From assembly GCF_007713735.2 (NCBI RefSeq), contig NZ_VMNW02000002.1, forward strand, positions 186,001 to 250,000: a DNA stretch of 64,000 bases. Direction: 5' to 3'. Of this stretch, positions 1 through 64,000 are shown one piece after another. The translations under genes and the position numbers were made by a program. Positions within the stretch are counted from its first letter, which is position 1. Every line of letters begins with the position of its first letter. The notes under the pieces are model-generated. The model did not search any database, had not been told where the DNA came from, and saw only the letters and a list, made by a program, of their open reading frames with translations. The stretch comes from Amycolatopsis acidicola. GTDB lineage: Bacteria > Actinomycetota > Actinomycetes > Mycobacteriales > Pseudonocardiaceae.

Positions 1-2
1 TT

Positions 3-488
3 GTCGTGATCGGGGCGGCGAGCGCGACCGAAACCGCGGAACTGTGCGCGCGGGAACGCGTCCCGGTGGTGTGGATGCACAGCATCCGTGGCGAAGCCGC
101 CGTGCCGATCGTGGGCGTGGACCACGTGCGCGCCGGCGAACTCGTCGCCCGGCACTTCGTCGACGAGCACGACTGCGAGGACCTGGTGTTCGTCGGCGGG
201 TTCACCGGGGCGGACGTTCCCCACGGCGACCGCGAAACCGTGCAGCAACGATTCGCCGGGGCCAGTGCCGTGCGCGAGCACGGCATCACCCAGATCCGCA
301 CCGACCTCACCCCGGCAGGCGCGTACTCGGCCGTCAGCGCTTTCCTCCGCAAGTCCCCGACCGCGCCGCAGGCCGTCATCGCGGGCACCTATGCCCAGAC
401 CTCCGCCACCATCCGCGCGCCCATCGATTCTTTGCTCTGGATCGGCGACACCTGCGGGTGCCGGACCACGTCGCGGGCACTGCCGTAA
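3..488 (+). CDS. LacI-family regulator, ligand-binding part; cut by the window edge and probably truncated at its C-terminus
   Basis: The reading frame is open at the left edge, so the N-terminal helix-turn-helix lies outside the window. What is visible resembles the periplasmic-binding-protein-like sensor domain of LacI/GalR repressors: a segment with VPVVWMH, then VGVDHVRAGELVARHF (the usual 'D..GA..A..hL' region) and AVIAGTYAQTSATIRA, the usual 'aif..nD..A.g...a' region. After that point the sequence loses family resemblance and stops, about 60-70 residues earlier than a normal LacI protein ends. In the +1 frame a typical LacI stretch (LRVPDHVAG) appears near 457-483, which suggests a frameshift or deletion near position 420-450. 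It probably once controlled the adjacent transporter, which is itself broken. It could instead be a functional short protein; the missing 5' end prevents a firm call. Confidence 0.6.
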   Translation, partial: VVIGAASATETAELCARERVPVVWMHSIRGEAAVPIVGVDHVRAGELVARHFVDEHDCEDLVFVGGFTGADVPHGDRETVQQRFAGASAVREHGITQIRTDLTPAGAYSAVSAFLRKSPTAPQAVIAGTYAQTSATIRAPIDSLLWIGDTCGCRTTSRALP

Positions 489-580
489 TCCGTCCGCATC
501 GCGGGAAAGATCCACGCTTTCGGATGAACGAGACGGACCGCGCGTTGACCGGGCAGGCAGGTGGTCAATAAGCACGGAGG

Positions 581-1749
581 ATGCAACGCCGCCTGCGACA
601 GCTCGTGCTGCTCGCCGTGGTCGAGGTGCTCGCGATGAGCGTCTGGTTCTCGGCATCGGCCGTGATTCCGGCGTTGCGGGCCGAGTGGTCGCTGTCGAGA
701 GAAGGCGCGATCCTGCTGACGGTCACGGTGCAGGTGGGGTTCGCGGCCGGTGCGGTGGTCTCGGCCGCGCTGAACCTGGCCGACCGGTTCCGCCCGCAGG
801 TGATCATGGGCTGCGGCGCGTTCCTCGCCGCGGCGGCGCGTTCCTCGCCGCGGCGGCGAACGCGGCGTTTCCGTTGTGCGGTGAGACGAAATGGCTCGGC
901 GTGGGGTTGCGGTTCCTCACCGGTTTCGCGTTGGCCGCCGTGTACCCGGTCGGGATGAAGGTCGTCGTCTCGTGGTTTCCCCGCGGTCGTGGCCTCGCGC
1001 TCGGTGTTCTGCTGGCAGCGCTCACCGTCGGCTCGGCCATGCCCAACCTGCTCACCGTGCTCAGCTGGCGACCGGTCCTGTTCGGCACCGCGGCGTTCGC
1101 GGTGGTCTCCGGCGTGCTCGCGATCGTGGGGGTGCGCCCGGGACCGGAGTTCCCGCCGTCGTCCTCATGGGAGCCCCGCTACGTCCTGCGGATACTGGCC
1201 GACCGGCGACAGCGGCTGGTCTTTCTCGGCTATTTCGGGCATATGTGGGAGATGTACGCGTTGTGGGCCTGGCTGCCCGCCTACCTCGGCCCGGGGTCGG
1301 GGCCGAGGTCGTTCGTGGTCATCGGAATCTGTGGCACGTTCGGTTGCCTTGCCGGTGGCGCGCTGTCCGACCGGCACGGCCGTCCGCTGGTGGCCATGAT
1401 CGCGATGCTGGTCAGCGGGGTGTGCTGCCTCCTCTCGGCCGCCGCGTTCGGTACCGTCGCGCTCGTCCCGCTGCTGCTCGTCTGGGGCGCGGCCGTCGTC
1501 GCGGACTCCGGGCAGTTCTCCGCCGCGCTGAGCGAACTGACGGACCAGCGCTACGTCGGAACGGCGCTCACCGCGATGACCGCGTGCGGTTTCCTGATCA
1601 GCGGGCTCACCATTCAGCTGCTCCCCCTGCTCGCCGACGCGGTGGGCTGGCGCCAGGCGGTGCCGTTGCTCGCGGCCGGGCCGCTCGTCGGCACGCTGGC
1701 GATGCACCGCCTCCGCGCACACCAGAACACCGCACGGTTGGCCATCTGA
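581..1749 (+). pseudogene. MFS transporter gene, frameshifted by a 20-bp tandem duplication
   Basis: An ATG at 581 opens a major-facilitator protein whose frame is lost at about 856, while the rest of the transporter (ANAAFPLCGETKWLG onward to HQNTARLAI) continues in another frame to 1749. The cause is visible: the 20 bases at 816-835 are repeated exactly at 836-855. Removing one copy restores a single frame of 1149 bp (382 codons plus stop), a normal size for a 12-helix MFS carrier of the CynX/NimT or nitrate-permease type. N-terminal helices (LVLLAVVEVLAMSVWF) and later hydrophobic segments are otherwise intact. As written the product would end after about 125 residues. An assembly error is possible, but slipped-strand duplication is equally likely. 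The neighbouring LacI-type gene also looks damaged, so this may be a decaying uptake locus. Confidence 0.85.
816..855 (+). repeat. 20-bp perfect tandem duplication inside the MFS gene
   Basis: Two adjacent identical 20-base units (816-835 and 836-855), each GCGCGTTCCTCGCCGCGGCG. The unit length is not a multiple of three, so the second copy shifts the reading frame of the transporter. Confidence 0.95.
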
Positions 1750-1880
1750 TCCGAAACCGGTATGCGTGCGCGTCACTGCCGTTCCGCCAGCACGTCGCGA
1801 ACACCTTGTCATCGACACCGCCGTCGTAAGCGCGAAACGCGCGGCCGCCATCATCACTGAGCAGGCAGCCGCTCCCGAAG

Positions 1881-3119
1881 TCAGCGGGTGCCGGGATTTT
1901 CCTTGTGGAACACGCCGTCCTTCATGATGTAGTGCAGTTTCTCCTTGTCCTGCAGGACGGTGATGTCCGCGAGCGGGTCGCCGTCGACGAGGAGCAGGTC
2001 GGCGAGATAGCCGGGCTGCACCTTGCCGAGCTCGTCCGGGCGGAGCATGATCTCGCCGCCGAGCGCGGTGGCCGCCAGGATCGCCTCCATCGGGGTGAAC
2101 TCGAAACGTTCGACGAAATGCTGGAGATCACGGGCGTAGGTGCCATGCGGGGTCCACGCGAAGCCGTAGTCCCCGCCGGGCAGCACGCGGATCCCACGCC
2201 GGTGCATCTCGATCATGGCGGCGGTCGCCGTCTCCAGTTCCCGTTTGTAGCCCGCGGCTTCGGCGGCTTCCTGCGGGTAGCCGAAATCAGCCGCCTCGTA
2301 CAGCGTCGCCACGAGCCAGTTCACGCCGGGCGCGACGAAGATCCAGTCCTTGGCGGACTCGAGCAGGTCCATACCTTCTTCGTCGGTGAAGCTGGCGTGA
2401 TAGACGATGTCGACGCCGTGCCGCACGCACATCTTCACGCTTTCGGCGCTGCGTGCGTGGGCGCACACGCGCTTGCCGCGGCGGTGCGCCTCGGCGACCG
2501 CGGCAGCCACCTCCTCGTCGGACATGTAGGTGTCCTCGGCGCGCTGAGTGCCGGTGATCTCCTCGCCCGTCATCGACAGCTTGATCTGGTCGACGCCGAT
2601 CTCGATCAGGCGGCGGACGGCCTTGCGCATTTCCTCGGGACCGTCGGCGAACCACGTGATGCCCTTGACCAGTTCGCCGCCGGTGACCGCGATCTCCGGC
2701 CCGTTGGCGAGGTAGCGCGGCCCCGGGAACCGCCCCGCGTTGATGACGTCCCGGCAGACGACGTCGAGCCGGTCCTTCGCTGAGGCCGCACCGAGACACA
2801 TGGTGTAGCCGGAGTCGAGATAGGAGCGGGCGGACTCGATCGCGAACAGCAGGTGCTCTTCGACAGGCAACGCGCCGAGCCCCTCGAGGTCCCCGCTGTT
2901 GTTCCAGGTGAAGTGGGTGTGTGCGTCACAGAGCCCGGACATCAAGGTCCGGCCCCGGCCCTCGATCACCCTGGCATCGTCGGCCACACCGGGATCCGCG
3001 GCGCCGACGGCGACGATGCGGTCGTGGTCGACGAGTACGTCGCCACGGTAGGGCAGCGCCCCGGTCGAGTCCAAAATGGACACGTCACGGAACAGGGTTT
3101 TGCGCACCGGCAGGGGCAT
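1881..3119 (-). CDS. Metal-dependent amidohydrolase (imidazolonepropionase/prolidase-like)
   Basis: A 412-residue amidohydrolase-superfamily TIM-barrel enzyme that hydrolyses a C-N or C-O bond in the cytoplasm; the substrate is unknown. The binuclear metal signature is complete: DAHTHF near residue 70, a lysine in QIKLSM that would be carbamylated, HAR and YHAS histidines, and the GGDYGF aspartate. The N-terminal and C-terminal beta-sandwich pieces (RVIEGRGRTLMSGL; GYLADLLLVDGDPL) are typical. I chose the ATG at 3119 (MPLPVRKTLF) because GAGGAG lies just upstream; the longer frame adds an atypical Arg-rich extension. It is third in a leftward operon after the fumarylacetoacetase-fold enzyme and the alpha/beta hydrolase, a combination that suits stepwise breakdown of a cyclic or amide-containing carbon source under control of the divergent GntR regulator. 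Confidence 0.85.
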   Translation of the reverse strand: MPLPVRKTLFRDVSILDSTGALPYRGDVLVDHDRIVAVGAADPGVADDARVIEGRGRTLMSGLCDAHTHFTWNNSGDLEGLGALPVEEHLLFAIESARSYLDSGYTMCLGAASAKDRLDVVCRDVINAGRFPGPRYLANGPEIAVTGGELVKGITWFADGPEEMRKAVRRLIEIGVDQIKLSMTGEEITGTQRAEDTYMSDEEVAAAVAEAHRRGKRVCAHARSAESVKMCVRHGVDIVYHASFTDEEGMDLLESAKDWIFVAPGVNWLVATLYEAADFGYPQEAAEAAGYKRELETATAAMIEMHRRGIRVLPGGDYGFAWTPHGTYARDLQHFVERFEFTPMEAILAATALGGEIMLRPDELGKVQPGYLADLLLVDGDPLADITVLQDKEKLHYIMKDGVFHKENPGTR

Positions 3120-3159
3120 GATGGTTCTCCTCGTCGTTGAGGTGGGGAAAAGGCTGGAG

Positions 3160-3921
3160 CTAAAGGAACTTCGACAACAGTCCGGTGACGTCACCCGCGG
3201 CTTCCAGCGCGGTCCAATGCCCGACACCGGGCAGCACCGCCACGGTGGCGTCACCGTGCGCCGCGGCAAGTGCCTCACTGACCTCGGGCGGGGCGACCTT
3301 GTCGTCGGTCCCGGTGACCAGCAGCAGCGGCAGTTCAGCGGGAACCGGGCCGGGATCGGCTGCGGCCGCGAGCGCCTCGCAGTTGCGGGCGTAGCCCTCC
3401 GGGTTCTGCCGCATCACCAGTTCGCGCACGAACGCGGCGACCTCGGGCTTGTCCCGGCGGGTGGTTTCCGACAACGCGTTCGCCACGACGCCGGGCGCCA
3501 CCGCGGCCGTGCCTTGCTCGCGCAGGACCGCGGCCCGGTCTCGCTGCGCCTGCCGTCCGGGTTCGGCCGGTTCGGCGACCGCGCCCAGCAAGGCCAGCGC
3601 GTTGACCCGCCGCGGGTGCCGCGCCGCGAGGGTCCTCGCGACCAAGGTGCCCATCGAGTGCGCCACCACCGCCGCGGAGGCCACGTCGAGGGCGTCGAGG
3701 ACCGCGGCCAAGTCGTCGGCGTGGGACTCGATGCTGATGTCCCCGCGCAGCCCGGAACGCCCGGCGCCGGCCGAGTCGACCCGGATGACACGGAACCGCG
3801 CCGCCAGCGCCTCGGCCTGGATCTGGTAGAAGTTCGACGTGCCACCGAGACCGTGCACCAGCAGCACGGCCGGGCCGTCGCCGTCGACCTCGACCGCCAG
3901 CTCGGTGTCGTTGATCCTCAT
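3160..3921 (-). CDS. Alpha/beta hydrolase (3-oxoadipate enol-lactonase-like)
   Basis: A 253-residue cytosolic serine hydrolase. The fold markers are in order: oxyanion-hole HGLGG near residue 20, nucleophile elbow AHSMG near residue 87, acid GTDDK and the final histidine in GVGHW. Length and pattern fit enol-lactonases and carbon-carbon bond hydrolases of aromatic or alicyclic catabolism, but the family is too broad to name a substrate. The start ATG at 3921 begins MRINDTELAV, a usual opening for this family, and lies 20 bp after the stop of the upstream FAH-family gene; the amidohydrolase follows 40 bp downstream. The three genes appear co-transcribed leftward. Confidence 0.85.
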   Translation of the reverse strand: MRINDTELAVEVDGDGPAVLLVHGLGGTSNFYQIQAEALAARFRVIRVDSAGAGRSGLRGDISIESHADDLAAVLDALDVASAAVVAHSMGTLVARTLAARHPRRVNALALLGAVAEPAEPGRQAQRDRAAVLREQGTAAVAPGVVANALSETTRRDKPEVAAFVRELVMRQNPEGYARNCEALAAAADPGPVPAELPLLLVTGTDDKVAPPEVSEALAAAHGDATVAVLPGVGHWTALEAAGDVTGLLSKFL

Positions 3922-3941
3922 TCGCGTACTTTCCTTCCCGC

Positions 3942-4826
3942 TCAGGCGATCCGATTGCGCAAGGTGCCGAGTCCGGTGATCGACACCTCGACGACGTCCC
4001 CGCTGCGCAGGAACTTCGGTGGTTCGAACCCGATCCCCACCCCGGCCGGCGTACCCGTGGCGATGATGTCGCCCGCCAGCAACGTGATTCCCGCCGAGAG
4101 CGTCTCGATCAGGTCGGGGATGTCGAAGATCAGGTCCTTGACCATGGCGAGCTGACGATTCTCGCCATTGACGCTGGTCTCCAGCTCCAGTCCGGTCACG
4201 TCGGCGATTTCGTCCGCCGTGACCGCGTACGGCCCCATCGGGCAATGCGTGTCCAGCGATTTCCCGAGCAGCCACTGTTTGTGGTCACGCTGCAGATCGC
4301 GCGCGGTCACGTCGTTGATGATCGTGTATCCCCACACGTGCCCGAAGGCGTCCGCCCGGCTGATGCCCCGGCCGCCACGGCCGATGATCACCCCGAGCTC
4401 CCCCTCGTAGTCCAGTTCGGTGGTGACCTCGCGATGCGGGTCCACATCGTCGAACGGACCCGTCACCGCCGTTGTGGCCTTGGAGAACAGGATCGGTTTG
4501 GCCGGCAGCTCCTGCGACCGGCCCGGGGTGTCGTACCCGCTGCGCCCGAACTCGGCCACGTGCTCGCGGTAGTTCTTGCCCACACAGAACACGTTTCGCC
4601 GGGGCTCCGGGATCGGCGCGCGCAGCCGCACCGAATCCAGCGGCTCACCGTCCAGCCCGCCGGCGCGGTCGGCCAGCACCGGGCCGAGCTCGTCCCAGCG
4701 CCGGATCAGTTCCAGCATCCCGGTGCCGGCCGGCAGCAGCCCGGTCACATCACGCACCACGCCGGACCCGGTGTCCACCACACCGACCCGGTCCTCCGCC
4801 CCAGCGGAGAAGGTCACCAGCTTCAT
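3942..4826 (-). CDS. Fumarylacetoacetate hydrolase-family protein
   Basis: A 294-residue member of the FAH superfamily, which holds hydrolases, hydratase-decarboxylases and isomerases acting on dicarboxylic or oxo-acids through a divalent metal. The metal-binding core is present: CVGKNYREH near residue 75, ELDYEGELGVIIG with its E-x-E pair, and a downstream DVTARDLQ. The C-terminal IATGTPAGVGIG loop is complete. I placed the start at MKLVTF (4826), usual for this family; two further in-frame ATGs lie upstream in the operator region. It is the promoter-proximal gene of the leftward operon and faces a GntR regulator across a repeat-rich promoter. In catabolic operons such enzymes typically cleave the ring-opened product. 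Confidence 0.85.
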   Translation of the reverse strand: MKLVTFSAGAEDRVGVVDTGSGVVRDVTGLLPAGTGMLELIRRWDELGPVLADRAGGLDGEPLDSVRLRAPIPEPRRNVFCVGKNYREHVAEFGRSGYDTPGRSQELPAKPILFSKATTAVTGPFDDVDPHREVTTELDYEGELGVIIGRGGRGISRADAFGHVWGYTIINDVTARDLQRDHKQWLLGKSLDTHCPMGPYAVTADEIADVTGLELETSVNGENRQLAMVKDLIFDIPDLIETLSAGITLLAGDIIATGTPAGVGIGFEPPKFLRSGDVVEVSITGLGTLRNRIA

Positions 4827-4830
4827 CCAA

Positions 4831-4866
4831 AGACCAATCATGACCAATAGAGACCAACTCTGACCA
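4831..4866 (-). promoter_or_regulatory. Four direct TGGTC repeats with 10-bp period (probable GntR operator)
   Basis: Read on the minus strand, TGGTC occurs four times at exact 10-bp intervals (TGGTCAGAGT, TGGTCTCTAT, TGGTCATGAT, TGGTCT). The array sits just upstream of and against the FAH-family start. TGGTC is a common half-site type for FadR-group GntR regulators. Confidence 0.75.
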
Positions 4867-4934
4867 GGTTCACCGTACGCGGCGCGCTCAGCCCTGTCGA
4901 GAGCCAAGATGGCGCCGGGCAGCCTCGCAATTAT

Positions 4935-4950
4935 TGGTCTCGATTGGTCA
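4935..4950 (+). promoter_or_regulatory. Two more TGGTC repeats, 10-bp period, in front of the GntR gene
   Basis: TGGTCTCGAT followed by TGGTCA, the same repeat as on the other side of this divergent promoter but on the opposite strand, 25 bp upstream of the regulator's ATG. Together the two arrays suit autoregulation plus control of the catabolic operon. Confidence 0.7.
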
Positions 4951-4974
4951 GATTCCGTGCAGTAGGATCCAGTC

Positions 4975-5634
4975 ATGACGACGGTCGAGCGTTCCCTGCG
5001 CGCCCTGGTAGCCGAGGGCACCCGCGACGGCACCCTCCTGCCCGGCACGAAACTGCCCACCGAACGCGACCTCGTCCAACGCCTCGCCGCGCCCCGAAGC
5101 GCCGTCCGCCGGGCGCTCGAAGCGCTCGAACGAGACGGACTCGTCGAACGTCACGTCGGGCGCGGCACCTTCCTCACCGATGCCGCCCATCCGGTCGACG
5201 GCGCGCCCGCGGACACCAGCCCGGTCGAGATCATGCAGGTGCGGCAACTGCTCGAACCGCAGGTCGCCGTGCTGGCCGCCCGCGTCGCCACCCAGACCGA
5301 CCTCGACCACATCACCCAGGCGCTGACGGCCGGCGGCGCGGCCGGCGATTTCGAAGGCTTCGAACGCTGGGATGCCACGCTGCACCGTGCGATCGCCGCC
5401 GCCGCCCACAACGGCCTGCTGATGGGCATGTTCGACGTCATGAACACCGCTCGCTCGCTTCCGGTGTGGGGCAACCTCAAACGCCGCACCTCGACGCCCG
5501 AACTGCGCGCCTGCTACCACCGCGAGCACACCGACATCGTCGACAGCCTGCGCGACCGCGACCCCGAAGGCGCGGGCGACGCCATGAGCCGCCACCTCCA
5601 GCACGTCGCCGACAGCCTCCTCGGCCGGCGCTGA
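4975..5634 (+). CDS. GntR-family transcriptional regulator (FadR/FCD group)
   Basis: A 219-residue DNA-binding regulator. The N-terminal winged helix (about residues 5-70) has the GntR pattern LPTERDLVQRL and SAVRRALEALERDGLVERHVGRGTFL; the C-terminal all-helical FCD ligand domain (about 85-210) carries the expected metal/acid-binding positions such as DATLHRAIAAAAHN and the late H-T-D and H-L-Q-H. It is transcribed away from the FAH/hydrolase/amidohydrolase operon with 148 bp between starts, and that gap holds six phased TGGTC boxes, so it most likely represses that operon and itself until a pathway acid binds. Confidence 0.9.
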   Translation: MTTVERSLRALVAEGTRDGTLLPGTKLPTERDLVQRLAAPRSAVRRALEALERDGLVERHVGRGTFLTDAAHPVDGAPADTSPVEIMQVRQLLEPQVAVLAARVATQTDLDHITQALTAGGAAGDFEGFERWDATLHRAIAAAAHNGLLMGMFDVMNTARSLPVWGNLKRRTSTPELRACYHREHTDIVDSLRDRDPEGAGDAMSRHLQHVADSLLGRR

Positions 5635-5690
5635 CGACGGCCGGAAACCGGCTTGTCGGCTCCTGATCATGACCGTGTCAGGAACCGATC

Positions 5691-5703
5691 GTTGACTGTC
5701 GGC
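5691..5703 (+). promoter_or_regulatory. Possible operator half-site before the second GntR gene
   Basis: GTTGACTGTCGGC resembles the centre of the 25-bp palindrome at 6473-6497 (GTTGACAGTC). It lies about 35 bp upstream of the regulator start, where an autoregulatory site would be expected. Confidence 0.35.
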
Positions 5704-5735
5704 AGCTACCATGGCGGCTGTCGAGAGGAGACGCC

Positions 5736-6392
5736 TTGTCCGCCGAGTCGCTGCCGACGATGGACCGGAGCACGCTGCGCGAACGGGTGCTGCAGGCACT
5801 GCGCACGGCGATCACCTCCGGCGCGTACCGCCCTGGCGACCACCTCGGCGAGGTCGAACTGGCCGGACGGCTGGGCGTCAGCCGCGGCACCGTCCGCGAA
5901 GCGCTTCGGCACCTGCAGCAGGAAGGCCTGGTCCAGGCCGGCATGCGCGGCATGCTCCGGGTCAATTCCCTGTCGCAGGAAGAGATCCACGGCCTGTTCC
6001 GGGTGCGGGCAGCGCTCGAAGGGCTGGCCGTCACCGAGATCATCGGCGGCCCGCGCCGCAAGAAAGCGGTCACAGCGCTGCGCAAGGCCGTCGACGAACT
6101 CGCCGGGGCGGACGACTTCGCCACCCGCGTCGAGGCCGATCTCGGGTTCCACCTGAAGCTGTGCGAACTGTCCGGCAACGCGATGCTGGTCGAGTCATGG
6201 CGGCACCTCGAAGGCCGCATCCGGATCACCATCATGAACCGCGGCCCCGAAGGCGCCCCCACGATGATGACGCCGGCCCGGCACGCCCCGATCATCGACG
6301 CGATCGACAACGGCGACCTCGACAAGGCGCTCGAGGTCGTGCAGGAGCACATGACCGCCGCGGCCGACCACTTCACCGGCACCGCCGGCTGA
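5736..6392 (+). CDS. GntR-family transcriptional regulator (FCD group), likely regulator of the transporter/transketolase operon
   Basis: A 218-residue FadR-group regulator: winged helix at about residues 10-75 (LGEVELAGRLGVSRGTVREALR, LQQEGLVQ) and an FCD effector domain at about 90-210 (VEADLGFHLKLCELSGN, HAPIIDAIDNGDLDKA). The TTG at 5736 was chosen because GAGAGGAG precedes it by about seven bases; an in-frame ATG lies 24 bp downstream. It is followed, on the same strand, by a transporter whose upstream region contains a 25-bp palindrome, and a half-match to that palindrome sits in front of this gene. That suggests it controls both. Its ligand is probably an organic acid, as for most FCD proteins. 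Confidence 0.9.
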   Translation: MSAESLPTMDRSTLRERVLQALRTAITSGAYRPGDHLGEVELAGRLGVSRGTVREALRHLQQEGLVQAGMRGMLRVNSLSQEEIHGLFRVRAALEGLAVTEIIGGPRRKKAVTALRKAVDELAGADDFATRVEADLGFHLKLCELSGNAMLVESWRHLEGRIRITIMNRGPEGAPTMMTPARHAPIIDAIDNGDLDKALEVVQEHMTAAADHFTGTAG

Positions 6393-6472
6393 CCTCCCGC
6401 CCCACCAGATTCGGGGCCCTGACGCCGCACGCTTGACAGAACGCTGACCCAGCCTGCATCGTGACTTCCATG

Positions 6473-6497
6473 TTGAGTGTTGACAGTCAACGCTCAA
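6473..6497 (+). promoter_or_regulatory. 25-bp near-perfect palindromic operator upstream of the MHS transporter
   Basis: TTGAGTGTTGAC-A-GTCAACGCTCAA: only one pair of positions breaks the symmetry. It ends 47 bp before the transporter ATG, and a TTGACA-like element lies about 40 bp further upstream. It is the likely binding site of the neighbouring GntR regulator. Confidence 0.75.
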
Positions 6498-6543
6498 TCC
6501 TTGAGCTACCGTTCGCACGCCCCGACGGATCACTGGAGATCTC

Positions 6544-7908
6544 ATGTCTGGACCTGAAAGCCGGCCAGGAGCCGAATCAGTCCGTGCCGCCATCGAGGGC
6601 ACACCGGCACGACGGCGGGTCGCGATCGGCTCGTCGGTGGGCGCGACGATCGAGACGTACGACTTCATCGGCTTCGGTACCGCCGCGGCCCTCTACTTCA
6701 ACGACGCGTTCTTTCCTTCCGGCAACCCGCTTTCCGGGACGCTGCTGTCGTTCGCCACGCTCGGCGTCGGGTTCGCGGTGCGCCCGCTCGGCGGGATTCT
6801 CGGCGGGCACCTTGGCGACCGGATCGGGCGCAAACCCGTCCTGGTCGGGTCGCTGCTGGTGATGGGCATCGCGACGGTGCTGATCGGCGCGCTGCCCACG
6901 TATTCGCAGGTCGGGATCTGGGCCGGGATCCTGCTGGTCGCCGTGCGCGTCGTGCAGGGGCTGGCGTTCGGCGCCGAATGGGGCGGCGCGATCCTGATGA
7001 CGTTCGAACACGCCCCCTGGCGCAAACGCGGGCTCTACACCGGCCTCACCCAGGCCGGTTTCCCCGTGGGGCTGCTGCTCGCGAACGCGGCGTTCCTGAT
7101 CAGCGTGCCGCTGGGCGCGCAGTGGGCGTGGCGGCTGCCGTTCCTGCTGTCCGCGATCCTGATCGCCGTCGGTATCGTCATCCGGCTCAAGGTCGAGGAG
7201 TCCCCGGCGTTCGAGGAGCTCAAGGCCGAGGGCGAGGTCGCGAAGAACCCGCTGCTGGAAGTCCTGCGCACCGACTGGCCCAACATCCTGCGCGCGTTCT
7301 GCCTGCGCGTCACCGAAACCGCCGGCTACGCCCTGTCGATCACCTTCGTGCTCTCCTACCTCAAGAGCGAGGACCTCGCCGGCCGCTCGACCACCCTGTT
7401 CGCGCTGATGCTCGCCGCCGGGCTCGGCATCATCGCCACCACGCTGTGGGGCGCGCTGACCGACCGGATCGGGCGCCGCCCGGTCTACCTGCTGGGCACC
7501 GCGATCGCCCTCGCCTGGGGCGTTCCGCTGTTCCTCCTGCTCAATACCGGCCGCGCCACCGCGATCGTGCTCGCGTTCATCGTCAGCTACGCGGTGTGCC
7601 AGAACAGTCTTGCCGGCGTGCAGGGCGCCTGGTTCTCCGAACTGTTCCACGCCCGCACCCGCACCAGCGGCGCCTCGCTGTCCTACCAGCTCTCCGCCGT
7701 CGTCTCCGGCTTCACACCGCTGATCGCGACCGCCCTGTTCAGCGCCGCCGGCTGGATCGGCCCGGCCCTGCTGTTCAGCGCCTTCGGCCTGCTCGGCCTG
7801 ATCGCCACCCTGCTGACCCGCGAAACGTGGGGCCGGGCCGAACGCGCCGAGGTCGACGCGCTCCAACGCTCACTCGCCACCCCCGCCGCCAACCCGGTCA
7901 GCAGCTGA
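6544..7908 (+). CDS. MFS metabolite:proton symporter (MHS family)
   Basis: A 454-residue inner-membrane carrier with 12 predicted hydrophobic segments. Family signs are clear: the N-terminal GATIETYDFIGFGTAAALYF, the loop-2/3 signature GGHLGDRIGRKP near residue 92, and its repeat ALTDRIGRRP near 300. MHS carriers import organic acids such as shikimate, citrate, benzoates and related compounds with protons. The gene follows a GntR regulator and a palindromic operator, and was probably co-transcribed with the split transketolase genes before an IS110 element entered the gap. The imported compound is probably a substrate related to that transketolase/SDR pathway. Confidence 0.88.
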   Translation: MSGPESRPGAESVRAAIEGTPARRRVAIGSSVGATIETYDFIGFGTAAALYFNDAFFPSGNPLSGTLLSFATLGVGFAVRPLGGILGGHLGDRIGRKPVLVGSLLVMGIATVLIGALPTYSQVGIWAGILLVAVRVVQGLAFGAEWGGAILMTFEHAPWRKRGLYTGLTQAGFPVGLLLANAAFLISVPLGAQWAWRLPFLLSAILIAVGIVIRLKVEESPAFEELKAEGEVAKNPLLEVLRTDWPNILRAFCLRVTETAGYALSITFVLSYLKSEDLAGRSTTLFALMLAAGLGIIATTLWGALTDRIGRRPVYLLGTAIALAWGVPLFLLLNTGRATAIVLAFIVSYAVCQNSLAGVQGAWFSELFHARTRTSGASLSYQLSAVVSGFTPLIATALFSAAGWIGPALLFSAFGLLGLIATLLTRETWGRAERAEVDALQRSLATPAANPVSS

Positions 7909-7943
7909 AAACCGTTGCACCCCAAGGAGTCTCAATGAATTTG

Positions 7944-9155
7944 TCAAGCCGTTTGGGCTGTGGGTGGTGGTGAGTGGTGGAACTCGCGGCCGTCGCGGAT
8001 CAGTGCCCAGATGAGGTCGACGAGGCGGCGGGCCAGGGCGATCAGGGCTTGGGTGTGGATCTTTCCTTCGTCTCGTTTCTTCTGGTAGAAGGTTCGGGAG
8101 GGGCCGTTTTTGACTTTGATGGCGGACAGGGCGGCGAGGTAGAACACGCGCCGCAGGCCGCGGTGGTAGCGGGTGGGTCGGTGCAGGTTGCCGCGCACCC
8201 GGCCGGAGTCACGTGGCACGGGGGCCAGCCCTGCGTAGGCGGCCAGGCGCCCGGAGTTGCCGAAGGACGCTTGCAGGTCGCCGCCGGTGTCGGCGAGCAG
8301 CTGGGCACCCAGGATCGGGCCGAACCCGTCGACGCTGGTGATCGACCCGGCGGCCGGGTGCTGCCCGAAACGCTCGGTGATCTGCTTGTCGAGGTCTTTG
8401 ATCTCCCGATCCAGGTCGAGCAGCTGGCGGGCCAGTCTGGTGATCAGGGGCGCGGTGATGGTTTCCCCTGGCAGGGCAACAGTTTGCTCGGCCGCGGCAG
8501 CGAGAGCTTTGTCCACTATGGATGGAATTCCCTTGGGCCAGGCGCCGCCGGCTCGCAGGTGCTGGGTCAGGCCGGGTGCGCCCGCTTCCTGGATGGTGGT
8601 GGGGGTGCGGTAGCCGGTGAGCAGGATCAGCGGCGAACGCGTCGAGTAGTCGAAGGCCCGCTCCAGGGCGGGGAAAATGCTCGCGAGCAGTTCACGCAGC
8701 CGGTTGACTCCGCGGACCCAGTCGGCCATCAGGTCCTCGCGCCGGGCGGTGAGGATTTTCAGGTCGGCCGCGATCTCATCCGGACTCGTCACCGGCGTGA
8801 GGTCGCCGCGCAGGCGGGCGGTTTCGGCGATGGTCTTGGCGTCTTTGGCGTCGGTCTTGCCCTCACCGGCGAAGGCGCCGGCCATCCGGTTGACCAGCCG
8901 GCCCGGCACGTACATCACCGGCTGCCCCGTGCCCAGCAGCAACGCCACCAGCAGTCCCGCGGCACCCGAGGTCATGTCCACCGCCCACACCACCTCGGCC
9001 GCCTTCGCCCGAGTGCGGGCGATCAACTGCTCGATCGCGGCCTGCCCGTTGACCACTTTCCGCGAGAACACCACCCGGCCGGTCTCATCCACCGCGCAGG
9101 CGTGGTGAAAGCCCTTGCCCACGTCGATCCCGACCCACATCGTGCGCACCGCCAC
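7944..9155 (-). CDS. IS110-family transposase (DEDD recombinase)
   Basis: A 403-residue recombinase with the RuvC-like N-terminal domain and C-terminal Tnp_20 domain of IS110 enzymes. Acidic positions expected for the DEDD site are D11 (GIDVGKGFHHA), D60 (WAVDMTSG, where many family members have Glu), D102 and D105 (TDAKDAK). The C-terminal region has SVDGFGPILGAQLLADTG and a PRDSGRVRG segment holding the probable serine nucleophile. I chose the GTG at 9155 because CAGGAGG lies nine bases upstream and because the acidic residues then fall at the usual distances; ATG at 9140 is the alternative. The gene appears intact, so the element could be active if its partner RNA is intact. Confidence 0.92.
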   Translation of the reverse strand: MAVRTMWVGIDVGKGFHHACAVDETGRVVFSRKVVNGQAAIEQLIARTRAKAAEVVWAVDMTSGAAGLLVALLLGTGQPVMYVPGRLVNRMAGAFAGEGKTDAKDAKTIAETARLRGDLTPVTSPDEIAADLKILTARREDLMADWVRGVNRLRELLASIFPALERAFDYSTRSPLILLTGYRTPTTIQEAGAPGLTQHLRAGGAWPKGIPSIVDKALAAAAEQTVALPGETITAPLITRLARQLLDLDREIKDLDKQITERFGQHPAAGSITSVDGFGPILGAQLLADTGGDLQASFGNSGRLAAYAGLAPVPRDSGRVRGNLHRPTRYHRGLRRVFYLAALSAIKVKNGPSRTFYQKKRDEGKIHTQALIALARRLVDLIWALIRDGREFHHSPPPTAQTA

Positions 9156-9378
9156 CCGGCCCGTCCTCCTGTGTCCGCAGCTCAACCCCGTGGACGACCC
9201 GCCAGCATCTCCATAAACAGCGACCGAACGCAGATCTCAATCAGCGGCCAGGACGTCCAGAACGGCAGGGCGGCTACTCCTGAGAAACCACCCAACGGCA
9301 AGAACTCATCAGCCACACCCCACCGCCCTGGGCATTCAGAACATCCCGTCCTGAACATCAACAACCTTATGGAGGAAC
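9156..9378 (-). ncRNA. Candidate bridge RNA region of the IS110 element
   Basis: This 223-bp noncoding stretch lies upstream of the transposase and on its strand, the position where IS110-family elements encode the structured guide ('bridge') RNA that pairs with donor and target DNA. I cannot fold it here, and no separate gene is visible in it. The call rests on position and on family knowledge only. Confidence 0.35.
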
Positions 9379-9380
9379 TC

Positions 9381-10253
9381 ATGACCTCGGTCAGTCCCGT
9401 GTCACCACCGGCCCCGGCCGCGGAGCGCGTCGCGCGCCTGCGCGCCGCCGCCACCCGGATCCGCCGGTCGGCCCTGATCATGGGCGAGGTGCAGGGCCAG
9501 GGCTACATCGGCCAGGCACTGGGCGTCGCCGACATCCTGGCCGTGTTCTACGCCCACGGCGACGGTGAACTACGGCTGCGCCCCGAAGATCCGGAGTGGG
9601 ACGGCCGCGACCGGTTCCTGCTCTCGATCGGCCACTATGCCATCGCGTTCTACGCCGCACTCGCCGAAGCCGGCACGATTCCCCTGGCAGAGCTGGAAAC
9701 CTACGGCAGCGACGAGTCACGGCTGCCGATGTCGGGCATGGCCACCTATACGCCCGGCATGGAGATCTCCGGGGGTTCACTCGGCCACGGCCTCGGCATC
9801 GCCTGCGGGCTCGGGTTGGGGCTGCGATACCGCGGCAACCCCGCGCGCGTGTTCAACCTGCTTTCCGACGGCGAACTCGACGAGGGCTCGACGTGGGAGG
9901 CCGCGATGGCCTGCGCCCACCATGAACTCGGCAACGTCACCGCGATCGTCGACGTCAACGGCCTCCAAGCAGACGGCCCCACCCCGGGCGTCCTGCGCAC
10001 CGAACCGCTCGTGGACAAGTGGCGTGCCTTCGGCTGGCACGCGGTGCGCGTCGACGGCAACGACATCCCGGCACTGCTCGACGGCCTCGACGAGATCCGC
10101 GAACACACCGGCGGCCCGTCGGTGCTGATCTGCGACACCCGCATCGGCCGCGGCGTGCCGTTCCTGGAAACCCGGGAGAAGGCGCACTTCATGCCGGTGG
10201 CCGAGCACGAATGGCAGGCAGCCCGCGACCAGCTCGAAGGAGACCAGCAGTGA
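9381..10253 (+). CDS. Transketolase, N-terminal (thiamine diphosphate-binding) subunit
   Basis: A 290-residue protein matching the first domain of transketolase, as found in two-subunit transketolases. The Mg-thiamine diphosphate motif is complete: SDGELDEGSTWEAA beginning near residue 162 and DVNG at 191. Conserved histidines appear in SIGHYAIAFYA and GGSLGHGLG. Together with the next gene it should transfer a two-carbon ketol unit between sugars or sugar-like acids. Split transketolases in catabolic operons often serve special substrates (apiose or sulfoquinovose routes are known examples), so this need not be the housekeeping enzyme. The start ATG at 9381 has GGAGGAA six bases upstream, in DNA that may belong to the IS110 end. 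Confidence 0.9.
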   Translation: MTSVSPVSPPAPAAERVARLRAAATRIRRSALIMGEVQGQGYIGQALGVADILAVFYAHGDGELRLRPEDPEWDGRDRFLLSIGHYAIAFYAALAEAGTIPLAELETYGSDESRLPMSGMATYTPGMEISGGSLGHGLGIACGLGLGLRYRGNPARVFNLLSDGELDEGSTWEAAMACAHHELGNVTAIVDVNGLQADGPTPGVLRTEPLVDKWRAFGWHAVRVDGNDIPALLDGLDEIREHTGGPSVLICDTRIGRGVPFLETREKAHFMPVAEHEWQAARDQLEGDQQ

Positions 10254-11245
10254 CCACCGCGCAGACCCCGCGCAAGAAGCTCACCACCTCAGCGATGATC
10301 GCCTCGTTCGCCGACCCGGGCCAGCGCACCAGCCCCGCGCCCTTCGGCCACGCACTCAACCGCCTCGCCGAAGAACGGCCCGAGATCGTCGGCCTGTCCG
10401 CCGATCTCGCCAAATACACCGACATGCACGTCTTCCGCGACGCGCACCCCGACCGGTTCTTCCAGATGGGCATGGCCGAACAGGCGATGCTCGGCGCCGC
10501 CGCGGGCATGGCCGAAGCCGGGCTCGTCCCCTTCGCCTCCACCTACTCGGTGTTCGCGACCCGCCGCGCGTATGACTTCCTGTGCCTCGACATCGCCGAG
10601 CCCGGGCTCAACGTCAACGTCGTCGGCGCCCTGCCCGGACTCACCACCGGCTACGGGCCCAGCCACCAGGCCACCGAAGACCTCGCGATCCTGCGCGCCT
10701 GCCCGAACCTGACCATCGTCGACCTGTGCGACTCCGTCGACATCGACCAGGCCGTACCCGCGCTCGCCGACCACCCCGGACCGACGTATTTGCGGCTGCT
10801 GCGCGGAAAAGTGCCCACGGTGCTCGACGAGTACGGCTACCGGTTCGAACTCGGCAAGGCGGCGGAACTACGCGGCGGCAAGGATGTCCTGTTCGTCTCC
10901 ACCGGGCTGATGACGATGCGCGCGCTGCAAGCCGCGGCCCGGCTCGAAGCCGACCACATCGACGCCGCCGTACTGCACGTGCCCACCATCAAACCGCTGG
11001 ACACCGAGACGATCCTCGCCCAGCTGCGCACCGACCGGCTCGTCGTGACCTGCGAAAACCACACCGTGATCGGCGGGCTGTCCGAAGCCGTCGCCGCCAC
11101 CGCCGCTTACGGCCGCACGGGCTCGCGCATCGTGGCCGCCGCGCTGCCCGACGAATTCCTCGCCGCCGGCGCCCTGCCCACGCTGCACGACCGCTACGGC
11201 TTGTCCACCGACGCGCTCTGCGCGCGCGTCAAAGCCGAACTCTGA
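10250..11245 (+). CDS. Transketolase, C-terminal subunit
   Basis: A 331-residue partner carrying the pyrimidine-binding and C-terminal transketolase domains. The catalytic glutamate that activates thiamine diphosphate is E77 in FQMGMAEQAMLG; the following STYSVFATRRAYDF and GPSHQATEDLAILR segments are typical. The C-terminal domain includes VLFVSTGLMT and VVTCENHTVIGGL. Its GTG start overlaps the stop of the N-terminal subunit by 4 bp, so the two are translationally coupled and presumably form one heteromeric enzyme. An SDR oxidoreductase follows 14 bp later. Confidence 0.92.
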   Translation: MTTAQTPRKKLTTSAMIASFADPGQRTSPAPFGHALNRLAEERPEIVGLSADLAKYTDMHVFRDAHPDRFFQMGMAEQAMLGAAAGMAEAGLVPFASTYSVFATRRAYDFLCLDIAEPGLNVNVVGALPGLTTGYGPSHQATEDLAILRACPNLTIVDLCDSVDIDQAVPALADHPGPTYLRLLRGKVPTVLDEYGYRFELGKAAELRGGKDVLFVSTGLMTMRALQAAARLEADHIDAAVLHVPTIKPLDTETILAQLRTDRLVVTCENHTVIGGLSEAVAATAAYGRTGSRIVAAALPDEFLAAGALPTLHDRYGLSTDALCARVKAEL

Positions 11246-11259
11246 ACAGGGGACACCAC

Positions 11260-12021
11260 ATGACCGTCACCGGCAAAACCGCCATCGTCACCGGCGCCGC
11301 CTCCCAGCGCGGCATCGGCCGCGCCACCGCCCACGCGCTCGCCGCCGCCGGATGGAACGTCGCCGTCCTCGATCTCGACGAGGTCGGCGCGAAGGCCGCC
11401 GCCGAGGAAATCGTTGCACAGCACGGGGTTCAGGCCTTCGGACTGGGCTGCGACGTCACCGACGAGGACTCCGTCGCGACCGCGCTCGGTACTCTCAGCG
11501 CCGACGGTCCCCCGGTCGGCGCCCTAGTCAACAACGCCGGAATCACCTCACCCACACCATTCCTGAACGTCGACGGCACCGAATGGGACCGCATCTTCGC
11601 CGTCAACGTCCGAGGAGCCTTCACCATCACCCGCGCCGTCGCACCCGGGATGGCAGAGCGTGGTTTCGGCCGCGTCGTCTTCCTTTCCTCTGTCTCCGCC
11701 GAACGCGGTGGCGGCGTCTTCGGTGGCGTCGCGTACTCCGCGGCCAAGGCGGCACAACTCGGCTTCGCCCGCGCGCTCGCTCGCGAGCTGGGCCCGCACG
11801 GCGTCACCGTCAACAGCGTCGCCCCCGGACTCATCGACACCGACATCACCGGCGGCCTCCTCGAAGGCGACCGGAAAGCCGCGCTGCTGGCCGGAATCCC
11901 GGTCGGCCGCAACGGGCGCACCGCCGACGTCGCCGACCTGATCACCTACCTGTGCCGGGAGGAATCCAGCTACATCACCGGTGCCACCTACGACGTCAAC
12001 GGCGGCTCCCACATCCACTGA
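11260..12021 (+). CDS. SDR-family oxidoreductase in the transketolase operon
   Basis: A 253-residue short-chain dehydrogenase. It has the nucleotide-binding glycine motif VTGAASQRGIG (with a Gln-Arg insertion inside the loop), VLDLDE at the end of beta-2 (an acidic residue that favours NAD over NADP), NNAG, the catalytic SSVS serine and YSAAK tyrosine/lysine, and the C-terminal GATYDVNGG. It probably oxidises or reduces a hydroxyl group of the sugar or polyol-derived compound handled by the split transketolase. AACAGGGG precedes the ATG. Confidence 0.88.
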   Translation: MTVTGKTAIVTGAASQRGIGRATAHALAAAGWNVAVLDLDEVGAKAAAEEIVAQHGVQAFGLGCDVTDEDSVATALGTLSADGPPVGALVNNAGITSPTPFLNVDGTEWDRIFAVNVRGAFTITRAVAPGMAERGFGRVVFLSSVSAERGGGVFGGVAYSAAKAAQLGFARALARELGPHGVTVNSVAPGLIDTDITGGLLEGDRKAALLAGIPVGRNGRTADVADLITYLCREESSYITGATYDVNGGSHIH

Positions 12022-12069
12022 CACGGCACGCCAATCCGCACGGGCCAGCACGCACGTGGTCGTTCGGCG

Positions 12070-13068
12070 TCACTCCGCTGGGGTGAACTTCTCCCGGTGG
12101 ATCAGCCGCGGCGCCATCCGCCGTCGTTTGAACGCCTTCACCCCCGCCTCGACCATCGCGGGCGGGCCGCACAGCCAGCCGGACCAGCCGCGCCCGCTCG
12201 TGACGTCCTCGGCGAACGCGTCGGTCGGGAAACCGCCGCGGTACAAGGGATCCGCCTCGTCGGACAGGACGGGGACGAACCGGAATCCCGCGTGTTCGGC
12301 GGCCAGTTCGGCGAACCGGTCGGCGTCGTAGAGGTCGGCGGTCCCGCGAACCCCGTGGTACAGCAGCACTTCCCGCTCCGGGTGGCGGGCCAGCGCGGTG
12401 CGGGCGATGCCGGCCAGCGGCGCCAGCCCGGTGCCGCCGCCGATCAGGACCATCGGGCCGCCGTCGTCCTCGGCTTCCGGGGGCAGGTGGAAGTCGCCGA
12501 GCGGACCGGTGGCCTCGACGCGGTCACCGACGGCCAAGCAGTCGAAAAGCCAGCCGTCGGTGGCGACCCCGCCCGGTACGCGCCGGACGTGCAGCTCCAG
12601 CACCTTGTCCTCGTCAGCGGTGTTCGCCAGCGAGTACTGACGCCGCGCGCCACTGCCGGGCACGACGAGTTCCACGTACTGCCCGGCCTCGAAAGCCAGG
12701 GGCTCAGCCAATCCAAGCAGCACCCGGCGGGTGTCCCTGGCGATGTCGGCCACCTGCAACACGGTCGCCGACAGGTCGCGCAGCGGGTGCGTGGCCCGGC
12801 CGGAGTCCGAGCCGACCTCCACATCGGACACCGGACGGGCCTGGCAGGCGAGTGCCAGGCCCGCGGCCCGCTCGTCACAGGTGAGCGTGTCCACAGGGGA
12901 CAGTCCGTGGTCGACGTTTCCGGACAGCACCTGGAGTTTGCACGTCCCGCAGGTCCCCTGGTTGCACGAGTTCGGCATCCACACCCCGGCGCGCAGGCAG
13001 GCGTCGAGCAACGTCTGGCCGGCGGCGCAGTCGACCTGGCGGCCGCCGACGGTCACCGCGTGCCCCAT
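12070..13068 (-). CDS. gcoB: GcoB-like reductase of the aromatic O-demethylase system
   Basis: A 332-residue single-chain electron-transfer protein that takes electrons from NADH through FAD and a [2Fe-2S] cluster to the P450 encoded just upstream. Domain order is a plant-type ferredoxin domain at the N-terminus (cysteines 35, 40, 43 and 75 in CNQGTCGTCK...C), an FAD-binding barrel (RQYSLAN near 143) and an NAD-binding domain (GGGTGLAPL near 214, then CGPPAMV). This three-domain arrangement in one chain is the hallmark of GcoB. Only one base separates it from the P450 stop, so the pair is co-expressed. The product supports removal of the methyl group from guaiacol-type aromatics to give catechols and formaldehyde. 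Confidence 0.9.
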   Translation of the reverse strand: MGHAVTVGGRQVDCAAGQTLLDACLRAGVWMPNSCNQGTCGTCKLQVLSGNVDHGLSPVDTLTCDERAAGLALACQARPVSDVEVGSDSGRATHPLRDLSATVLQVADIARDTRRVLLGLAEPLAFEAGQYVELVVPGSGARRQYSLANTADEDKVLELHVRRVPGGVATDGWLFDCLAVGDRVEATGPLGDFHLPPEAEDDGGPMVLIGGGTGLAPLAGIARTALARHPEREVLLYHGVRGTADLYDADRFAELAAEHAGFRFVPVLSDEADPLYRGGFPTDAFAEDVTSGRGWSGWLCGPPAMVEAGVKAFKRRRMAPRLIHREKFTPAE

Positions 13069-13069
13069 C

Positions 13070-14293
13070 TCAGACCTCCCAGGTGACGTGCAGCGACGTC
13101 GGGCCGCGGAAGCCCCAGCCCCAGAACTCCACGCCCTCGCGGGTGTCGCGCTCGAGGTTCGGGATCGCCTCGAACAGTTCCTCCAGCGCGATCCGCATGA
13201 CGTGATTGGCGAAGTAGATCCCGGCGCAGGCGTGGTTCCCGGCGCCGAAAGCCAGGTGCGGCAAGGGCGGCCGGTGCAGGTCGTACCGCGACGGTGCCTC
13301 GTAGTGGCCGGTGTCGTGGTTGGCCGAACCGTACGACAGCATCACCGGCGTCCCCTCGGGCAGTTCCACCCCGGCGACGGTGACCGGCTTCGTGGAGATG
13401 CGCGCGGTGGCCGACCAGATCGGCGACGTCCACCGCAGCCCTTCGGAGATCGCGCGCGGCACCAGCTGCGGGTCGTCGACGACCTCCTCCAGCTGCTCCG
13501 GCCTGCTGAACAGCCCGACGAGCGTGGAAGCCATGCCGTGCCCCGGTTCCTGCATCGCGCCGAGCAGGTACACGTAGATCGTCGGGTAGATGTACTCGCG
13601 GTCGCGGGTCCGCCCCGGCGGCATGCCGTCGTGCAGCCAATGCGAGATCGCGCTGTCGTCCGGGTCGGTGATCCAGCGGTCGATCAGGGGGTCGACGGTC
13701 GCGCGGATCTCTGCCTTCGCCTGGTCGCCCTCCGCGAAGCCCTCCGGGTTGGCGAACTCGCCGTGCTCGTCGACGGCCGCGTTGGTGAACGAGCGGCTCA
13801 GCTTGGCGAACCACTCGCGCAGCTTGTCCGAGTCCACCTCGTGCAGGCCCAGCAGATCGCCGAGCGCGCGCACGCTGACCGGCTCGCAGTACTGCGAGAC
13901 CAGCTCGGCACTGCCGTCGTTCTCGAACCGCGCCAGGTAGCGGCGGGCGATCGGGCGGACCAGGTCCTCGATCCAGCGGTCCACCTCCACCGGCTGCAGC
14001 GCCGGCTCGACCATCGAGCGCAGGTCCGCGTGCACGTCGCCGTTGACGCCGATGATCGCCGGATGCCCGAAGGTGCGGCCACCGGCGGGGGTGATCACGG
14101 CTTCGAAGTCCGGGCTCGTGGCGACCTCGCGGCACACCTCGGCGGTCGAGGCGACGTACGAACCGAGCACCGGCACGAAGGCCAGCGGTGCCTGCTCGCG
14201 AAGCCGTTCATAAATGGCGTACGGATCGCGTTCCAGCTCGGTCATCGTGACCTCGTCGAGCCAGGCCAGATCAGGGCGTTCGGTGGTGGTCAT
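13070..14293 (-). CDS. gcoA: GcoA-like cytochrome P450, guaiacol O-demethylase (CYP255A)
   Basis: A 407-residue soluble P450 whose sequence I recognise as GcoA of Amycolatopsis: same length, same opening ([15 protein letters not shown]), and the heme cysteine at residue 356 in [13 protein letters not shown]. The I-helix reads [15 protein letters not shown] and lacks the usual acid-Thr pair, a known peculiarity of this family. The ExxR helix (EGLRW) is present. It demethylates guaiacol and related lignin-derived aryl methyl ethers with electrons from GcoB. A divergent AraC-type regulator 140 bp away is the natural candidate for aromatic-dependent induction. Confidence 0.93.
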
Positions 14294-14433
14294 CGCCGGG
14301 TTCCTCCCACGTCGTCGTAAGGGACGGATCCGGACGTTAGGAAGCTCGGACGCCTGTGGCGACACGCTTCGCGCGGGACCGGCACGGATCGCGCGCCGAG
14401 TTGCTGACCTGGTGTTCTGGTAGCGTCCCAGCC

Positions 14434-15375
14434 ATGCGCGCACGGCGTAGTGCGCCGCCGCGGGACTGGCAGCAGGCGTCCCGGAAGGTGGCGGAGGCCT
14501 ATTTCCCGCACGAGCTGACACCGCTCGGCGGGGGCCGCGATCCGCGCCTGACCCTGCACACCCTCGACCTCGGCCCGGTGCTCGTCGGGCACGTCGGCTG
14601 GGGCGCGGACGTGCGGATCGCCTGCGACTACCCGGGCGCCTACGAGATCAACATGCCGCTCACCGGGCATCTGGAAAGCCTCGGCCGGCACGGCGCGGTC
14701 ACGTCGGTGCCCGGCCAGGCCACCGTGTTCCGTTCGGACACTCCCTCGGAGATCAGCCACTGGGACGCGACCTGCACGGTGCTCGGCGTGAAGTTCGACA
14801 GCACCTGGCTCGCCCGCGAGGCCGAACGCGTGCTCGGTACCGACCGCACCGCGCTGCGCGGGACTCTGCCCGAACAACTCGAACTGGGCGCGGGCCCGGG
14901 CCGCGGATGGCGGCAGCTCGTCGGCAGCCTCGCCGCGCACCTGCACGACCCGCACCTGTTCGGCGACTGCGACCTCGTCCGGGAGCAGCTCGCCGGGGCG
15001 GTCGCCGCGAGCTTCCTGCTGGCCGGATGCCCCGAGGCCGGCGCGGGCCCGGCGCCGCGCCCCCGCGCGATCCGCCGGGTGGTCGACCAGCTGCACGACG
15101 ACCCCGGCCGCGCTTGGACGGCAAGCGAGATGGCGGCGGTCGCGGGCACGAGCGTGCGGCGGCTGCAGGAAGGGTTCCGGCAGTGGGTCGGCTGCGCGCC
15201 GATGGAATACCTGGCCGGTATCCGGCTCCAGCGGGCGGACGCCGACCTGGCGGCCGATCCGCGGCGCACGATCAGTGAAGTGGCGGCGTACTGGGGATTT
15301 TCCAGCGCCAGCCGATTCGCGGCGGCCTACCGGCGCCGGTACGGCCTCTCCCCCGCACAAGCACGACGCGGTTAG
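14434..15375 (+). CDS. AraC-family regulator, probably of the gcoAB operon
   Basis: A 313-residue activator with an AraC_binding-like N-terminal domain (residues about 30-190; [20 protein letters not shown]) and a C-terminal double helix-turn-helix (about 215-313; [22 protein letters not shown] and [25 protein letters not shown]). The layout matches the AraC/XylS regulators used for aromatic-compound induction. It is divergently transcribed from gcoA with a 140-bp shared promoter. The start ATG at 14434 was taken from the natural N-terminus; a longer in-frame extension has no family resemblance. Confidence 0.88.
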
Positions 15376-15384
15376 GACACGTCC

Positions 15385-16740
15385 TCAGCCGAGGTCCGCG
15401 CTCATGCGCTCGCCGGTGGTTTGGCTGTCCGGACGGGTTTTCAGCAGGAGACCGGCGACCAGCGCCACGGCCGAGGCGCCGCACATGTACAACGCGATGC
15501 TGACCCAGCTCCCGGTGGCCCGCAGCAGCAGGCTCGAAATCGTCGGAGCCAGAGACGCGCCCAGCAGATTGCCGAGCGTGAGGCCGAGTGCCATCGCGCT
15601 GAAGCGAACCTTCGGGGCGAACGCCATGGCGAAGAAGGCCGGGAAGGCTGCGAGGTTCGCGGTGTCGCACAGGAAGAACAAAACGAAACCCAGCACCATC
15701 AACGGGTAGCTCCGCGTACCGAGCAGCGGGAACCAGGCGAAGGGCACGACCGCGAAACCGAACGCGGACACCACGAACAGCCGTTTACGGCCGATCTTGT
15801 CCGCCAGCACGCCGAACGATGGGATGCAGACGATCATCATGACGGTCCCCACGAGCACCAGTGACAGCATCGTGCCGCTCGGCAGGCCGAGCGTCTTCGT
15901 GCCGTAGGTCAGCGAGTACACGGTGACGACGTAGAAGCTGACGCTCGAGGCGAGAAGTCCCAGCATGACAAGGATGATCCGCACCCACTCACCGCGGATG
16001 GCGGCCACCACGGGGTATTTCGGCGGCTTCCCGGCCCGACGGGCCTGGGCGAAATCGGCGCTTTCCTCCAGCCTGCGCCGGATCCACAGGCCGACGACGA
16101 TCAGCACCCCGCTGAACAGGAAGGGAATCCGCCAGCCCCAGCTCATCAGCTGCGCGTGCGGCAGCCGCGTGACCAGCAGCATCACGAGGTTCGCCAGCAG
16201 CAGCCCCCAGCCGGAACCCGACTGCACGAGTGCCCCGAAGAACCCGCGTCGTTCGCCGCGGGCGCTCTCGATACCCATCAGCAACCCGCCCGACTGCTCC
16301 CCGCCCAGCGCGAAACCCTGCAGCAGCCGGCAGATCACCAGCAGCACCGGCGCGAGCACCCCGATCGACCGGTACGTCGGCAGCAGGCCGATGGCCGTCG
16401 TGCCGATCCCCATGACCAGCAACGTGGCGACCAGGGTGGCCTTCCGGCCGGCGCGGTCGCCCAGGTGCCCGAAGAACAGGCCGCCGACGGGGCGCATCAC
16501 GAACGCGATCCCGAAGGTGGACAACGAAAGCAGCGTGCCGACGAAGGAGCTGACATCGGGGAAGAACAGGTCCTTGAAGATCAGCGACGCCGCGGCGCCG
16601 TAGACGGAGAAGTCGTAGTACTCGACCGCAGTGCCGAGCAGGCTCGCGACCGATGCCCTGGTGGCTCGCCGCGTAGCGCCCGTCGCCGCTCTCGTTGCCG
16701 GCGAAGTGGTGCTCTCCGGGGCTTCCGGGTCCAGCGTCAT
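15385..16740 (-). CDS. MFS metabolite:proton symporter (MHS family)
   Basis: A 451-residue 12-helix inner-membrane carrier. It shows the MHS pattern: SLLGTAVEYYDFSVYG at the first helix, GHLGDRAGRKA near residue 100, LLQGFALGGEQSGG in helix 4 and GVLADKIGRKR in the second half. Related carriers take up aromatic or organic acids. The start ATG at 16740 is preceded by GGAGTGG. It stops only 10 bp from the end of the AraC gene (convergent) and is divergent from a GntR gene; a CATGCGCAT element in the shared promoter matches operators of the catabolic island further right, so it may import that island's substrate. Confidence 0.88.
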   Translation of the reverse strand: MTLDPEAPESTTSPATRAATGATRRATRASVASLLGTAVEYYDFSVYGAAASLIFKDLFFPDVSSFVGTLLSLSTFGIAFVMRPVGGLFFGHLGDRAGRKATLVATLLVMGIGTTAIGLLPTYRSIGVLAPVLLVICRLLQGFALGGEQSGGLLMGIESARGERRGFFGALVQSGSGWGLLLANLVMLLVTRLPHAQLMSWGWRIPFLFSGVLIVVGLWIRRRLEESADFAQARRAGKPPKYPVVAAIRGEWVRIILVMLGLLASSVSFYVVTVYSLTYGTKTLGLPSGTMLSLVLVGTVMMIVCIPSFGVLADKIGRKRLFVVSAFGFAVVPFAWFPLLGTRSYPLMVLGFVLFFLCDTANLAAFPAFFAMAFAPKVRFSAMALGLTLGNLLGASLAPTISSLLLRATGSWVSIALYMCGASAVALVAGLLLKTRPDSQTTGERMSADLG

Positions 16741-16778
16741 CGGCCACTCCTGCCTCTCCGCGGTGAAAGTACTCGTAT

Positions 16779-16787
16779 CATGCGCAT
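16779..16787 (+). promoter_or_regulatory. CATGCG-core operator in the transporter/GntR divergent promoter
   Basis: CATGCGCAT, flanked by GTAT and TGAA, agrees with the core of the 18-bp palindrome at 33947-33964. It lies 39 bp upstream of the transporter start and 126 bp upstream of the GntR start. Confidence 0.5.
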
Positions 16788-16912
16788 TGAATCCCCGGAG
16801 GGCAAGACCTTCCCCACTTCCCGGCCGCCCTGTCCTGGCCACCCGACACGCCGAACGGCGCAATCCGTGCGAAAAATACGACGGTCTCAGGAGAAGTCGG
16901 TACCGTGACCGC

Positions 16913-17695
16913 ATGACGGAGTCAGCTGCCCGCCAGAACAGTCACCTCTCCGCGGCGGACCAGCCCCGACAGCGCCGGACGTCGAAGATCTCCGAGTCGC
17001 TGGTGCGGGACATCGTCGGCGACATCGTGGCCCGCGACCTGCGGCCGGGCGCGATGCTGCCGTCCGAACTGGAGATGGTCGAGCGTTTCGGCGTCGGCCG
17101 CGCCTCGGTCCGCGAGGCGCTGCGCATCCTCGAGGTGCAGGGCCTGGTCATCATCAAACCGGGGCGCGGAGGGGGGCCCATGGTGGCCGCGACCGGCCCC
17201 CACGACTTCGCGCGTTACGCGTCCCTGCACTTCCAGGCCGCGCGCGCCACTTTCCGCGAGCTCGTGGAGGCCCGGCTGGCCCTGGAGCCGATGATGGCGG
17301 GCCTCGCCGCCGCGCGCCGCGACCCCGGCACCGTCGAGGCGCTCGAAAAGGCCGTCGGCCTGACCAAGGACGCCGTGGTCAGCGAGAACAGCGACGACTA
17401 CATCCACGGCGCGACCTCGTTCCACGACGTCGTGTCCGGGGTCTCCGGCAACCGGGTCCTCGACCTGGTCGGCAAGTCCCTGAAGATCATCTACGCGGAC
17501 CGGGTCGTGCGGTACGTGTACCCGCCTTCGCACCGGCACATGGTGGCCGACAGCCACCAGGAGATCGCGGAGGCGATCATCAAGGGCCGCGCCAGGATCG
17601 CCGAGGAACTGATGCGTGAGCACATGATCGACTACACCGCCCAGCTGGAGGAACGGTTCCCTGAGCTGTTCGACGAGGTCGTCGACTGGCGCTGA
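16913..17695 (+). CDS. GntR-family regulator (FadR/FCD group), candidate master regulator of the catabolic island
   Basis: A 260-residue regulator. After a 25-residue polar leader comes a GntR winged helix (MLPSELEMVERFGVGRASVREALRI, LEVQGLVIIKPGRGGG) and then an FCD domain (FRELVEARLALEPMMAGLAA; ATSFHDVVSGVSGN; HQEIAEAIIKGRARIAEELMREHM). It lies between a transporter and a mycofactocin-type SDR, both with CATGCG-core elements upstream, and is the only FadR-type regulator adjoining the island that carries the other copies of this operator. I infer that it represses the regulon and releases when an acyl or acid intermediate binds; this is not shown directly. Confidence 0.88.
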   Translation: MTESAARQNSHLSAADQPRQRRTSKISESLVRDIVGDIVARDLRPGAMLPSELEMVERFGVGRASVREALRILEVQGLVIIKPGRGGGPMVAATGPHDFARYASLHFQAARATFRELVEARLALEPMMAGLAAARRDPGTVEALEKAVGLTKDAVVSENSDDYIHGATSFHDVVSGVSGNRVLDLVGKSLKIIYADRVVRYVYPPSHRHMVADSHQEIAEAIIKGRARIAEELMREHMIDYTAQLEERFPELFDEVVDWR

Positions 17696-17730
17696 GCACC
17701 ACTCGCCCGTTGCCCTCACCCCACAAGACA

Positions 17731-17753
17731 TACTAATGTTTCGCATGGTTTAG
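17731..17753 (+). promoter_or_regulatory. Degenerate CATGCG-core operator before the mycofactocin-type SDR
   Basis: TACTAATGTTTCGCATGGTTTAG; its reverse complement contains TAAACCATGCGAAACAT, close to TAAACATGCG of the better palindrome at 33947. It overlaps a plausible -10 element (TACTAAT) and ends 28 bp before the ATG. Confidence 0.45.
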
Positions 17754-17780
17754 CCCGATGCGGAGCAGGAGGGTGTTGTC

Positions 17781-18605
17781 ATGGGCAAGTTCGACGGGAA
17801 GGTCGCCTTCGTCACCGGGGGCGCGCGGGGCCAGGGCCGCTCCCACGCGGTGAACCTCGCCCGCGAGGGCGCGGACGTCGTGGTGCTCGACCTCTGCCGG
17901 CAGATCGATTCGGTGCAGTACCCGATGTCCTCACGGGCCGATCTCCAGGGAACCGTTGCGCTCGTGGAAAAAGAAGGACGGCGCGCGCTGGCGGTCGAGG
18001 CGGACGTACGGGACCACGCGGCCGTCGAGGACGCGGTCCGGCGTGGGATCGCCGAGTTCGGCCACCTCGATCTCGTCGTGGCGAACGCGGGCATCATGCC
18101 CACCACCGGGCCGGGGTCCCTGGAGATCCAGGCCTGGGCCGACACCCTCGACGTCATGCTGACCGGCGTCTTCTACACCGTGCGGGAGACGACACGCGCC
18201 ATGCTCGACGCCGGAACCGGCGGCGCGGTCGTCATCACCGGGTCCACGTCCTCGTTCCGCGGCGTGGCCTACGACGTCGACCTGCTCAATCCGGGCCAGA
18301 TCGGGTACGGCGCGGCCAAGCACGGGGTGATCGCGATCATGAAGAACTTCGCCCGCGCGCTGGGCCAGTACGGCGTGCGGGTCAACCTGGTCGCCCCGGC
18401 CGGGGTGCGCACGCCGATGGTCGTCAACGACGCCTTTTCAAGCCTCCGGAGCGCCTCCCCACCCGGCTGGATGGCGAACGCGATGAACGTGGACCTCGCC
18501 GAGCCCCAGGACATCTCCGACGCCGTGCTGTGGCTCCTGTCGGAGGAATCGCGCTATGTCACCGGAACGGCGGTGCCGGTCGACGCGGGCCAGCTCCTCT
18601 GCTGA
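17781..18605 (+). CDS. Mycofactocin-coupled SDR oxidoreductase (carveol dehydrogenase-like)
   Basis: A 274-residue SDR of the subgroup that binds its nicotinamide cofactor permanently and passes electrons to mycofactocin. The tell-tale features are present: VTGGARGQGRSHA, then the insertion after beta-2 (LCRQIDSVQYPMSS, followed by DLQGTVALVE) that buries the cofactor, and GYGAAKHG as the catalytic YxxxK. Carveol dehydrogenase of Rhodococcus belongs here, and most members oxidise secondary alcohols of terpenoids or alicyclics. It stands alone, transcribed toward the 15-gene operon, with which it shares a terminator hairpin. A mycofactocin biosynthesis locus must lie elsewhere in the genome. 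Confidence 0.85.
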   Translation: MGKFDGKVAFVTGGARGQGRSHAVNLAREGADVVVLDLCRQIDSVQYPMSSRADLQGTVALVEKEGRRALAVEADVRDHAAVEDAVRRGIAEFGHLDLVVANAGIMPTTGPGSLEIQAWADTLDVMLTGVFYTVRETTRAMLDAGTGGAVVITGSTSSFRGVAYDVDLLNPGQIGYGAAKHGVIAIMKNFARALGQYGVRVNLVAPAGVRTPMVVNDAFSSLRSASPPGWMANAMNVDLAEPQDISDAVLWLLSEESRYVTGTAVPVDAGQLLC

Positions 18606-18659
18606 ACGACGGGAGCCCCGGGCGGGACGTCTTCCCGGCCGGGGCTCCCGTCGTTCAGC
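18601..18659. terminator. Bidirectional terminator shared by two convergent genes
   Basis: A perfect 21-bp inverted repeat (18601-18621 and 18639-18659, beginning GCTGAACGACGGGAGCCCC) with a 17-base loop. The arms contain the stop codons of both the SDR gene (ending 18605) and the aldehyde dehydrogenase gene (ending 18655), so one hairpin serves both directions. Confidence 0.85.
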
Positions 18660-20130
18660 CGGCCGGCCACTGCACGTGCTGGACTTCGAGAAACTCACGC
18701 ACGCCCCATTCGCCGTACTCGCGGCCGAACCCGCTGGCCTTGAAACCGCCGAACGGGGCGTCCGGGCGGAACGCACCGCCGCCGTTCACCGCCACAGTCC
18801 CGGCGCGCAGCCGGGCGGCGAGAGCGACGCCGTCTTCCTTGTCGCGGCAGTAAACGTGGGCGGACAGGCCGAATGCGGTGCCGTTGGCCAGGCGCACGGC
18901 GTCGTCGATTCCGTTGTAGGGCAGCACAACTCCGACCGGTCCGAAGATCTCGTCCTGGGCGATCCGAGCCTCCGGAGCAACGCCACCGACCAAGGCCGGG
19001 CGGACGAACCAGCCGGTGTCCCGGCCGGGATCGGGCCCCTCGGCCACGAGTGTCGCGCCGCCGGCGACAGCGGCCTCGACCGTCGCACGGACCCCGTCGC
19101 GGTGTTCGCGACTGATCATCGGGCCCACTATCGTCTCGGGGTCCCAGGGGTCGCCGGTGCGGATCCTGGCCAACGCCACGCGGCTGAGTTCGGCGAACTC
19201 GTCGTAGTAGTCGCGCGGCACCAGGATCCTGGCCGGGGCCGCACAGCCCTGACCGCCGTTGCGCAGATAGCGGGCGTGGATCTCGTAGGCGGCTTCCGTG
19301 GCGTCGAAGCCCGGCATCACCAGCGAGGGCGACTTGCCGCCCAGCTCGAGCGACAGCCCCGTCAGCCGCGGGACCGCCTGCGCCATGATCCGCCGTCCAA
19401 CGCCCAGTGAGCCGGTGAACGCGACCTTGTCCACCCCGGGATGGGTGCCGAGCCGCTCGCCGGCCTCGTGGCCGCCGACGACGATGTTGACCACGCCGTC
19501 GGGCAGGCCCGCCTCGGCCGCGGCCCGTGCCACGATCAGGGAGGTCAGGGGCGCCTTCGGACTCGGGAGCACAACGGTGGTACAGCCCGCCGCGAGTGCG
19601 GCTCCCATCGCGCGCGCGAGGATCAGCAGCGGGATGTTGTAGGCCGTGATCACCGCGGCGACGCCCATCGGGCGATGCGCGACGATGCTGCGGCTCGGCA
19701 CCGGCGCGCCGTCGGCACCGAGGTCCACTGTCCTGTCCTGGGCGGCCAGATCCGCGTACGTGCGCAAGACTCGCAGCGCCACGTCGGTGTGCAAAGTGGT
19801 GGCCAGTGACACCGGGCTGCCGACCTCACAGACGACACCCGCGGCGAGGGTGTCGTGCAGGCTCTCGATCCGGTCGGCGAAGGCGTGCAGCAGTTTTCCC
19901 CGCCGCGCACCGGAAAGGCCGGACCAGCGGCCGTCGTCGAAGGCACGGCGGGCGGCCGCGACGGCACCGTCCACTTGCGACACCGACGCGGTGGGTAGCG
20001 CGCAGAGCGTCTCTTCCGTGGCCGGGCCGACCACGTCGAGCGCGGCGCCCGCCCCCGTGATCTCCTCGCCGTCGATCGTGAACGAAGTGCACCACGGCGG
20101 GGCCGCACGCCGGTCGAGGTAGTCGGTCAT
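18655..20130 (-). CDS. NAD(P)-dependent aldehyde dehydrogenase
   Basis: A 491-residue member of the aldehyde dehydrogenase superfamily, normal length. It oxidises an aldehyde to the acid (or acyl-CoA). Visible markers are ITAYNIPLL (the usual P-W-N/F-P region, here with Tyr), FTGSLGVG for cofactor binding, the general base in LELGGKSPS and the nucleophilic cysteine in NGGQGCAAPA. The motif EIFGPVGVVLPY and the final PFGGFKASGFGREYG are typical. It is the last gene of the 15-gene leftward operon, overlapping the SnoaL-like gene by 4 bp, and ends inside the bidirectional terminator. It may oxidise an aldehyde released by the upstream steps. Confidence 0.9.
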   Translation of the reverse strand: MTDYLDRRAAPPWCTSFTIDGEEITGAGAALDVVGPATEETLCALPTASVSQVDGAVAAARRAFDDGRWSGLSGARRGKLLHAFADRIESLHDTLAAGVVCEVGSPVSLATTLHTDVALRVLRTYADLAAQDRTVDLGADGAPVPSRSIVAHRPMGVAAVITAYNIPLLILARAMGAALAAGCTTVVLPSPKAPLTSLIVARAAAEAGLPDGVVNIVVGGHEAGERLGTHPGVDKVAFTGSLGVGRRIMAQAVPRLTGLSLELGGKSPSLVMPGFDATEAAYEIHARYLRNGGQGCAAPARILVPRDYYDEFAELSRVALARIRTGDPWDPETIVGPMISREHRDGVRATVEAAVAGGATLVAEGPDPGRDTGWFVRPALVGGVAPEARIAQDEIFGPVGVVLPYNGIDDAVRLANGTAFGLSAHVYCRDKEDGVALAARLRAGTVAVNGGGAFRPDAPFGGFKASGFGREYGEWGVREFLEVQHVQWPAG

Positions 20131-20663
20131 CGCTGGTAGAACGCCCTCCACGTGTCGAGCTTCTCAGGTATGTCGGCGTCGGCCGGCGCTACGCCCGGCC
20201 AGCGGCGGCGTGGCGTGGCGTGATCGAGGTCCAGCAGGTCCCGAAGTGGCGCGCCGTAAAGGAAATCGCAGGTTCGCTCGGCCACCCGCCAGCGCCCGTC
20301 TTCGACCCGGTAGGTGTCGCGGTAGCGGTGGGCGGACACGAACAGCCCGCCCTCGAGCATCAGCTCCGAATGGGCGAGCACGACCCCGCGCGCGGTTTCT
20401 CCGGCGAGGTCGTCGAGTACCAGCCGGTGCGGTACGTGGTAGCTCGGGCCGTAGTGCCGGAACCGTTCCGTGTAGTACTCGACCAGCGCGGGGCGCCCCT
20501 CGACGCGGCCGCCGACGGACACGAACGCGCCGTCGGTGGTGAAGCATTCCGCGAGCGCGCCGAGATCACGATCGTCACAGGCCATCGCGTACCGGGTGAT
20601 CAGCTCATCGAGCTCGGTCCGTGCCTCGATGCGCCGCAGCCGGGCGGGAATGTCGTCGTTCAT
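20127..20663 (-). CDS. SnoaL-like/NTF2-fold protein
   Basis: A 178-residue protein of the SnoaL-like (NTF2) superfamily, judged from ELITRYAMACDDRDLGALAECFTTDG at the N-terminus, the central GRPALVEYYTERF and the paired beta strands ahead of YRDTYRVEDGRWRVAER. Members act as small dehydratases, isomerases, cyclases or ring-hydroxylating accessory subunits, so the reaction cannot be named. It is coupled by a 4-bp overlap to the aldehyde dehydrogenase and sits 8 bp after an SDR. In steroid and terpenoid catabolic clusters such proteins often handle water addition or loss. Confidence 0.75.
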   Translation of the reverse strand: MNDDIPARLRRIEARTELDELITRYAMACDDRDLGALAECFTTDGAFVSVGGRVEGRPALVEYYTERFRHYGPSYHVPHRLVLDDLAGETARGVVLAHSELMLEGGLFVSAHRYRDTYRVEDGRWRVAERTCDFLYGAPLRDLLDLDHATPRRRWPGVAPADADIPEKLDTWRAFYQR

Positions 20664-20671
20664 GCCCCTCC

Positions 20672-21400
20672 TCAGGTTCCGGCGGTCCGGCCGCCGTCGA
20701 TCATGAAGTCCGCCCCGTTGACGAAGCCCGCGTCCGGCGAGAGCAGGAAGCAACAGCAGCCCGCGACTTCTCCGGGCGTGCCGAGGCGGGGCAGGTAGTT
20801 GAGCGCGATGTGCTCCGCCCGTGTCGTCCCGCCTGCCGCTTCGCTGCCACGCAGCATGGGCGAGTCGATGGTTCCCGGCGAGATCGAGTTCGCGCGGATT
20901 CCCTGAGGGCCGTAGTCGATCGCGATGCTGCGCGTGAGTCCGAGCAGTCCCGTCTTCGCCGTCGTGTACGCGACGCAGTTCGGTCGCGCGCGGGTTCCGG
21001 CCAGTGAAGCGAAATTGACGATCGCGCCGCCGCCGCGGGCGATCATCGCGGGGATCACCGCTCTCGCCCAGATCCGGGGTGCGGTGAGGTTGATCGCGAG
21101 CAGCTCGTCCCAGTCGGTGTCGGACGCGGTGACGACGTCGCCGAGGCGGAACACGCCGGCCACGTTGACGAGCCCGGTGACGCCAGCGGCGGCGGCCACC
21201 GCGCGTTCCGCGCAGTCCGGGTCGGCGACCGAGCCGACGACGGACTCACCGCCGAGTTCCGCTGCCAGTCCGGTCACCGCCGGGTCCAGGTCCACGAGCA
21301 CGACCGCGGCGCCTTCGGCCACGGCCCGCCGCGCCGTGGCCTCCCCCATGCCGCGCGCGGCGCCGGTGATGATCACCGACTGTCCTTCCAGCAGAGCCAT
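20672..21400 (-). CDS. SDR-family oxidoreductase
   Basis: A 242-residue classical short-chain dehydrogenase: ITGAARGMGE cofactor loop, VLVDLDP with an acidic end of beta-2 (NAD preference), NVAG in place of NNAG, FASLAG serine, YTTAK catalytic pair and GADFMIDGG at the end. An unusual CCCF cysteine run occurs in the last helix. The ATG at 21400 was chosen over an adjacent TTG. It lies in the middle of the 15-gene operon beside a second SDR; the two probably act on different hydroxyl groups of one substrate. Confidence 0.85.
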   Translation of the reverse strand: MALLEGQSVIITGAARGMGEATARRAVAEGAAVVLVDLDPAVTGLAAELGGESVVGSVADPDCAERAVAAAAGVTGLVNVAGVFRLGDVVTASDTDWDELLAINLTAPRIWARAVIPAMIARGGGAIVNFASLAGTRARPNCVAYTTAKTGLLGLTRSIAIDYGPQGIRANSISPGTIDSPMLRGSEAAGGTTRAEHIALNYLPRLGTPGEVAGCCCFLLSPDAGFVNGADFMIDGGRTAGT

Positions 21401-21422
21401 CAATTCCCCTTCGAACGTGGGT

Positions 21423-22178
21423 TCACTGCTTCGCCGTTTCCCCGCCGTCGATGACGTACACCGCGCCGGACACGAACTTCGCCTTCGCCGAGGCGAGGTA
21501 GCAGACCAGCGGGGCGAACTCGCCGGGGTCGGCCATCCGGCGGGCCGGGATCTTCCGCACCCGTTTGGCGAGCACCTCGGGGTTGCCGGTGACGTAGGCC
21601 TGGGCCTCGGTCGCGAACGCGCCGGGCGCGATGGCGTTCACCTGGATATCGTGGCGCGCCCATTCCGCGGCGAGCGCCTTGGTGAGCTGGATCGCCGCGC
21701 CTTTGGACGCCGAGTAGGCGGCCAGCGTGGCCTTGCCGAGAATGCCGGACGTCGACACGACGTTGATGATCCGGCCACCGGTGCCCGATTCCACGAAAAC
21801 CCGTGCCGCCGCCTGGGAAAGAACGGCGACGGCGGCGACGTTGACCTCCATCACCTCGTCGAAGACCCCCATGTCCATCTCCAGGAAGTTCGCGGCGGGC
21901 GCGATCCCGGCGTTGTTGACCACGATGTCGAGGCGGCCCAGCTTCCCGGCGGCGAGCTCCGCCAGCGCGGACACTTGCGCGCGGTCGCGCATGTCGCAGA
22001 CGTGCGGGTGGATCTTGCCGGGGAACCGTTCGCCGGCCAGCTCGCGGAGGCTCTCCTCGGTACGGGCGACCGCGAGGACGTCGGCGCCCTCCTCGGCCAG
22101 CGCGCGGGCGGCCGCGCGGCCGAGTCCCTTGCTGGCGCCGGTGACGATCACCCCGCGGCCGTTGAGGTCCAGGTCCAT
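21423..22178 (-). CDS. SDR-family oxidoreductase
   Basis: A 251-residue classical SDR with VTGASKGLGRAAA, NNAGIAPA, the STSG serine region, YSASKG and a C-terminal GAVYVIDGG. The beta-2 end reads LAVARTEES, an Arg that may favour NADP(H), unlike the SDR downstream. It is therefore a candidate ketoreductase or NADP-linked dehydrogenase of the pathway. It is preceded by an enoyl-CoA hydratase gene five bases upstream and is part of the same leftward transcript. Confidence 0.85.
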   Translation of the reverse strand: MDLDLNGRGVIVTGASKGLGRAAARALAEEGADVLAVARTEESLRELAGERFPGKIHPHVCDMRDRAQVSALAELAAGKLGRLDIVVNNAGIAPAANFLEMDMGVFDEVMEVNVAAVAVLSQAAARVFVESGTGGRIINVVSTSGILGKATLAAYSASKGAAIQLTKALAAEWARHDIQVNAIAPGAFATEAQAYVTGNPEVLAKRVRKIPARRMADPGEFAPLVCYLASAKAKFVSGAVYVIDGGETAKQ

Positions 22179-22183
22179 TGTGG

Positions 22184-22987
22184 TCACTCCTGTCCGGTCG
22201 GGTCGCGCGGGACCCAGTTCGGGCTGCGGCCTTCGAGGAACGCCGCGGCCCCTTCCTTGATGTCCTCGCCGAGATGGAACGGCATGACCAGGAACTGCGC
22301 CGCGTCGATCGCCTGGTCCGCGGGCAGGTCGGCGAGCAGGCCGAAGGCGCGCCTGCCGAGCTTGGCGGCCGCGGGACTCACCTGGTCGAACTTGCGCGCG
22401 AACTCCCTGGCCCCATCGGCCAGCTCGTCCGCGGTTCCATAGAGCCGGTTGACGAACCCCAGCCGGTGGGCTTCCCCGGCACCCATCGGGTCGCCGGTGA
22501 ACATCATCTCCATCAGGCGCTTGCGCGGCAGCGCGCGGCACAAGTGCGCGACGATGATCATCGGGAAGATGCCGACCTTGATCTCGGGCATGGCGAACCG
22601 CGCGTCGCGCACCGCCAGCAACACGTCACACATCCCCGCGAGCCCCATCCCGCCGGCGTAGGCGGGTCCGTTCACCGCGGCGATGACCGGCTTTTCGGCG
22701 CGCAGCACCAGCCGGTGCAGCTCGACGATAGGCCCGGGCCAGTCGAACGCGGCGGCCGTGCCCATTTCCGAAAACCGGCCCATCTGCGCCAGGTCCCCGC
22801 CCGCGCAGAAAGCCTTGCCCTCCCCCGTAACGCACACCGACCGGACGCGCGGGTCGGCGAAGTGCGCGCGGAACGCTTCGGTGACGGCCTCGGCCGTGGC
22901 GCGGTCCAGCGGATTGCGCCGCTCGGGCTGGTTCAGCCTGATCCAGCCGAGGCTGCCTTCCCGGGTGACTTCGACCGCGCCGCTCAC
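22184..22987 (-). CDS. Enoyl-CoA hydratase/isomerase (crotonase family)
   Basis: A 267-residue crotonase-fold enzyme. The acyl-CoA binding and oxyanion-hole segments are visible: GKAFCAGGDLAQM near residue 60 and AAVNGPAYAGGMGLAGMCD near 110, then the MPEIKVGIFPM region that supplies a catalytic acid. It should hydrate, isomerise or cleave a 2-enoyl-CoA. The GTG start at 22987 overlaps the thiolase stop by 4 bp; earlier in-frame starts lie inside the thiolase. One of two crotonases in the operon, giving each thiolase its own hydratase. Confidence 0.88.
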   Translation of the reverse strand: MSGAVEVTREGSLGWIRLNQPERRNPLDRATAEAVTEAFRAHFADPRVRSVCVTGEGKAFCAGGDLAQMGRFSEMGTAAAFDWPGPIVELHRLVLRAEKPVIAAVNGPAYAGGMGLAGMCDVLLAVRDARFAMPEIKVGIFPMIIVAHLCRALPRKRLMEMMFTGDPMGAGEAHRLGFVNRLYGTADELADGAREFARKFDQVSPAAAKLGRRAFGLLADLPADQAIDAAQFLVMPFHLGEDIKEGAAAFLEGRSPNWVPRDPTGQE

Positions 22988-24147
22988 ACTCGCTCCAGGA
23001 TCGTCGCGTTCGCCATCCCGCCGCCTTCGCACATCACCTGGAGTCCGTAGCGGGCCCCGGTCCGGTGCAGGTGGTGGACCAAGGTCGTGGCGAGCCGGGC
23101 TCCCGTCGCGCCCAGGGGATGCCCCAGGGAGATCGCCCCGCCGAGTACGTTCGTCCGGTCGGCACCGACGCCGGTCTCGTGCTGCCACGCGAGGACCACG
23201 GACGCGAACGCCTCGTTCACCTCGAAGAAGTCGATGTCCCCGGCGCTCAGACCCGCCTTGGCCAGCACCCTTGCGGTCGCCGGGATCGGGCCGGTGAGCA
23301 TCATGACCGGGTCCGAGCCGACGACGGTCTGCGCGACGACGCGGGCCAGCGGGGTGAGCCCGTGGCGTTCGACCGCGGTCTCCGAAGCCAGCAGAAGTAC
23401 CGCGGCACCATCGGAAATCTGCGACGCGACGGCCGCGGTGAGGGTGCCTCCTTCGGCCAGCGGCTTCAGCGCGGCCATCTTCTCGGCGGTGGTATCCGCA
23501 CGCGGGCCCTCGTCGCGAGCCAGCCCGTACACGGGCGCGATCTCAGCGTCGAACAGTCCGCCGTCCCGCGCCGCGAGGGCGCGGGCGTGGCTGGCGAGCG
23601 CGAACTCCTCCATCCGCTCGCGGCTGACCGACCAGTGGTCGGCGATCAGCTGGGCACCGCGGAACTGGCTGATTTCCTCGTCGCCGTAACGCTTCCGCCA
23701 CAGCTCGCCGTCACGCGGGAGCCCCATTCCGTGCTCGGCGCCGACGAACGCCGCCGAGGCGATCGGGATCCGCGACATCACCTCGACCCCGCCGGCGACG
23801 ACAAGGTCCTGGTCGCCGGACGCGATCGCCTGCACGCCGAAGTTCAGCGCCTGCTGGGACGAACCGCATTGGCGGTCGATCGTCGTGCCCGGCACGGACT
23901 CCGGGAGTCCCGCGGAGAGAGCGACGATCCGCGCGAGGTTGGTCGACTGGGCGCCGAGCTGCGTCACGCAGCCGAGGATCACGTCGTCGACCTCCGCGGC
24001 GGCGTCGCCCGCCGCCCCCGTCCGTTCAAGCAGTTCCGCGACGACGGCGCCACCGAGATCCGCAGGGTGCACCCCGGCGAGCACTCCCCGGCGGCGGCCG
24101 ATGGCGGATCGCACCGCTCCGGCCACGTATACCGGTCTGGCCAGCAT
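22984..24147 (-). CDS. Thiolase (acetyl-CoA acyltransferase)
   Basis: A 387-residue type-I thiolase that cleaves a 3-oxoacyl-CoA with CoA. All catalytic elements are visible: nucleophilic cysteine in DRQCGSSQQA near residue 91, NEAFAS, the histidine in GHPLGATGAR and the second cysteine in MCEGGGMANA. Length is normal. Start MLARPVYVAGAVRS at 24147 has GGAGGAAAT upstream. It belongs to the 15-gene operon and is paralogous to the thiolase two genes upstream. Confidence 0.92.
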   Translation of the reverse strand: MLARPVYVAGAVRSAIGRRRGVLAGVHPADLGGAVVAELLERTGAAGDAAAEVDDVILGCVTQLGAQSTNLARIVALSAGLPESVPGTTIDRQCGSSQQALNFGVQAIASGDQDLVVAGGVEVMSRIPIASAAFVGAEHGMGLPRDGELWRKRYGDEEISQFRGAQLIADHWSVSRERMEEFALASHARALAARDGGLFDAEIAPVYGLARDEGPRADTTAEKMAALKPLAEGGTLTAAVASQISDGAAVLLLASETAVERHGLTPLARVVAQTVVGSDPVMMLTGPIPATARVLAKAGLSAGDIDFFEVNEAFASVVLAWQHETGVGADRTNVLGGAISLGHPLGATGARLATTLVHHLHRTGARYGLQVMCEGGGMANATILERV

Positions 24148-24158
24148 CTGATTTCCTC

Positions 24159-24938
24159 CTACTTCCCCGTCCAGACCGGGGCACGCTTCTCGGTAAAGGC
24201 CAGGGCGCCTTCGGCCGCGTCCGCCGACGAGCGCACCGGCTCGGCCAGCACGCGCTGCCGGCCGAATGCCTCGTCCCGCGGCCAGCCCGGCCCGTCCTGG
24301 ATGATCTTCTTGGTCGCCGTGACGGCGAGGGGGCCGCACGCACCGACCTCGCGTGCCAGTTCGAGTGCGGCCGGCAACGCTTCGCCGGGTGGAGTCAGCC
24401 GGTTGACCAGCCCCTGCCGTCCGGCATCGGCGGCGGCCAGCCGGTTGCCGGTGAGCGCGAGTTCCATCGCCAGGTGGTACGGCATTCGCCCGGGCAGGCG
24501 GAGCAGACCACCGCCCGCCGCGACGAGGCCGCGCCGGACTTCGGGCAGCGCGAAGAACGCCGTCTCCGCGGCGACGACCAGATCGCAGGCCAGCACCAGT
24601 TCGAACCCGCCCGCCACGGCGGCCCCTTCGACGGCCGCGATCACCGGTTTCGCGGGTGGCTGCTCGACGAGCCCGGCGAACCCGCGGACCGTCGACGGGC
24701 GTTCCCCGCGCAGGAACGCCTTCAAGTCCATGCCCGCGCAGAAGGCCGGGCCGTTCGCGGCGAGGATCGCGACCCGTAGTACGGGGTCGGCGTCGAACTC
24801 CGTGACGGCCTCGTCGATCGCGGTGGCGGTGGCCAGGTCGATGGCGTTGCGTTCCGCCGGCCGGTTCAGGGTGAGGATCCGGACGGGTCCTTCGTCGGCG
24901 ACGAGCAGGGGCACGTCGCTCTTCGTCCGGCCGGTCAT
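24159..24938 (-). CDS. Enoyl-CoA hydratase/isomerase (crotonase family)
   Basis: A 259-residue crotonase. NGPAFCAGMDLKAFL and AAVEGAAVAGGFELVLACD form the CoA and oxyanion pocket; LPEVRRGLVAAGGGL carries the usual catalytic glutamate region; the C-terminus ends in the common AFTEKRAPVWTGK. The start overlaps the preceding SDR stop by 4 bp. With the HSD10-like SDR and thiolase just upstream it makes a complete hydratase-dehydrogenase-thiolase set. Confidence 0.88.
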   Translation of the reverse strand: MTGRTKSDVPLLVADEGPVRILTLNRPAERNAIDLATATAIDEAVTEFDADPVLRVAILAANGPAFCAGMDLKAFLRGERPSTVRGFAGLVEQPPAKPVIAAVEGAAVAGGFELVLACDLVVAAETAFFALPEVRRGLVAAGGGLLRLPGRMPYHLAMELALTGNRLAAADAGRQGLVNRLTPPGEALPAALELAREVGACGPLAVTATKKIIQDGPGWPRDEAFGRQRVLAEPVRSSADAAEGALAFTEKRAPVWTGK

Positions 24939-25693
24939 CGCGGGGGCATCCGGATCGCGCCGTCGAGCCGGATGGTTTCGCCGTTGAGCATCGGATTCTC
25001 CACGATCTGTGCCGCGAGCAAACCGAATTCGCCCGGCCTGCCCAGCCGGCTCGGATGCGGGACGGCCTTGCCGAGGCTGTCGCGGACGTCGTCGGACAGA
25101 CGTGCGAGCAGGGGTGTATCGAAGGTGCCCGGGGCGATGGTGCAGACCCGGATCAGCTTGCCCGCCAGGTCGCGCGCGGCCACGAGTGTCATGCCGACGA
25201 TGCCCGCTTTCGAGGAGGCGTAAGGAATCTGCCCGATCTGGCCCTCGAACGCGGCCACCGACGCGGTCAGTACGCAGACTCCGCGTTCGCCGTCGACGGG
25301 CTCGGTGGCGGCCATCGAGGCGGCCGCCAGCCGCAGGACGTTGAAGCTGCCGATCAGATTGAGCCGGACGATGGCCTCGTACGCCTCGAGCGACCCGGGC
25401 TGCCCGTTTTTGTCGACGACGCGAACGGGCCCACCGCGCCCGGCGCAGTGGACGAGGACGCGCAGCGGCGCGTCGCGCCCTGCCTCCTGGACGGCCGCTT
25501 GGGTCTGTTCGGGGTCAGTGACGTCCGCGGCGACGAAGCGGGCGCCGAGGTCCGCGGCGGCCTTCTCCCCCGCCGAGGTCGGCAGATCCAGGATGGTTAC
25601 CCGGGCCCCCTTTCCGGCCAGCCGCCGGGCGGTGGCCTGCCCGAGCCCGGACGCTCCCCCGGTGACCAGGGCGGACTGTCCTGCGATGTCCAT
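24935..25693 (-). CDS. 3-hydroxyacyl-CoA dehydrogenase type-2-like SDR
   Basis: A 252-residue SDR resembling the HSD10 (17-beta-HSD type 10) group, which oxidises 3-hydroxyacyl-CoA with NAD. Clues are VTGGASGLGQATARRL, ILDLPTS at beta-2, the extended loop around VVDKNGQPGSLEAYEAIVRLNLIGSFNVLRLAA, PYASSKAGI and the late HPSRLGRPGEFGLLAAQIVENPMLNGETIRLDGAIRM. Loop and ending are characteristic of HSD10 rather than FabG. It sits between a thiolase and a crotonase, exactly where the beta-oxidation dehydrogenase is needed. Confidence 0.88.
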   Translation of the reverse strand: MDIAGQSALVTGGASGLGQATARRLAGKGARVTILDLPTSAGEKAAADLGARFVAADVTDPEQTQAAVQEAGRDAPLRVLVHCAGRGGPVRVVDKNGQPGSLEAYEAIVRLNLIGSFNVLRLAAASMAATEPVDGERGVCVLTASVAAFEGQIGQIPYASSKAGIVGMTLVAARDLAGKLIRVCTIAPGTFDTPLLARLSDDVRDSLGKAVPHPSRLGRPGEFGLLAAQIVENPMLNGETIRLDGAIRMPPR

Positions 25694-25696
25694 GTG

Positions 25697-26881
25697 TCAG
25701 AGCCTTTCGATCACGGTCGCGTTGGCCATGCCGCCCGCCTCGCACATCGTCTGGAGCCCGTAGCGGCCCCCGGTGCGTTCGAGGTGGTGCAGCAGCGTGG
25801 CGAACAGCCGGGTGCCGGACGCGCCGAGCGGATGCCCGAGCGCGATCGCCCCGCCTGCCGGGTTGAGCCGTTCCTCGCCGATCCGGTACTCGGCCTGCCA
25901 GGCCAGCGGCACGGATGCGAAGGCCTCGTTGACTTCCACGGCGTCGAGGCCGTCGATCGCGAGACCGGCGCGTTCGAGGACCATCCGGGTGGCCGGGATC
26001 GGCGCGGTGAGCATGGCGACCGGGTCGTCGCCCACCACCGACATCGCGACGACCCGCGCCCGCGGCCGAAGTCCCAGCGCGGTGGCCCGCTGTTCGCTCA
26101 TCACCAGCACGGCACTTGCTCCGTCGGTGATCTGCGACGAATTCCCGGCCGTCACCGACCAGTCGATCCCGGGGAACCGTTCGGCCGCCGCGTCGTCGGC
26201 GAAGGCCAAACGGAGGGCTGCGAGTGTGCCGGCGGTGGTGCCCCGGCGGATCGTCTCGTCCGCGAAGATCGGCTCCGGACGGCCGGGCACGCGAATCGGC
26301 ACGATCTCCGCGTCGAAGCCGCCGGAGTCGGCGACCGCGGCGGCCCGCGCGTGCGAACGAGCGGAGTATTCGTCCATCTCCTCACGGCCGATCTTCCACC
26401 GTGCCGCAACGAGTTCGGCAGCGACGCCCTGCGAGACCAGGCCCGGAGCGTAGCGCTCGGTCACCGAAGGGCCGTAGACGTCCGCGCCCATGCGGGCGGA
26501 GCCCATCGGGACCCGGCTCATCGACTCGACGCCGCCCGCGACGACCACGTCGTGTACCCCGGCCAGGACGGACTGGGCGGCGAAATGCAGTGCCTGCTGC
26601 GAGGACCCGCACCGCCGGTCGATCGTCGTCGCGGGCACGTGCTCGGGATAGCCCGCCGCGAGCCACGCGTGCCGTCCCGGCGTCGCCGCCTGTTCCCCGC
26701 CTTGGCTGACGCAGCCGACGATCACGTCTTCGACGAGGCCCGGGTCGATTCCGGTGCGGCCGATGAGCCCGGTCAATGTCTGGGCCAGCAACTCCACGGG
26801 ATGCAGGCCCGACAGCGCGCCGCCCGGTTTTCCTTTGCCCATGGGCGATCGGACGGCGCCGACGATCACCGCCGTGCTCAC
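25697..26881 (-). CDS. Thiolase (acetyl-CoA acyltransferase)
   Basis: A 394-residue thiolase with the three active-site regions intact: DRRCGSSQQALHF near residue 90, NEAFASVPLAWQ, GHPLGASGTRL and MCEAGGMANA. The GTG start overlaps the stop of the ADP-forming synthetase by 4 bp. The paralogue at 22984-24147 shares the overall design but differs in the middle substrate loops, so the two probably cut different chain lengths or branching patterns of one compound. Confidence 0.92.
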   Translation of the reverse strand: MSTAVIVGAVRSPMGKGKPGGALSGLHPVELLAQTLTGLIGRTGIDPGLVEDVIVGCVSQGGEQAATPGRHAWLAAGYPEHVPATTIDRRCGSSQQALHFAAQSVLAGVHDVVVAGGVESMSRVPMGSARMGADVYGPSVTERYAPGLVSQGVAAELVAARWKIGREEMDEYSARSHARAAAVADSGGFDAEIVPIRVPGRPEPIFADETIRRGTTAGTLAALRLAFADDAAAERFPGIDWSVTAGNSSQITDGASAVLVMSEQRATALGLRPRARVVAMSVVGDDPVAMLTAPIPATRMVLERAGLAIDGLDAVEVNEAFASVPLAWQAEYRIGEERLNPAGGAIALGHPLGASGTRLFATLLHHLERTGGRYGLQTMCEAGGMANATVIERL

Positions 26882-29007
26882 GAGCTCTCCTTCGTCACGA
26901 TCAGCGCGTCCACGGCGACCACGCCCAAACCCTCGGGGCGGACCAGCAGTGGGTTGAGGTCCAGCTCGGCGATCCGGTCCGCGTGATCGGCGCCAAGGTG
27001 GGAGAGCGCGACGATCGCTTCGACGAGGGCGTCGACATCGGCGGGCGGAGCGCCGCGGAATCCCCGCAGCAACGCGTTTCCCCGGATCTCGCCGACCATT
27101 TCGCGTGCCTCACCCGCGGTGACCGGTGCCGGCTTGAGCACCGAGTCGGCCAGCAGCTCCGCGGTGATGCCACCGGTGCCCAGCAACACGAAGGGCCCGA
27201 ACTGCGGATCGGCGACGAGCCCGGCGATGATCTCGACTCCGTCCACGATCTGGTGCTGCACCAGCAATCCGTCGGCCGGATCGCCGCCGAGGTGGCGACG
27301 GGCGGCGGCCAGGATCTCGTTGCCCGCACGGCGCACTTCGCCGGCGCCGGTCAAGCCGAGGCGCACGCCACCGGCCTCGGTCTTGTGCGCGATGCGGCGG
27401 CTGACCACCTTCACCGCGACCGGGTAGCCGATGCGTTCGGCCGCGGCGACGGCCGACTCCACATCGGGCACCGTTTCCGCCGCGGGGCCGCGCAGGCCGT
27501 ACTCCGCGAGCAAGGTCCGCGCCGCGTCTTCGTCCACCGTGCCGGAGCCCACTGGGAGAACTCCGCGCGGCCCGGCCGACGCGACGGCGCGGCCCGCCCG
27601 CGCCCGCAAAGCGGCTCCGTGCCGGACAAGCGCGCCGTAGGCGGTGAGTAGTTCGGACAACGAGGTGAAGGCCGGGACTCCCGCGCCGGCGTAGGTCGCG
27701 GTCTCATCCTCGTTGAACTGACCGTCCATCGCGTACACGACCAACGGGGTCGCTCCCTCCGCGCGCGCCGCGACCAACGCTCGTGCCGCGTGACGCCCGG
27801 CGTCGCCGGTCAGTTCCTTGCGGGCGTAGATCACCAGGCCGATTCCGGGATCGGCGTCGTAGGCGCGGTACACCCCGGCCGCGAGGTCGTGCCGGACGGC
27901 GACTTCGCCGGTCAGGTCGCACGGGTTCAGCGGCGACCCGAACGGCAGCAGCTCGGCCAGCCGCTCCTGGGCCGGCTCCCCGAGCACCGGGACCCTGATG
28001 CCGAATTCCGGGGCACGGTCGGCGATCGCACCCGCCTGACCACCCGACACCGACATCACCCCCAGCCCGGCGGAGTCCGGCACGCCGACACCCAGGTGCA
28101 GTTTCACGACCGCGACGATCTCGGACAGCTCGCCGACCCGGATCACGCCGAGCGAACGGAAAAGCGCGTCGTAGATCCGGTCCGGGCCCGCGAGCGCGCC
28201 GGTGTGCGCGGCGGCCCGCGCGGCCGCCTGTTCGGTGCGGCCGACCTTGATCAGGACGATCGGCTTGCCCAGCCGCGCCGCCAGTTCCGCCACCGCCACG
28301 AAGTCCCGCGGGCGCCGGATCGCCTCGACGAACGACACGACCACGCCGACTTCGGGGTCCTGCACCGCGACCGACAGGTAGTCCGCCAGCCCGAGGTCGA
28401 TCTCGTTTCCCGCGCTGGCGTAGAGCCGGCAGCCGATACCCTCCGCGTCCAGCCGCACCAGGAGCGAGGCCGCGGTCGCGCCGCTCTGGGTCACCACCGC
28501 GACCCGCCCCGGGCGCACCCCCTGTCCGAACAGCGGCTGGATCGACGCGAGCGCGCCGAGCGCCAGGTTCGCGACACCGTCGGTGTTCGGCCCGACGATC
28601 CGCATCCCGGTTTCGCGGGCGGCCGCCAGCAGCTCGCGTTCGGCCGCCCGTCCTTCCTCGCCCAGCTCACCGAAACCCTGTGAGGGCAACACAACCGTAC
28701 GAACACCGGCGGCCGCGCACTCCTTCACCGCGACGACCGTGTCGGCGGCGGCGAGGGGCACGACGGCCAGATCCACGGGACCGTCGACCTCGGAGATCGA
28801 CGGTACGCACGGCACGTCCCCGATCCGGTCGCGGCGCGGGTTCACGGCGTGGACCGGGCCGCGGAAACCGTAGCGGCGCAACAGCTCCAGCGGCCACCAG
28901 CTCAGCGCGCCGGGCCTGCTGCTCGCCCCGACGACCGCGACGGAGCGGGGTGACCACAGACGGCGGACATCCTCCTCGGCGCCGGTGACCCGGATGAGCT
29001 CCGTCAT
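26878..29007 (-). CDS. ADP-forming acyl-CoA synthetase (fused alpha/beta, acetate--CoA ligase type)
   Basis: A 709-residue enzyme that makes an acyl-CoA from acid, CoA and ATP, giving ADP (or works in reverse). Order: CoA-binding Rossmann domain (SVAVVGASSRPGAL, near residue 25), ligase domain with the probable phospho-histidine in AAHTGALAGPDRIYDALF, a second flavodoxin-like domain (SVSGGQAGAIADRA), then an ATP-grasp domain from about residue 480 (YPVAVKVVSRRIAHKTEAGGVRLGL; FVLLGTGGITAEL). It is the second CoA-activating enzyme of the regulon besides the AMP-forming ligase at 40400; one may activate the starting acid and the other a released side-chain acid. Confidence 0.88.
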   Translation of the reverse strand: MTELIRVTGAEEDVRRLWSPRSVAVVGASSRPGALSWWPLELLRRYGFRGPVHAVNPRRDRIGDVPCVPSISEVDGPVDLAVVPLAAADTVVAVKECAAAGVRTVVLPSQGFGELGEEGRAAERELLAAARETGMRIVGPNTDGVANLALGALASIQPLFGQGVRPGRVAVVTQSGATAASLLVRLDAEGIGCRLYASAGNEIDLGLADYLSVAVQDPEVGVVVSFVEAIRRPRDFVAVAELAARLGKPIVLIKVGRTEQAAARAAAHTGALAGPDRIYDALFRSLGVIRVGELSEIVAVVKLHLGVGVPDSAGLGVMSVSGGQAGAIADRAPEFGIRVPVLGEPAQERLAELLPFGSPLNPCDLTGEVAVRHDLAAGVYRAYDADPGIGLVIYARKELTGDAGRHAARALVAARAEGATPLVVYAMDGQFNEDETATYAGAGVPAFTSLSELLTAYGALVRHGAALRARAGRAVASAGPRGVLPVGSGTVDEDAARTLLAEYGLRGPAAETVPDVESAVAAAERIGYPVAVKVVSRRIAHKTEAGGVRLGLTGAGEVRRAGNEILAAARRHLGGDPADGLLVQHQIVDGVEIIAGLVADPQFGPFVLLGTGGITAELLADSVLKPAPVTAGEAREMVGEIRGNALLRGFRGAPPADVDALVEAIVALSHLGADHADRIAELDLNPLLVRPEGLGVVAVDALIVTKESS

Positions 29008-29357
29008 GCCGGCACTCCCGCGGGGCCGGTGGGATAGCGCCGCACGCCATGCTCGTCCGGGAGATCCATCCGCAACAGCCAGGCGTACATGGTCTTGCCC
29101 AGGTGGTCCGAGCGCAGTGACTGGGTGCCGCCGCCGTCGAGGGCGCGGGTCAGCACGAAGTTCAGCGCGAGGATGCCCGGTAGCTCATAGCGGGAGACAG
29201 TGCCGTGCACCAGGTTCCCGAAATGCGCCGCCACCGCTTCCTCGGTCAGTTCACGGCGCAGCAGCGCGTAACCCTCGGCGTCGTAGGCGACGATCCCGAC
29301 GTTGCAGGTGTCGCCCTTGTCGCCGGAGCGGCCGTGCGCGATGTCCGCCACCCGCAT
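29004..29357 (-). CDS. Small AtuA partner (AtuA C-terminal-like ferredoxin-fold protein)
   Basis: A 117-residue protein matching the short C-terminal domain found in many AtuA-family proteins, encoded here separately. The signature AHGRSGDKGDTCNVGIVAYD opens the protein, followed by a mixed alpha/beta region ending in GKTMYAWLLRMDL. One base separates it from the large AtuA gene, and it overlaps the synthetase by 4 bp, so it is likely a subunit of the AtuA complex. The biochemical role of the family has not been established to my knowledge. Confidence 0.85.
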   Translation of the reverse strand: MRVADIAHGRSGDKGDTCNVGIVAYDAEGYALLRRELTEEAVAAHFGNLVHGTVSRYELPGILALNFVLTRALDGGGTQSLRSDHLGKTMYAWLLRMDLPDEHGVRRYPTGPAGVPA

Positions 29358-29358
29358 C

Positions 29359-30723
29359 TCAGACCTCCACCATCTCGACGGACTGCACGATGTGCTCGCG
29401 GGGGATCAGGCACGGCCAGATCGCGAAGAGTTCCTTCAGCGGAGGCCGGGTGCCGATCCCGCCGACGCCGGCGGGACCGTTGTTGTAGAGCGGCACGGAC
29501 TCGGTGAAAACCTTGCGTGCCTCGGCCTGGTCGGGGCAGCGGGCCGCGTAGCGGACGACGACCTCCGGCAGGTCCGGATCGTCCGGCACGGACACCCGGT
29601 CGTTCCACATCGACGTCTGGCCGAGGTATTCGACGTGCGTGCCGGAGGCGGTGAACCCGGCCCGCGCGAGCCGCCTTTCGAGGAACTCGATCCCGCGCCG
29701 GGCTTTCGCCCGCGCGTGCGGCCAGGTGTAGGTGAACTGCACCTCGCCGACGAAACCGTTGCGGTAGCCCATGTTCACCTTGAGCGTGGCCGGCGCCCGC
29801 CGTCCGGTGGCACCGGTGATACGGACCTCATCAGGGCCGATCTCGGTGAGTTCGATGCCGGAGAAGTCCGCCGTCACGTCGGCGGTCAGGTAGTTCGCCG
29901 GGTCGAGGATCTCGTAGATCATCTGCTCGCTCAGCGACGCGATGTCGACGCGGCCGCCCGAGCCCGGGGTCTTCGTGATCACCGCGGTGCCGTCCTCGGC
30001 GACCTCCGCGATCGGATACCCGAGTTCCTCCAGGCCCCCGGTTTCCCACCAGCCACCGGCGAAAAGGCCGCCCGTGGCCTGGCCACCGCATTCGATCGCG
30101 TGCGCGACCGCGGTGGCCATCCCGAGCCGCTCCCAGTCGTCCGCGGCCCAGCCGAACTCGTGGCGCAGCGGGCCGAGGTACAGCGCGATGTCGGTGACCC
30201 GGCCGCACACCACGATGTCCGCGCCCGCGCCGAGCGCTTCGACGATCCCTTCGCAGCCCGTGTACACGGCCGCGTGCGTGAGCCGGTCACGCACCGCCGA
30301 CAGCGGCTCTCCGGTGTCCATGTTGGCGAAGTCGACGCCTTGCTCCAGGAGCCCGTCGATCCGCGGGCTCAGGTCGTCGCCGAGTACGACGGCGATCTTG
30401 ATCCCGGAGATCCCGAGCTCCTTGGCCAGGCCGGCGATCTTCGCGGCCGCGCCGCGCGGGTTCGCGCCGCCGGAGTTGGTGATGATCTTGATGCCCTTTT
30501 CCACGCACCCCGGCAGCGCGCCGCGCAGCAGATCGAGGATATCGGGAGTGTAGCCGCGCTCCGGGTCGCGGTCCTTTTGCTTGGACAGGATGGACATGGT
30601 CAGCTCGGCGAGGTGGTCGCAGCACAGGTAGTCGATCTCCCCGCGCTCCACCATCCGGATGGCCGGCTGGACGCTGTCGCCCCAGAAGGCCATGCCGGCG
30701 CCGAGCCGGACTGTCTTGCTCAT
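29359..30723 (-). CDS. AtuA-family protein (acyclic terpene utilisation, DUF1446)
   Basis: A 454-residue cytosolic protein of the AtuA family, named after the Pseudomonas acyclic terpene utilisation cluster, reaction unknown. Recognisable parts are the N-terminal GAGMAFWGDSVQPAIRM, CDHLAELTM, NSGGANPRGAAAKIAGLAKE, and VCGRVTDIALYLGPLRHEF with a central WWETGG. The chain stops where longer homologues continue into the small domain, which is supplied by the next gene. It overlaps the upstream amidohydrolase by 4 bp. Two AtuA-type proteins in one regulon suggest that each serves a separate branch. Confidence 0.88.
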   Translation of the reverse strand: MSKTVRLGAGMAFWGDSVQPAIRMVERGEIDYLCCDHLAELTMSILSKQKDRDPERGYTPDILDLLRGALPGCVEKGIKIITNSGGANPRGAAAKIAGLAKELGISGIKIAVVLGDDLSPRIDGLLEQGVDFANMDTGEPLSAVRDRLTHAAVYTGCEGIVEALGAGADIVVCGRVTDIALYLGPLRHEFGWAADDWERLGMATAVAHAIECGGQATGGLFAGGWWETGGLEELGYPIAEVAEDGTAVITKTPGSGGRVDIASLSEQMIYEILDPANYLTADVTADFSGIELTEIGPDEVRITGATGRRAPATLKVNMGYRNGFVGEVQFTYTWPHARAKARRGIEFLERRLARAGFTASGTHVEYLGQTSMWNDRVSVPDDPDLPEVVVRYAARCPDQAEARKVFTESVPLYNNGPAGVGGIGTRPPLKELFAIWPCLIPREHIVQSVEMVEV

Positions 30724-31523
30724 GCGAAGCCCTTCTCGTCGATCCCGAGCAGGCGCGCGAGGTTGTCCCCCAGCACACCCGCCTCTTCCTCGGAGGTGAG
30801 GCCGAGGTTCCTGATGGCGGCGATCTCCGTGGCAGGGTCGGTCATCGGCCAGTCCGAGCCGTAGACGACCCGGTCGGCGCCGTGCCGCCGGATGATCGTC
30901 CGCAGCCGCTCGCCGGGGAGCGTGCCCACGCTCGGCGGCCAGGACGTTTCCAGGTGCACGTCCGCCCCGACCGACCATTCCTCGGCCGCGTCGAGGTCGT
31001 GGTAGCCACCGAAATGCGCGGCGATGAACCGCAGGCCGGGAATGCGCTCGACCAGCGACGGCAGGTGTTTCGAAGCTCCGCGCTCATTCTGCGTGTGATC
31101 ACCTCCGCACCCGACGTGGGCGATCACCGGGAAGCCGTGCTCCGCGAGCGCGGTCAGGATCTCGCGCACCTTCGCGTCGGCGAACGACAGGTCCTGGAAC
31201 AGCGGGTGCAGCTTCACACCGACGATTCCGTTGTCCCGCAACGAAGAGAGGTTCTCTTCGGTACTCAGCCCCGGATGGACGGTGCCGAACGGGATGAAGC
31301 GTGAGCGGTCCACCTTGCCCGCGAACTCGTTGGTGCGCCGCACGGTCCGGGCCACGTTCGCGACCGCGAGCGTCATCGCGAGGCCGATCCCGGCCGCGTC
31401 CATGGTCCGGCGCAAGCCGTCGAGGGTGCCGTCGTGCACCGGATCGAGCCCCACGGGCCGCCCGGCCAGGACCTTGCGCGCGATCTCGTCCGGCCAGACG
31501 TGGCAATGGGCGTCGATGATCAC
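30720..31523 (-). CDS. Amidohydrolase-2 family protein (TIM-barrel hydrolase or decarboxylase)
   Basis: A 267-residue metal-dependent TIM-barrel protein of the amidohydrolase_2 group, which includes 2-pyrone hydrolases, aminocarboxymuconate decarboxylases and related non-oxidative decarboxylases. It has IDAHCHVWPDE at the N-terminus, GVKLHPLFQDLS, HVGCGGDH, AHFGGYHD and the closing YGSDWPMTDP aspartate. The pattern fits a ring-opening hydrolase or decarboxylase; the substrate cannot be told. It is embedded between the acyl-CoA dehydrogenases and AtuA with 4-bp overlaps on both sides. Confidence 0.85.
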   Translation of the reverse strand: MIIDAHCHVWPDEIARKVLAGRPVGLDPVHDGTLDGLRRTMDAAGIGLAMTLAVANVARTVRRTNEFAGKVDRSRFIPFGTVHPGLSTEENLSSLRDNGIVGVKLHPLFQDLSFADAKVREILTALAEHGFPVIAHVGCGGDHTQNERGASKHLPSLVERIPGLRFIAAHFGGYHDLDAAEEWSVGADVHLETSWPPSVGTLPGERLRTIIRRHGADRVVYGSDWPMTDPATEIAAIRNLGLTSEEEAGVLGDNLARLLGIDEKGFA

Positions 31524-32686
31524 GAGCGGGCCCCCTTGATCAATTGCTTGGACAGCGCGTCGAGCAGGACCTCGGTAGCGCCCTCGTACACGCGCATCGG
31601 CCGCGCCGCGCGGTACATCCGCTCGACGCGGGTGCCGCGGACGAGACCGAAGCGCCCCATCACCTGCACCGCGCGATCGGTCACCCGCCCGGCGACCTCG
31701 GTCGCGCCGATCTTCGCCATCGACGACAGGTGCAGGCTGCCCGCGGGATCGGCCGCCGCCGCGCGGGCGACGCGGTAGGTGAACGTCCGTGCCATCTCGA
31801 TCTCGGTCCAGGACATCGCGAGCAGCTGCGGCACCGGGCCGAGCCGCGCCAGCGGGACACCGAACTGCGCACGCCCAGTGGTATGAACCAAGGCGTCGTC
31901 GAGCGCGGCCTGTGCCGTGCCGACCGCGGCACCCGCGACCGAGACCCGGAAGGTCGCGAGCGTGGCGAGCACGAGCGCGAAACCTTTACCCGGCAACCCG
32001 AGCCGGTTCCCGGCGGGCACCCGGACGTCCTCGAACACGAGGTCGCCGAGCACGTGCGGGGCGATGATCTGGTGCGGCCGGGACCAGCTCACGCCGGCGG
32101 CGTCCGCGGGCACCAGCACGAGCGAGTACCCCGTGCGCCCATCGACTTCTTCCTTGCCCAGCACGCAGTAGTAGCTCGCGTCGCCGCCGTTCGTGATGAA
32201 ACTCTTGCGCCCGGAAACGATCAGTTCCCCGCCCTCTGCGGTGATGGTGGTGCTCAGCGCTTTGAGGTCGGAACCGACGTCCGGCTCGGTCAGCGCGAGC
32301 GCGGCGATGGCGTCCATCCGCGCGACGCGAGGCAACCAGTGCCTGCGCAGCTCATCCGATCCGCCCTCGGAAATCGCGTAGCTGCCGATCCCCTGCATCG
32401 CGAACAACGAGTCCAGGTGCCCGGACTCGGCGGCGAGCTGCTCGCGGACGAGCGTGACGGCCAGCGAGTCCGGCCGGTGGAACTCGCCACCGTATTCGCG
32501 CGGCACCTGTACGGCGGCCAGGCCGCTTTCGCCCAGCAGCGCACGGACTTCCCGGTCGACCGAGTCGCTTTCGTCCGCACGGCAGGCCAACGGCGCGCAG
32601 GTCGCCGCGAGTTCGCGGGCACGCTCCCGCAGCGCGACATATTCCGGCGCCAGCTCGTGAAAAGTGGTGTCGGCCGGTGTGCTCAT
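31520..32686 (-). CDS. Acyl-CoA dehydrogenase
   Basis: A 388-residue flavin enzyme of the acyl-CoA dehydrogenase superfamily, introducing an alpha,beta double bond. Visible: the ALTEPDVGSDLKAL flavin/substrate loop near 130, SGRKSFITNGGDASYY near 155, the QFGVPLARLGPVPQLLA helix, and YEGATEVLLDALS, where the glutamate is the usual catalytic base. The ATG at 32686 overlaps the preceding dehydrogenase by 4 bp. As a pair, the two may be separate homotetramers acting at different steps; both carry a plausible base, unlike the pair at 44-46 kb. Confidence 0.9.
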   Translation of the reverse strand: MSTPADTTFHELAPEYVALRERARELAATCAPLACRADESDSVDREVRALLGESGLAAVQVPREYGGEFHRPDSLAVTLVREQLAAESGHLDSLFAMQGIGSYAISEGGSDELRRHWLPRVARMDAIAALALTEPDVGSDLKALSTTITAEGGELIVSGRKSFITNGGDASYYCVLGKEEVDGRTGYSLVLVPADAAGVSWSRPHQIIAPHVLGDLVFEDVRVPAGNRLGLPGKGFALVLATLATFRVSVAGAAVGTAQAALDDALVHTTGRAQFGVPLARLGPVPQLLAMSWTEIEMARTFTYRVARAAAADPAGSLHLSSMAKIGATEVAGRVTDRAVQVMGRFGLVRGTRVERMYRAARPMRVYEGATEVLLDALSKQLIKGARS

Positions 32687-33897
32687 GCCGGCACCGCCGT
32701 CGGCGCCGTGACGAACGAAGGGCGGCGATGGCGGTCCATCCGTTTGAACCCGAGCGCGTCGTCGGCGATCAGGACGGCCTGGATGTTGGCCGAACCCTCG
32801 CCGGTCTGCCACAGCTTGGCGTAGTTCAGGTAGACCGAGATCGGCAGCTCGTCGCTGAACGCGTAGCCCCCGTGGATCTCGGCACAGGCTTGCGCGGCGC
32901 GGTTGCACACCTCCGCGGCGTAGTACTTCGCGATCGACGACTCGCGGGTGGGCACCGTGCCTTCGTCGTACTTCACCGCCGCGTCCCAGACGAGCTTGCG
33001 CGCGGCCGCCACTTCGCACGTCATGTCGGCGATCTGCTTCTTGACCATCTGGAAGTGGCCGATCGGCCGGCCGAACGCCTCCCGCTGGGTGGCGTAGTCG
33101 ACGGCCGTGTCCAAACAGGACTGTGCGAGCCCCAGCGAGCGCGCCGCGACGGTGAGCCTGCCGAAGTCCATGGCGCTCATGGCGACCTTGAACCCGTCGC
33201 CCTCGGCGCCGAGCACCGCGGACGCGGGCACCCGCGCGCCGTCGAAGGTGATCATGTTCGTGGGCATGAGCTTGCCGAGCACCCGGCAGGGCACCCGGTC
33301 CACGACGACACCCGGGGTGTCCATCGGCAGCAGGAACGCGGTGACGCCCTTGTGCCCGGCAGCGGGGTCGGTCTTGGCGTAGACGACGGCGACGTCGGCG
33401 ACGTTCGCGTTGGTGATCCACATCTTGGCACCGGTGACCACGTACTCGTCACCGTCGCGCACGGCGCGGGTCCGCATGGCGCCCAGCAGGTCGGATCCGC
33501 CGTCGGGTTCCGTCATCGCGTTGCAGCCCAGGACTTTCCCCGCCGTCAGCCCCGGGACGTAAGCGTCGATCTGTCCGACCGTGCCCCAGTTCGCGATCGT
33601 CAGGGGCACGGTCGCCGCCTGCAGGTTCATCGGCGCGCTGATCGGCGGGTAGGCATAGGCCAGCTGTTCGGAGACCACCGCGAGCGCCCGGTAACCGGCG
33701 TCGGGGTTGTCCGCGCTGCGGAAGCAGCAGGAGAACAGGCCGAGCTCGCCCATCCGCCGGTACAGTTCGCGCGGGAACTCGCCCGCGTCCTCCAGCTCGC
33801 GGAACCGCGGCCGCACCTCCTGCAAACCGAACTCGCGCACCATGCCCGCGAGCGCGTCGAGCGCCTCGTCGCCGTAGCTCGGGATGGGTCGGGCCAT
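32683..33897 (-). CDS. Acyl-CoA dehydrogenase, first gene of the 15-gene operon
   Basis: A 404-residue acyl-CoA dehydrogenase. AMTEPDGGSDLLGAMRTRAV, GAKMWITNANVADVAVVYAKTD and QREAFGRPIGHFQMVKKQIADM mark the middle and C-terminal flavin domains; GEGSANIQAVLIADDALG holds the likely catalytic glutamate. It resembles glutaryl-CoA or cyclohexanecarboxyl-CoA dehydrogenase-type members in the QTGEGSAN ending, but this is only suggestive. Its ATG is 50 bp from an 18-bp palindrome that overlaps the likely promoter, making it the first gene of the long leftward transcript. Confidence 0.9.
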   Translation of the reverse strand: MARPIPSYGDEALDALAGMVREFGLQEVRPRFRELEDAGEFPRELYRRMGELGLFSCCFRSADNPDAGYRALAVVSEQLAYAYPPISAPMNLQAATVPLTIANWGTVGQIDAYVPGLTAGKVLGCNAMTEPDGGSDLLGAMRTRAVRDGDEYVVTGAKMWITNANVADVAVVYAKTDPAAGHKGVTAFLLPMDTPGVVVDRVPCRVLGKLMPTNMITFDGARVPASAVLGAEGDGFKVAMSAMDFGRLTVAARSLGLAQSCLDTAVDYATQREAFGRPIGHFQMVKKQIADMTCEVAAARKLVWDAAVKYDEGTVPTRESSIAKYYAAEVCNRAAQACAEIHGGYAFSDELPISVYLNYAKLWQTGEGSANIQAVLIADDALGFKRMDRHRRPSFVTAPTAVPA

Positions 33898-33946
33898 CTG
33901 GGTTCCTCCACGATGAGAACAGTCCGGCCGGACGCCAGACCTTCCT

Positions 33947-33964
33947 TAAACATGCGTATGTTTA
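33947..33964. promoter_or_regulatory. 18-bp palindromic operator of the 15-gene operon
   Basis: TAAACATGCGTATGTTTA: 7-bp perfect arms around GCGT. On the minus strand a TTGACC -35-like element lies upstream near 33984-33989, so the palindrome sits at or just after the promoter where a repressor would block transcription. Confidence 0.75.
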
Positions 33965-34013
33965 GCTATTATTAGTAGTCGTCAGGTCAAGGGGGTGTCA
34001 ACACCCAGGCCGG

Positions 34014-35342
34014 CTAGGCGGAAACGACTTCGGCGTCCTTGTCCTTCGCGCGGCGACGCCGGGGTCGAAGCGGGTCGTACTCGCGCAGCAGGAGCCCGGC
34101 GATCGCGGCGAGGAACGCCGAGCCGCTCATATACACCGCGACGCCGACCCAGCTGCCGGTCGCGTCCTGCAACGCGGTGGCGATCAGCGGAGCGATCGAC
34201 GCGCCGATGACGGTGCCGAGCGTGAACCCGAGCGCCATGCCGCTGTAGCGGACGCGCGCGGGGAACGCGAGCGCGAAAAACGTCGGCGTCACCGCGATGT
34301 TCGCGCAGTAGGCCACGAACAGGATCACGAAACCCAGCAGCATCAAGCCGTAGTCGCCGGTGTTGAGCAGCGTGAACCACAGGAACGAAGTCGCCATCAG
34401 CGCCACCGAGGACCCCACGAAGATCAGCCTCCGGGAGGCCATGCCCCAGCGATCCGACAGCCAGCCGATCAACGGCACCAGCGTGATCATCAGGCCCGTC
34501 ATCCACAGGACCAGCGACAGCATCGTGCCGTTGGACTTGTGCAGCGCCTTCGCGCCGTAGGACAGGGAATAGACGATCGCGATGTAGTAGCTGACCCCGG
34601 ACGCCATGAGCCCGAACGCCAGCAGCGCGACCTGCTTCCCGTTGTCACGCAGCACTTCGACCAGCGGCAGCCGGCGCACCTCGCCGACCTGCTTGACCTC
34701 CTGGAACTCGGGACTCTCCGCCAGCCTGAGCCGGATGAAGAGCCCTACCACGACCAGCACGGCGCTCAGCACGAACGGCACCCGCCAGCCCCAGCTCTGA
34801 AATGCCGCGGGCGAGAGCCGCGCTACCAGCAGGTAGACCAGGTTGGCCAGCAGCAGCCCCCACCCGGCACCGGAGTTGACGAACGCCCCGAACATCCCGC
34901 GCCGGCTGTCGCGCGCGCTCTCGACGCTCATCAGCATCGCGCCGGATTGCTCGCCACCGAGGGAGAAACCCTGTACCAGCCGCAGAAAAACGAGCAGGAT
35001 CGGAGCCAAGACGCCGATCTGCCCGTATGTGGGCAGCAGCCCGATCGCGACGGTCGCGATCCCCATCAGCATCAGCGTGACGAACAGCGTCCCCTTGCGT
35101 CCCACCCGGTCCCCGAAGTGGCCGAAGACCGCGGCACCGATGGGCCGCGCCACGAACGCGATCGCGAACGTGGACAGCGACAGCAGCGTCCCCACGACGT
35201 CGCTCACCGCCGGGAAGAACAGGTGCGAGAACACGAGTGAGGCCGCGACACCGTAGATCGAGAAGTCGTAGAACTCGACCGCGGTGCCGATCATGCTCGC
35301 CGTGACGGTGCGGACCTCTTGGCCGCGCGAGGGGGCGTTCAT
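34014..35342 (-). CDS. MFS metabolite:proton symporter (MHS family)
   Basis: A 442-residue 12-helix carrier, closely similar in design to the one at 15385-16740: MIGTAVEFYDFSIYGVAASL, FGHFGDRVGRKGTLF near residue 82, LVQGFSLGGEQSGAML, then a second half with GWLSDRWGMASRRL. The lysine/arginine-rich tail is cytoplasmic. The ATG at 35342 has GAAGGGAG upstream; the frame extends to 35435 but without family resemblance. A CATGCGTAT operator lies about 100 bp upstream. It likely imports the substrate of the catabolic island, possibly a different one from the paralogue. Confidence 0.88.
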   Translation of the reverse strand: MNAPSRGQEVRTVTASMIGTAVEFYDFSIYGVAASLVFSHLFFPAVSDVVGTLLSLSTFAIAFVARPIGAAVFGHFGDRVGRKGTLFVTLMLMGIATVAIGLLPTYGQIGVLAPILLVFLRLVQGFSLGGEQSGAMLMSVESARDSRRGMFGAFVNSGAGWGLLLANLVYLLVARLSPAAFQSWGWRVPFVLSAVLVVVGLFIRLRLAESPEFQEVKQVGEVRRLPLVEVLRDNGKQVALLAFGLMASGVSYYIAIVYSLSYGAKALHKSNGTMLSLVLWMTGLMITLVPLIGWLSDRWGMASRRLIFVGSSVALMATSFLWFTLLNTGDYGLMLLGFVILFVAYCANIAVTPTFFALAFPARVRYSGMALGFTLGTVIGASIAPLIATALQDATGSWVGVAVYMSGSAFLAAIAGLLLREYDPLRPRRRRAKDKDAEVVSA

Positions 35343-35442
35343 CCGCAGACTCCCTTCGCGGCCACGCGCACCCGGGCAGCGCGCCGGGAGGAACGCGGGC
35401 GGGACATGTGGGATCGACTGAGCTTCATTGGTCATCCATCCT

Positions 35443-35460
35443 TACCATGCGTATATTTCG
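35443..35460. promoter_or_regulatory. CATGCG-core operator upstream of the MHS transporter
   Basis: TACCATGCGTATATTTCG, sharing CATGCGTAT and the flanking A/T pattern with the palindrome at 33947. It is less symmetric, and lies about 100 bp from the annotated start. Confidence 0.55.
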
Positions 35461-35527
35461 GTTGTTATTGTGAGGCGCTGCCCCCCGGCTTTGTCAACGG
35501 TTGCGCCGGGATCGATGCCCGGCCGAT

Positions 35528-36331
35528 TCACTCCACGACGAGATCCCGCTCCAAGCGGGCGAAGCGCGCGCCGGCCTCGGTCTCCGACCCGGGGTTGGTC
35601 AGCACGAGGAACCGCCCGGCGTCGACCCCGGCGAGAGCGCGGGCCGCCGCCGTGTCCGCGTCGATCGTCGTGATCGTGTTCTCGAACGAGGGCGACGGAG
35701 AACGCGGCTCCCCGGCCGCGTCCGGCCGGTTCCGCGCGGCATCCCGGATCCGGGTGGCCACCGGCCCCGGGCACAGCACGCTCACGCCGACCGGATGGCC
35801 CGCGGCGCCGAGATCCTCCCGCAGCGTCTCGCAGAGGCCCAGCACAGCGTGCTTGCTCGCCGCGTATGGCCCGTTTCCCCCACCGTGCACCGGATTCAGA
35901 GCCGCTGTCGAAGCCGTCACGAGTACGTGACCACTGCCCTGCTTCATGAGCCCCGGGATGAACGCCGTGAGCCCGTTGACCACCCCGCCGAGGTTGACCG
36001 ACAGCACCCACCGCCAGTCCTCGGGACGCTGCTCCCAGACCGGCAGACGGGGCCCGACGACCCCGGCGTTGAGGCACGCGAGGCCGACCCGCCCGAACTC
36101 CGCACGCACCGCCGTGGCGAAGGCCGCGACGGCATCACCGTCCGCCACGTCGATCGCGCATTCCAGCACACGCGACCCGTTGCCGCGTAAGGATTCGGCA
36201 ACTTCCGCGAGCGGTCCCGCTTCCACGTCCGCGAGCGCCAGCGCCATCCCTCGCGCGGCACAGGCACGAGCGAGCGCCGCGCCGATCCCGCTGGCGGCTC
36301 CGGTGACAACGGCGACCGGCCCCGCGCTCAC
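35528..36331 (-). CDS. SDR-family oxidoreductase
   Basis: A 267-residue SDR with VTGAASGIGAALARA, LADVEAG, NAGVVG, TASTAA and PYAASKHAVLG; the long C-terminal part (ENTITTIDADTAAARALAGV) matches the larger SDR type seen in steroid and alkanol catabolism. It is the last gene of the second leftward operon and overlaps the P450 gene by 4 bp, so it probably oxidises the alcohol produced by the P450. Confidence 0.87.
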   Translation of the reverse strand: MSAGPVAVVTGAASGIGAALARACAARGMALALADVEAGPLAEVAESLRGNGSRVLECAIDVADGDAVAAFATAVRAEFGRVGLACLNAGVVGPRLPVWEQRPEDWRWVLSVNLGGVVNGLTAFIPGLMKQGSGHVLVTASTAALNPVHGGGNGPYAASKHAVLGLCETLREDLGAAGHPVGVSVLCPGPVATRIRDAARNRPDAAGEPRSPSPSFENTITTIDADTAAARALAGVDAGRFLVLTNPGSETEAGARFARLERDLVVE

Positions 36332-37611
36332 CGCGGCACCCGCCCGCGGTCCGGGCCCGGATCGACCGGCTGGCTGGTGATCTTCCGGAGCATCGCGCTG
36401 CCGCCGTAGGGCGGTTCGCCACCGCGGAGCCGCATCCGCGGGAACCGGCGGACGAGGGTGTCGAACACGACCTCGCCTTCCAGCCTGGCCAGCGCGGCGC
36501 CCAGGCAGTAGTGCGATCCGAACGCGAGGGCGAGGTGCTCGTTCCTAGTGGGGCGCAGCAGATCCAGCCGGGCAGGATCGGGGAACACCGAGGGGTCACG
36601 GTTGGCCGCCCCGATCACCGCCAGTACCGTGTCCCCGGCCCGCACCGGCAGGCCGTCGAGCTCGAAGTCCGCCTGGGCGACCCGCGGCAGGAACTGCAGC
36701 GGCGAGTCGTAGCGGAGCAGTTCGTCGACCGCGCCCCGGACCTGACCGGGATCCGCGACCAGCAGGTCCCACTGATCGCGGTGGTCCTGCAGCGCGCGGA
36801 ACCCGTTGCCGAGCAGGTTCGTGGTCGTTTCACTGCCGCCGAAGAGGATCAGCAGGTACATCGCCTGCAGCTCCGTCTCGGTCATCGCCTCCTCGTCCCG
36901 GCGGCCCAGCAGTGTCCGGGCCAGATCCGGCCCGTCCCCAGTGCGGCGCAGCCGCGCCACCATGTCGGCGAGGTACCCGCGGAAGGCGGTGATCGCCGCC
37001 TCCGCGGCGTCCAGGCTCTGTTCGGAAATCGTGAAGTGGGCGGCGATCGCTTCGGCCCACTCCCAGATCATGTCCCGGTCGGCCTGGGGAACGCCGAGCA
37101 GGTCGACGATCACCCGGACCGGCAGCCGGTCGGCAAGGTGCCGCTTGAAATCCGGCGCCGGATCCGCCGCGAGCTCCTCGCACAGTTCGTCCACATGCGA
37201 CTGAACGGCGTCGCGGAGCAGGCCGATCCGGCGGCCAGTGAACGCGCGGGAAGCGATCCGCCGCAGGCGCAGGTGCGAAGCGCCATCGTGACGGCTCATG
37301 AAGTTGCTCTCGAACTCCATGATCTCGTGGAAGATCCGGTGCTGGCGCGCTGGCAGCCGCGACACCGTCCCGTCCGCCAGCGAACCGCGGGCGTGCCCGT
37401 CGTTGCCGACCGGCAGCTCCCCCGACATCAGCGCCTTGACGTCGGCGTACCGGGTGACGACGACAGCCGGTCCCGCTGCCCAGCGCAGCGCGCCGTGACC
37501 CCGCCAGCGGTCGAACATCGGGTAGGGCCAGCGGATCGCGTCGGTGTCCGCGCGGAAGAACGCGGTGATCTCGTCGTCTCGGACCCCGGGGGCCGTCGTG
37601 GTGGTAGTCAT
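36328..37611 (-). CDS. Cytochrome P450 monooxygenase
   Basis: A 427-residue soluble bacterial P450. The I-helix has LLILFGGSETTTNLLG (normal acid-Thr pair), the K-helix ExxR is in DELLRYDSP, and the heme loop reads HLALAFGSHYCLGAALARLEGE with cysteine 369; Leu replaces the usual Phe seven residues before it. It hydroxylates a hydrophobic substrate with electrons from a ferredoxin and reductase that are not encoded nearby. Neighbours (SDR downstream, LLM monooxygenase and AtuA/ligase genes upstream) place it in acid or terpenoid catabolism. Start MTTTTTAPGV at 37611 follows AGGAGCAC. Confidence 0.9.
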   Translation of the reverse strand: MTTTTTAPGVRDDEITAFFRADTDAIRWPYPMFDRWRGHGALRWAAGPAVVVTRYADVKALMSGELPVGNDGHARGSLADGTVSRLPARQHRIFHEIMEFESNFMSRHDGASHLRLRRIASRAFTGRRIGLLRDAVQSHVDELCEELAADPAPDFKRHLADRLPVRVIVDLLGVPQADRDMIWEWAEAIAAHFTISEQSLDAAEAAITAFRGYLADMVARLRRTGDGPDLARTLLGRRDEEAMTETELQAMYLLILFGGSETTTNLLGNGFRALQDHRDQWDLLVADPGQVRGAVDELLRYDSPLQFLPRVAQADFELDGLPVRAGDTVLAVIGAANRDPSVFPDPARLDLLRPTRNEHLALAFGSHYCLGAALARLEGEVVFDTLVRRFPRMRLRGGEPPYGGSAMLRKITSQPVDPGPDRGRVPR

Positions 37612-37640
37612 CGTGCTCCTCGTCGAGCCGGTTCCAGGGA

Positions 37641-38648
37641 TCAGTCCTTGAGCAGGGGAACCACCTCGGAACCGAAACGGTCCAGCTGCCGCATCGCCTC
37701 GGCGTGCGGGAGACCGGGCCAGTGCGGTTTGTAGACGAAGTGGGTCATCCCGATTTCGGCACCGAGCTTGTGCAGTTCGGCGGCGCACTCCTCGGGACTG
37801 CCGAGGATGAAGCGCTGGTCGATGTCCTCGCGCAGCTCTTCGCCGGACTTCCCCACCGGCGTGTTCTGCCCGTTGAGGCCCCATTTGCGGTAGGTCTCGT
37901 AGCGCGCCCGGTACCGCACGAGCGCCGCTTCGATCGCGTCCTCGCGCGAGTCCGCGATCAGCAGCTCCCGCCGCACGGGGAACTCCTTCGCCGGACGGCT
38001 GCCCGCCTCGGCACGGGTGTCGGTGAAAAGCCGGTGCAGGGCGTAAAGCTCGTCGTGGGTCGGGAACGGCGGGCTGTACCAGGCGTCGCCCAGCCGGGCC
38101 GCGCGCTTCACCGCGCCGGCGGCCTGGCCGCCGATCCAGACCGGGGGCCCGCCCGCCTGAAGCGGGCGCACCGCGGGCCGCGCGTCGGTCACCCCGGTGA
38201 AACGGCCGTGGAAGGTCACTTTCTCACCACTCCACAGCTGCCGGATCAGCTCGAGCGACTCCTCGAACCGGGGCACCCGCTCGCCCTTGGCCACGCCGAA
38301 CGCGTCGAACTCGTGCGGGCTGTAGCCGAGGCCGACGCCGAACCGCGCACGGCCTCCGGTGAGGACGTCCAAAGTGGACAACTGCTCGGCGGTGTCGACC
38401 GGGTTGACCATCGACAGCAGGATGATGCCGGTGGCGACGTCCATCGAGGGCGCGTGCCGCGACATGTACGTCAGCCACGGGACGGGCTGGAAGTAGCGGA
38501 GCTCCGCGCCGAGGAAATGCTGGCCGGCGACCATGAGCGAGAAGCCGGCCTGTTCGGCGGTGGCGACCAGTTCGGCGTGTTCGTCGCGCTGGCGTCGCGC
38601 GGGCGTCGAACCATCGTAGATCGACGTCAGCAGGATCCCGAACTTCAT
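37641..38648 (-). CDS. LLM-class flavin- or F420-dependent monooxygenase
   Basis: A 335-residue TIM-barrel enzyme of the bacterial luciferase-like superfamily. Opening MKFGILLTSIYDGSTP, then SLMVAGQHFLGAELRYFQPVPWLTY, GGRARFGVGLGYSPHEFDAFGV, and PPVWIGGQAAGAVKRAARLGDAW are typical. Such enzymes use FMNH2 or F420H2 to oxidise C=C, ketone or heteroatom positions. The start overlaps the DUF4387 gene by 4 bp. An F420-reducing sugar-phosphate dehydrogenase lies only 3.5 kb upstream, so F420 is available in the cell, but the cofactor cannot be decided from sequence. Confidence 0.85.
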   Translation of the reverse strand: MKFGILLTSIYDGSTPARRQRDEHAELVATAEQAGFSLMVAGQHFLGAELRYFQPVPWLTYMSRHAPSMDVATGIILLSMVNPVDTAEQLSTLDVLTGGRARFGVGLGYSPHEFDAFGVAKGERVPRFEESLELIRQLWSGEKVTFHGRFTGVTDARPAVRPLQAGGPPVWIGGQAAGAVKRAARLGDAWYSPPFPTHDELYALHRLFTDTRAEAGSRPAKEFPVRRELLIADSREDAIEAALVRYRARYETYRKWGLNGQNTPVGKSGEELREDIDQRFILGSPEECAAELHKLGAEIGMTHFVYKPHWPGLPHAEAMRQLDRFGSEVVPLLKD

Positions 38649-38971
38649 GCCAAGACCTCCGCGGGGTCGAGTTCACCCGCGGCGAGCGGGTGGTGCAGAT
38701 GGGCACCGAAGTAGTCGGTGCAGAACGGGTCGGAGCTCGACGACCACCGGAGCACGGACACCTTGGCGCCGAGGACTCGTTCGTCCCAGTGCACGCCCTT
38801 GACCTTGTCCTCCGAGACGCCGTACGCCCCGGCCACTCCCGCCGGTGTCAGGAGGCGGCTGGCCCGGGCGAGTTCGTAGTCCTCGCGGGTGTCGAAGAAC
38901 AGGTCGATCGTCACGCAGAACGGTCCCGCGTTCTTGCTGCGGATCACCGCCGCGATCTCAGACAGCCGCAT
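38645..38971 (-). CDS. DUF4387 family protein, small partner of AtuA
   Basis: A 108-residue protein matching the DUF4387 family that is usually found beside AtuA/DUF1446 genes. It begins MRLSEIAAVIRSKNAGPF, continues TIDLFFDTREDYELARASRLLTP and has a conserved middle VKGVHWDERVLGAKVSVLRW. No catalytic motif is obvious. It overlaps the large AtuA gene by 14 bp and the LLM gene by 4 bp, so translation is tightly coupled, arguing for a two-component complex as in the other AtuA pair. Confidence 0.82.
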   Translation of the reverse strand: MRLSEIAAVIRSKNAGPFCVTIDLFFDTREDYELARASRLLTPAGVAGAYGVSEDKVKGVHWDERVLGAKVSVLRWSSSSDPFCTDYFGAHLHHPLAAGELDPAEVLA

Positions 38972-40403
38972 CGGCCTTCTCCTTCCGGGCACCCGTCCCG
39001 GTCGCGCGCCCGGGGAACCGCTCGACTGCGAACGGGAAGGGCGCCACCGGATCGGTGAGCGGGAGCAGGTGGTAGATACCGAAGCGGTAGACCTCCGACA
39101 CCGGGATCACCACCGGCATGAACGGGGCGGCCGCGTTGCCCGCCGTCGTCTTGCGGCCCGGGTAGGGCCCGATGAACAAGCGGATGAACGCGAAGTAGGC
39201 GACCTGCTCGGCGAGCGCGCGGTCGTCGGCGACGACGTCGACGATCACCGAGGCCTCGTGCCCGGTCACCCGGTCATGGGGTTCCAGCGCTCCCAGTACC
39301 CCGTCGAGGCCGAAGATCCGGATCCCGAGTTCCACCTTGCCCTCGGCGAACGCGGTCGCGAAGCGGGCGGCGCCGCGGACCTGTCCCTCCGCGGAGTCGG
39401 CCCACTCGCGTATCCGGGCGAGCAATGCGGGTTCCCGGACGCCGAGCACCGACACCGCGCGGAACCCTGTCCGCGTGGCCCCTTCCATCAGGACCGTATA
39501 GGGTTTTTCGATCCAGGCCGCGCCTTCGCACCACACGCCGAGTTCGGTGGGGCGGTAGGTCGCTTCCCGCAAATCCAGTACCCCGCCCGGGTTTTCCTCG
39601 AGCGAGGGGTGCGACCGCTCGTAGAAGGTATGCGAGACCAGGGATCGCACGCTGACGACATGGTCCGGGCTGGGTGAACGCACCTCGAACCCGTCCGGGC
39701 CGAGTTCGGCCCACAGGCACTGCCCGGAATCCCCCGGCTCCGCGGCGAGACCACCGCATTCGAGCAGTTTCCCGGCGTGCGCGGCGATCGCCTTGGGCAG
39801 GCCGCGCAGCATCGGCAGCGCCATGAACAACCCGATGTCCAGCGCGCGGCCCGTGAGCACGCCGTCGACCCCGTCCGCCAGCGCCGCCATGACGGGCTCC
39901 GGCCCGATGAGCGCGACCACCCGCTCGGCCGCGTCCACATCGGCCGTGCCGAGTTCGGCCGGCAGCTGAGGGTCCTCCCCCGCAGCCACGACCGCAGGCC
40001 CGTCCTCGACCGCGCGCTTGAGCAGGTCTTTGTCCACTTCGGACCGGACGACGCCGACACGGAGGTCCCAGCCACGGCGTTCGCACAGCGCATCGAACTG
40101 CGCGAGGTCGCGTTCGAGATGCACGTCCGAACCGGCGATGCCGAAGGAAAAGACGAACGGGACGCCGTGACGCACGGCGGCCGCCACGTACGGTTCGACG
40201 TTCGCCGCCACATCCGCGGCGGGCATTTCACCGGAGCCGAGCCAATACGGGCCCCAGTCGCTGCCCGTTCCCTGCGCGACGATCACGTCGACGCCCCATT
40301 CGAAGGCACGGTCGATGCTCGCCGCGATCTCGGGCCCCGGGGCGATGTGGTTGACGAACCCTAGGATCCGGACCTTACCCGGGGTCGTTCGGGCGCTGGT
40401 CAT
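38958..40403 (-). CDS. AtuA-family protein (DUF1446), second copy
   Basis: A 481-residue AtuA-family protein, divergent from the copy at 29359-30723. It begins VRILGFVNHIAPGPEIAASI and has VIVAQGTGSDWGPYWLGSG, FSFGIAGSDVHLERDLAQFDAL, VDGVLTGRALDIGLFMALPML and the C-terminal GPYPGRKTTAGNAAAPFMPVVIPVS. This subgroup travels with DUF4387, as here. Its reaction is unknown; it has been linked to acyl-CoA and terpenoid acid catabolism by context only. It overlaps the AMP-forming ligase by 4 bp. Confidence 0.83.
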   Translation of the reverse strand: MTSARTTPGKVRILGFVNHIAPGPEIAASIDRAFEWGVDVIVAQGTGSDWGPYWLGSGEMPAADVAANVEPYVAAAVRHGVPFVFSFGIAGSDVHLERDLAQFDALCERRGWDLRVGVVRSEVDKDLLKRAVEDGPAVVAAGEDPQLPAELGTADVDAAERVVALIGPEPVMAALADGVDGVLTGRALDIGLFMALPMLRGLPKAIAAHAGKLLECGGLAAEPGDSGQCLWAELGPDGFEVRSPSPDHVVSVRSLVSHTFYERSHPSLEENPGGVLDLREATYRPTELGVWCEGAAWIEKPYTVLMEGATRTGFRAVSVLGVREPALLARIREWADSAEGQVRGAARFATAFAEGKVELGIRIFGLDGVLGALEPHDRVTGHEASVIVDVVADDRALAEQVAYFAFIRLFIGPYPGRKTTAGNAAAPFMPVVIPVSEVYRFGIYHLLPLTDPVAPFPFAVERFPGRATGTGARKEKADAAV

Positions 40404-41953
40404 CGCGCCACTCCTTCCTGCCCCGCGGCGAGTTCTCGCCGCAGGGACCGCTTGAGGACCTTGCCGGTCGCGTTGCGCGGCAGGTCCTGGGTGAGCACCA
40501 CCCGGCGCGGGCGCTTGTAGCCCGCGATCCGGCCGGCGGTGAAATCGGCGACTTCCGTTTCGGTCAGGCCGCTCCCTGGCCGGGGCACGACCACGGCGGT
40601 GACGAGCTCGCCCCATCGCTCGTCCGGGATGCCGACTACGGCGGCGTCGGCGATGCCGGGGTGTTCACGGAGCACCCGCTCCAGCTCGGCGGGATACACG
40701 TTCTCCCCGCCGGTCACGATCATGTCCTTGATTCGGTCGGTGAGGAACAGATGCCCCTGTGGCCCGAGGCGCCCGCCGTCGCCGGTCCGCAGCCAGCCGT
40801 CCGGGGTGAGCAGGGCCGCGGTTTCGTCCGGCCTGCCCGCGTAGCCCGGGGTGTTCTGTGGCGAACGAGTCCACACCTCGCCCGTCTCGCCAGGGGCGAC
40901 CGGCGCCCCGGACTCCGGGTCGCGGATCTCCACCTCGACCCAGGGATAGGGCTTTCCGACCGAAAGGGACTCCGGCGCGGACACCGAATCGGCGTCGACG
41001 TCGAGCTGGGTGATGCCGCCGGTGGTTTCAGTGAGACCGTAAAGCTGGTGCAGGCGGCAGCCGAGACGCCCGGCCGCGCGACGCTGTTCGGCCGGTGTGA
41101 TCGGCGCCGCGCCGTACACGATGTCGCGCAGCTCCGGCAAAGTCTCGCCCGCCTCCAGCGACTCACACAGCCGCTGCAGCAGGGTCGGCACCAGGAAAGC
41201 GTGCGAGATGCCCTCGTCGCGGAAGGCGCGGACGAGCACGTCCGCCCTCACCGACTCCGCGACCACGGTCGTCGCACCGGCGTGCAGGCCGACCAGCGCC
41301 CAGCTCAGCGCACCTATGTGGAACAGCGGAGTTGCCAGCAGGCTCACGGAGGAAGCGGTGAAGTCCCAGACTCGCGCGACGTGAGCGACCTTGGCACCGA
41401 TGTTGGCCGCGGTGAGCTGAACCCCTTTGGGAACCCCGCCGGTGCCCGACGTGTAGACCTGCGCGACCACACCGCCGGGCGCCGGGCGCGGCGTAGCGGC
41501 GGGCGTTTCGGCGTCCCGCCACGAGCGGTAGCCCGCGTCGAGGCACAGCCGCAGCCGCACGCCGCCGAGATCGCGCGGCACTCCCCCGATTCCTTCCTGA
41601 GCAATGAGCGCGGCAGGCCCGGCGTCGTGCACCACGGCCGCGAGTTCCGCGGGAGCCAGCCGCCAGTTGACGGGCACGACCACCGCCCCCGCGTAAGTAC
41701 ACCCCAGTAGCAGCTCGATCAGCTCGATCCCGTTGCGCTGCACCACAACCACACGGTCGCCAGGTTGGATGCCCGCCCTCGCCAGCCCGCCCGCGACCCG
41801 CCGGGCGGACAGCTCCAGCTGACCCGCCGTGAGTGCGAGACCGCCGTGCCGGAGAACAACGCGGTCGGCCTGACCGGGCCCGATTGCCAGCCACAGCCCG
41901 GAGTCGCCGGTGTGGAGGAGCCCGGCGACGGCTCCGGCCGCCTCGTTCTTCAT
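40400..41953 (-). CDS. AMP-forming acyl-CoA ligase, first gene of the second catabolic operon
   Basis: A 517-residue ANL-superfamily ligase that activates a carboxylic acid to its CoA thioester. Core motifs are complete: YTSGTGGVPKGVQLTAANI near residue 170, YGLTETTGG, GWLRTGDGG, TDRIKDMIVTGGENVYPAELE, and the C-terminal catalytic lysine in PRNATGKVLKR. The overall type is close to fatty-acid or bile/terpenoid acid CoA ligases. An operator-like CATGCG element overlaps its promoter. It probably commits the imported acid to the pathway completed by the AtuA and beta-oxidation enzymes. Confidence 0.9.
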   Translation of the reverse strand: MKNEAAGAVAGLLHTGDSGLWLAIGPGQADRVVLRHGGLALTAGQLELSARRVAGGLARAGIQPGDRVVVVQRNGIELIELLLGCTYAGAVVVPVNWRLAPAELAAVVHDAGPAALIAQEGIGGVPRDLGGVRLRLCLDAGYRSWRDAETPAATPRPAPGGVVAQVYTSGTGGVPKGVQLTAANIGAKVAHVARVWDFTASSVSLLATPLFHIGALSWALVGLHAGATTVVAESVRADVLVRAFRDEGISHAFLVPTLLQRLCESLEAGETLPELRDIVYGAAPITPAEQRRAAGRLGCRLHQLYGLTETTGGITQLDVDADSVSAPESLSVGKPYPWVEVEIRDPESGAPVAPGETGEVWTRSPQNTPGYAGRPDETAALLTPDGWLRTGDGGRLGPQGHLFLTDRIKDMIVTGGENVYPAELERVLREHPGIADAAVVGIPDERWGELVTAVVVPRPGSGLTETEVADFTAGRIAGYKRPRRVVLTQDLPRNATGKVLKRSLRRELAAGQEGVAR

Positions 41954-41982
41954 CGAACCTCCCGGGCGTCACGAACCGCATT

Positions 41983-42000
41983 TAACTATGCGTATGTTTA
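41983..42000. promoter_or_regulatory. CATGCG-type operator of the second catabolic operon
   Basis: TAACTATGCGTATGTTTA, 16 of 18 positions identical to the palindrome at 33947. On the minus strand a TTGACA -35 element lies upstream (about 42020) and the -10 region falls within the palindrome. Confidence 0.7.
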
Positions 42001-42051
42001 GCGTGTTATCGATCCCGGTGTCAAGGGCCGCGTGGCGAGGTCCGCACGAGA

Positions 42052-42086
42052 CGAAGCCCCGGCACGCGGTGCGCGCCGGGGCTTCG
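42052..42086 (-). terminator. Intrinsic terminator of the F420-dependent dehydrogenase gene
   Basis: Perfect 12-bp inverted repeat CGAAGCCCCGGC / GCCGGGGCTTCG with an 11-base loop, 16 bp past the stop codon. It separates this gene from the promoter of the leftward operon. Confidence 0.75.
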
Positions 42087-42101
42087 GCGGGAACCAGGGC
42101 G

Positions 42102-43106
42102 TCAGGCGAGTGCGCGCAGGCGCGGCATGACGTCTTCGGCGAACTGGCCGAGGAAGCGGTTCTGGTCGTGGCCCGGGCCGTGGAACACCAGGTGGTTGAA
42201 GCCCGCGTCGAGGTAGGGCTTGATGCCGGCGACGGCCTCGTCCGGGGTGGACGCCACGATCCAGCGGCGGGCGATCTGCTCGAGCGGCAGTTCGTCGGCG
42301 AGCTTTTCCATCTCCTCCGCCGAGTTGACGGTGTGCTTCTGTTCGGCGCTCAGCGACAGCGGCGCCCAGAAGCGGGTGTTTTCCAGCGCCTGCTGGGGAT
42401 CCCGGTCGTAGGACAGCTTGATCTCGATCATCCGGTCGATGCCGGCGGCGTCGCGCGCGGCCTTCTCCGCGCCCTCGGCGACCGCCGGTATCAGCTTTTC
42501 GGTGTAGAGCTCCATGCCCTTGCCCGAGGTGCAGATGAACCCGTCGGCCGCGCGGCCCGCGTACCGCGCCACGACGGGGCCGCCCGCCGCGACATACACC
42601 GGCACCGGCTGCTCGGGCCGGTCGTAGATCTTCGCGTGCACCAGTTTGTAGTACTCGCCGTCGAACGAGACGTCGTCCTTGGTCCACAGCTCCCGCATCA
42701 GCGCGATGGCCTCACGCAGCCGCGCGAAGCGTTCCTTGAACTCGGGCCATTCGTCGCCCGACACGGCGAACTCGTTGAGCGCCTCGCCCGTGCCGACGCC
42801 GAGCAGCACCCGCCCGTTCGACAGCAGCGACATCGTCGCGAACGCCTGCGCGATCACCGCCGGGTTGTACCGGAAAGTGGGCGTGAGCACGCTGGTGCCG
42901 ATCTGGACCCGCTTCGTGCGCTCCGCCACCGCCGACATCCAGGACAGCGCGAACGGCGCGTGCCCGCCTTCGTGGCGCCACGGCAGGAAGTGGTCGGACA
43001 CCATCACCGTGTCGAGTCCGGCCTCCTCCGCCCGCACCGCGAACTCGACCAGGTCACGCGGCCCGAACTGCTCCGCGGACGCCTTGTAGCCAACCTTGAG
43101 CTCCAC
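42102..43106 (-). CDS. fgd: F420-dependent glucose-6-phosphate dehydrogenase
   Basis: A 334-residue luciferase-fold enzyme that oxidises glucose 6-phosphate and reduces coenzyme F420. It has the characteristic FGD sequence: [88 protein letters not shown] and [14 protein letters not shown], with length near the mycobacterial enzyme. I chose the GTG at 43106 (MELKVGYK) with GGCGGAAG upstream. It is a single-gene unit with its own terminator. It supplies F420H2 that reductases and LLM-class monooxygenases nearby could use. Confidence 0.9.
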
Positions 43107-43161
43107 TGTCGCTCTTCCGCCTTTCGTCAGGAACACCTGTCACCATGGTGCGCTGTCCGGT

Positions 43162-43899
43162 CTAACGGGGCCACGTCGAGGCCTGCTCACGCAGGATCGA
43201 GGTCAGCTCGCCCCGCCGCCGGGAAATCACCGGATGAGACCCGATGATCCCGACGGCCGCCACCGCCTTGCCACTCTCCCGCACGGCGATGGACACCCCG
43301 TCACCGTCCACCGACGCGTGGGGTGCCGCGCAGACGCCGCTCTCGCGGATCTCCGGGAGCGCGGCCAGGAACGGTTCGATCAGCTCCTGGTCGGCATCGG
43401 GCAAGCCACGCAGATAGGCCCACAGATCGCGTTTCTCCATGTCCGCCAGCAGGATCCAGCCACCCGAGGTGCGGATGAGCGAGCGGCGGACGTGGTTTTC
43501 GGCGAGATAGGCGAACTTCGGGTCCGACGAACAGTAATCCACGTAGAACAGGGCCGGCCCCACCACGATGGACAGCACGGTCGTGAGCCCGGAGCGCTCG
43601 TGAATGCGCTCCAGATCAGCGTGCGTCACCGCCGGAACCGGCGCTCGCCCCGCCAGCCGGTTGAGCAGATAGGGCGCGCTGCCCAGGAAGTAGCGGCGCC
43701 CGCGTTCCTCCACGTAGCCGGTGGCGACCAGGCCGTTGACCAGCCCCTGCGTGGAACTCACCGGCGCGCCGAGGCATTCCGCCAGCTCACTGAGCGTCAG
43801 CCCGCTTCGCGAGCGCGCGACCAGTTCGAGGATCGCCGCGATGCGGTCCACTGTCCGATGCCTTGCCCGGCCGCGGGGTTCGTCGTCCACTTTGCCCAT
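43162..43899 (-). CDS. IclR-family transcriptional regulator
   Basis: A 245-residue regulator with an N-terminal winged helix (HRTVDRIAAILELVARSRSGLTLSELAECLGAPVSSTQGLVNGLVATGYVEE) and a GAF-like IclR effector domain from about residue 80 (LSIVVGPALFYVDYCSS, HVRRSLIRTSGGWILLAD, HASVDGDGVSIAVRESGKAVAAVGIIG). The start was set at MGKVDDEP (43899); a GTG at 43926 is also possible. It faces the acyl-CoA dehydrogenase/hydratase operon with a 92-bp gap containing a TTAC-N8-GTAA symmetric element, so that operon is the likely target. Confidence 0.88.
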   Translation of the reverse strand: MGKVDDEPRGRARHRTVDRIAAILELVARSRSGLTLSELAECLGAPVSSTQGLVNGLVATGYVEERGRRYFLGSAPYLLNRLAGRAPVPAVTHADLERIHERSGLTTVLSIVVGPALFYVDYCSSDPKFAYLAENHVRRSLIRTSGGWILLADMEKRDLWAYLRGLPDADQELIEPFLAALPEIRESGVCAAPHASVDGDGVSIAVRESGKAVAAVGIIGSHPVISRRRGELTSILREQASTWPR

Positions 43900-43900
43900 C

Positions 43901-43916
43901 TTACCGATATACGTAA
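43901..43916. promoter_or_regulatory. Symmetric element TTAC-N2-ATAT-N2-GTAA in the IclR divergent promoter
   Basis: TTACCGATATACGTAA, a 16-bp inverted repeat abutting the IclR start and 75 bp upstream of the divergent gene; a further GCGTAACC half-match lies at 43931-43938. It is a candidate IclR site. Confidence 0.5.
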
Positions 43917-43991
43917 CTCTGTCCACTATTGCGTAACCGGGGGCGAGGCTGCGATAGTGCTCGGAGACTCCCCCGCGGAAAGGACGGCGTC

Positions 43992-45119
43992 ATGACCCGG
44001 CTCGTACCGGCGGTCCCCGAGGACTCCCCCGCGCTTGACCGGCTCCGGGCCGAGGTGCGCGAGTTCCTTGCCGGGCAAGGACTCCCGGCGCGCGTGGACT
44101 CCTGGCTGACGGGCTGGGACGAAGAGTTCACCCGCGCGCTGGCGGCGAAGGGCTGGCTCGGCATGACCGTGCCTGCCGAGTACGGCGGGCACGGGCTCAG
44201 CCACCTCGAACGGTTCGTGGTGACCGAGGAACTGCTCGCCGCCGGAGCACCGGTGGCCGCGCACTGGATCGCCGACCGGCAGATCGTGCCATCACTGCTC
44301 AAATACGGGACCGAGGACCAGAAACGCCGCTACCTGCCGTCGATCGCCCGCGGCGAATGCTTCTTCGCGATCGGCATGAGCGAACCCGACTCCGGCTCCG
44401 ACCTCGCCAGCGTCCGCACCAAAGCGGTCCGGGCCGACGGCGGCTGGCGGGTCACCGGCACCAAGGTGTGGACCTCCGGGGCCCATCTCGCCGACGCGTT
44501 CATCTGCCTGGCCCGCAACAGTCCGCTGGACCGCGAGCACCGGCACGACGGGCTCAGCCAGTTCCTGGTCGACCTGCGCTCGCCCGGGGTGGACATCCGC
44601 CCGATCATCTCGATGACCGGGGCGCACCATTTCAACGAGGTCATCCTCGACGACGTCTTCGTCCCCGACGAGCAGGTGTTCGGCACCGTCGGCGAAGGCT
44701 GGAAGCAGGTGACCTCGGAGCTGTCGTTCGAACGCAGCGGCCCGGAGCGCTTCCTGTCCACGTTTCCGCTGCTGGCCGAAACGGCGGAGCTGATGCGCGA
44801 GGGCACGCTCCCGCGCGACACAGGGTTGGGCCGGAACCTCGCCCGCGTGGCCGGTCTGCACGAGATGTCCCTCGCCGTCGCCGGAGCCCTGCAGCGGCGG
44901 GAACCGGCCGACACCGCCGCGGCCGTGGTCAAGGTACTGGGCACCACCACCGAAGGCGACATCGCCGAATTCGCCGGTGCGCTCACCGATTCGGCCGCGC
45001 CGGCGGAGTACCGGAAGCTGGTGGACGAAGCCGCGTTGCAGCGTCCCGGGTTCACGCTGCGCGGCGGCACCAACGAAGTACTGCGCGGGGTCATCGCGCG
45101 CGGATTGGGGATGCGCTGA
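43992..45119 (+). CDS. Acyl-CoA dehydrogenase, large subunit of a probable heteromeric pair
   Basis: A 375-residue acyl-CoA dehydrogenase: FAIGMSEPDSGSDLASVRTKAV and VTGTKVWTSGAHLADAF form the flavin pocket, and the chain ends LRGGTNEVLRGVIARGLGMR. At the usual place of the catalytic glutamate this protein has Gly-Gly (GGTNE). The following gene encodes a second, degenerate dehydrogenase in TGATG overlap. This matches the alpha2-beta2 dehydrogenases of actinobacterial steroid side-chain breakdown (FadE28/FadE29 type), in which two unlike chains share one active site. The substrate is thus likely a branched or ring-bearing acyl-CoA. Confidence 0.88.
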   Translation: MTRLVPAVPEDSPALDRLRAEVREFLAGQGLPARVDSWLTGWDEEFTRALAAKGWLGMTVPAEYGGHGLSHLERFVVTEELLAAGAPVAAHWIADRQIVPSLLKYGTEDQKRRYLPSIARGECFFAIGMSEPDSGSDLASVRTKAVRADGGWRVTGTKVWTSGAHLADAFICLARNSPLDREHRHDGLSQFLVDLRSPGVDIRPIISMTGAHHFNEVILDDVFVPDEQVFGTVGEGWKQVTSELSFERSGPERFLSTFPLLAETAELMREGTLPRDTGLGRNLARVAGLHEMSLAVAGALQRREPADTAAAVVKVLGTTTEGDIAEFAGALTDSAAPAEYRKLVDEAALQRPGFTLRGGTNEVLRGVIARGLGMR

Positions 45120-46123
45120 TGTCCACTGTGGACAGCACATTGACCGGGATGATGTCGGACGTGTTCGAGCACCATCGCGAGAAAACCGGGGCGCTGTGCG
45201 ACGACACGTTGTGGGGCCAGCTCGGCGAACTCGGCCTCACCCGGCTCACCGGCGCCGAAGACCGCGGCGGTAGCGGCGCGAGCTGGCTCGAAGCCGCCGA
45301 GCTCCTGCGCGCGGCCGCATACCACGGTGTCCGCGCTCCCCTGGCCGAACACGACCTGCTCGCCTGCTGGCTGCTGGACGCCGCCGGGCTCGAAACCGGG
45401 GATGCCCGCCGCACCGTGTGCGTGCTCGAAAACGGGACTGCCACCGAGGTTCCGTGGGCTTCGTGGGCCGAGCGCGTGGTCGTCGTCTGGGCCGAGAACG
45501 GGACGTGGCGGATCGCCGACACCGACAACGTCACCATCACCCCGGGCACCGGCATCGCCGGCGAACCGCGCGACATTGTGTCCGCGACCGGTCTGCCGGG
45601 CACCGAGATCCCGGAAACCCTGGTGCGCCACCTTTTCCGGCGCGGCGCGCTCGCCCGGGGGTTGCAGGTCTGCGCCGCGCTCGACCGTATTCTGGAACTG
45701 TCCGTCACGCACGCGAGCGAGCGGACGCAGTTCGGCCGCCCGCTGGCGAAACTCCAGGCGGTGCAACACCTCGTGGCCGACATCGCCGCCGAAGCCGCCC
45801 TCGCCCGCGCGGCCACGGAAGCCGCGCTCCGCGAAGCAGTGAACAACGGATGGGGCGCCCTGTCCCTGGATTACCGGATCGCCGTCGCCCGCTCCTGCGC
45901 CGGACACGCCGCGGCGACGGTCGTGCGCAACGCCCACCAGGTGCACGGCGCGATCGGCACCACCCGCGAACACCGGCTGCACGAGTTCACCACCGCCGCA
46001 CTCGCCTGGCGCTCGGAATTCGGCTCGGTACAGCACTGGGACTCCCTGCTCACCGACCTCGCCACGGCCGCCGGACGCGACCACCTGTGGCAGCTCGTCT
46101 CTACCGGAAGGGCCTCCGCATGA
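45119..46123 (+). CDS. Acyl-CoA dehydrogenase, short partner subunit
   Basis: A 334-residue protein in which the flavin-binding middle domain is degenerate, as in the partner subunits of heteromeric acyl-CoA dehydrogenases. Only the C-terminal helical domain is well conserved: SERTQFGRPLAKLQAVQHLVADIAAEAALA, RNAHQVHGAIGTTREHRLHEFTTAAL. The N-terminus has GLTRLTGAEDRGGSGASWLEAAELLRAA, a trimmed version of the usual. It starts in a TGATG overlap with its partner and overlaps the next gene by 4 bp. Alone it is probably inactive. Confidence 0.87.
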   Translation: MSTVDSTLTGMMSDVFEHHREKTGALCDDTLWGQLGELGLTRLTGAEDRGGSGASWLEAAELLRAAAYHGVRAPLAEHDLLACWLLDAAGLETGDARRTVCVLENGTATEVPWASWAERVVVVWAENGTWRIADTDNVTITPGTGIAGEPRDIVSATGLPGTEIPETLVRHLFRRGALARGLQVCAALDRILELSVTHASERTQFGRPLAKLQAVQHLVADIAAEAALARAATEAALREAVNNGWGALSLDYRIAVARSCAGHAAATVVRNAHQVHGAIGTTREHRLHEFTTAALAWRSEFGSVQHWDSLLTDLATAAGRDHLWQLVSTGRASA

Positions 46124-46899
46124 GCGCCCTCACCTACACCGTCGAGGACGGGATCGGCACGATCCTGCTCAACCGCCCGGACCGCAAGAACGCCTTCACC
46201 CTCGCCATGCTCGACGAGTGGGCCGCGGCCCTGCGCTCCGCCCGCACGGATCCGGAAGTGCGCGTCGTGCTCGTCACCGGTGCGGGCGGCGCCTTCTGCT
46301 CCGGCGTGGACCTGGACGACTTCGGCGAGATCACCTCGACGCTCGGGCGCCGGCAGGTACTCACCCAGCGCGTGCACCGCGTCGCGGCCGCCGCGCTGGA
46401 ACTGGAGAAACCCCTGATCGCGGCCGTCGACGGGGTGGCCGTCGGCGCGGGCATGGACATGGCGCTCGCCTGCGACATCCGGCTGGCTTCGGATCGCGCC
46501 CGGTTCTCCGAGGCCTACGTCCGCGTCGGCCTGATCCCCGGCGACGGCGGCGCGCATCTGCTGCCGCGTATCGTCGGGCAGGCCCGCGCGCTGGAACTGT
46601 TGTGGACAGGCCGTTTCGTCGACGCCCGGGAAGCTCTCGGCCTCGGCCTCGTGCTGTCCGTGCACACCGCGGAGGAGCTGGCCGCCGAAGCCGCGCGCCT
46701 GTGCCGCCGCCTCGCCGACGGGCCGCCGCTCGCCATCCAGGCCATCAAACGCCTGGTACGCCAAGGCGAACACACGGACTTCCGCACGTCGCTCTCGATG
46801 GTCGCCGCGGAACAGGCGGTGATCCAGTCCACAAAGGACTCCGCCGAAGCACTCACAGCCTTCCGGGAGAAGCGCGCCCCGGTCTTCACCGGCGAATAG
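46120..46899 (+). CDS. Enoyl-CoA hydratase/isomerase (crotonase family)
   Basis: A 259-residue crotonase: GAGGAFCSGVDLDDFG near residue 62 and AAVDGVAVGAGMDMALACD near 105 form the oxyanion pocket, EAYVRVGLIPGDGGAHLLPRIVG carries an Asp at the position where many have Glu, and it ends AFREKRAPVFTGE. It is the third gene of the IclR-controlled operon and would hydrate the product of the two-subunit dehydrogenase before it. No dehydrogenase or thiolase follows, so later steps must come from elsewhere (for example, the large island). Confidence 0.88.
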   Translation: MSALTYTVEDGIGTILLNRPDRKNAFTLAMLDEWAAALRSARTDPEVRVVLVTGAGGAFCSGVDLDDFGEITSTLGRRQVLTQRVHRVAAAALELEKPLIAAVDGVAVGAGMDMALACDIRLASDRARFSEAYVRVGLIPGDGGAHLLPRIVGQARALELLWTGRFVDAREALGLGLVLSVHTAEELAAEAARLCRRLADGPPLAIQAIKRLVRQGEHTDFRTSLSMVAAEQAVIQSTKDSAEALTAFREKRAPVFTGE

Positions 46900-46954
46900 C
46901 CTGGTCTGCTTGCCCGGTAGTAGCGTTGGGTCCCGAGCGAGGGGAGCTGACGGA

Positions 46955-47806
46955 GTGGCGCGTCTTCAGGTCGGCTGCGCGATGTGGACCCACAAGGCGT
47001 GGTCCGGGCGGTTCGTGCCGCAGTCCTTGCCGGCGGACAAGCGCCTGCGGGCCTACGCGGGCTGGTGCAATGCGGTCGAGGGCAACACCACCTTCTACGC
47101 GACCCCCGCCCGGAAAACCGTCCTGGCCTGGGCCGACCAGACCGGCCCCGGCTTCCGGTTCGTGGTCAAGCTGCCCAAGGTCGTCACCCACGAGCGTCGC
47201 TTCGTCGCCGTCGAGCGTGAGATGCGGGCGTTCCTGGACGCGATCGAACCGCTCGGTGAGCGGGCGGTCCTGTGGACCCAGTTGCCCGGCTCCTTCGGCC
47301 CTTCGGACGTCGATGCCCTCGCCCGCTTCCTGCGCCGGCTCCCGGCCGACCGGCAGCGCGCCGTGGAGGTGCGCCATCCTGCGTTCTTCACCGATGCCGG
47401 GGCGACGTCGGTCCTGGAGGGGGCACTCGCCGGCGCGAACTCCGAGTGGGTTCCGTTCGACACCACCGTTTTCTTCCAGCGCCCGCCCGCGAGCGAGGCC
47501 GAACAGGAAGCCTGGGCCAAGAAACCGAGGCTGCCACGGCGAACGCGGGCGTTGACCGGCCACCCGATCGTCCGCTATCTGGGCCGCGATTCGAACGAGG
47601 AAACCGTCACCGGTTGGCAGCCGTGGGCCACGGTGGCCGCCGACTGGCTAGGCGAGGGCCGCTCGCCGACGGTCTTCGTCCACACCCCCGACAACGCCGA
47701 CGCGCCCGCACTAGCCCGCCACTTCCACGACGACGTACGAGCACTGGTGCCCGGCCTCGACCCCCTCCCCGAGCCGGAGCCGGTCGAGCCCGCCACACTT
47801 TTCTGA
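46955..47806 (+). CDS. DUF72 domain protein (YecE-like)
   Basis: A 283-residue TIM-barrel protein of the widespread DUF72 family: LQVGCAMWTHKAWSGRFVP, YAGWCNAVEGNTTFYATPARKTVLAWADQTGPGFRFVVKLPKVVTH, VEVRHPAFF and the tail HTPDNADAPALARHFH. No enzymatic activity is assigned to the family with certainty. The GTG at 46955 was chosen, since GGGGAGCTGACGGA precedes it. It lies 55 bp beyond the crotonase and need not be part of that operon. Confidence 0.85.
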   Translation: MARLQVGCAMWTHKAWSGRFVPQSLPADKRLRAYAGWCNAVEGNTTFYATPARKTVLAWADQTGPGFRFVVKLPKVVTHERRFVAVEREMRAFLDAIEPLGERAVLWTQLPGSFGPSDVDALARFLRRLPADRQRAVEVRHPAFFTDAGATSVLEGALAGANSEWVPFDTTVFFQRPPASEAEQEAWAKKPRLPRRTRALTGHPIVRYLGRDSNEETVTGWQPWATVAADWLGEGRSPTVFVHTPDNADAPALARHFHDDVRALVPGLDPLPEPEPVEPATLF

Positions 47807-47837
47807 GGCGCCTGGCAAGTCGTCGCGGCCGGCGCGG

Positions 47838-48040
47838 TGTCGAAGGATTCCGTGGTACTCGGGCACACCTGGCGCTACGTGAACGTCAAAGGCGGGCCGA
47901 TCGGCGCTTCAAATACCACCGGCAGCTCCCGATCCTGCGGTACGGGCGGCTGACATTGACCGCCGCGCACGGGTACCACGCGATCTTCGACTTTCGACTC
48001 CGCGAGCCAGTTCGGCATGGGAGGGATCTCTCCGTGTGAT
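47838..48040 (+). pseudogene. Remnant of a DUF4236/unknown-type gene with a frameshift
   Basis: In one frame the sequence gives VVLGHTWRYVNVKGGP, and one base later it continues in another frame as DRRFKYHRQLPILRYGRLTLTA followed by AHGYHAIFDF. Joined, these make a W-x-Y-V...GGPDRRFK...RQLPIL motif that I have seen in small bacterial proteins of unknown function, so a one-base deletion near 47896 is likely. No start codon with a ribosome binding site and no intact C-terminus are visible. The call is by motif memory only. Confidence 0.45.
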
Positions 48041-48520
48041 GGTCGCCTCGCCACTTCCCTCGAACCCTCCCGCCCAGAACCATGTCCGGGTCGGCAGTCC
48101 TCCCCCGTCGGTGGTCAAACTCGAGCAGGCTCCCGCCGGCGTCTCGGAACCCTCCCGGCCCCTGGCCTCGCTCCCCCGGCGCCGCCTGTCGGCACAGGGC
48201 CGGGTCACGGTCGTGGGCGAGTCGCATGCTCCGAAGCACGCACGTACCAACCCGCGCTCCTTGCGCTGCGCGAGTTAGGTTACGTCGGAACCTGCCCGGC
48301 GCGGATCACTACGGGATCTACTCGCACCTAGCGGATCCCGCCGCCTTGGTGCTGGAGAACCGGCGAGCTGCCCGCGGCGATGAGTTCCCGCTACCGGCCC
48401 CTGGTCGTGGGCGCGGAGCAAAGCGGCAGCCGGCCGTTGTGCGAGGCGGAACTGACCCACGGCGAGCGCGGATACCGGATCGACCTCCGCCTCCCGGACA
48501 TGCCCCCAACCGCCCCAACC
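48041..48520. other. 480-bp stretch with no convincing gene
   Basis: Several short frames exist on both strands, but none has a family-like pattern, good start or neighbour coupling. It may be decayed DNA continuous with the remnant at 47838-48040, and it holds no clear hairpin. The stop of the Baeyer-Villiger monooxygenase gene marks its right end. Confidence 0.6.
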
Positions 48521-50101
48521 TCAGCTCAGCTCGAACCCGTGGTAGCCGGCGACAGCCACGCCGTCCGCTATTTGTTTGTACGTGCCGACACCGCCGACGA
48601 ACGGGAGGAAGACGCGACGTTTGCCGGGGATGTTCGCGCCCATGTACCAGGAAGCCGCGCGGGGCATGACGGTCAGGTCGGCGATGTCGTTGGTGGCGTT
48701 GACCCAGTTCTCCTCCGCCGCGGGGTCGGGTTCCATGCGCCGCAACCCTTTCGACCGCAGGTGGGCGAGCGCGCGGGTGACCCAGTCGACGTGGTACTCG
48801 ATCGAGGTCACCATATTCGACAGCACAGACGGACTCTGTGGCCCGGTAATGAAGAACAGATTCGGGAACCCCGCCGACATCAGACCGAGGTACGTCTGCG
48901 GGCCGGCTTCCCATTTCTCCCGCAGGGTCCGGCGGCCGTTGCGGATGGCGATCGCGTTCAGGGCACCGGTCATCGCGTCGAAGCCGGTCGCCAGGATGAT
49001 CACCTCGGCCTCATGCTCGGTTTCGCCCGCCAGGATGCCGCGCGGGGTAATCCGGCGGATCGGGTCAGTTTCGATGTCCACAAGGGACACATGGTCCTCG
49101 TTGTAGACCTCGAAATACCCGGTGTCCACGCACATCCGCTTCGCGCCGATCGGGTAGGTCCGCGGGGTCAGCCGTTCGGCGAGCTCCGGGTCCGCCACCT
49201 TCAGCCGGATCTGCTCGCGCACGTGCTCCGCCGCCGCCTCGTTGGCGTCCACATCGGTCAGGATGTCGCGGAATGCCTGCGTGTAGCACAATCCGCCGTC
49301 GAGCCAGCGCCGTTCGAACTCCGCACGGACACGTGAGGGCTCGGTGTCGGCATAAAAGGCCGTGCTCTCTTCGCCGCAATGGAAGCCCGCACGAGTCAGG
49401 CGGCTTTCCTCGCGGAAATCAGGATAACGCGGGCGGAGCGCGGCGAGCCGGTCGGCGATGGGTTTGTTGTGGGCTGGCACGGCGTAGGTCGGCGTGCGCT
49501 GGAAAACGGTGAGCCGCGAGACGATCGGCGCGATGGCGGTGATCGTCTGCAGCCCCGACGAGCCGGTGCCGATCACCGCGACGCGCTTGCCCGCCAGGTC
49601 GACGCCCTCGTGCGGCCAGCTCGACGTCCAGTACACCTCGCCCGCGAACTCCGCCATCCCGTCGAACTCCGGCCGCGACGGCATCGACAGGCACCCGGTC
49701 GCGGCGATGACGTACCGGGCCGTCCGGGACGCGCCGTCGTCGGTGGTCACCGTCCACTGTGTACCGTCCCAGTCCAGCTGCTCCACGCGGGTACGGAAGC
49801 TGATGTCCCGGCGCAGGTCGTAGCGATCGGCGACATGCCTCAGGTACGCCAGGATCTCCGGCTGGGCCGCGTACCGCTCACTCCAGTCCCATTCCTGCTC
49901 CAGCGCCGGATCGAACGAATACGAGTACTCGAGCGACTCGATGTCACAGCGCGCGCCCGGGTAGCGGTTCCAGTACCACGTGCCGCCGACCTCGTCGCCC
50001 GCTTCGACGACCCACGTGTCGAAACCCTGGTCCCGCAGGCACTTCAGCTGATACAGGCCGGAGAACCCGGCGCCGATGACGATCACGTCGTGGTCGGGCA
50101 T
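48521..50101 (-). CDS. FAD-dependent Baeyer-Villiger monooxygenase
   Basis: A 526-residue flavoprotein that inserts oxygen next to a ketone, giving an ester or lactone, with NADPH. The FAD motif GAGFSG is at residues 10-15, the early GGTWYWNRYPGARCD is typical, and the NADPH motif GTGSSG is near 178. The family fingerprint F-x-G-x3-H-x3-W-P is recognisable at 152-163 (FAGEVYWTSSWP), but the histidine position (158) is tryptophan. The active-site arginine segment GAKRMCVDTGYFE is present. It is first-acting oxygenase in a set with an esterase and an alcohol dehydrogenase, all leftward, so a secondary alcohol could be oxidised to a ketone, then an ester, then hydrolysed. Confidence 0.88.
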   Translation of the reverse strand: MPDHDVIVIGAGFSGLYQLKCLRDQGFDTWVVEAGDEVGGTWYWNRYPGARCDIESLEYSYSFDPALEQEWDWSERYAAQPEILAYLRHVADRYDLRRDISFRTRVEQLDWDGTQWTVTTDDGASRTARYVIAATGCLSMPSRPEFDGMAEFAGEVYWTSSWPHEGVDLAGKRVAVIGTGSSGLQTITAIAPIVSRLTVFQRTPTYAVPAHNKPIADRLAALRPRYPDFREESRLTRAGFHCGEESTAFYADTEPSRVRAEFERRWLDGGLCYTQAFRDILTDVDANEAAAEHVREQIRLKVADPELAERLTPRTYPIGAKRMCVDTGYFEVYNEDHVSLVDIETDPIRRITPRGILAGETEHEAEVIILATGFDAMTGALNAIAIRNGRRTLREKWEAGPQTYLGLMSAGFPNLFFITGPQSPSVLSNMVTSIEYHVDWVTRALAHLRSKGLRRMEPDPAAEENWVNATNDIADLTVMPRAASWYMGANIPGKRRVFLPFVGGVGTYKQIADGVAVAGYHGFELS

Positions 50102-50104
50102 CGT

Positions 50105-51043
50105 TCACCCCTCCTTGCCGTACCCGGCGACGAACCGGCCGATGTGGCCGGCGACGAGCCGGACGCCCTCGCTCGCGCCGGGGAGGATGTTCACCATCTG
50201 GAAATACGCGTGCATCTGCCCTTCGGCCCGCTCCAGCGCGACCGGAACCCCCGCTGCTTCAAGGGCTTTCGCGTAAGCGACCCCCTCGTCGTGCAGCGGG
50301 TCGTACTCGGCGACGTACACCAGCGCGGGTGGCAGACCCGTATGGTCGGCCGCGCGCAACGGCGAGGCGTCCGGATGCGCGCGCGCCTGCGTGTCCGGGA
50401 GGTAGTGGTTCCAGAACCAGAGCATCGTCTCCCTGCCGAGGAGCAACTGGTTCTCCGGCGCGACATACGAACGACGCTCGGTGTCGCAGTCGGTGACGGG
50501 ATACACCAGCGCCTGAAAGTCGATCTTCGGGCCTCCGCGGTCCCGCGCCCACAACGTCATCACCGCGGCGATATTGCCGCCGGCGCTGTCCCCGGCGACG
50601 ATCAGCGGCGTGCCGGCGGGCGCGACATTCCCGGCCGCCCAGGTCAGCCCGGTCCAGCTGTCCTCGACGGCGGCCGGGAACGGATACTCCGGCGCCTTGC
50701 GGTAGTTCACGAGCACGACGGCCGACCGCGTGAGGTTCGCCAGCAGCCGCCCCAGGTGGTCGTACTGCAGGTCGATGTCCCCGAGAACCCAGCCCCCACC
50801 ATGGAAGTACACGATCGTCGCCCGGGGTTCGCCCTCCGGGCGCAGCACCCGCACCCGGAACCGCCCGCCCTTGCCGTCGAGCTTCAGGTCCTCGACCGAC
50901 GCGACCTCGGGCCCCGGCCCGCTCATCCCCGCGAAGATCGGCCCGCTCAGCCGCGCGACCGCGGGCGTCGACTCGTGGATCGGCGGGTCGCCCGGCTCGG
51001 CCAGCTGCGCCAGGAAGGCCTGGGAAACCGCTTCCAGTGGCAT
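50105..51043 (-). CDS. Alpha/beta hydrolase of the hormone-sensitive-lipase type (esterase)
   Basis: A 312-residue esterase with the HSL-family oxyanion motif YFHGGGWVLGD near residue 82, nucleophile in VAGDSAGGNIAAV near 155, the acid in VAEYDPLHDEG and the histidine in EGQMHAYFQM. It likely hydrolyses the ester or lactone made by the Baeyer-Villiger enzyme encoded three bases downstream. The N-terminus (MPLEAVSQAFLAQLAEPGDPPIHEST) is a normal cap region. Confidence 0.9.
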   Translation of the reverse strand: MPLEAVSQAFLAQLAEPGDPPIHESTPAVARLSGPIFAGMSGPGPEVASVEDLKLDGKGGRFRVRVLRPEGEPRATIVYFHGGGWVLGDIDLQYDHLGRLLANLTRSAVVLVNYRKAPEYPFPAAVEDSWTGLTWAAGNVAPAGTPLIVAGDSAGGNIAAVMTLWARDRGGPKIDFQALVYPVTDCDTERRSYVAPENQLLLGRETMLWFWNHYLPDTQARAHPDASPLRAADHTGLPPALVYVAEYDPLHDEGVAYAKALEAAGVPVALERAEGQMHAYFQMVNILPGASEGVRLVAGHIGRFVAGYGKEG

Positions 51044-51059
51044 CGCGCGACCTCCCCGC

Positions 51060-52187
51060 TCAGTAGTCCGCCTCGGAGTACACGACGACGCCGCGCAGAT
51101 TCCTGCCGTCGGCCATGTCCTGGTAGCCCTGGTTGAGGTCTTCGAGCCGGTACGTCGTGGTGACCAGCTCGTCCAGCTTCAGCAGGCCCGAGCGGTAGAG
51201 GTCGAGCAGCTTCGGAATCTGGGTGCGCGGCCCCACCCCGCCGAAAACCGCGCCCTGGACCCGTTTTTGCAGCAGCGTCAGCTCGAACAGGTTGAGGTCC
51301 ACGGTCAGATCGCGGAAGTCGCCCATGCCCGTGACCACCACCTGGCCGCCCTTCGCGGTCAGGCTCAGCGCCTGCTGGATGTGCTCGCCCTTGATCTCGC
51401 CGACGGTGATGATCACGGTGTTCGCGAGCTTGCCCCAGGTGAGCTCCGGCAGCTCGGCCGCGGCCTCTTCCACCGAGGAGTACGCGTGCGTGGCGCCGAG
51501 CGCGAGTGCCTTCTTGCGCTTGAACTCCACGGGATCGATGGCGACGACGAACCGGGCGCCCGCGAACGCAGCGCCCTGGACGGCGTTGATCCCGACCCCG
51601 CCGACGCCCATCACCACGACGGTGTCCCCCGGCCGCGTCCCGCCGATCTCGGTCGCGGAGCCCCAGCCGGTCGACACCCCGCAGCCGAGCAGGGCGGCCT
51701 TGTCCAGCGGCACGTCCCGCTCGATCTTGACCACCGACGCCTGGTTCACCGTGACGTAGGGCGAAAAAGTGCCGAGCAGGCACATCTGGATGACCGGCCT
51801 GCCGTCCTGGGTGACGCGGAAGCTCTTGTCCGCGATCGCCTGCCCGGTCAGCAGACCCGCGCCCTCGTCACAGAGGTTCTGCAGCCCCGACGCGCACGCC
51901 GGGCAGGTGCCGCAGGCGGGGATGAAGGCCAGCACCACGTGGTCGCCTTCCTCGATGCCGCGCACGCCGGGCCCGACCTTCGTGACCACGCCCGCGCCTT
52001 CGTGCCCTCCGACCACCGGCAGGAACGGCAGCGGGCTCGCGCCGGACTGGATGTGCGCGTCCGAATGGCAGAGTCCGGACGCGGCCAGCCGGACCTGGAC
52101 CTCCCCGGCCACCGGGTCGCCGAGCTCGACCTCGGAGATCCGCCACGGCGCGCCGATCTCCTCGAGAATCGCTGCCTTCACCTTCAT
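51060..52187 (-). CDS. Zinc-dependent NDMA-type alcohol dehydrogenase (mycofactocin-linked)
   Basis: A 375-residue medium-chain dehydrogenase of the nicotinoprotein type, in which NAD stays bound and electrons leave through mycofactocin (or the artificial acceptor NDMA). It has catalytic zinc ligands in GLCHSDAHIQSG and GGHEGAGVV, structural zinc cysteines in ACGTCPACASGLQNLCD, and GVGGVGINAVQGAAFAGA for the cofactor. The overall sequence is like the actinobacterial NDMA-dependent family rather than the soluble NAD-linked ADH. It supplies ketone to the monooxygenase. The start ATG (MKVKAAILEEIG) at 52187 is unambiguous. Confidence 0.88.
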   Translation of the reverse strand: MKVKAAILEEIGAPWRISEVELGDPVAGEVQVRLAASGLCHSDAHIQSGASPLPFLPVVGGHEGAGVVTKVGPGVRGIEEGDHVVLAFIPACGTCPACASGLQNLCDEGAGLLTGQAIADKSFRVTQDGRPVIQMCLLGTFSPYVTVNQASVVKIERDVPLDKAALLGCGVSTGWGSATEIGGTRPGDTVVVMGVGGVGINAVQGAAFAGARFVVAIDPVEFKRKKALALGATHAYSSVEEAAAELPELTWGKLANTVIITVGEIKGEHIQQALSLTAKGGQVVVTGMGDFRDLTVDLNLFELTLLQKRVQGAVFGGVGPRTQIPKLLDLYRSGLLKLDELVTTTYRLEDLNQGYQDMADGRNLRGVVVYSEADY

Positions 52188-52346
52188 GCCGCCTCCTGCA
52201 CTTCGCTGGACAGGTAAGGGATCTCGTCCAACGTAAGAGCACCGGGCAAGGCGCACCTAGCGCAATCGCGGCCACAACCCGGCCGTTCCGGCCAGTCGCG
52301 CCGCCCGCTCCCCCCGTCCGGAAATCACCGCGACCTGCCAGGATCG

Positions 52347-53477
52347 GTGATGATTGACGCCTTCGCGCGGGTCGGCGAAACTGGCCAGATGGATCCCGGC
52401 GCCGGCGTCTTGGACAGCTCGCCGGCGACGGGCAGGTCGAACCGGGTGATCGCCGCCATCACCGATTCCTGGGACCATCCGCGCACGATGGTGGGTGTCT
52501 CGATCATCGTCGATTGGGCCGCGCGACACGGAGCCGACGCCGCGGCGCTGCTTCGCGGCTCCCACATCGACCCGGGCACCCTGGCCGACCCGCACGCGCT
52601 CATCGAGGCGCAGCAGGAGATCGCGGTGATCCGCAACCTGGTCACCACGTTCGGCGACCGGCCGGGGCTCGGCGTCGAACTCGGACGGCTCTACCACCTC
52701 ACCGCGTACGGCTACTTCGGTTATCTCCTGGCATCCTGCGCGTCGGTGCGGGAGGTCACCGAGAAAGGGCTGCAGTACGCGCTGCTGACCTTCGCCTTCT
52801 CGACGATGGCCGCTCATGTCGGCGACCACGGGCACTATGTCCTGGCGATGGAGGCCGACGACATCCCCGCCGACGTGCGGCGGTTCGTCATCGAGCGCGA
52901 CGTCGCGGCCACCGTGCAGATCCAGCGCGAGATCTTCCCGCACCCGCACCGGGTTCCGCTGCGCGAGGTGCGGCTCACCTTCGGCATCGACGAGGCCCGG
53001 CGCCCGCCGGTGTACTGGAACTACTTCCGGGTTCCGGTGTCCGCGTCCCGGCCACGCACCGAGATCGTCTTCGACGAGGCCTATCTCGACCAGATCCCGC
53101 CGATGGCGAATCCGCACACCGCGCAGCTGATGGCCGCCCAGTGCGAACGGATCCGCGCCGAACGCCTGCACCGCACCGGCGTCGCGGCCAGGGTCCGCGC
53201 GTTTCTGCTCGACCAGAGCTCGCTGGATCTCACGCTCGAGGAGATCGCCGAGCGCCTGCACTACGCGCCGCGCACGCTGCGGCGGCATCTCGAACACGAG
53301 GGCACGACGTTCCGCGCGGTCCTCGCCGAGGTGCGGCGGAGCGTCGCGGAGAACCTGCTCCGCGACCCGGCCGTGCCGAAGTACGAGATCGCGCGGCGTT
53401 TGGGGTACCAGGAGTGGTCGAGTCTCGCCCGGGCGCGGCGTCGTTGGCAGGCCGGGTCCCCGGCGGCCGGCCGCTGA
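52347..53477 (+). CDS. AraC-family regulator of the Baeyer-Villiger gene set
   Basis: A 376-residue regulator with an Arabinose_bd-type (OruR-like) N-terminal region (SIIVDWAARHGADAAALLRGSHID, HALIEAQQEIAVIRNLVTTFGDRPGLGVELGRLYHLTAYGYFGY) and a C-terminal AraC HTH (TLEEIAERLHYAPRTLRRHLEHEGTTFRAVLAEVRRSVAENLL, KYEIARRLGYQEWSSLARARRRW). It is divergent from the alcohol dehydrogenase with a 159-bp gap. The N-terminal start is uncertain: GTG 52347 gives an unusual 47-residue leader; an ATG near 52488 gives a more typical length. Confidence 0.85.
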   Translation: MMIDAFARVGETGQMDPGAGVLDSSPATGRSNRVIAAITDSWDHPRTMVGVSIIVDWAARHGADAAALLRGSHIDPGTLADPHALIEAQQEIAVIRNLVTTFGDRPGLGVELGRLYHLTAYGYFGYLLASCASVREVTEKGLQYALLTFAFSTMAAHVGDHGHYVLAMEADDIPADVRRFVIERDVAATVQIQREIFPHPHRVPLREVRLTFGIDEARRPPVYWNYFRVPVSASRPRTEIVFDEAYLDQIPPMANPHTAQLMAAQCERIRAERLHRTGVAARVRAFLLDQSSLDLTLEEIAERLHYAPRTLRRHLEHEGTTFRAVLAEVRRSVAENLLRDPAVPKYEIARRLGYQEWSSLARARRRWQAGSPAAGR

Positions 53478-53580
53478 CGGGCGATCAGACCACTGTGGAC
53501 AGTCCGCTCGCCGAAGTGTCCACTCAGGACGGTGCGTCCACCCGTCGGCGAGCCAGCCCCGGAATTGGTCATAAAAAGGA

Positions 53581-53874
53581 CTAATACGACAACACGTCCG
53601 CCCATTGGGGTGGCCACACTCCGTGCTGCAGTATTCCCGACGCATAACAGTGCGCGACCAGCCCGGCCCGGCTCTTGCGGCCGGCCTTCCGTAACATGCT
53701 GCGCACGTGACTCTCCACGGTACGGACGCTGATCCCGAGCTGGCCCGCGATCTCGGTATTGGCACAATCCATCGCCACCAGAATGAGGACGTCCACTTCG
53801 CGCCGGGTGAAACCGGCGAAGGGATGGTGGCGGTGCCTGGGAATTACGTGACTGTGGCTGCGAGTCGAGGTCAT
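53581..53874 (-). CDS. Stand-alone LuxR-type HTH protein
   Basis: A 97-residue protein consisting essentially of a LuxR/GerE helix-turn-helix: FTRREVDVLILVAMDCANTEIAGQLGISVRTVESHVRSMLRKAGRKSRAGLVAHCYASG. There is no receiver or sensor domain. Its single-domain form suggests regulation by partner proteins or by its own amount. It is transcribed away from the SARP gene on its right, and may mark the left border of the metabolite cluster, or it may belong to the AraC gene region. Confidence 0.8.
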   Translation of the reverse strand: MTSTRSHSHVIPRHRHHPFAGFTRREVDVLILVAMDCANTEIAGQLGISVRTVESHVRSMLRKAGRKSRAGLVAHCYASGILQHGVWPPQWADVLSY

Positions 53875-54153
53875 CTTGGCTTACTCACCGTACACATCCG
53901 GCCCCCCGTGGATCAGCCTGACTGGTACGTACAGAGTAAACGCGCGGCGTAGCGCGATACCTGACGTACACCCGGGAAAAATCCGTGCCACCCCGGATGT
54001 CTCATCTCCTCGTCGTGGGCAGACTGAGGGGATCACGAGCGACGGTAGAGCGAATGGGAAACCCGCTGGGACAACGACGATCCAGGCCCTTCGCCACTGT
54101 GTGCGAATCCGAAGGCAGTCCGGCTCGGTCAGCGAAATATGGGGTGTCCGTTC
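53875..54153. other. 279-bp intergenic region between LuxR-type and SARP genes
   Basis: No gene, hairpin or strong repeat is seen. It presumably holds the two divergent promoters; ATG of the SARP gene lacks a strong Shine-Dalgarno sequence (GGGGTGTCCGTTC). Confidence 0.4.
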
Positions 54154-54927
54154 ATGAGGGTATTCATGCTAGGCGCATTTCAGGTCGAGATCGACGACAA
54201 GTCCTGCTTCACCCCGGATCCGCCGAAGGAAAGGACGGTACTGGCACTGCTGGCGCTTCTGGTCAACCGGATCGCGAGCGTCGACACGATCATCAGCGAA
54301 ATCTGGGGGAACGAGCCGCCGAAGACCTCGGTGGCCACCGCCCGGACCTACATCTACCACCTGCGGAAGATCTTCGTGAAACGACTCGGGGCGCCGGGCG
54401 CGGAGCTGCTGGTGACCCGGATTCCCGGTTACCTGCTGCGCCTGCCCGCGGAGGCGATCGACGCCAACGTTTTCTGCGATCTGGTCACCAAGGGGCGGCA
54501 GCTGCTCGACGCCGGCCGTCCCGAGGACGCGGCCGTCACGCTGCGGGAAGCCCTGGGCATGTGGCAGGGCCCGGCGCTGGGCAACGTCCCGCTCGGGCTG
54601 ACGCTGAGCGCGTACGCCACCTTCCTCGAAGAGGAGCGAAGACGAGCCAGGGAACTCCGGATCACCGCCGACATGCGGCTGGGCCGGCACCGGGAGCTCA
54701 TCTCCGAGATCCGCTCGCTCGTGGCCGGGGATCCGCTCAACGAGTGGCTCAGCGCCCAGCTCATGATCGCGCTCAGCCGGTGCGGCCGGCGGGGCGAGGC
54801 TCTCGGGGTCTACGCCGATCTCCGGAATGGCATGGAAACGCAACTCGGCCTTGACCCGTCACAGGCCTTGCAGCGGCTGCATTACCAGGTACTGGTCGCC
54901 GATCAGCAGACGCTGGTTTTCCAGTAG
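54154..54927 (+). CDS. SARP-family pathway activator
   Basis: A 257-residue Streptomyces-antibiotic-regulatory-protein type activator. Its N-terminal OmpR-like winged helix (KERTVLALLALLVNRIASVDTIISEIWGNEPPKTSVATARTYIYHLRKI) is followed by the bacterial transcriptional activator domain (residues about 115-257; FCDLVTKGRQLLDAGRPEDAAVTLREALGMWQGPALG). SARPs switch on antibiotic clusters by binding direct repeats near -35. Length is the compact type without ATPase domains. Start MRVFMLGAFQVEID was taken as the true N-terminus. It is the strongest signal that what follows is a specialised-metabolite cluster. Confidence 0.92.
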   Translation: MRVFMLGAFQVEIDDKSCFTPDPPKERTVLALLALLVNRIASVDTIISEIWGNEPPKTSVATARTYIYHLRKIFVKRLGAPGAELLVTRIPGYLLRLPAEAIDANVFCDLVTKGRQLLDAGRPEDAAVTLREALGMWQGPALGNVPLGLTLSAYATFLEEERRRARELRITADMRLGRHRELISEIRSLVAGDPLNEWLSAQLMIALSRCGRRGEALGVYADLRNGMETQLGLDPSQALQRLHYQVLVADQQTLVFQ

Positions 54928-54983
54928 GGCCCACCGGGGCCGGGATTTTCCGAATGCACGAGCGATTCGCCATCCGGCGACTG

Positions 54984-55027
54984 TTTCCGTACCAGTACTG
55001 GTCCGGTACTGGTTCTGGTACGGGACC
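54984..55027. promoter_or_regulatory. Operator-like repeat cluster between the converging SARP and TetR genes
   Basis: Contains CCGTACCAGTACTGG (54987-55001; ACCAGTACTGGT at 54991-55002 is a perfect 12-bp palindrome), GGTACTGG and TTCTGGTACGG (55013-55023). CCGTACCAGTA reappears exactly in front of the ABC transporter (59572-59582), and TTCTGGTAC at 59598. It is unusual for such sites to lie downstream of two converging genes. Confidence 0.6.
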
Positions 55028-55102
55028 GGGGTGCGGGTGGTTCCGCCGGCAGGCCGGGATGGGACGGGCCCGCATCCTCTCCCATCCCGCGCTCCCGGCC
55101 GG

Positions 55103-55798
55103 TTACCCGGCGGAGCCGCCGATCCCGGTCTCCAGGATGTCCAGCGCCCGGCCGACGGTGCCGGTCAGCGCTTCGGCGACCTGCTCGCCCGACTGGCCCG
55201 CCGCCATCAGCCTGCCCGCCTCCTCGACCATGGCGGTGACGGTGGTCAGCACGAAGGCCGCGACCGCGCGCGCCCCGACGACGCCGAGGTGCGCCGGGAC
55301 CCGGTCCGCCAGGATGGCCGCCAGCTCCTCCTGGTAGCGCCCGCCGCGGCGGCGCAACGCGTCCTGCAGGGCAGGACTGTTCATGATGATGGCGCCGACG
55401 TTCGCGATCCGCGGATCGGCCTCCGCGCGCGGATCACCGCCGCCCTCGGGCGCCGCGGGCACGCCGGCGAACATGCGCGGCAGCTCCTCCTTGAGGAACG
55501 CGGGCAGCGAGGTGCTCAGCGGCAGCTGGTCGATCAGGTCGATCACGTCGGCCTCGACCGGGCGGTGCCAGGCCAGCAGGAGGTCCTCCTTGGCCGGGAA
55601 GTGGTTGACCACCGTCTGCTTCGCGACATCCGCCGTCTCGGCGATCTCGGCGATGGTCACGGCTTCGTAGCCGCGCTCGCTGAACAAGGTCAGCGCGGTC
55701 TGCGCGATCTTGTCCCTGGTCTGCCTGCGGCGCCGCTCGTGCCGGGTCGCCACGGTTTCTTCCCGCGGCCGGTCGCCGCTGTCCGGGTTGCTGCTCAT
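55103..55798 (-). CDS. TetR-family repressor of the cluster and exporter
   Basis: A 231-residue TetR repressor: a basic leader, then the HTH (TRDKIAQTALTLFSERGYEAVTIAEIAETADVAKQTVVNHFPAKEDLLLAWHRP, residues about 25-80) and a C-terminal ligand domain. It is divergent from the biosynthetic genes. AGTACCGTACT lies immediately upstream of its ATG, and AGTACCGTAC occurs in front of the exporter genes at 59568, so autoregulation and control of export are both likely. The ligand may be the product itself, as for typical drug-resistance TetR proteins. Confidence 0.9.
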   Translation of the reverse strand: MSSNPDSGDRPREETVATRHERRRRQTRDKIAQTALTLFSERGYEAVTIAEIAETADVAKQTVVNHFPAKEDLLLAWHRPVEADVIDLIDQLPLSTSLPAFLKEELPRMFAGVPAAPEGGGDPRAEADPRIANVGAIIMNSPALQDALRRRGGRYQEELAAILADRVPAHLGVVGARAVAAFVLTTVTAMVEEAGRLMAAGQSGEQVAEALTGTVGRALDILETGIGGSAG

Positions 55799-55801
55799 AC
55801 A

Positions 55802-55844
55802 AGTACCGTACTACACTTAGGTCGGTATCACCTCTGGTACTGGT
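55802..55844. promoter_or_regulatory. TetR operator candidates at the tetR/biosynthesis divergent promoter
   Basis: AGTACCGTACT (55802-55812), a symmetric element of two 5-bp arms about a C, and TCTGGTACTGGT (55833-55844). Both resemble elements at 54984-55027 and 59568-59608. Confidence 0.6.
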
Positions 55845-55964
55845 CCACCATTCGACCGGGTCGATCCGGCCTGCATCCCCCGTCGAACCCGGGTTGGTTC
55901 GCTCCTGCCACGGACGGCCGCCCGGCCGTGCCGGGGGCTTCTTCGGACCAGCGATGAGGGGAAA

Positions 55965-57008
55965 ATGACCGAGAAGATCGAGATCGGCATGGCGGTGGGC
56001 CGGGGCACCGGCGCCGAGCTGGCGGCCACGTTCGAGCGGATCACCGCCAGGCTCGGGGACATTTACGCCAGGAAGCCGGTGATCACGAGATCACCCCGGA
56101 CCTACGACACCTACCATTCCCTCCTGCCGGAGCTCGACGTCGGCAGGATCAAGGCCGCGACCGCCGAGGACGCCGGACACTACGAGGCGTTCTGCCGCGC
56201 GCAGGCGGCCCGCGGCGTCACGGCGATCTTCCGCACCGCGATCAACGCGCAGTCCCTCTACCTCGTGCGGGAACGGCTGCACGCGGTCAAAATGGACGCG
56301 CTCGACTCCGGGCCGGTGTCGCTGCTGCTGGTGCGCGACCAGTCCCAGGGTTTCTACACCGGCACCAACACGCACGAGGACGACGCGGTGAGCCGGACTT
56401 TCCGGTTCAGCAAGGAAACCACCGAGAAGATCGTGTCCTTCGCCCTCGGCCAGGCGCGCCTGCACTGGGGCGACGAACCGCCCGACCGGGTGCTCATGCC
56501 GTACAAGTTCCACCTCTTCGACGGCGCGCTCAGCAACTGGGTGAACGACATTTCGCGGCGGTACGGCGTCGCGATCGAGCTGTGCCAGCCGGACACCGCG
56601 AACCGGAATTTCCTCGCGGGCGGCCTGTCCGGGCGGCTGCTCGTGATCGGCGGCAACGAATGGGCCGACATCATGCACGTGGTGCTGCTGGACTGGCTGG
56701 GTCTCGGCCGCCAGGAGACCCGGTTCACGCGCAACGTCTACCTGCATCCCGGGTTGTCCCGGCTCGTGGAGTTCCAGACCGTGCACGGCTCCGCGGACGA
56801 TCTCGAAGGCAAGGACATGGTCAACCCGACCGCGACGGTGCGTGCCGCGGCCGCGATCATGGAGCGCCACGCGGGCTGCGCCGGCGCCGAGGAACGGGTC
56901 GAGCAGGCGCTCGGGCGGCTGACCGAACAGGGCCTGATGACCGCGGACATGGGCGGCCGCGGCACCACGACGTCGGTGGTGAACGCACTGTGCGAGCAGC
57001 TGGGCTGA
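55965..57008 (+). CDS. Isopropylmalate/isocitrate dehydrogenase-like enzyme with an altered metal site
   Basis: A 347-residue protein of the beta-decarboxylating dehydrogenase fold. Start GMAVGRGTGAELAATFERI parallels the family's GDGIGPEV, and the C-terminal VHGSADDLEGKDMVNP matches the adenine-binding loop; EQGLMTADMGGRGTTT is the usual ending. By hand alignment R124 (LLVRDQSQGFYTG), K181 (YKFHLFDGALSNW), D210 and D235 hold conserved positions, but the last metal-binding aspartate is Val239 (ADIMHVV for GDILSD). So a two-acid metal site is expected and the chemistry may differ from oxidative decarboxylation. It may make an unusual precursor acid. Ribosome site GAGGGGAA precedes the ATG. It is the first gene of a rightward operon. 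Confidence 0.8.
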   Translation: MTEKIEIGMAVGRGTGAELAATFERITARLGDIYARKPVITRSPRTYDTYHSLLPELDVGRIKAATAEDAGHYEAFCRAQAARGVTAIFRTAINAQSLYLVRERLHAVKMDALDSGPVSLLLVRDQSQGFYTGTNTHEDDAVSRTFRFSKETTEKIVSFALGQARLHWGDEPPDRVLMPYKFHLFDGALSNWVNDISRRYGVAIELCQPDTANRNFLAGGLSGRLLVIGGNEWADIMHVVLLDWLGLGRQETRFTRNVYLHPGLSRLVEFQTVHGSADDLEGKDMVNPTATVRAAAAIMERHAGCAGAEERVEQALGRLTEQGLMTADMGGRGTTTSVVNALCEQLG

Positions 57009-57595
57009 GCGGCGCCGCGCTGGTGGTCGTCGATCTGCAGAACGACTTCTGCGAAGGCGTGCCGGGGGTGGCCGAGCAGACCGGGAAAACCGTTGCGGCG
57101 GCGAGAAAAGCGGGCGTCGAGGTGATCTTCGTCCGGTTCCTCGGCGACGAGCGGTACCAGGGGCCGAGCTGGCGTGCGCGGAACCGGTTGCTGGGCAAGA
57201 GAACCCGCTGCCGCGAGGACACCGCGGGCGCCCGGTTCCATTCGGTGCGCCCGGCACCGGGCGAGCGCGTGTTCACCAAGTACGCGAAGTTCGACGCCTT
57301 CCTGGCCGCCGGGTTCGGGGAGTACCTGGCGACGCTCGGCGTGCACACCCTGGTGCTGGCCGGGCTGTTCAGCGACGTCTGCGTCGACACGACCGCGCGG
57401 ACGGCGTTCCAGCGCGGCTACCACATCACCGTGCCGGCCGACTGCACCACCAGCCTGCATCTCGATCCGGGCGCCGTCCTGCGGTTCATGGCGGTGCTCT
57501 ACGGCGCGCGGATCACGACGGGCGAGGAGCTCGCCCGCACCGGCGGGTGGGCCCACCGGGAGGAACAGGATCATGACGCTGGCGTATCTCGTTGA
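56990..57595 (+). CDS. Isochorismatase-family cysteine hydrolase
   Basis: A 201-residue hydrolase of the isochorismatase/nicotinamidase fold. Catalytic triad positions are all visible: D15 in LVVVDLQNDF, K97 in VFTKYAKFDAF and C131 in LFSDVCVDTTARTA. The family includes true isochorismatases, nicotinamidases, carbamoyl hydrolases and N-carbamoylases, and an active Cys makes C-N bond hydrolysis likely here. The GTG start at 56990 overlaps the previous gene by 19 bp and the stop overlaps the next by 23 bp, so it is firmly part of this operon. The partner acyltransferase suggests a role in precursor tailoring. Confidence 0.83.
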   Translation: MRAAGLSGAALVVVDLQNDFCEGVPGVAEQTGKTVAAARKAGVEVIFVRFLGDERYQGPSWRARNRLLGKRTRCREDTAGARFHSVRPAPGERVFTKYAKFDAFLAAGFGEYLATLGVHTLVLAGLFSDVCVDTTARTAFQRGYHITVPADCTTSLHLDPGAVLRFMAVLYGARITTGEELARTGGWAHREEQDHDAGVSR

Positions 57596-58523
57596 CGGCG
57601 GGCTGCACGACCGGCCCGGGCTCGGCACGGATCTCCACGAGCACTGCCCCGCCGTGCGCGAGGTGTACCGGCAGGCGTCGGCGTGGACGGGCGCGCCGGT
57701 GGACAGGCTGCTTTCGTGGGGGCCGGATCCGCTGACGGAGTACCGGGAGGTCGGCGCGATCCGACGGTCGGCGGTGGTCCTCGGGCTCTGCGATGTGCTG
57801 GCGGAAAAGGGAATCCGGCCGGACGCGGTGGCGGGCATGAGCGTCGGGGCGCTCACCGCGGCCGCGATCGCCGGTGCCGTGTCCCGCCGGGAGCTGTTCG
57901 AACTGCTCGCGCGATTGCGCGAGGCGCCGCTGGTGTCCGGTCCGCCCCAAGGGATGGCGACGCTCTTCGTGCCACCCGGCGTGGACCCGGAGGAGTTCGC
58001 GGGCGGGTTCCCGGACGGGGTCTGGGTGGCCGTCGAGATCGGGCCCGTGCACGGCGGGGCGACGCGGCTCGTGCAGCTGTCCGGACGGCAGGACGCCTTG
58101 CGGAAGCTCGCCGCGCAGGTGGCGGACGAGGAGAAACTCCAGCTGCCGCCGGAAAGTTTCGTCGCCTTCCACTCCCCCTTGCGGGCGCACGTGCGCGAGC
58201 TCCTCGAACCGCGGATCGCGGCGATGGACTTCCACGCCCCGGAAATCCCGCTGTACGGCGGCATGGAGCCCATCCGGTACGAGACCGCGGACCAGGTGCG
58301 CGAGATGGTCCTGCGGAACCAGACGGATCCGGTCAGCCTGCCGCGGATGCTCGGCCGCCTCGGCGAGCAGGACGTCGAGCTGTCCTTCCTGCTCGGCCCC
58401 GCCGCGGCGGACCTCTACACCGGCGGCGTGGCGCACGAGGTCGTCCAGGTCGAGAACCGGGAGCATCTCGCGGAGGCCTTCGAGGCGCTCCACGAGTTCG
58501 GGAGAACCTCGTGGACGCCCTGA
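57573..58523 (+). CDS. Free-standing malonyl/acyl-CoA:ACP acyltransferase
   Basis: A 316-residue FabD/AT-fold protein. The catalytic serine is S90 in GMSVGALTAA, the histidine H200 in FVAFHSPLRAHV, and R116 sits where the malonyl carboxylate is bound. The N-terminal GQG-x-Q motif is not conserved (AYLVDGGLHDRPGLG), so the oxyanion region differs from housekeeping FabD. A separate AT inside a biosynthetic operon is a common sign of a trans-AT polyketide synthase, or of a proofreading acyl hydrolase. Start ATG at 57573, with GGAGGAA upstream. No PKS gene is in the window; it may lie beyond the right edge. Confidence 0.8.
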   Translation: MTLAYLVDGGLHDRPGLGTDLHEHCPAVREVYRQASAWTGAPVDRLLSWGPDPLTEYREVGAIRRSAVVLGLCDVLAEKGIRPDAVAGMSVGALTAAAIAGAVSRRELFELLARLREAPLVSGPPQGMATLFVPPGVDPEEFAGGFPDGVWVAVEIGPVHGGATRLVQLSGRQDALRKLAAQVADEEKLQLPPESFVAFHSPLRAHVRELLEPRIAAMDFHAPEIPLYGGMEPIRYETADQVREMVLRNQTDPVSLPRMLGRLGEQDVELSFLLGPAAADLYTGGVAHEVVQVENREHLAEAFEALHEFGRTSWTP

Positions 58524-59566
58524 TCGCCCCGTTGCTGCAACAGGACCTCGACGACTGGACACGCCGGGTGGTGGCACGGCATTTCGACCCCGAGGGCGGG
58601 AGCCCGTACTGGCTGGGGCGCGCGGCCGGGCTCCCGTTCGACCCGAGGGACGTGACCCGCTACGCGGAGCTGGCCGAGTTCGGCCCGTTCCCGCTGGAGG
58701 ACCTCCGCACGATCGATCCCGCGTCCCTCGTGCCGGCGTCCGGATCCGCGCCGCTGCACGGGTGCGTGTTCGATTCGGGCGGCACGACGGGGCCGCCGTG
58801 CCGGATCTTCTACACCGGGAAAATGCTGCGGCAGCGGGGAATCTGGCGGCACTGGTCGTTCCGGTCGGAGGGGTTCGAGCGCGGCAGGGTGTGGCTGCAG
58901 GCGACCCCGGCCGGGCCGCACATCGTCGGGCACGGCGCCACCGAACTGGTCGGCTACGGCGCCCGCGTGTACGCGATCGACTTCGACCCGAGGTGGGTCA
59001 AACGCCTGGTGCGCCAAGGCCGCCTGGCCGAGGCCGACGCCTACACCGCGCATCTCGTCGGCCAGATCGCGGACCTCGTCGGGCACCGGCGGATCGACTA
59101 CCTGAGCACGACCCCGGCGCTGTTCCGCGCTTTCCTGCGTGCCGAGCCGGATCTGGCCGGTTCGCTGCGGGGCATCCGCGTGGCGGGCACGCAGATCACC
59201 CCGGCCATGTACGTATCCTTCCGCGCGGCGCTGCTCGACGGGATCGTCGGGCGCACCTACGGGAACACGCTCGGCGTCGCCGCGGGCCTGCCCGCGCCGC
59301 CGGACGGCTCGGTGCTGCCCTACATCCCGAACTATCCGCAGATCACGATGACCGTCACCAGCAAGGCCGACTGGCGGCGGACGGTCGGCTACGGCGCGGT
59401 CGGCCGGGTGCTGCTGACCGTGCTGCACGAGGACCTCTTCCTGCCCAACGTGCTCGAGCGCGATCAGGCGAGCAGGTACGACACCGGCCCGGACTGGCCG
59501 TGCGACGGGGTCGCCGACGTCCGCCCGCTCCAGGACACCAGCGGGGCGCCCGAAACCCTGTACTGA
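58511..59566 (+). CDS. PaaK-like adenylation protein lacking the C-terminal domain
   Basis: A 351-residue protein related to phenylacetate-CoA ligase (PaaK) and coenzyme F390 synthetase. The nucleotide loop DSGGTTGPPCRIFYTG lies near residue 89, followed by LSTTPALFRAFLR, VAGTQITPAMY and RTYGNTLGVAAGLP. It ends with TVLHEDLFLPNVLERDQAS and GVADVRPLQD, where full-length relatives (about 430 residues) continue into the mobile C-terminal domain that carries the catalytic lysine. So it may only adenylate a carboxylate, or use a partner for transfer. The GTG start at 58511 overlaps the AT gene by 13 bp. Together they suit loading of an unusual acyl unit. Confidence 0.78.
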   Translation: MDALIAPLLQQDLDDWTRRVVARHFDPEGGSPYWLGRAAGLPFDPRDVTRYAELAEFGPFPLEDLRTIDPASLVPASGSAPLHGCVFDSGGTTGPPCRIFYTGKMLRQRGIWRHWSFRSEGFERGRVWLQATPAGPHIVGHGATELVGYGARVYAIDFDPRWVKRLVRQGRLAEADAYTAHLVGQIADLVGHRRIDYLSTTPALFRAFLRAEPDLAGSLRGIRVAGTQITPAMYVSFRAALLDGIVGRTYGNTLGVAAGLPAPPDGSVLPYIPNYPQITMTVTSKADWRRTVGYGAVGRVLLTVLHEDLFLPNVLERDQASRYDTGPDWPCDGVADVRPLQDTSGAPETLY

Positions 59567-59567
59567 A

Positions 59568-59608
59568 AGTACCGTACCAGTAGTAGACGGATACTGTTTC
59601 TGGTACCG
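59568..59608. promoter_or_regulatory. TetR-type operator sites upstream of the exporter genes
   Basis: AGTACCGTACCAGTA (59568-59582) and TTCTGGTACCG (59598-59608) between the adenylation-protein stop and the exporter ATG. The first ten bases match the tetR promoter (55802-55811) and the 11-mer CCGTACCAGTA matches 54987-54997. Confidence 0.65.
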
Positions 59609-59647
59609 TCCTATTACTGTTATCGGCTCAACGAGAGGAGCGGACGG

Positions 59648-60628
59648 ATGCCCGAGCCCGCGATCCGAGCCAGGGGCCTGTCCAAGAAGTTCGGTGCCAC
59701 CGACGCAGTGCGCGACGTCGATCTCGAGGTCGAGCAGGGGGAGATCTTCGGTTTCCTCGGCCCGAACGGCGCCGGCAAGACCACCACGATCAACATGCTG
59801 TGCACGCTCGCCGAGCCGACGTCGGGCTCCGCCACCGTCGCGGGGAACGACGTGGTCACCGACCCGGACCGGGTCCGGCTCGCGATCGGGCTCGTGTTCC
59901 AGGACTCCGCGCTCGACGGCTACCTCTCCGCCGCGCGCAACCTCCGCCTGCACGCCGAGCTGTACGCCGTCCCCCGCGCGCAGCGAGCCGAACGGATCGA
60001 AGCGGCGCTGCGGATGGCCGGGCTGTGGGAGCGCCGCCGCGACATCGTCGGCCGGTTCTCCGGCGGCATGAAGCGCCGGCTCGAAGTGGCCAGGGCGCTG
60101 CTGCACTCCCCCAAGGTGCTCTTCCTCGACGAGCCGACCGCCGGGCTCGACCCGCAGTCGCGGGCCGCGGTCTGGGAGCACGTCGACCGGCTCCGCCGCG
60201 AGCAGGGCGTGACCGTCTTCCTCACCACGCACTATCTGGAGGAGGCGCACATCTGCGACCGGATCGCGATCATCGACCACGGCGAGATCGTCATCGTGGA
60301 CACCCCGGACAAGCTGCGCGCGAGCGTCGCGGAGGACCGGATGCAGATCACCACGGACGACGACGAACTGGCCCGCGCGCAGCTGCGGGAGCGGTTCGGC
60401 ATCGAGGCCGGGATGCACGACGGGGCGCTCACCTTCGCGGTGGCGGACGGGGAGCAGTTCGTGCCGCGGCTGTTCGAGGGGCTCGGCGTCGGGATCCATT
60501 CGGTGCGGGTCACCCGCCCGACCTTGGACGACGTGTTCCTGAGCTACACCGGCCGCACCATCCGGGACGCCGACGCGCCCGACGCCCGAGGCGCCGCGCT
60601 GCGCATGATGATGGGAGGACCCCGATGA
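59648..60628 (+). CDS. DrrA-like ABC transporter ATP-binding protein
   Basis: A 326-residue ATPase for an antibiotic-efflux type ABC transporter. Walker A is GPNGAGKTT at residues 38-46, the Q-loop near 85, signature FSGGMKRR at 138-145, Walker B LFLDEPTAGLD at 158-168, and a C-terminal DrrA-specific extension (VRVTRPTLDDVFLSYTGRTIRDADA). It exports a product or protects the producer. Its own operator-like promoter suggests TetR control separate from the enzymes upstream. ATGA overlap couples it to the membrane subunit. Confidence 0.93.
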   Translation: MPEPAIRARGLSKKFGATDAVRDVDLEVEQGEIFGFLGPNGAGKTTTINMLCTLAEPTSGSATVAGNDVVTDPDRVRLAIGLVFQDSALDGYLSAARNLRLHAELYAVPRAQRAERIEAALRMAGLWERRRDIVGRFSGGMKRRLEVARALLHSPKVLFLDEPTAGLDPQSRAAVWEHVDRLRREQGVTVFLTTHYLEEAHICDRIAIIDHGEIVIVDTPDKLRASVAEDRMQITTDDDELARAQLRERFGIEAGMHDGALTFAVADGEQFVPRLFEGLGVGIHSVRVTRPTLDDVFLSYTGRTIRDADAPDARGAALRMMMGGPR

Positions 60629-61500
60629 CCACCGCCACCCAGACCTGGCCGCCCGCCGCCGGGTTGCCGGTCCGCAGGCTGCGGCACGAGGTGGCCGCCG
60701 TCAAGATCGTGTGGGAGCGCGACATCGCGCGCTACCTCATCGACCGCACCCGGATCGCCTCGCTGTTCCTGCAGCCCGCGCTGTACCTGCTGATCCTCGG
60801 CACCGGGCTGGCCACCGTCACGTCCGGCCTCGGCGTGGACTACCGCACGTTCATCTACCCCGGCGTGCTCGCGATGACGGTGGTGACCAGCGCGGTGATC
60901 ACCGCGGGCTCGCTGGTGTTCGACCGGGAGATCGGCTTCCTGCGCGAGGTGCTGGTCGCGCCGGTGCGCCGCGGCACCATCATCGCGGGCAAGATCCTCG
61001 GCGGGATGTCGATCGCGGTCGCGCAGGGCATCATCATGATGCTGCTGGCCGGGCTGTGCGGGGTGCCGTACTCGGCCACGCTGATGCTGACGCTGCTGGG
61101 CGAGATGATCCTGCTTTCCTTCGCGGTCACCGCGTTCGCCGTCATGCTGGCCGCCAGGATGACCAGGGCGCAGTCGTTCGTGACGCTGGTGCAGATGCTG
61201 ATCCAGCCGCTGCTGTTCGTCTCCGGCGCCTTCTTTCCCTTGCACGGCCTGCCTTCCTGGCTCGCCGTGGTGACGGCGGTCAACCCGGTCACCTACGCCG
61301 TGGACCCGATGCGCCAGGCCGTGCTGGGCGCGCTCGACCCGGCCGAGGCGGGGCCGCTGCGCGCGCTGGACCCCGGGATCTCCTGGGGCAGCTGGCCGGT
61401 TCCCATCGGGCTCCAGCTGACCATCGTCGCCGTGCTGGGGCTCGTGTTCACCGCGATCGGCATCCGGTTCATCCACAAGCCGCGGCCCTCCGGGATGTGA
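60625..61500 (+). CDS. DrrB-like ABC-2 type membrane subunit
   Basis: A 291-residue permease with six hydrophobic segments, including ASLFLQPALYLLILGTGLA, YPGVLAMTVVTSAVITAGSLV, LLAGLCGVPYSATLMLTLLGEMI, and the EAA-like loop EIGFLREVLVAPVRRGTIIAGKILGG. The final sections include NPVTYAVDPMRQAVLG. It pairs with the ATPase encoded 4 bp upstream to pump a hydrophobic compound out of the cell, which is usual for antibiotic clusters. The exporter is presumably the self-resistance element for the cluster product. Confidence 0.92.
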   Translation: MTTATQTWPPAAGLPVRRLRHEVAAVKIVWERDIARYLIDRTRIASLFLQPALYLLILGTGLATVTSGLGVDYRTFIYPGVLAMTVVTSAVITAGSLVFDREIGFLREVLVAPVRRGTIIAGKILGGMSIAVAQGIIMMLLAGLCGVPYSATLMLTLLGEMILLSFAVTAFAVMLAARMTRAQSFVTLVQMLIQPLLFVSGAFFPLHGLPSWLAVVTAVNPVTYAVDPMRQAVLGALDPAEAGPLRALDPGISWGSWPVPIGLQLTIVAVLGLVFTAIGIRFIHKPRPSGM

Positions 61501-61564
61501 GCCCGCCGTCTGTCGCGGCTAGATCGGCCTTCGATCCGCCTGGCGTGTACTGACTCCCGAGTTC

Positions 61565-61599
61565 CCGGCGCCGCCTCCACAGTGGACGGACGGCGCCGG
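61565..61599. terminator. Possible hairpin after the exporter genes
   Basis: Inverted repeat CCGGCGCCG / CGGCGCCGG (61565-61573 and 61591-61599) with a 17-base loop and no U-tract. It may end the exporter transcript or act as an attenuator ahead of the SDR gene 24 bp later. Confidence 0.4.
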
Positions 61600-61622
61600 C
61601 GTCGGGCGAAGGAGCAGCCGCT

Positions 61623-62477
61623 GTGGAGTTGGCAGGCCGGACGGCCCTGGTCACCGGGGCGTCACAGGGCATCGGCGAAAGCATCGCGCTGGCACTGGCC
61701 CGGCGCGGGATGCGGGTGTACGCCGGGGTGCGGTCGGAACCGGACCGGCTCCGGCTCAACGGCGCGGGCGGCACGATCACGCCGGTCCGGCTGGACATCT
61801 GCGAACAGGACGACATCGACGCGGTCCGCAAACGGCTCGAAGCGGAGACCGGCGACGCGGGCCTGGACGTGCTCGTGAACAACGCGGGCGTGTTCGGGCT
61901 CGCGCCCGTCGAACACGTCTGCCTGGACGATCTGCGGTACCTGTTCGAGGTCAACGTGCTCGGCCAGATCGCGGTCATCCAGGCCACGCTTCCCTTGCTG
62001 CGCAAGGCAGGCGGCCGGATCGTGAACATCGGCTCCGACGCGGCGAAGTTCACGCTCCCGATCGTCGGGCCGTACGCGGCGTCGAAGGCGGCATTCGAGG
62101 CGATCGGCGTGGCGCTGCGCCGGGAGGTCGGCGCGCAGGGAGTCACCGTGGTGGCGGTGCAGCCCGGCACCGTGAAGACCCGGCTGTGGGACCGGATCAC
62201 CGAAAACCCCGGTGAGCGCGCCTGGCCGAGTCATCCGTCCTATCAGGACTTCCTGGCCGGGGTCGCGGCGGTCGCCGACCGCGGGCGGAGCGCGGGCCGG
62301 TCTCCGGAGTCAGTGGCCGAGGCCATCGTCCGGCTGCTGACGCTGCGCCGCCCACCGGCCCGTCATCGGGTCGGCTGGGACGCGCGGCTGCGCGGGCTCA
62401 CCATCGCGCTGCTGCCCACCCGCGTCATCGACGGCTTCCTCGCGCGGCGCCTGGCCCCGGCAGGCAGCCGTGGCTGA
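61623..62477 (+). CDS. SDR-family oxidoreductase of the cluster
   Basis: A 284-residue SDR: VTGASQGIGESIALAL, an arginine after beta-2 (AGVRSEPDRLR) suggesting NADP, NNAGVFG, NIGSDAA, PYAASKAAFEA and PGTVKTRLWD. The longer C-terminal region resembles the 'SDR with 11-beta-HSD-like' group. It might act on a ketone or alcohol of the product or of its sugar. The GTG start at 61623 is the only reasonable one (MELAGRTALVTG). It overlaps the methyltransferase gene by 8 bp. Confidence 0.87.
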   Translation: MELAGRTALVTGASQGIGESIALALARRGMRVYAGVRSEPDRLRLNGAGGTITPVRLDICEQDDIDAVRKRLEAETGDAGLDVLVNNAGVFGLAPVEHVCLDDLRYLFEVNVLGQIAVIQATLPLLRKAGGRIVNIGSDAAKFTLPIVGPYAASKAAFEAIGVALRREVGAQGVTVVAVQPGTVKTRLWDRITENPGERAWPSHPSYQDFLAGVAAVADRGRSAGRSPESVAEAIVRLLTLRRPPARHRVGWDARLRGLTIALLPTRVIDGFLARRLAPAGSRG

Positions 62478-63576
62478 GCTGATCGAGCGGCTGATCGCCG
62501 CCGGACCCGCGCCGGATGACGCCGTCGCCGCGCTCGTGGCCGAGCTCGGGCTCGACAAGGTCGCCGAGACACTCGTCGGCGAGATTCTCTTTCGCTGTCC
62601 GCCATCGGAAAACACCGTCCCGGTCGCGATCGCGCTGGACGTCACGCACGGGGCACAGCGCTGCCGGACCGTGCTCCGGCTGGCGCGCGACGAACCGATC
62701 CGCGAGACCGGCAGCCCGGATGTCCAGATGGTGCTGGAGTTCACGGCGGCCGACCTCGTCCGGCGGCTGTTCGGCCCCACCGGGCACCGGCGCGCCGGTG
62801 ACTTCCGCAACGCGTTCCTGCCGTCCGGGGTCTCGCAGCTGGACCTCATGCGGCCCACTTCCTTGGCCACCAACACTTTGCTGGCCGGCTGCGGCAGTCA
62901 CGCCGTGGATCTGGGCAGCCTCGCCGCGCGGTACGGCTCGGACAAGTGGGCCAGCCTCCACTGGTACGTCCCGCACTACGAACGCCATTTCGCCCGGTTC
63001 CGGGACCAGGCCGTGCGGGTGCTGGAGATCGGGATCGGCGGCGAGGACCACGAACCGGGCGGGGCGTCGCTGAAGATGTGGAAGCGCTATTTTCACCGTG
63101 GTCTCGTGTTCGGCGTCGACCTGTTCGACAAATCCGTCCTGGACCAGCCGCGGCTGACCACGCTGGTGGCCGATCAGCGGGTGGCGGGCGAGCTGACCGC
63201 GATCGGCGAACGGTACGGGCCGTTCGACGTCATCATCGACGACGGCAGCCACGTCGCCGAGGACATCCGGACCAGTTTCCACGCGCTGCTCCCGTTTCTG
63301 CGCGACGACGGGATCTACGTGATCGAGGACCTGCAGACCTCGTACCTGCCCGAGTTCGGCGGCGCCACCGGCGAGCCGCACACCGCGGTGGGCCTGGTCC
63401 AGCAGCTCGTGGACGGCCTGCATTTCCGCGAGCACGGGGAAACCGTTGCCCCGCAACCAGTTCAGGAGTCCATCACCGGGCTGCACGTGTACCACAACCT
63501 CGTCTTCCTGGAGAAGGGCACGAACGGCGAAGAGGGCTTCCCGGCCTGGCTGCGCGAGCTGCTCGGCGACCGGTGA
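62470..63576 (+). CDS. MycE/TylE-like sugar O-methyltransferase
   Basis: A 368-residue S-adenosylmethionine methyltransferase. An N-terminal auxiliary domain (residues 1-140) precedes a Rossmann domain with VRVLEIGIGG at 182-191, VFGVDLFDKS and the metal-binding IIDDGSH at 256-261, then VIEDLQTSY. The segment LAARYGSDKWASLHWYVPHYERHF is characteristic of the mycinamicin MycE / tylosin TylE family, which methylates hydroxyls on deoxysugars attached to macrolides. It thus suggests a glycosylated or polyhydroxylated product. The GTG start at 62470 overlaps the SDR stop. Confidence 0.88.
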   Translation: MAELIERLIAAGPAPDDAVAALVAELGLDKVAETLVGEILFRCPPSENTVPVAIALDVTHGAQRCRTVLRLARDEPIRETGSPDVQMVLEFTAADLVRRLFGPTGHRRAGDFRNAFLPSGVSQLDLMRPTSLATNTLLAGCGSHAVDLGSLAARYGSDKWASLHWYVPHYERHFARFRDQAVRVLEIGIGGEDHEPGGASLKMWKRYFHRGLVFGVDLFDKSVLDQPRLTTLVADQRVAGELTAIGERYGPFDVIIDDGSHVAEDIRTSFHALLPFLRDDGIYVIEDLQTSYLPEFGGATGEPHTAVGLVQQLVDGLHFREHGETVAPQPVQESITGLHVYHNLVFLEKGTNGEEGFPAWLRELLGDR

Positions 63577-63672
63577 GCCCCGCGTCTACCGGATCTCCAC
63601 CATTGGTCTAGGCGCGCCGCCGAGTATTCCCCTCAGCCCTCGCTTCCCGGCGTGGGGAAAGGAAAACCGACG

Positions 63673-64000
63673 ATGCTGACCATCGGTCTCGTACAGCAAG
63701 GCGCCTGGGACATGCCGCTGGAGTCGATGCCGCTCGCGGCCGGCTACCTCAAGGCCGTGCTGGACTCGGATCCCGGCCTCGCGGGCGCGGTGACGGCCAC
63801 GATCCACAACTTCCGCGGCGGCGTGCCGCTCACCGAAATGGCGCGCGGCCTGTTCGCCGGCGGGCGGCCCGACGTGCTCGCCTTTTCCGTGCTGGGCTGG
63901 AACTACCGCAACTTCGGCGCGCTGGCCGAGACGTTCAAGCAGCTGAACCCGGGCGGGGTCGTGGTGTTCGGCGGGAACCACGTGGCGAACCAGGGCGCGC
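63673..64000 (+). CDS. Start of a B12-binding (probably radical SAM) enzyme, cut by the window edge
   Basis: The first 109 codons of a gene beginning MLTIGLVQQGAWDMPLESMPLAAGYLKAVL. The following IHNFRGGVPLTEMARGLFAGGRPDVLAFSVLGWNYRNFGALAETFKQLNPGGVVVFGGNHV is the cobalamin-binding domain pattern usual in front of a radical SAM domain. The CxxxCxxC motif would be beyond the edge. Such enzymes methylate unactivated carbons in natural-product pathways. GGGGAAAGGAAAA lies upstream of the ATG. Confidence 0.8.
   Translation, partial: MLTIGLVQQGAWDMPLESMPLAAGYLKAVLDSDPGLAGAVTATIHNFRGGVPLTEMARGLFAGGRPDVLAFSVLGWNYRNFGALAETFKQLNPGGVVVFGGNHVANQGA

Follow-up and report, generated by a model that had tools for sequence, protein, structure and literature searches.

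Four overlapping genes, A to D, in a 64,000-nucleotide stretch of Amycolatopsis acidicola DNA (the window) consist of two pairs, A-B and C-D, that lie together in this DNA but at no related locus that we examined. A puzzling four-gene set is thus resolved into two units of predictable behaviour. We tentatively regard both pairs as portable and suggest that A-B makes an unusual acid, which D adenylates and C passes on for an aromatic polyketide, a reading that we rate as quite possible and somewhat short of probable.

Organization of the locus

Genes A-D are same-strand ORFs, and the successive overlaps of 19, 23 and 13 bp described in a sequence-only reading of the window were confirmed from the ORFs, the 19-bp A/B overlap depending on a gene B start at GTG 56990. 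The start of gene B is uncertain, with GTG 56990, CTG 57005 and GTG 57023 all candidates, and a start at CTG 57005 would give a 4-bp overlap with A, as is frequent in relatives. Since each of the four genes has homologues elsewhere, the ORFs are not due to chance. Genes in the flanks and in related loci were called with a home-made codon-usage caller, by which some genes were missed or shortened; many of the loci compared break off at a contig end. The features are as follows.

54139 or 54166..54927, + strand: SARP-type regulator just upstream of A-D (PF03704, 1.1e-42)
55103..55798, - strand: TetR-type regulator just upstream of A-D, on the opposite strand (PF00440, 8.7e-15)
55965..57008, + strand: gene A, 347 aa, isopropylmalate/homoisocitrate-dehydrogenase-superfamily protein, diverged within an orphan family of actinobacteria
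56990..57595, + strand: gene B, 201 aa, isochorismatase-fold cysteine hydrolase
57573..58523, + strand: gene C, 316 aa, discrete, atypical acyltransferase (PF00698, FabD-type structures)
58511..59566, + strand: gene D, 351 aa, EhpF-type adenylating protein without C-terminal domain
59648-60628, + strand: ABC transporter ATPase downstream of D (family assigned by eye)
60625-61500, + strand: ABC transporter permease downstream of D (family assigned by eye)
61623-62477, + strand: SDR oxidoreductase (PF00106)
62470-63576, + strand: MycE_N-domain methyltransferase (PF17843)
63673..64000, + strand: ORF at the right edge of the window (PF02310 and PF04055 matches)

A-D head a type II (aromatic) polyketide cluster extending to about 91 kb, the rest of which lies to the right of the window, where further genes had been predicted. 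The cluster contains KS, CLF, an ACP encoded at 77795-78058 in window numbering, cyclases, a DpsC-like starter enzyme and an EryCIII-type glycosyltransferase. A motif scan turned up one ACP-like ORF, located with KS/CLF. The DpsC-like KSIII (68511-69500, outside the window; DpsC match E 9.1e-96) keeps the aligned catalytic Ser and is followed by a second, discrete acyltransferase, and both genes are transcribed in the same direction as A-D. This arrangement resembles DpsC/DpsD of daunorubicin and differs from it in the A-D set, which to our knowledge the daunorubicin cluster lacks. The DpsC-like enzyme and the second acyltransferase could supply a starter without A-D.

Genes A and B

The description of A as isopropylmalate-dehydrogenase-like was borne out by a PF00180 match (E 1.7e-16, 60.9 bits against a gathering score of 27), which covers residues 266-339 only, and by the predicted fold (mean pLDDT 92.1), which matches isopropylmalate and homoisocitrate dehydrogenases. 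Among the best 50 structural matches listed, the TM score to these enzymes was 0.59-0.69 and the identity just 15-20%. A shares with them aligned Arg, Tyr and Lys and two Asp positions. R90, R102, R124, Y131 and K181, which we take to be the substrate-binding Arg triad, Tyr and Lys, align with the dehydrogenases and are invariant in 38/38 sequences. At what are presumably the three metal-ligand Asp sites, D210 and D235 are kept and the third is V239 in 38/38. Because A lacks this Asp and also the GAVGGP loop of isopropylmalate dehydrogenase, its activity is uncertain. An ordinary LeuB was ruled out by the active-site alignment and by the leuB equivalog score (40.7 bits, far under the cut-off of 353.2).

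Close relatives of A were gathered from genome contigs through exact peptide patterns only, and this yielded 67 named relatives with 54-63% identity. In a 396-genome sample of the phylum no close relative was found apart from that in A. acidicola itself, and the 15 other matches were weak (24-41% identity), those aligned resembling ordinary dehydrogenases. The focal A is the longest branch of the family tree, and it differs at 13 of the 131 positions conserved in the family, against a median of 1; it pairs with another long branch, L094, a pairing that may be false. Being the most diverged of its family, the focal A may have shifted in function.

Gene B matches PF00857 (E 1.6e-37, 129.7 bits), in agreement with the earlier assignment to the isochorismatase-fold hydrolases. 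The triad D15-K97-C131 was found in 55/55 aligned family members, and the invariant Cys131 indicates the Cys-hydrolase type. The isochorismatases EntB and PhzD have no catalytic Cys, and a true isochorismatase was excluded for B by the Cys triad. The best PDB matches include Cys hydrolases of the N-carbamoylsarcosine amidase/biuret hydrolase type, which share the Asp-Lys-Cys triad with B, although the similarity is low (best E 6.8e-14).

The A-B pair in a stand-alone operon

In 76 relative loci, a count in which at least two loci represent the same genome, A is accompanied by B (73/76), an EF-hand gene (73/76) and a methyltransferase (75/76), and neither C nor D was found within 2.5 kb of A (0/76). 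The methyltransferase is carried by 66 of the 67 named species with an A relative, and the EF-hand/A/B/methyltransferase operon recurs in conserved form in several families of actinobacteria, Streptomyces griseofuscus being one carrier. The methyltransferase belongs to PF04072/TIGR00027, which we take to be a group that includes carboxyl methyltransferases, and this fits one acid with two fates. The joined cluster in turn suggests a carboxylic acid as the product of the operon. Queries with the EF-hand protein and the stand-alone methyltransferase gave no match in the focal 117-kb stretch and succeeded in control loci, the positive control for the EF-hand query covering the focal-stretch search and not the whole-genome EF-hand search.

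The operon is apparently undescribed. The literature searched, with most subscription papers outside the search, contained no function for it, no description of the A-B or the C-D pair, and no paper joining type II polyketide, starter unit, isochorismatase and isopropylmalate dehydrogenase.

Genes C and D

The free-standing acyltransferase named in the sequence-only reading was recovered as a PF00698 match (E 6.5e-12), and C also matches FabD-type structures. In its family the Ser of GxSxG, a motif that reads GMSVG in the focal C, and the His are kept (13/13 aligned) and the N-terminal GQG motif is absent (13/13). The malonyl-binding Arg, read from the FabD-aligned column, is present in just 2 of 13 members, one of which is the focal C, and for this reason the family is probably not a malonyltransferase.

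Gene D scored 16.7 bits against PF00501, under the cut-off of 29.9; no adenylation model reached its cut-off, and no AMP-binding_C match was found at E 0.01. Its only PDB relatives are structures of EhpF (3l2k and 3hgu; phmmer E 1.2e-41, residues 2-345), a full-length relative from the D-alanylgriseoluteic acid pathway of Pantoea. D had been taken for a C-terminally truncated PaaK-like protein. The lack of a C-terminal domain holds, but the gene is intact and EhpF-related, and a broken PaaK was ruled out because the 13 relatives aligned with it share one conserved C-terminal end. EhpF has no C-terminal ANL domain and is thought to act with the reductase EhpG, whereas the partner in the branch of D is an acyltransferase. 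In the GriC/GriD carboxylic acid reductase of grixazone, an adenylating protein like D likewise has a separate partner. PLSDB records label the close relatives of D 'arylcarboxylate reductase' in 8/10, but no reductase match was obtained in the focal 117-kb stretch, where the query used works in control loci.

That query was one protein, from locus L164 (Pfam Aldedh), and other reductases were recognised by similarity to it. All 20 close D relatives examined have a C relative nearby, at 200 bp or less in 18 and at about 6 and 8 kb in two, and none has a reductase (within 3 kb at 16 loci, in the fetched stretch at 4). In contrast, 42 of 46 distant D relatives, sampled from 45 of 55 genomic places and 1 of 18 distant plasmid hits, have a reductase within 3 kb, and none of the 46 has C nearby. 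These counts indicate that an acyltransferase takes the place of the reductase as partner in the branch of D. The kind of partner, reductase or acyltransferase, offers a simple genomic rule to the possible function of an EhpF/GriD-type protein, and its change beside D points to a loading route without a CoA ligase.

On Streptomyces plasmids C and D are less tightly linked. A C relative was present in 10/10 plasmid records with close D, adjacent in 3 and about 6-10 kb away in 7; three of the ten records were opened, and the other seven contribute C and D positions only. In G874, C adjoins D but lies on the opposite strand.

The two pairs occur apart in relatives, with A-B lacking C-D in 76 loci and C-D lacking A-B in 13 (flanks up to 20 kb). 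A was found in 2 of 17 genomes with C-D, distant from C-D and within ordinary EF-hand/A/B/methyltransferase operons. The idea that the four genes recur as one module shared with other clusters was therefore rejected; the set of four is unlinked in relatives, a refuting outcome named in the sequence-only reading itself, and the pairs A-B and C-D are each kept together.

Possible roles of the joined pairs

In the explanation that we propose, A, with its beta-hydroxyacid dehydrogenase fold, and B, of the Cys amidohydrolase type, would form a small carboxylic acid, the carboxylate of which would be methylated in the stand-alone operons. In the focal cluster, D would convert the acid to an acyl-adenylate, and C, via its Ser-His pair, would hand the acyl moiety over to an acceptor such as a carrier protein, so that the aromatic polyketide gains it as starter unit or side group. 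A more specific form is rather unlikely in our estimation: that C-D is a split acyl-activation machine in which C accepts the acyl moiety directly from the adenylate in place of the missing C-terminal domain or reductase, and that A-B serves as a portable cassette for making an acid, which is methylated where the operon stands alone and is redirected here into the polyketide.

The sequence-only reading had the four proteins form an acid and load it as a starter or extender unit. Activation and transfer of a carboxylic acid remains the best reading of C-D, and the part concerning the starter or extender is weakened by the DpsC-like enzyme and second acyltransferase, which could prime synthesis without A-D, and by the finding of one ACP-like ORF in the motif scan. 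That A-D make and load a special starter which the DpsC-like enzyme condenses, with C-D as the loading step, is consistent with the co-directional genes and the DpsC-type machinery; nevertheless, DpsC takes propionyl-CoA and has no need for A-D, and some C-D relatives adjoin modular type I synthases, so we consider this doubtful. An equally doubtful alternative is that C-D is a tailoring acylation pair. The acid would then originate elsewhere in the cell, D would activate it, and C would esterify a hydroxyl, such as one on a sugar; A-B would have a task unconnected with the acid. NDP-hexose 2,3-dehydratase genes share the stretch with C-D in 4 of 16 loci (G951, G887, G931 and the NBC_00316 plasmid, there about 38 kb from C-D), and the glycosyltransferase, the MycE_N methyltransferase and the finding of one ACP-like ORF in the focal cluster point the same way. 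However, the dehydratase query had no match in the focal stretch, acyltransferases of the FabD-type fold usually act on carrier proteins, and the end-to-end overlap of A-B with C-D suggests joint expression.

It is also conceivable, though very unlikely, that C edits instead of loading, stripping wrong acyl groups off the carrier while D recycles the freed acid. Acyl-ACP hydrolase activity is found for some discrete acyltransferases and the C family lacks the GQG motif, but D would then be wasteful, and the presence of C and absence of reductase near the close D relatives examined would be left unexplained.

As for the acid of the proposed explanation, futalosine-derived naphthoate was discarded as a candidate because the mqn queries had no match in the focal stretch. 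The aromatic acid gene mqnD was present in just 2 of the 16 C-D stretches scanned, the focal stretch not being one of them. For the PM100117/118 cluster, the authors of the published description propose other enzymes for naphthoate activation (PMC4763440).

Four overlapping genes at the head of a polyketide cluster

The four open reading frames and the overlaps of their ends agreed with the sequence-only reading.

Gene A, 55965-57008, dehydrogenase-like protein
Gene B, 56990-57595, predicted Cys hydrolase
Gene C, 57573-58523, acyltransferase
Gene D, 58511-59566, EhpF-type adenylating protein

Since the window (bases 186001-250000) lies inside a contig of 303,223 bases, the right flank could be read. 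Genes were called there by codon usage and assigned with Pfam, and the expected continuation beyond the right edge was found, with A-D running on into a type II polyketide cluster.

Genes of the cluster after D

First part: ABC transporter (by eye), SDR, MycE_N-domain methyltransferase, B12-binding radical SAM enzyme
Next part: two O-methyltransferases, SDR, KSIII-like protein, second acyltransferase, two FAD-dependent enzymes
Core: two PF04199 cyclases, KS alpha, CLF, ACP
Later part: P450, SDRs, ABM monooxygenase, aromatase/cyclase-type protein, SnoaL-like protein, EryCIII-type glycosyltransferase
Reaching about 91 kb: acetyl-CoA carboxylase subunit-like genes (by eye)

The KSIII-like protein matched daunorubicin-pathway DpsC (E 9.1e-96), and its catalytic Ser is aligned. 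When the focal stretch was scanned for the motif, one ACP-like ORF came up. The B12-binding radical SAM gene, 63673 to 65571, spans the window's right edge within this cluster.

A and B belong to another operon

A scan of genome_contigs gave 67 loci with relatives of A (54-63% identity), exclusively in Actinobacteria, and 397 genomes of the same order gave 9 more. Neighbors were counted on the same strand within 2.5 kb of A in these 76 loci, at least two of which are duplicates between the collections. B was near A in 73 of the 76, an EF-hand protein gene in 73, and a PF04072/TIGR00027 methyltransferase gene in 75. Because, with the clustering limits that we applied, no other gene family was common to more than 7 of the 67 named loci, EF-hand / A / B / methyltransferase looks like a free-standing four-gene operon. 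This order, with a methyltransferase of LCM type, is conserved in several actinobacterial families (loci L048-L114, e.g. L050:9428-12596), and the literature searched gave no function for it. The EF-hand and methyltransferase queries had no match in the focal 117-kb stretch, while they found their targets in a control locus; in the rest of the focal genome, the best methyltransferase match was a 45%-identical protein on a different contig, and the EF-hand query had no match in a search run without a positive control.

The sequence-only reading took the four genes as one module. This was not borne out, as the pairs occur apart: C and D were near A in 0/76 relative loci. Conversely, A was present in 2 of the 17 genomes carrying a C-D pair, on another contig or megabases distant, within ordinary operons of the EF-hand type. 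A-B and C-D are independent pairs, and among the loci examined, only the focal one has both.

D and its relatives are paired with an acyltransferase or with a reductase

The only PDB relatives of D at E up to 1 were two EhpF sequences. Relatives from 390 genomes within the same family formed a close group (13 places, 54-63% identity) and a distant one (55 places, about 30-41%); to the close group we added three plasmid cases and, later, four loci from 394 genomes of the class, all of one genus. C lay within 200 bp of D in 14 of the 16 close loci (13 and the three plasmid cases), while in the other two, on Streptomyces plasmids, the C-type acyltransferase lay at distances of about 6 and 8 kb, and none of the 16 had the reductase within 3 kb. 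All four later loci had C directly upstream, and the reductase query had no match near them. On plasmids the C-D link is looser: a C relative is present in 10 of 10 records with a close D, but it adjoins D in 3 of them and is separated from it by about 6-10 kb in the other 7. The distant group differed in partner: among 46 loci (45 of the 55 places and one plasmid), an aldehyde dehydrogenase family reductase was found within 3 kb in 42, mostly within 100 bp, C was near in none, and four had neither. An adenylating protein with an adjoining reductase is the arrangement that we would expect of the EhpF/EhpG and GriC/GriD reductases. Such pairs (L160-L164, L169-L208) are common in this family and look like uncharacterised carboxylic acid reductases. 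Of the 10 close relatives of D on plasmids, eight carry the label 'arylcarboxylate reductase'; it is no more than a label, and the absence of the reductase speaks against it. The focal 117-kb stretch had no match to an aldehyde-dehydrogenase-type reductase.

C-D pairs occur in varied clusters, with KS/CLF-like genes as well as beside modular type I synthases. NDP-hexose 2,3-dehydratase accompanied them in 4 of 16 stretches, UbiD/UbiX-like genes in 5 (all of one cluster type, in two related genera or in fewer lineages), and mqnD-type genes in 2. The latter are futalosine-pathway genes on two Streptomyces plasmids, adjacent at L166:16835-23056, where mqnA-, mqnC- and mqnE-type genes are also present, and about 50 kb off at L209:44393-45001; they suggest a dihydroxynaphthoate building block there.

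Active sites and proposed working

All 38 A sequences, aligned to the isopropylmalate dehydrogenase active site, keep three Arg, the Tyr and the Lys, together with two of the three Asp that bind the metal; the third Asp is Val in all 38, and the GAVGGP loop is absent. The AlphaFold model of A is confident (mean pLDDT 92.1), and homoisocitrate and isopropylmalate dehydrogenases were its best PDB matches (TM-scores 0.59-0.69 by query length, 15-20% identity, among the best 50). Focal A is the longest branch of its family, with changes at 13 of 131 positions at least 95% conserved in other members (family median 1, next highest 9), some adjoining the Lys (179 Ala to Pro, 185 Leu to Phe). Focal B is unexceptional, with 4 of 63 conserved positions changed (family maximum 6). 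The Asp-Lys-Cys triad, kept in 55/55, makes B a predicted cysteine hydrolase, and we rejected a true isochorismatase.

The acyltransferase Ser and His are kept in all 13 aligned C sequences. Because the GQG motif is absent from these 13 and the Arg that in FabD binds the malonyl carboxylate is present in just 2, the C family probably does not consist of malonyltransferases; focal C, one of the two, could alone still be one.

The sole clue to A-B chemistry is the gene that follows: in the free-standing operon a methyltransferase, of a group to which carboxyl methyltransferases belong, and here a protein of a carboxylate-activating family. Both fit a carboxylic acid product. A and B would make this acid, D would adenylate it and C would transfer the acyl group, either to prime the synthase or to decorate its product. 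Supply of a starter or extender unit by A-D, as the sequence-only reading had it, is possible; for priming the synthase, the DpsC-like enzyme and the second acyltransferase could suffice. Taken together, the locus joins a dehydrogenase-hydrolase pair, apparently undescribed, to an adenylating protein of EhpF type whose partner is of another kind.

The focal assembly (G000) has 195 contigs and a listed contamination of 6.96%, and base composition is even across the window. Left of the SARP gene, 48521-53477 resembles a ketone or alkane degradation cassette: judged by eye, its genes are for a Baeyer-Villiger-type monooxygenase, an alpha/beta hydrolase, an AraC-type regulator and a zinc alcohol dehydrogenase.
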